Source: Deltaproteobacteria bacterium UBA2385 (lineage in GTDB: Bacteria; Myxococcota_A; UBA796; UBA2385). From it: DNA of 10,287 nt. A program made the position numbers and the translations under genes. Within the stretch, counting starts at the first letter, position 1; each line of letters begins with the position of its first letter. The stretch is from the NCBI GenBank assembly GCA_002343455.1, contig DDSR01000160.1, positions 1 to 10,287 on the forward strand, given 5' to 3'. Shown piece after piece: positions 1 to 10,287 of this stretch. The notes beneath the pieces are model-generated. The model saw only the letters and a program-made list of their open reading frames with translations. It searched no databases and was not told the origin of the DNA.

Positions 1-1
1 C

Positions 2-691
2 GCGCGGGGAGAGGCGGTGGTCCTGGGTCGGGACGAGGCATACGCCGGGGTGCTGGTCGACGACCTGGTGAGCCGCGGGGTGGGGGGCGAGCCCTATCGC
101 ATGTTCAGCAGTCGGGCCGAGCACCGCCTGCTGCTGCGCGAGGACAACGCCGACCGCCGCCTGATGCCCCGGGCGCGGGCGCTGGGCCTGCTCTCGGACG
201 CGGCCTGGCAGCGCTTCCAGGACAAGGCCGAGCGCATCGAGCGGACCGAGCGCTGGTGCCGTGAACAGTACCTGCTGCCCGACGAGGCCACCCAGGCCCG
301 CCTCGCCGCGCTGGGCCACGCGCCGGTGAAGAACCGCACCAGCCTCGCCGAGCTGCTGCGCCGGCCGGGGCTGGACTGGGAGAGCCTCGGCTCCTTGCGC
401 GAGGACCGCCCCGAGGTGCAGGCCGATGAGGCCGAGCAGGTGGTGACGGATCTGAAGTACGCGGGCTACCTCGTGCGGGAGGAGGGCCGGGCCTCGCTCA
501 GCCGCAGGATGGAGGCGGTAGCCCTGCCGCAGGAGATGGACCTGGACCTGCCGGGCCTCTCCCGCGAGGTCGCAGAACGTCTGATGGCCGCCCGACCGGC
601 GACCCTCGGAGCGGCGGCGCGTCTGCCCGGGGTGACCCCGGCGGCGATCGACCTTTTGGCGGTCCACCTCGCCCGAAGGGTGGGCGCGTGA
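2..691 (+). CDS. mnmG: MnmG (GidA) tRNA uridine-modification enzyme, C-terminal part
   Basis: This is the C-terminal third of MnmG, the FAD-dependent partner of MnmE. The complex installs the 5-carboxymethylaminomethyl group on the wobble uridine of certain tRNAs in the cytoplasm. The reading frame is open to the left edge, so the start lies outside the window. About 229 residues are visible, against roughly 630 for the whole family protein. Recognition rests on the family signature RDEAYAGVLVDDL, followed by EPYRMFSSRAEHRLLLREDNAD, and on the C-terminal helical domain with LSREVAERL and GVTPAAIDLL, which contributes to MnmE and tRNA contacts in known structures. The stop TGA overlaps the GTG start of rsmG in GTGA, so the two are probably translationally coupled. 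The mnmG-rsmG order is the classic gidA-gidB pair. I see no frameshift. Confidence 0.97.
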   Translation, partial: ARGEAVVLGRDEAYAGVLVDDLVSRGVGGEPYRMFSSRAEHRLLLREDNADRRLMPRARALGLLSDAAWQRFQDKAERIERTERWCREQYLLPDEATQARLAALGHAPVKNRTSLAELLRRPGLDWESLGSLREDRPEVQADEAEQVVTDLKYAGYLVREEGRASLSRRMEAVALPQEMDLDLPGLSREVAERLMAARPATLGAAARLPGVTPAAIDLLAVHLARRVGA

Positions 692-1236
692 TCGCCCTCA
701 CCGCCGCCGAGGCCGAACACCTCGCCCTGCTGGAGCGCTGGCGCAAGGCGATGGATCTGATCGGCCCGGGCCCGGCCGAGCCGCACTTTCAGGACGCCGC
801 CGGGGCCGTAGAGTCGCTGGGGCCGATCCAGGGGCGCTGGGCGGATCTGGGCAGCGGGGCGGGCTTCCCGGGCATCGCCCTGGCGGCGCGCAACCCCGAG
901 ACCACGGTGCTGCTGGTCGAGAGCCGGCGCAAGCGGGCGACCTTCCTGGACACGGTGGTCGCGCAGGCTCGGCTCGGCAATGCGACCGTGCTCTGCGGGC
1001 GCACCGAGGATCTGACGCCGGGCTTCGACGGGCTGATCAGCCGCGCCTACAAGCCTCCCGACGAGGTGCTGCTCGATGCCGAGCGCCTGCTGGCCCCCGG
1101 CGGCCTGGTGGTGCTGATGCTGGGCGACGCCGACTGGCCTTCTCCGGCGGGGTGGACCGCGGTGCAGCAGGCGCGCTACCCGGTGGCGGACGGATGGCGG
1201 CGGCTGCTGGTGCTCACACCCGCGAGGCGCTCGTGA
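688..1236 (+). CDS. rsmG: RsmG (GidB) 16S rRNA m7G527 methyltransferase
   Basis: RsmG transfers a methyl group from SAM to N7 of G527 (E. coli numbering) in 16S rRNA; loss of this mark gives low-level streptomycin resistance in many bacteria. The 182-residue product has the Rossmann motif I as WADLGSGAGFPGI at residues 51-63. Then follow ESRRKRATFLDTV at 78-90, ISRAY at 117-121 and a C-terminal strand near RRLLVLTP, all in family order. The GTG start at 688 overlaps the mnmG stop in GTGA. The protein is a little shorter than E. coli RsmG (207 residues), and the shortening is in the N-terminal helical part, where the usual conserved text is weak. The next gene overlaps its stop in another GTGA, so a three-gene transcript with mnmG is likely. 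Confidence 0.95.
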   Translation: MIALTAAEAEHLALLERWRKAMDLIGPGPAEPHFQDAAGAVESLGPIQGRWADLGSGAGFPGIALAARNPETTVLLVESRRKRATFLDTVVAQARLGNATVLCGRTEDLTPGFDGLISRAYKPPDEVLLDAERLLAPGGLVVLMLGDADWPSPAGWTAVQQARYPVADGWRRLLVLTPARRS

Positions 1237-1577
1237 CGCGCTCCCTCACCGTGCTGCTCCTCACCGTCTCTACTGGCTGCCTCCTCTTCACCCTGCAGGA
1301 GGGAGACCCCTGCGAGCTCGACGACGACCACTGTCCCGAAGCCTTCGTCTGCGAACGCGACGACGCTGGCGAAGCCCGCTGCCATGTGCGCATCGGCGGG
1401 GCTTGCGACGCCAGCCTCGGACCCGAAGGCACCCTCTGCGAGGGAGGCACGACCTGCTCGGGTCTCGACGCGGACGCCTGCTGCGGCGGGGTCGGCTCGA
1501 CCTGCGACGAGGACCGCTGCGCGGCCGGCTTGGAGTGCACTCCGACCGAGGAGGGCGACCTCTGTGCGGCCGGATAG
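1233..1577 (+). CDS. Cysteine-rich small lipoprotein with three four-cysteine modules
   Basis: A 114-residue predicted secreted lipoprotein of unknown function. I chose the GTG at 1233 because it overlaps the rsmG stop (GTGA) and is followed at once by a good signal peptide: R3, then SLTVLLLTVSTG, with C16 as the likely lipidated cysteine. The lipobox STGC is weak, with Ser instead of Leu at -3. A longer frame upstream of this start would overlap rsmG and lacks signal features. The mature part has 14 cysteines including C16. Twelve of them fall into three modules of the form C-x(4-10)-C-x5-C-x(7-9)-C, with a fixed five-residue central gap: CPEAFVC (34-40), CEGGTTC (69-75) and CAAGLEC (96-102). 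Such disulfide-rich lipoproteins with short Cys modules are common in myxobacteria. It converges on the DUF547 gene with only six bases between the stops. Confidence 0.8.
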   Translation: MTRSLTVLLLTVSTGCLLFTLQEGDPCELDDDHCPEAFVCERDDAGEARCHVRIGGACDASLGPEGTLCEGGTTCSGLDADACCGGVGSTCDEDRCAAGLECTPTEEGDLCAAG

Positions 1578-1583
1578 TCGAGC

Positions 1584-2372
1584 CTACCCCCCCGCGGTCC
1601 ACGCGTTCAACGACCAGTCATACGGAATGTACGACAGCGGACAGTCCACGGCCTGCTCGGCCAGCCACTGGGCGGCGGCGTCCGGCGCATAGGGCACGAG
1701 GTACTCGCAGACGGTCTCGGCGTCGGACCAGTCGGTGAAGTCGCGGGCGTACCACTCGAAGATCTGGCTGACGGCGTACCCCTCGCCCTCGGGCCGCAGG
1801 CCGTGCTCGCTGCGCAGGTAGCGCCTCAAGGCCGACTTGAGCTGGGAGTCGAGGCCCTCGGCGCTCCACCAGCGCACCGGCGGGCAGCTTGTGCTGGCAC
1901 AGTTGAGGGCGAAGTGGGCCAGCGGCTCCTGGAAGCGGCCCAGGATGCGCACGACCTCCAGGTGGTGCAGGCTCATCCAGTCGGAGTCCACCTTGAAGCG
2001 CAGGCCGTAGAAGAAGGCGCTGCCGGGCACCCGGTACAGACCGAAGCGCAGGTCGCGGACGCTGTCGAAGGGGCCGTGCTCCAGCACACCGTAGATGGTG
2101 GCGGCGTTGTAGACGTTGATCAGGGTCGACAGCCGGGTGTCCTCGCGGCGCTCGCCCATCACGTCGCTGATCTCGCCGTGCTCGGCGTTCCAGGCGAGGT
2201 AGCGCTCCAGCACGACCCGCTCGGCGGCGATCGCATCGTAGTCCACCCCGGCCGAGGAGGAGCTGCGCTCCAGCAGCGCGGCCCACTCCTGGGCGGGGTC
2301 GGTGGCGGGCGCGGGGGTCGGGAGGTGGACCTTGGAGGTGCAGGCCAGCAGCAGACCGGTCGTCAGGAGCAT
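1584..2372 (-). CDS. DUF547 domain lipoprotein
   Basis: A 262-residue protein of the DUF547 family, whose biochemical role is not established. The family motifs appear in order: LINVYNAATI (84-93), HFALNCASTSCPPV (153-166, with C158 and C163), IFEWYARDF (204-212) and YIPYDWSLN (248-256). The domain fills nearly the whole protein after a Pro-rich spacer, so it looks complete. The frame runs on upstream, but I start it at the ATG at 2372 because this gives a minimal lipoprotein signal (MLLTTGLLLAC, C11 lipidated) and avoids overlap with the divergent gene at 2402. No clear Shine-Dalgarno precedes this ATG. The signal has no positive residue before its hydrophobic run, like two neighbours here. 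The product is probably anchored in the periplasm or outer membrane. Confidence 0.88.
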   Translation of the reverse strand: MLLTTGLLLACTSKVHLPTPAPATDPAQEWAALLERSSSSAGVDYDAIAAERVVLERYLAWNAEHGEISDVMGERREDTRLSTLINVYNAATIYGVLEHGPFDSVRDLRFGLYRVPGSAFFYGLRFKVDSDWMSLHHLEVVRILGRFQEPLAHFALNCASTSCPPVRWWSAEGLDSQLKSALRRYLRSEHGLRPEGEGYAVSQIFEWYARDFTDWSDAETVCEYLVPYAPDAAAQWLAEQAVDCPLSYIPYDWSLNAWTAGG

Positions 2373-2401
2373 CCACCGGCTATAGCCCCCAGGGAGGCTG
2401 G
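2373..2401. promoter_or_regulatory. Short divergent intergenic gap with a perfect 10-base palindrome
   Basis: Only 29 bases separate the divergent starts of the DUF547 gene and the 2402 gene. In the middle lies the self-complementary GGCTATAGCC (2378-2387), the only A/T-rich spot. It offers a TATAGC-like -10 element to both strands. A strong Shine-Dalgarno, AGGGAGG (2391-2397), sits four bases before the ATG at 2402. If transcription started here, leaders would be extremely short, so one or both genes may instead use a promoter inside the opposite gene. This could be an operator or a symmetric promoter. I have only the symmetry as evidence. Confidence 0.3.
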
Positions 2402-2959
2402 ATGCTGCTCTGGGCCCTGATCGCCTGCTGGGCACCGGAGCTCGCCCCGCCGGGCCCGAGCGAGGCGCTGCCTGGCGATCCGGGCGTGATCTTCGTCGAG
2501 GGCGGGCTGATCCTGCCCGAGTCGGTCGAAGGCGGCGGCCGGGCGCTGACCGAGGGCCGGAGCCTGTGGACGCAGCGCTGGAGCCCGGGCGAGGAGCTGG
2601 ACCTGGCGACCGGCGGGCTGCGGGTCCGGGCTCGGGCTCCGGCACAGGCGGCCTGCGTGCTGCTCTTCCGGGTGGGCCTGGGCGATGTGCCGCCCCAGAC
2701 CCTGGGCCTGGTGGGCGAGGTGCTGACCGTGCAGCGCCCCGGCCGCGAGGCGATGGCCCTGGACACCTGGCAGGGAGAGGCCCGGCCGCTGCCCACGGAG
2801 GAGGGCGCCCCCCTGCCGAGCGCCGAGCTGCCCGCGGCCTGCCCGGCCGAGTCGGCCACCCAGGTCTGGGCCCTGCCCGAGGGCCGACGCCTGGCGATAG
2901 AGGGCCCCTTCACCGAGCGCTCGGGCGAGACGGCCTGGCGGCTCGCCGTCTTCCGCTGA
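2402..2959 (+). CDS. Hypothetical small lipoprotein
   Basis: A 185-residue predicted lipoprotein that I do not recognise. The ATG at 2402 is supported by AGGGAGG four bases upstream and by an immediate, very short signal peptide, MLLWALIAC, with C9 as the lipidation site. There is no positive n-region. The mature protein is rich in Pro, Glu, Gly and Leu, has alternating short strand-like segments (for example ACVLLFRVGLG at 84-94 and TQVWALPEGRRLAIEG at 153-168), and ends in WRLAVFR. This suggests a small beta-rich periplasmic domain. Two further cysteines, C85 and C147, could form one disulfide. The gene is six bases upstream of the paired-cysteine repeat gene on the same strand, so the two probably form an operon. 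Envelope localisation is inferred from the signal alone. Confidence 0.75.
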   Translation: MLLWALIACWAPELAPPGPSEALPGDPGVIFVEGGLILPESVEGGGRALTEGRSLWTQRWSPGEELDLATGGLRVRARAPAQAACVLLFRVGLGDVPPQTLGLVGEVLTVQRPGREAMALDTWQGEARPLPTEEGAPLPSAELPAACPAESATQVWALPEGRRLAIEGPFTERSGETAWRLAVFR

Positions 2960-2965
2960 GCCCGC

Positions 2966-3919
2966 ATGACCGATCTCCGCTTCCTGCTGCTCTACTCGCT
3001 CTGCCTGGGCCTCTGCCTGGCGGCGATCCAGGCGCTGCAGCGTCGGCCGGCTCCGCCTCCCCCTCCCCCCGTGGAGGCGGTCCAGGCGGTCGCCATCGCC
3101 CTGCCCCCCAAGCCCGAAGGGGCCCGCGCGGCCAGCGGAGCGGGCGAGGAGGGCTACCGCTACACCGAGGAGGGCTGCGAGGCGCGCGAGGGCGAGCTGC
3201 GGGACCTCTGCTTCCACCAGCTGGCGATGCAGCGCAGCCGCAGCGATCTGGAGGGGGGGCTGTTGGCCTGCGCGCGGATGGAGCGGGAGGAGGGCCGAAT
3301 GGAGTGCCAGAGCGACGTGGCCGAGGGCTATGCGCGGGTCGACCGCGACGCCTCGCTGGCGGTCTGCCCCGGCATCGGCCGCAAGAAGTGGCGCGACCAG
3401 TGCGTCTTCGGCATCGCCCTGGCCTACGCCAAGGTCGAGCCGGAGTGGGCCTTCCGGCGCTGCGACGAGGCCGGGCAGTGGCGGGACTTCTGCCGGCACG
3501 ACGTCAACGGCGAGATCGCCGAGATCGACGTGGACCTGGCCCTGGCGCACTGCGCGGCCGAGGAGGGCGATCTGCTGCGCCGCAAGAGCTGCTGGCACGG
3601 CATCGGCAAGTACCTGGCCCGGGTCGACGTCGACGCGGCCTTCGCCGCCTGCGCGCGGGTGCCGGCGGGGCCCGAGGGCCTCTACCGCGAGAACTGCATC
3701 CACGGCCTGGGCTGGGGGGCCAGCGAGTCGGCCGGCGCGGCCTTCCTGGCCTCCTGCGGGCGGGCGGGGCCCGAGCAGGACTCCTGCCGGCTGGGGGTGG
3801 CCTACAACCTGGTGCGCTTCGACCCCGCCCTGGCGCTGGAGATCTGCGGCGGCACGCAGCGGGCCGACCTGCGCGGCCAGTGCGAGGCCTTCGTGCGCGC
3901 TACAGGCTCGCGGCGCTGA
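2966..3919 (+). CDS. Membrane-anchored protein with eight paired-cysteine repeats (TonB/TolA-like topology)
   Basis: I do not recognise a named family, but the architecture is clear. The 317-residue product has one N-terminal membrane helix (about 5-22), a polyproline linker (about 28-36, with PPKP at 47-50), then an extracytoplasmic repeat domain from C71 to C306. The cysteines are at 71/82, 102/114, 134/146, 166/176, 196/209, 229/244, 264/274 and 294/306. The gap inside a pair varies from 9 to 14 residues. The gap from each pair to the next is exactly 19 residues in all seven cases. The 19-residue segment has the consensus xxGIAxxYARVDxDxAxxx and is probably helical. The eighth unit is cut short at GSRR. 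This recalls disulfide-pinned Sel1/TPR-like solenoids, but the spacing is its own. A helix plus Pro-linker plus periplasmic domain is the layout of TonB and TolA. No good Shine-Dalgarno is seen. The 3' end overlaps the convergent ExbD gene by 20 bases. Confidence 0.85.
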   Translation: MTDLRFLLLYSLCLGLCLAAIQALQRRPAPPPPPPVEAVQAVAIALPPKPEGARAASGAGEEGYRYTEEGCEAREGELRDLCFHQLAMQRSRSDLEGGLLACARMEREEGRMECQSDVAEGYARVDRDASLAVCPGIGRKKWRDQCVFGIALAYAKVEPEWAFRRCDEAGQWRDFCRHDVNGEIAEIDVDLALAHCAAEEGDLLRRKSCWHGIGKYLARVDVDAAFAACARVPAGPEGLYRENCIHGLGWGASESAGAAFLASCGRAGPEQDSCRLGVAYNLVRFDPALALEICGGTQRADLRGQCEAFVRATGSRR

Positions 3920-4352
3920 CGGCGACCAGCTCGATCTCGCGGTAGCCGGCCTGCTGGGCGCTGAGCAGGACCTTGGAGATGAGCGGCCAGGGGGTGCCCT
4001 CGTCGGCGCGCAGCAGGACGCGCTCGCCGCCTCGGGCGGAGAGGGCCTCGCCGACCTCGTGGACGACGGCGTCCTCGCTCTGCAGGTGGAAGGCGACGCT
4101 GCCGGCGCGGCGGCCGTCGACGTAGAGGCCGCGCTGGCCGATGTCGACGATGACGCCGGGGCCGGTGGGGTCCTCGGCCCGCGAGACGGGCAGCAGGGCG
4201 GGCTCGGGCAGGTCGAGGGGGGCCTCGCTGGACCAGGTGCGCAGCAGCACGACCAGCAGGAGCGTGAGCAGATCGACCAGGGAGGCCAGGGCGGGCGCCT
4301 CCAGGCCGGCGCGAGGGGACGCTGAGCGCAATCGAAAGCGGCGGGCGCTCAT
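3900..4352 (-). CDS. ExbD/TolR-family proton-channel subunit (with membrane Asp)
   Basis: A 150-residue biopolymer-transport protein of the ExbD/TolR family. These proteins pair with ExbB/TolQ in the inner membrane to couple the proton gradient to work in the periplasm. A short basic N-terminus (MSARRFRLRS) leads into one membrane helix, about 20-38, read as APALASLVDLLTLLLVVLL. D27 sits where E. coli ExbD has Asp25 and TolR has Asp23, the proton-binding residue. The periplasmic part ends in the typical segment VLLRADEGTPWPLISKVLLSAQQAGYREIEL (112-142). The ATG at 4352 overlaps the upstream stop in ATGA, which fixes the start. This is the last gene of the ExbB-ExbD-ExbD operon. Its stop lies inside the 3' end of the convergent paired-cysteine gene. 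Confidence 0.9.
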   Translation of the reverse strand: MSARRFRLRSASPRAGLEAPALASLVDLLTLLLVVLLRTWSSEAPLDLPEPALLPVSRAEDPTGPGVIVDIGQRGLYVDGRRAGSVAFHLQSEDAVVHEVGEALSARGGERVLLRADEGTPWPLISKVLLSAQQAGYREIELVAVSAASL

Positions 4353-4834
4353 GGGGCAGGCTCCAGCACCACCTCGGGGAAGAGGGGGCCATCGGGGCCC
4401 TGGCGCAGCGCGTCGACCAGGGCGACCAGGGCGGCGGCGTCGGTCTCGGCGTGCGGGGCGAGCTGGACCCGGCGGCGGGCGGGGTCCAGCGCCTTGAGGC
4501 GGCCCAGGTGGGCCTGGAGGGCGGGCAGGTCGGGGGCGAGGAGCTCCTGCTGCTCGACCTCGCCGATCTGGGCGCGCACATCCGAGCGGCGCACGCCGGC
4601 GCGGACGCGGTAGCCCTGGGGCTCGACCTCGACCCGCAGGGACTCGACGGGGCCCGGCGGCAGGGGGGGCAGCTCCTCCTCCGGGCCGGCCAGGGCGAGG
4701 CCGATCCCGGTCAGCTTCTGGCCGGAGCTGGTGAGCAGGATCATCGGCACGATCACCAGCATCAGCGAGGCGACGGCCAGCAGGGCGGGGCGCGCGTCGG
4801 GGGGCGGCCGCTCGCCGCGGAAGAGCCGCCTCAC
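4349..4834 (-). CDS. ExbD/TolR-like protein lacking the membrane Asp
   Basis: A 161-residue protein with ExbD/TolR layout: basic cytoplasmic start (MRRLFRGER), one membrane helix (about 15-36, ALLAVASLMLVIVPMILL) and a periplasmic domain ending in a TDAAALVALVDAL...FPEVVLEP stretch like the ExbD C-terminal helix and strand. The GTG at 4834 overlaps the ExbB-like stop in GTGA, and its own stop overlaps the next start in ATGA, so both ends are firm. Unlike the downstream ExbD, no Asp or Glu lies in the membrane helix: the position expected for the proton-binding Asp aligns roughly with S23. It may be a structural second subunit in a heterodimer with the Asp-bearing copy. Family membership is from pattern and context, and is less certain than for the neighbour. 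Confidence 0.78.
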   Translation of the reverse strand: MRRLFRGERPPPDARPALLAVASLMLVIVPMILLTSSGQKLTGIGLALAGPEEELPPLPPGPVESLRVEVEPQGYRVRAGVRRSDVRAQIGEVEQQELLAPDLPALQAHLGRLKALDPARRRVQLAPHAETDAAALVALVDALRQGPDGPLFPEVVLEPAP

Positions 4835-5439
4835 CCGCTGGCCTGCGTCCGCTTCGACAAGGCCAGCAGGCCGGCCAGGGCCTCGCAGAGGGCGAGCTCG
4901 CGGCGGGCCCGGCCGTCGAGCAGGGCGTGGACACCCAGCGCGGGGATGCCGGTGATCAGCCCCCAGGCGGTGGTGGTCATGGCCGTGGCGATGCCCTCGC
5001 CGATGCGGGTGGCCCGCTCGACCGCGCTGCCGTCGCCCAGGCCCTCGAAGGCCAGGATCAGGCCGAAGACGGTGCCCAGCAGGCCCAGCATCGTGGCGAG
5101 GTTGCCCGCCGTGGCCAGCCAGGGCAGGCGGCGCATGATCTGCTCCTCGGCCAGGGCGGCTTGCGCGCCCATCGCGTCCCAGGCGGCCTCGGCGTCGGGC
5201 TGGGCGGCGCCGGCGGCGATCAGCTCGGCGGCGGGGTGCCTGCCCATCAGGTCCTGGGCACGCCGGGCGTCGCCGCTGCGCATCGCGGCCAGGGCGGCCT
5301 GCGGATCGCCTCGCCAGCCCAGGAAGAAGAGCATGCTGCGCTCGACGCCGACGGCCAGGGCCAGGGCCAGCAGCGCGGTGATCGCGTAGAGGAAGGGGGC
5401 GCCGGGGCCGGCGAAGGACTGCGCGAGGGCGTCGAGCAC
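4831..5439 (-). CDS. ExbB/TolQ/MotA-family motor protein
   Basis: A 202-residue inner-membrane protein of the ExbB/TolQ/MotA proton-channel family, the scaffold subunit that surrounds ExbD/TolR helices. Three membrane segments are visible at about 14-40, 112-134 and 150-174. The second contains NLATMLGLLGTVFGLI and the third GIATAMTTTAWGLITGIPAL. These are the two signature helices with the small and Thr residues (T123, T155-157) that line the channel in the family. I start it at the GTG at 5439 because AAGGGAGAG lies five bases before it. The ATG at 5469 would add ten residues but has no ribosome binding site and lies within a dyad. The stop overlaps the next start (GTGA). With no TonB or Pal/TolB in view, I cannot say whether it is of Tol, Exb or gliding type. 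Confidence 0.92.
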   Translation of the reverse strand: MLDALAQSFAGPGAPFLYAITALLALALAVGVERSMLFFLGWRGDPQAALAAMRSGDARRAQDLMGRHPAAELIAAGAAQPDAEAAWDAMGAQAALAEEQIMRRLPWLATAGNLATMLGLLGTVFGLILAFEGLGDGSAVERATRIGEGIATAMTTTAWGLITGIPALGVHALLDGRARRELALCEALAGLLALSKRTQASG

Positions 5440-5492
5440 GGAATCTCTCCCTTCGGGGCGGGCTATCATGCCCGCACACCAGGAGGCCGCGG
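5440..5492. promoter_or_regulatory. Divergent promoter region with inverted repeat GCGGGC-TATCAT-GCCCGC
   Basis: The 53 bases between the ExbB-like gene (-) and the paired-cysteine lipoprotein gene (+) hold a perfect six-base inverted repeat, GCGGGC (5458-5463) and GCCCGC (5470-5475), around TATCAT. TATCAT resembles a -10 box on the plus strand; no convincing -35 precedes it. Shine-Dalgarno sequences lie on each side: AGGAGG (5481-5486) for the plus gene and the AAGGGAGAG complement (5445-5453) for the minus gene. The dyad could be an operator that controls both directions. This is inferred from symmetry and position only. Confidence 0.4.
5445..5453 (-). promoter_or_regulatory. Ribosome binding site that decides the ExbB-like start
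   Basis: Read on the minus strand, AAGGGAGAG lies five bases before the GTG at 5439. The in-frame ATG at 5469 has no such sequence in front of it, so the shorter 202-residue form is preferred. Confidence 0.6.
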
Positions 5493-5897
5493 ATGCTTGG
5501 ATGGACGACGCTCTGGATCTGGACGCTGTGGGCCTGCGGGCAGTCCGGGCCGGCGACTCCGGAGTCGTGCCGGGCGATGGCGGCCGGCGCGGCGCGCGAC
5601 GAGTGCTGGGCGACGGTGGCGCCGGAGCTGTTCCGCGCCGATCCCGTCGCGGCCGAGGCGCTGGTGCGCGAGCAGGTCCAGGACCCGACGGTGCTGGACT
5701 TCATCTGGCTGACCGTGACCCGCGAGGTCTACCCCGAGACCCCGCTGTACTGCGAGAAGATCGCCGACGAGGCGATGAAGACCCGCTGCCGGACGGTGGT
5801 CAGCCGGCCCCACCTGCACCGCTCGCTGAAGGAGGGCGCCGACGGGCCGGGCCCACAAGGAGCGCCCCCGGGGGCTCCGCCGATGCCGCCCGGCTAG
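5493..5897 (+). CDS. Small lipoprotein with decayed paired-cysteine repeats
   Basis: A 134-residue predicted lipoprotein with no named family that I can give. AGGAGG six bases before the ATG supports the start. The signal MLGWTTLWIWTLWAC is Trp-rich and uncharged, with C15 as the lipidation site. C26 and C38 are 11 residues apart and the following 19-residue stretch (WATVAPELFRADPVAAEAL) matches the repeat consensus of the 2966-3919 protein. The next two expected cysteine positions, 58 and 70, are Val and Phe, so the whole pair is missing. A last pair, C87 and C99, is again 11 apart, after a 16-residue segment. The tail is Gly/Pro-rich (GPQGAPPGAPPMPPG). I read this as three repeats of the same family. 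It diverges from the ExbB-ExbD-ExbD operon. Confidence 0.8.
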   Translation: MLGWTTLWIWTLWACGQSGPATPESCRAMAAGAARDECWATVAPELFRADPVAAEALVREQVQDPTVLDFIWLTVTREVYPETPLYCEKIADEAMKTRCRTVVSRPHLHRSLKEGADGPGPQGAPPGAPPMPPG

Positions 5898-5908
5898 GCG
5901 GGGGGACG

Positions 5909-6003
5909 CCAGGGAGAGCCCCTCTCGTTTGATCCTCACCGCATGGAGATGGAGGAGACGCTAGAGTGCCTAGTGTGGTCCGACGAGAGGGGCTAGTCCC
6001 TGG
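5909..6003. repeat. Large imperfect inverted repeat (18 paired bases per arm)
   Basis: The left arm is CCAGGGA (5909-5915), one base, AGCCCCTCTCG (5917-5927). The right arm is CGAGAGGGGCT (5984-5994), two bases, TCCCTGG (5997-6003). All 18 positions pair, with a 1x2 internal loop. The enclosed 56 bases can form two smaller stems: TCCTC/GAGGA (5933-5937 with 5952-5956) and ACGCTAG/CTAGTGT (5958-5964 with 5970-5976, one G-T pair, loop AGTGC). The whole folds as a three-way junction. No flanking target-site duplication is seen. Confidence 0.85.
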
Positions 6004-6051
6004 ACACCGCCCCTTCGCAGGGGACAGGTCACGAAGGCAAGGTAGACCACG

Positions 6052-6117
6052 CCCGACGGAATGACAAGGGCTATCTGCGACCCCTGGGCGAGATTTCCAT
6101 TCCCGCGTGCCGTCGGG
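6052..6117. repeat. Second inverted repeat, CCCGACGG / CCGTCGGG
   Basis: CCCGACGG (6052-6059) and CCGTCGGG (6110-6117) are perfect complements. Just inside, AATG (6060-6063) pairs with CATT (6098-6101), leaving an eight-base bulge on the right arm; GGAATG/CATTCC is an alternative register. Inside that, AGGG and CCCT (6067-6070 and 6082-6085) can pair across a short loop. It lies right before the stop-codon end of the response-regulator gene and could also help end that transcript. Confidence 0.65.
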
Positions 6118-6124
6118 GTCGCGC

Positions 6125-6502
6125 TCAGCCCGTCCCTGGGCCGATCAGGTCCCGCATCCGCTCGCGCAGCTCGGAGAGGCTGAAGGGCTTGTGGATGATC
6201 GAGGTGGGGACGTGGGGGGTGGTGCGCCCCAGGTTCTCGCTGGCGTGACCCGTGATGATCAGCACCGCCTGGGTGGCGCCCCGGCGGCCAAGCTCGAGGA
6301 TCACGTCGCGCCCGGAGATGCCCGGCATCTGCCAGTCCACCAGGGCCAGGTCGAAGGGGAGCGGCTGCGCGTCCAGCAGGTCCATGGCCTCGCGGCCGCT
6401 GCCGACGACGACCACGTCATGCCCCAGCCCTTCGAGGTACTCGGCCACGACGTCGCGGATCTCGAACTCGTCGTCCACGATCAGGATGCGCCATGTAGCC
6501 AT
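6125..6502 (-). CDS. Single-domain response regulator (CheY-like receiver)
   Basis: A 125-residue stand-alone receiver domain with no output domain. All the key residues are present: the acidic pair D10/D11, phosphoacceptor D56 in LALVDWQMPG, T84 in LIITGHA, and K105 followed by P106 in IIHKPFS. It should be phosphorylated by a histidine kinase, which is not in the window, and act by protein-protein contact. The ATG at 6502 has GAGGA four bases upstream. The start is only 17 bases from the divergent start of the Lon-like gene, which hints at shared control or a shared job. The stop lies next to the hairpin-rich gap. It could be a CheY/Spo0F-type phosphorelay carrier; nothing links it specifically to chemotaxis. 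Confidence 0.93.
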   Translation of the reverse strand: MATWRILIVDDEFEIRDVVAEYLEGLGHDVVVVGSGREAMDLLDAQPLPFDLALVDWQMPGISGRDVILELGRRGATQAVLIITGHASENLGRTTPHVPTSIIHKPFSLSELRERMRDLIGPGTG

Positions 6503-6519
6503 CAGGTCCTCGATGCATC
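6503..6519. promoter_or_regulatory. Seventeen-base divergent gap between regulator and Lon-like gene
   Basis: Too short for two ordinary promoters. It holds the regulator's ribosome binding site (GAGGA, complement of 6507-6511) and nothing like one for the ATG at 6520. Either the promoters lie inside the opposite genes, or the Lon-like gene starts further in, for example at the TTG at 6574. Confidence 0.3.
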
Positions 6520-8370
6520 ATGTTACCGCGGGGCGCCCGGTCTCGTCGTGAGACCCTGGAGAACCACCTGCGATTGCCCGAGCGCCTTAGTCCGGATCGC
6601 CTGCGGTGGCGCCTGCCACACAGAACTTTTGCCACACCGCCCCTCGACCCGCTCGCCCAGGTGCTGCCGGCACAGGCCAGCGGCCGAGCGCTGCTGCGCC
6701 GCGAGGTGCTCGACCCCAGCGGAGCGCACCTCTTCCTGACCGGCCTGAGCGGCCCCGAGCGCCGTCAACAGGTCCTCGCCGCCCTGCGCTGCATCGCCCC
6801 GCCCAACCGCGACCGCCGCGACCTGGTCTGGGTGCCCGATCCGGTCATGCCGCAGCGGCTCCTGCTGCGCCGACTGGCGGCCGGCCAGGGGCGCTCCTAC
6901 TGCGCTCCTCGACCCAGCGGAGGGGCTCCCCACCTCTTCCACCAGGGCGAGCGCGGCCTCGTCGCGCCGATCGTGCTGGCGGCCGACCCCACTCCCAGCC
7001 TGCTGGCGGGCAGCCTCGACCCCGGGGCTACGGCCCTCCAGCGCTCGCCGCGGGCAGGGCTCCTGCACGACGCGCACGGCGGCTTCTTGATCCTGGACGC
7101 CGACGACCTGGAGCGCCAGCCCGCCTCGCTGCGCCTGCTGCGGCTGCTGCTGGCCGAGGGCGGACTGCGACCGGGCGTCGCCGAGGAGCGTCCGGCCCTG
7201 CTGGCCGAGGTGGTGCCCCTGGATGTCCGCCTGGTCATCGTCTGCGCCAACGGCAGCACCGCCGCCTCCTGGCTGTCCGACGCCGATCTCTCCGCCCTGG
7301 TGCGCAACCCGGTCAGCTTCGACCCGCGCCCCGAGCTGGACCCCCAGGTCGGAGGCGAGCTGCGCGCCTGGATCGAGGAGCGCGGCCGGCAAGCCGGCTG
7401 GCCCGCCCTCTTGGAGGAGGCCTTCGCCCTGGCCATCGAGCACCTGGTGCGCGAAGGAGGGCGCGGCGGACGGGTCCCGATGGATCTGCCCCTCCTGGAG
7501 AGCCTCGTCGCCCAGGCAGCGCGGCGATCCCAGGGCCAGGACATCGACGCGCCGACCATGGCCGCGGTCATCGGCGAGTGGAAGGCCTGCCGCGCCTGGT
7601 CGGGCACCTGGACCCGCCGCTCGATGCTGGAGGGCTTCTTGCAGATCCCCTCCGAGGGCACGGCCATCGGCGAGGTCAACGGCCTCGCCGTCTACCGAGG
7701 CACCGGCCAGACCTTCGCCCGGCCGATCCGGGTCAGCGCCAGCGTCGGCAGCGGCAAGGGCGGCCTGGTCGACGTCGAGCGGGAGGTCGGGCTCTCGGGC
7801 CCCAGCCACCAGAAGGGCGTGCGCTTGCTGACCGGCTTCCTCCGGACCCGCTTCTCGCGCCGGCGGACCCTGGCGATCCAGGCCTCGCTGGCGGTCGAGC
7901 AGCACTACGGCAGGATCGACGGCGACAGCGCCAGCCTCGCCGAGCTCTGCGCCCTGCTCTCGGCCCTGGCCAACGAGCCGCTGCGCCAGGACATCGCGCT
8001 GACCGGGGCGGTCGACCAGCGCGGGAGGGTGCTCTCGGTGGGCAGCGTCACCCTCAAGGTCGAGGGCTTCTTCCGCCTCTGCGAGGCGCGGGGGCTGAGC
8101 GGCCAGCAAGGCGTGGTCCTCCCCCTGGCCAGCGTCGGGGATCTCTGCCTGGAGGAGGACATCGTCACCGCCTGCGCGCAGGGGCGCTTCCACCTCTGGA
8201 GCGTCGGCACGGTCGAAGAGGCGCTCTCCCTGCTCTGCGCCCGCGAGGTCGGCGATCCGCAGGCCGAGACCTGGCCCGAAGACAGCCTCTACGGCCGCAT
8301 CGACGCCGAGCTGCTGGCCTTCGAGGCCGTCCAGCGCGAAGCCAGCCGCGGCCCCGCCGCCCGGCGCTGA
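6520..8370 (+). CDS. Lon-like serine protease (AAA_32/LonB type) with degenerate ATPase domain
   Basis: A 616-residue protein of the YcbZ/AAA_32-Lon type. The N-terminal LSPDRLRWRLP (23-33) matches the usual family opening. The P-loop position reads LFLTGLSGPERRQQ (71-84): neither the Lys-Ser/Thr nor the GxGK spacing survives. A Walker B-like GGFLILDADDL lies at 187-197. PLDVRLVIV (233-241) follows. The Lon proteolytic domain covers about 380-575 and is intact: catalytic S470 in DGDSAS and K513 in TLKVEGFF, with LRQDIALTGAVDQRG between. The long coiled-coil that usually splits the AAA part is absent, so the protein is shorter than the common size of about 800. The ATG at 6520 lacks a ribosome binding site; TTG 6574 is an alternative. 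The protease is probably active, perhaps without ATP hydrolysis. Confidence 0.9.
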   Translation: MLPRGARSRRETLENHLRLPERLSPDRLRWRLPHRTFATPPLDPLAQVLPAQASGRALLRREVLDPSGAHLFLTGLSGPERRQQVLAALRCIAPPNRDRRDLVWVPDPVMPQRLLLRRLAAGQGRSYCAPRPSGGAPHLFHQGERGLVAPIVLAADPTPSLLAGSLDPGATALQRSPRAGLLHDAHGGFLILDADDLERQPASLRLLRLLLAEGGLRPGVAEERPALLAEVVPLDVRLVIVCANGSTAASWLSDADLSALVRNPVSFDPRPELDPQVGGELRAWIEERGRQAGWPALLEEAFALAIEHLVREGGRGGRVPMDLPLLESLVAQAARRSQGQDIDAPTMAAVIGEWKACRAWSGTWTRRSMLEGFLQIPSEGTAIGEVNGLAVYRGTGQTFARPIRVSASVGSGKGGLVDVEREVGLSGPSHQKGVRLLTGFLRTRFSRRRTLAIQASLAVEQHYGRIDGDSASLAELCALLSALANEPLRQDIALTGAVDQRGRVLSVGSVTLKVEGFFRLCEARGLSGQQGVVLPLASVGDLCLEEDIVTACAQGRFHLWSVGTVEEALSLLCAREVGDPQAETWPEDSLYGRIDAELLAFEAVQREASRGPAARR

Positions 8371-8377
8371 GCCCTCA

Positions 8378-8403
8378 GGCCAGCCGGGCGCCCGCAGCCG
8401 GCC
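8378..8403. terminator. Possible bidirectional hairpin between convergent genes
   Basis: GGCCAGC (8378-8384) and GCCGGCC (8397-8403) pair with one mismatch and enclose the self-complementary CGGGCGCCCG (8385-8394). It fills most of the 33-base gap between the Lon-like gene and the beta-propeller gene. No T-run follows on either strand, so intrinsic termination is uncertain. Confidence 0.3.
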
Positions 8404-10287
8404 TCACCGGAAGAGGTCCAGCCGACCGGCGGCATAGTCGACGATGGCGACCCCTTCCGCGGCCTGGACCACGATCGGCGGGGTGATGCCCTCCATCACG
8501 AGGTCAACACAGGCCTGCTCCTGGGTGGCGTCCACCAGCCGGCACAGGGAGCTGCCGTCGGTGATCCACAACCAATCGCCATCGTCGCGGACAACCCGGA
8601 AGCCATCGGACTCCAGCACGCGCACGGACGAGAGGTCGCTGGGGTCGAGCTCGGCGTTGCCCAGCCAGAACCGGCCGTCACCCGGAACGAGGTACGCGCT
8701 GTTGGCCGCCCGCCGCTGCTCGCCCAGGGTCATCACGTCCCGGTCGAAGCCGGTGACCTCGAAGGACTCCGCGCTGAGGTCGTCGAGGTCGACCCGGACG
8801 AGCTCGGTCTCGTGGGCGCGGAAGATCACCAGCCCCTCGTCGGTGAGCAGCATGGAGTAGAGCGACTGGAAGGAGTGGGTGTCGGCGTCGATGAAGGGGC
8901 TGAAGGGCTCCACGCGCCCGACCTCGTCCAGCGTCGTCGCGTCGAGCAGCACCACGGCGCCCGATCCGCCATGGATGGCCGCCAGCTGCCCGCGCTCGGG
9001 GAGCTCCAGCAGGGTGGAGAACTGGTGGCCGAAGTTCGGGACGAAGCCGAGCTCGACCCGGGGACCCAGGGCCTCCAGGGTGAGCGGGTCCCGCAGGGAC
9101 ACGGTGAAGTCGAGGTGGTTGAGCACCGCCAGTGAGCCGTCGGCCATGGCGGCCGAGCTGGGCCACAACAGCTCGTCGTCCAGGCTCTCGGCCAGCACCA
9201 CCCCGTCGTCCAGGCGGGTCAGGCTGTTGCCCACCCGACTGACCACCAGCAGGGAGCCGTCGGGCAGATCGAGCACAGAGTCGGCGCCGATGCCCATCAG
9301 GACGGTGTGATCGATGTCGACGGTCCCATCGTGGATGACGACGGAGCCGTCGGCTTCCGCCGTTACGGCGACCCGCCCGAGACGATCTCCGCCCGCCATG
9401 CCCTGGGCGTAGCGGCCCGTCGGCAGCAGCCGGTTGAAGCCCACCTGGTTGATGCCGCTGCGGTAGACATCGCCCGTGGCGGTGAAGCCCTCGAGGTTCA
9501 GGTAGAGCGCGCGGCCGGGGGCCGCGAGCGTCAGGTTGGAGATGGTCCCGCCAGGCTTCTCGATGGTCTCCGTGATGCTGAGGCCCTCCGCGCTGAGCTC
9601 GGCGGTGAAGAAGGCCCGCGAGCCCTGCAGCATCACCCCCGACTCCCAGGTGATCACATCGACGACGACGGTCTCCAGCTCGTGTCGGAAGAGCAGCTCG
9701 CCGGTGCCCGCGTCCAGCCCGATCACCTCGCTGACCTCGCCGTCGGGCGCGAAGCCCAGGACGACGCCCTCCTGCTCCACCAGCTCGGTGAACAGCGCGC
9801 CCTTCTCATCCTCGTACTCCCAGATGGCCTCGGCCTCGGCGTCGAGCAGGCGCAAGGTCGCGTCCGCTCCCACCAGCAGGCCCCCCGACCCCGGGGCCAT
9901 GATCTCGATCGGACCGGGGTTGAAGCGCGCGCGCTCGCCGCTGGAGTCCGCGTAGATCAGCAGGTCCTGGTCGAAGGCCGACATCCAGACCGAGGTCCCG
10001 AGGCGATCCGCGGCCATCACGATGGTCGGGAGGTTGCCGTCGGCCCGGAAGTCCTCGACGTCGAGCTGGCCCACGACCGCGCCGGTGTCCAGATCCACGA
10101 AGCTGATGCGAGGGCGGACCAGGGAGCTGACGGCCACCTGCTCGACCCCAGGGAGCATGGCGATGCTGAACGGGTTGGGGGCGTTGAGGCCCGGCCTGGG
10201 CCCGAACGAGGCGCTCCAGCGCTGCTCGGGCGCCAGATCCTCGGTGCCCCCGCCGTCGCTGCCCCCGCCGTCGTCGCCCCCGCCGTC
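8404..10287 (-). CDS. Secreted beta-propeller (PQQ-like/WD-like) protein, N-terminus outside window
   Basis: The frame is open to the right edge, so the start and any signal peptide are not visible; 627 residues are seen. They begin with a Gly/Asp linker (DGGGDDGGGSDGGGT), the kind that follows the lipidated cysteine in many myxobacterial surface lipoproteins. After it, about 600 residues show repeated four-strand blade text, such as ISFVDLDTGAVVGQLDV, LLVGADATLRLLDAEAEAIWEYE, VIGLDAGTGELLFRHELE (close to the PQQ-repeat motif), DGSLLVVSRVGNSLTRLDDG and GVAIVDYAAGRLDLFR at the end. This points to one or two beta-propellers with no catalytic motif that I can find. Only two cysteines occur, close together near the C-terminus (LCRLVDATQEQAC). 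It may bind a ligand or partner at the cell surface. An internal Met at 10158 is not taken as the start because the linker upstream is clearly coding. Confidence 0.8.
   Translation of the reverse strand, partial: DGGGDDGGGSDGGGTEDLAPEQRWSASFGPRPGLNAPNPFSIAMLPGVEQVAVSSLVRPRISFVDLDTGAVVGQLDVEDFRADGNLPTIVMAADRLGTSVWMSAFDQDLLIYADSSGERARFNPGPIEIMAPGSGGLLVGADATLRLLDAEAEAIWEYEDEKGALFTELVEQEGVVLGFAPDGEVSEVIGLDAGTGELLFRHELETVVVDVITWESGVMLQGSRAFFTAELSAEGLSITETIEKPGGTISNLTLAAPGRALYLNLEGFTATGDVYRSGINQVGFNRLLPTGRYAQGMAGGDRLGRVAVTAEADGSVVIHDGTVDIDHTVLMGIGADSVLDLPDGSLLVVSRVGNSLTRLDDGVVLAESLDDELLWPSSAAMADGSLAVLNHLDFTVSLRDPLTLEALGPRVELGFVPNFGHQFSTLLELPERGQLAAIHGGSGAVVLLDATTLDEVGRVEPFSPFIDADTHSFQSLYSMLLTDEGLVIFRAHETELVRVDLDDLSAESFEVTGFDRDVMTLGEQRRAANSAYLVPGDGRFWLGNAELDPSDLSSVRVLESDGFRVVRDDGDWLWITDGSSLCRLVDATQEQACVDLVMEGITPPIVVQAAEGVAIVDYAAGRLDLFR
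10246..10287. repeat. 15-base tandem repeat encoding the Gly/Asp linker
   Basis: GCCCCCGCCGTC occurs at 10246-10257, 10261-10272 and 10276-10287, separated by GCT and GTC, and the array meets the window edge. On the coding (minus) strand each copy gives Asp-Gly-Gly-Gly plus one more residue. Copy number may vary by slippage. It codes for a flexible spacer, not a domain. Confidence 0.85.

Follow-up and report, generated by a model that had tools for sequence, protein, structure and literature searches.

A paired-cysteine repeat protein family encoded beside genes of a TolQ-TolR/ExbB-ExbD-type proton motor

According to the accessible sections of PMC12204202, the force transducers surveyed there share a three-part layout that consists of a membrane helix, a Pro-rich linker, and a C-terminal domain. 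The proposed vWA-domain transducers have a C-terminal fold that is not TonB-like, in many cases keep the SHLS motif, and are encoded beside one tolQ-like gene and two tolR-like genes that differ from each other (PMC12204202). The same sections argue that diverse envelope systems powered by 5:2 proton motors await discovery, and the main text contains 0 occurrences of cysteine or disulfide. A further described system is the gliding motor of Myxococcus xanthus, in which AglQ and AglS both carry a conserved Asp (PMC9389320, accessible sections). Among repeat proteins, the accessible parts of PMC3851747 describe the Helicobacter Hcp proteins as tandem alpha/alpha repeats in which the end of each repeat is tied by a disulfide to the beginning of the following one, and give 36–38 residues as the usual length of Sel1 repeats. 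Here, we describe CYS16, which looks like an uncharacterised and strongly conserved family belonging to a seemingly uncharacterised motor module; we found no description of this family in the openly accessible literature, nor in Pfam, NCBIfam, or PDB.

The window, that is, the whole stretch of DNA that was analysed, comprises 10,287 nucleotides (contig DDSR01000160.1 of Deltaproteobacteria bacterium UBA2385), and its features are collected in Table 1. The first-pass annotation of this stretch had described the cysteine array of CYS16, and this description stood, but it had missed the neighbourhood of motor genes and a second repeat protein, CYSlipo. Between CYS16 and CYSlipo lie, on the minus strand, a MotA/TolQ/ExbB gene and two genes of the ExbD type (ExbDa and ExbDb), of which ExbDa converges with CYS16 and overlaps its end by 20 bases. 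Both features of TolQ/TolR-ExbB/ExbD motors, i.e., a MotA_ExbB domain and an ExbD with a membrane Asp, are present in the window.

Table 1. Coordinates of the features of the CYS16 locus in the window
Feature	Position	Strand	Remarks
Lipoprotein-like gene, ends 6 bases upstream of CYS16	2402..2959	+	few relatives have a copy
CYS16, membrane-anchored protein with eight-pair cysteine array	2966..3919	+	317 aa ORF
CYS16 N-terminal hydrophobic helix, predicted membrane anchor/signal-anchor	2978..3040	+	residues ~5-25; hydropathy
CYS16 Pro-rich linker, ends in conserved IAxPPKPEG box	3041..3121	+	residues ~26-52
CYS16 array, eight C-x(9-14)-C pairs and seven 19-residue spacers	3176..3883	+	residues 71-306
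ExbDa, ExbD/TolR-type, membrane Asp kept	3900..4352	-	PF02472, 31.3 bits, cut-off 25.4
ExbDb, divergent ExbD-type, no acidic residue inside membrane helix	4349..4834	-	PF02472, below cut-off
MotA/TolQ/ExbB proton-channel protein	4831..5469	-	start 5439 or 5469; PF01618, 85.7 bits
CYSlipo, lipoprotein-like, three units of the same repeat spacing, Pro/Gly-rich tail	5493..5897	+	middle unit without cysteines

The cysteines that follow residue 50 of the window protein stand at residues 71, 82, 102, 114, 134, 146, 166, and 176 in the first half of the array and at 196, 209, 229, 244, 264, 274, 294, and 306 in the second half. They are sixteen in eight pairs, exactly as counted before, and two extra cysteines within the N-terminal hydrophobic helix (13 and 17) lay outside that count. 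The gaps reported in the first-pass annotation were also recovered, both within pairs (10, 11, 11, 9, 12, 14, 9, and 11) and between pairs (19 in all seven cases), and the resulting units are 30–35 residues long. When the end cysteines were fixed and the other 14 were placed at random, all-equal gaps were obtained in 0 of 200,000 draws on either gap set, and a random cysteine pattern was rejected on the basis of these draws and of the spacing conserved in homologues.

To describe this conservation, we scored 7998 candidates (the proteins with the most words shared with CYS16), among which 303 were homologues at E up to 0.01; the statistics given here come from the 120 listed. Sixteen cysteines follow residue 50 in 117 of these 120 proteins, and the remaining three are P0068, which has an additional pair, and the short proteins P0069 and P0081. 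The spacer measures 19 residues in 818 of the 819 spacers of the 117 homologues, with a sole exception of 21. The drift of the gap within pairs, as previously described, holds between units but not across homologues, where each unit's gap is nearly fixed and varies only at units 1, 2, and 6 (117 proteins). Likewise, of the 22 members obtained by gene calling (the window copy and those of 21 loci), 21 have all 16 cysteines and every visible spacer is 19, while the copy in L039 shows 14 cysteines because its start was called late. In alignment A1 (77 members), all 16 array cysteines are invariant, as are, among others, H178, H211, and H246. The paired-cysteine array is the mark of a conserved protein family.

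This family has no credible match in Pfam (77 members scanned) or PDB, the window protein has none in Pfam, NCBIfam, or PDB, and a PDB search with the family profile returned 0 matches to E 10. The earlier remark that no named repeat has this period agrees with these searches, in which none passed the cut-off in Pfam, NCBIfam, or PDB; nor did any of the 77 members give an above-cut-off Pfam match to Sel1 or TPR, a match that had been named as removing the novelty. The only Pfam match of the window protein was to the zinc finger UBZ_FAAP20 (E 0.0028, 17.8 bits versus a cut-off of 25), which was matched by 4 of the 77 members at E up to 1 and was rejected. TPR was also rejected, with TPR_12 matched by a single member of the 77 (E 0.35). 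The Hcp proteins resemble CYS16 in having tandem alpha/alpha repeats with disulfides, as far as the predicted fold of CYS16 goes; they differ in their longer Sel1 units (36–38 versus 30–35 residues). Neither a Sel1 match (PF08238) nor, in sequence and profile searches, an Hcp chain was obtained, and this assignment was rejected as well. Our search of the openly accessible literature found no relevant account of disulfide-paired solenoids.

Regarding the fold, residues pooled over the 117 proteins show a clear positional preference in the spacer, with His at position 2 (55%), Gly/Asp at 3, Val/Ile/Leu at 4, Ala/Gly at 5, Asp at 12 (72%), and Ala at 16 (66%), and with Arg three residues before the second Cys in 65%. 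At positions 10, 13, and 14, Pro makes up 11–14%, and at no other position does it exceed 3.4%. The 19-residue segment had been read as one rigid helix; this pattern of Asp and Pro fits a helix-turn-helix instead, and the single rigid helix is probably wrong. We suggest that helix A would run from the second Cys to about position 11, that a tight turn capped by Asp12 would follow, and that helix B would extend to the first Cys of the following pair, with the variable loop joining helix B to the following helix A and closed by the Cys pair. Judged from these residue patterns, the array is likely an alpha solenoid. In a test of hydrophobic periodicity at 90–110 degrees, 54 of 2000 shuffles attained the value of pooled helix A and 170 of 2000 that of pooled helix B; of seven single units, only two (5 and 6) were clear, and the test as a whole was mostly not significant. 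The helical-repeat reading is partly supported: its short, disulfide-closed C-x(9-14)-C loop and its non-Sel1 character were retained, and its single rigid helix was not.

Which cysteines pair with each other can be approached through CYSlipo, whose homology to CYS16 is weak by profile (E 1.4e-4, probability 52%). Its cysteine gaps in the window are 11, 48, and 11, and 48 equals 19+10+19, so the middle unit lacks either cysteine. The same arrangement of two short pairs without both middle-unit cysteines was seen in 41 of 42 homologues (37 with 11-48-11, two with 10-48-11, one with 11-50-11, and one with 11-47-11); the homologue P0122 starts too late to reveal its first pair, and extra N-terminal cysteines occur in P0139 (one) and P0152 (two). 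Because both are absent from the middle unit, cysteines appear to go missing as a short pair, which argues for the earlier proposal that the variable segment is a loop closed by a disulfide, as does the fact that the arrays of CYS16 and CYSlipo both open and close with complete short pairs. The disulfides might instead connect neighbouring pairs, from the second Cys of one to the first Cys of the following one, so that each constant 19-residue hairpin, whose ends should be near in space, would be stapled at its open end. Disulfides do staple across the hairpin in CHCH-type hairpins. We nevertheless consider this pairing very unlikely, since the short pairs of CYSlipo have no cysteine 19 residues away in those 41 homologues and since the end cysteines of both arrays would be left unpaired.

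The repeat was also found in lipoprotein-like paralogues with three units, of which 26 were examined; these are the best matches to the CYS16 profile, counted by their six-cysteine pattern, and hence a biased sample. All six cysteines of the first three pairs are kept in them, with pair gaps of 8–11 and spacers of 13–23, and the 19-residue spacing is not universal to this repeat. A profile of 17 of these paralogues matched CYS16 units 2–4 at E 1e-16. Three-unit paralogues with further cysteines after the units (L002, L043-L047, and L077-L096) were seen in many genomes of the order. In L107 (G020:C270, minus strand, 182-2311), one frame holds a CYSlipo-like stretch followed by the three-unit type, and one unit of the CYSlipo-like stretch reads as Ala replacing both cysteines.

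The short pairs of CYS16 are likely disulfides. VKOR is a family of disulfide-forming enzymes, and it was found in 71 of 71 class genomes, which makes disulfide formation outside the cytoplasm plausible. A different reading is that the cysteine pairs bind a metal or cofactor, or sense redox for the motor, rather than forming structural disulfides; it draws on the three invariant histidines, each of which stands at C+2 (units 4, 5, and 6; 77 members), and on the pooled frequency of His at spacer position 2. Paired cysteines in even number are, however, the usual sign of disulfides when the protein is predicted to be extracytoplasmic and the genome has VKOR, units 2, 3, 7, and 8 of the window protein lack that His, and no metal-binding family passed the cut-off for this protein, so we regard a metal or redox role as unlikely.

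Ahead of the array, the N-terminal layout of CYS16 is largely shared among its homologues. A stretch of 18 residues above a mean hydropathy of 1.6 occurs within the first 35 residues in 106 of the 120 listed homologues, and Pro averages 7.5 in residues 26–70 (composition over the same 120). The linker is only ~45 residues long, which counts against the hypothesis put forward below. P47, P48, and P50 are invariant in the 77-member alignment, and 119 of the 120 listed homologues and 13 of 14 members of a second clade carry PP[KR]P among their first 80 residues; requiring PP[KR]P[EDQ] within 75 residues leaves 107 of 120 and 6 of 14, respectively. In TonB/TolA transducers, the “motor box” is a beta-strand that comes after the membrane helix and binds ExbD/TolR, and we treat the IAVPPKPEG box, which appears strand-like, as a candidate for such a box. 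The lipoprotein-like gene just upstream, possibly co-transcribed with CYS16, was matched by tblastn in L006, L014, L021, and L026, which represent two genomes.

Compared with TonB and TolA, CYS16 is alike in its predicted N-terminal membrane helix, Pro-rich linker, conserved box, and large periplasmic C-terminal part, and in the position of its gene beside ExbB/TolQ and ExbD/TolR genes. It differs in that its C-terminal part is a cysteine-paired repeat array with neither TonB_C nor SHLS. Specifically, Pfam scans of 77 members gave no match to TonB_C (PF03544 and kin) at E up to 1, the SHLS motif is absent with S-x-H in only 2 of the 120 listed homologues, and any His at all occurs in the first 30 residues of 30 of these 120. 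For these reasons, CYS16 may work like TonB or TolA and is not classed as one. The vWA-domain transducers are similar in their non-TonB C-terminal part encoded beside a tolQ-like and two tolR-like genes, whereas CYS16 members gave no vWA match and have eight cysteine pairs and no SHLS.

The motor genes themselves could be assigned with different confidence. The MotA/TolQ/ExbB product matched TolQ and ExbB chains in PDB by profile, and ExbDa matched ExbD and TolR in alignments that set its membrane Asp against ExbD residue 25; this Asp is present in 19 of 19 ExbDa copies (late start of the L027 copy corrected). ExbDb of the window matched PF02472 at E 0.0025 (18.3 bits, cut-off 25.4), this domain was recovered at E up to 1 in 12 of 13 relatives, with 5.8e-7 as the best value, and a PDB search with ExbDb gave 2 unconvincing matches only. 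None of the 20 copies of ExbDb (late starts corrected) has Asp or Glu inside the membrane helix, all 20 have an Asp directly before it, and a profile alignment (E 1.8e-4, probability 49%) places small residues, Ser in the window, where the membrane Asp would be. By sequence, then, ExbDa and ExbDb are an unequal ExbD pair, one with and one without the proton-carrying Asp. The AglRQS-Glt system is similar in combining one MotA/TolQ-like and two ExbD/TolR-like proteins with envelope partners (PMC9389320 and PMC3169522, accessible sections). In that system AglQ and AglS both keep the Asp, so ExbDa and ExbDb are unlike the Agl pair, with ExbDb lacking it. If true, this would be a natural motor with two unlike ExbD subunits and would bear on how the ExbD dimer works.

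Motor genes accompany CYS16 in most of its loci. A MotA gene was found by tblastn near CYS16 in 20 of 22 fetched loci (none in L025 and L039), and by gene calling 19 of these loci have ExbDb nearby and 18 have ExbDa, counts taken over all 22 loci, including L026, which has no gene calls, and L034, which ends inside the block; several of these loci come from the same assemblies as the genomes surveyed below. Three arrangements were observed, in which CYS16 is convergent with ExbDa (the window), immediately precedes MotA on the same strand at a distance of 4–14 bases (13 loci), or has CYSlipo in between (L036).

Across 71 class genomes, CYS16, ExbDb, and CYSlipo are all present in 34, all absent in 32, and partly present in 5. 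Taken singly, a strong CYS16 match was found in 36 genomes (at least 218 bits; the G013 copy is cut by a contig end), ExbDb in 37 (at least 130 bits), and CYSlipo in 38 (at least 43 bits). The five partial sets (G002, G005, G006, G053, and G058) are from assemblies that are 78–88% complete; in G005 the contig ends before the place of CYS16, and G006 (83% complete) has the motor genes and CYSlipo, with a different open frame at the CYS16 place and CYS16 not found. The three matches lie on different contigs in several genomes, e.g., G015, G022, G011, and G056, and in G015 CYS16 is inside a 160-kb contig without a MotA match within the 8 kb examined. By family, strong CYS16 matches were detected in 6 of 10 genomes of f1, 22 of 22 of f2, 2 of 2 of f3, 0 of 21 of f4, 4 of 4 of f5, 2 of 4 of f6, and 0 of 8 of f7–f9. 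Fisher tests of co-occurrence gave values of ~1e-15 to 1e-16, which overstate the case because kinship is ignored, and the co-occurrence rests on few independent events because the absences mostly form two blocks (21 genomes of f4 and 8 of f7–f9).

In a sample of the phylum, 38 of 377 genomes had matches (six candidates scored per genome), two of them to short paralogues only, and all belong to one order of Myxococcota. Shared ancestry therefore explains part of the co-occurrence, and the linkage could be purely historical, with genes that are neighbours and share a lineage without sharing a function. We find this improbable, as the motor neighbourhood survives three arrangements while other neighbours change, and as CYS16, ExbDb, and CYSlipo are retained together even on different contigs. 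Overall, both the array and its association with the motor are well supported, and because its gene travels with the motor genes, CYS16 may be part of a proton motor.

We hypothesize that CYS16 is a dedicated envelope partner of a TolQ-TolR/ExbB-ExbD-type proton motor, a stapled periplasmic solenoid and perhaps a transducer, and we give this hypothesis an about even chance. Mechanistically, one N-terminal helix would anchor CYS16 in the inner membrane beside the motor, and the Pro-rich linker with its box would lead to a periplasmic alpha/alpha solenoid in which each inter-hairpin loop is closed by a C-x(9-14)-C disulfide. Such a stapled solenoid could serve as a stiff rod or adaptor that relays the pull or turning of the motor to a partner in the outer membrane, for which CYSlipo, which co-occurs and has the same repeat spacing, would be the leading candidate. 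Within this hypothesis, physical binding of CYS16 to the motor is probable, the transmission of force is more speculative, and the partnership with CYSlipo is speculative.

Helical repeat proteins are commonly adaptors, and CYS16 could also be a static periplasmic scaffold, stator, or assembly chaperone that transmits no force, with another protein as the transducer. Genes with TonB_C were found in 71 of 71 class genomes and genes with TolB_N in 67 of 71, so a standard Ton/Tol transducer could serve this motor; the same counts led us to reject the CYS16 system as a replacement for Tol-Pal or Ton. The absence of SHLS from CYS16 also suits a static role, as does the TPR gene that accompanies motor-vWA operons (PMC12204202, accessible sections). 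This alternative is possible and less likely than a dedicated partner, since CYS16 has the parts required of a transducer (an N-terminal helix, a Pro-rich linker, and a conserved box), and no TonB_C gene was recognised by eye among the conserved neighbours. Returning to the dedicated partner, its fullest form would be a new envelope machine in which a TolQ-like pentamer and an unequal ExbD pair drive the stapled solenoid and, through it, an outer-membrane lipoprotein of the same repeat, and this we propose only tentatively. If true, it would add a 5:2-motor envelope system with a recognisable and strongly conserved partner, and the cysteine spacing of CYS16 makes both its rigidity and its connectivity directly testable.

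Several other genes recur around the block. In 11 of the 13 loci where CYS16 lies upstream of MotA, the gene ahead of CYS16 encodes a protein of 54–61 aa, and in L039 it encodes one of 50 aa; these small proteins (L028, L030-L033, L035, and L037-L042, just upstream of CYS16) combine a hydrophobic and a Pro-rich stretch with a conserved end, W[ML]xx[LI]GY. The L028 copy had no Pfam match, and the small protein is perhaps another motor subunit. A gene resembling M16 peptidases is nearby in all 13 of these loci (M16 domains checked in L028). The contigs of L031, L034, and L038 are titled as a Klebsiella pneumoniae MAG and carry the block of the myxococcotal order, so these titles look wrong. In several relatives, the region upstream of the block has a divergently oriented DUF547 lipoprotein-like gene (1584-2372 of the window, minus strand). 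On the other side of the block, a stand-alone response regulator (6125-6502, minus strand) and a neighbouring Lon-like protease with a LonB-type AAA domain (6520-8370, plus strand) were found in the window, and counterparts of both were seen close to the block in L021 and L036.
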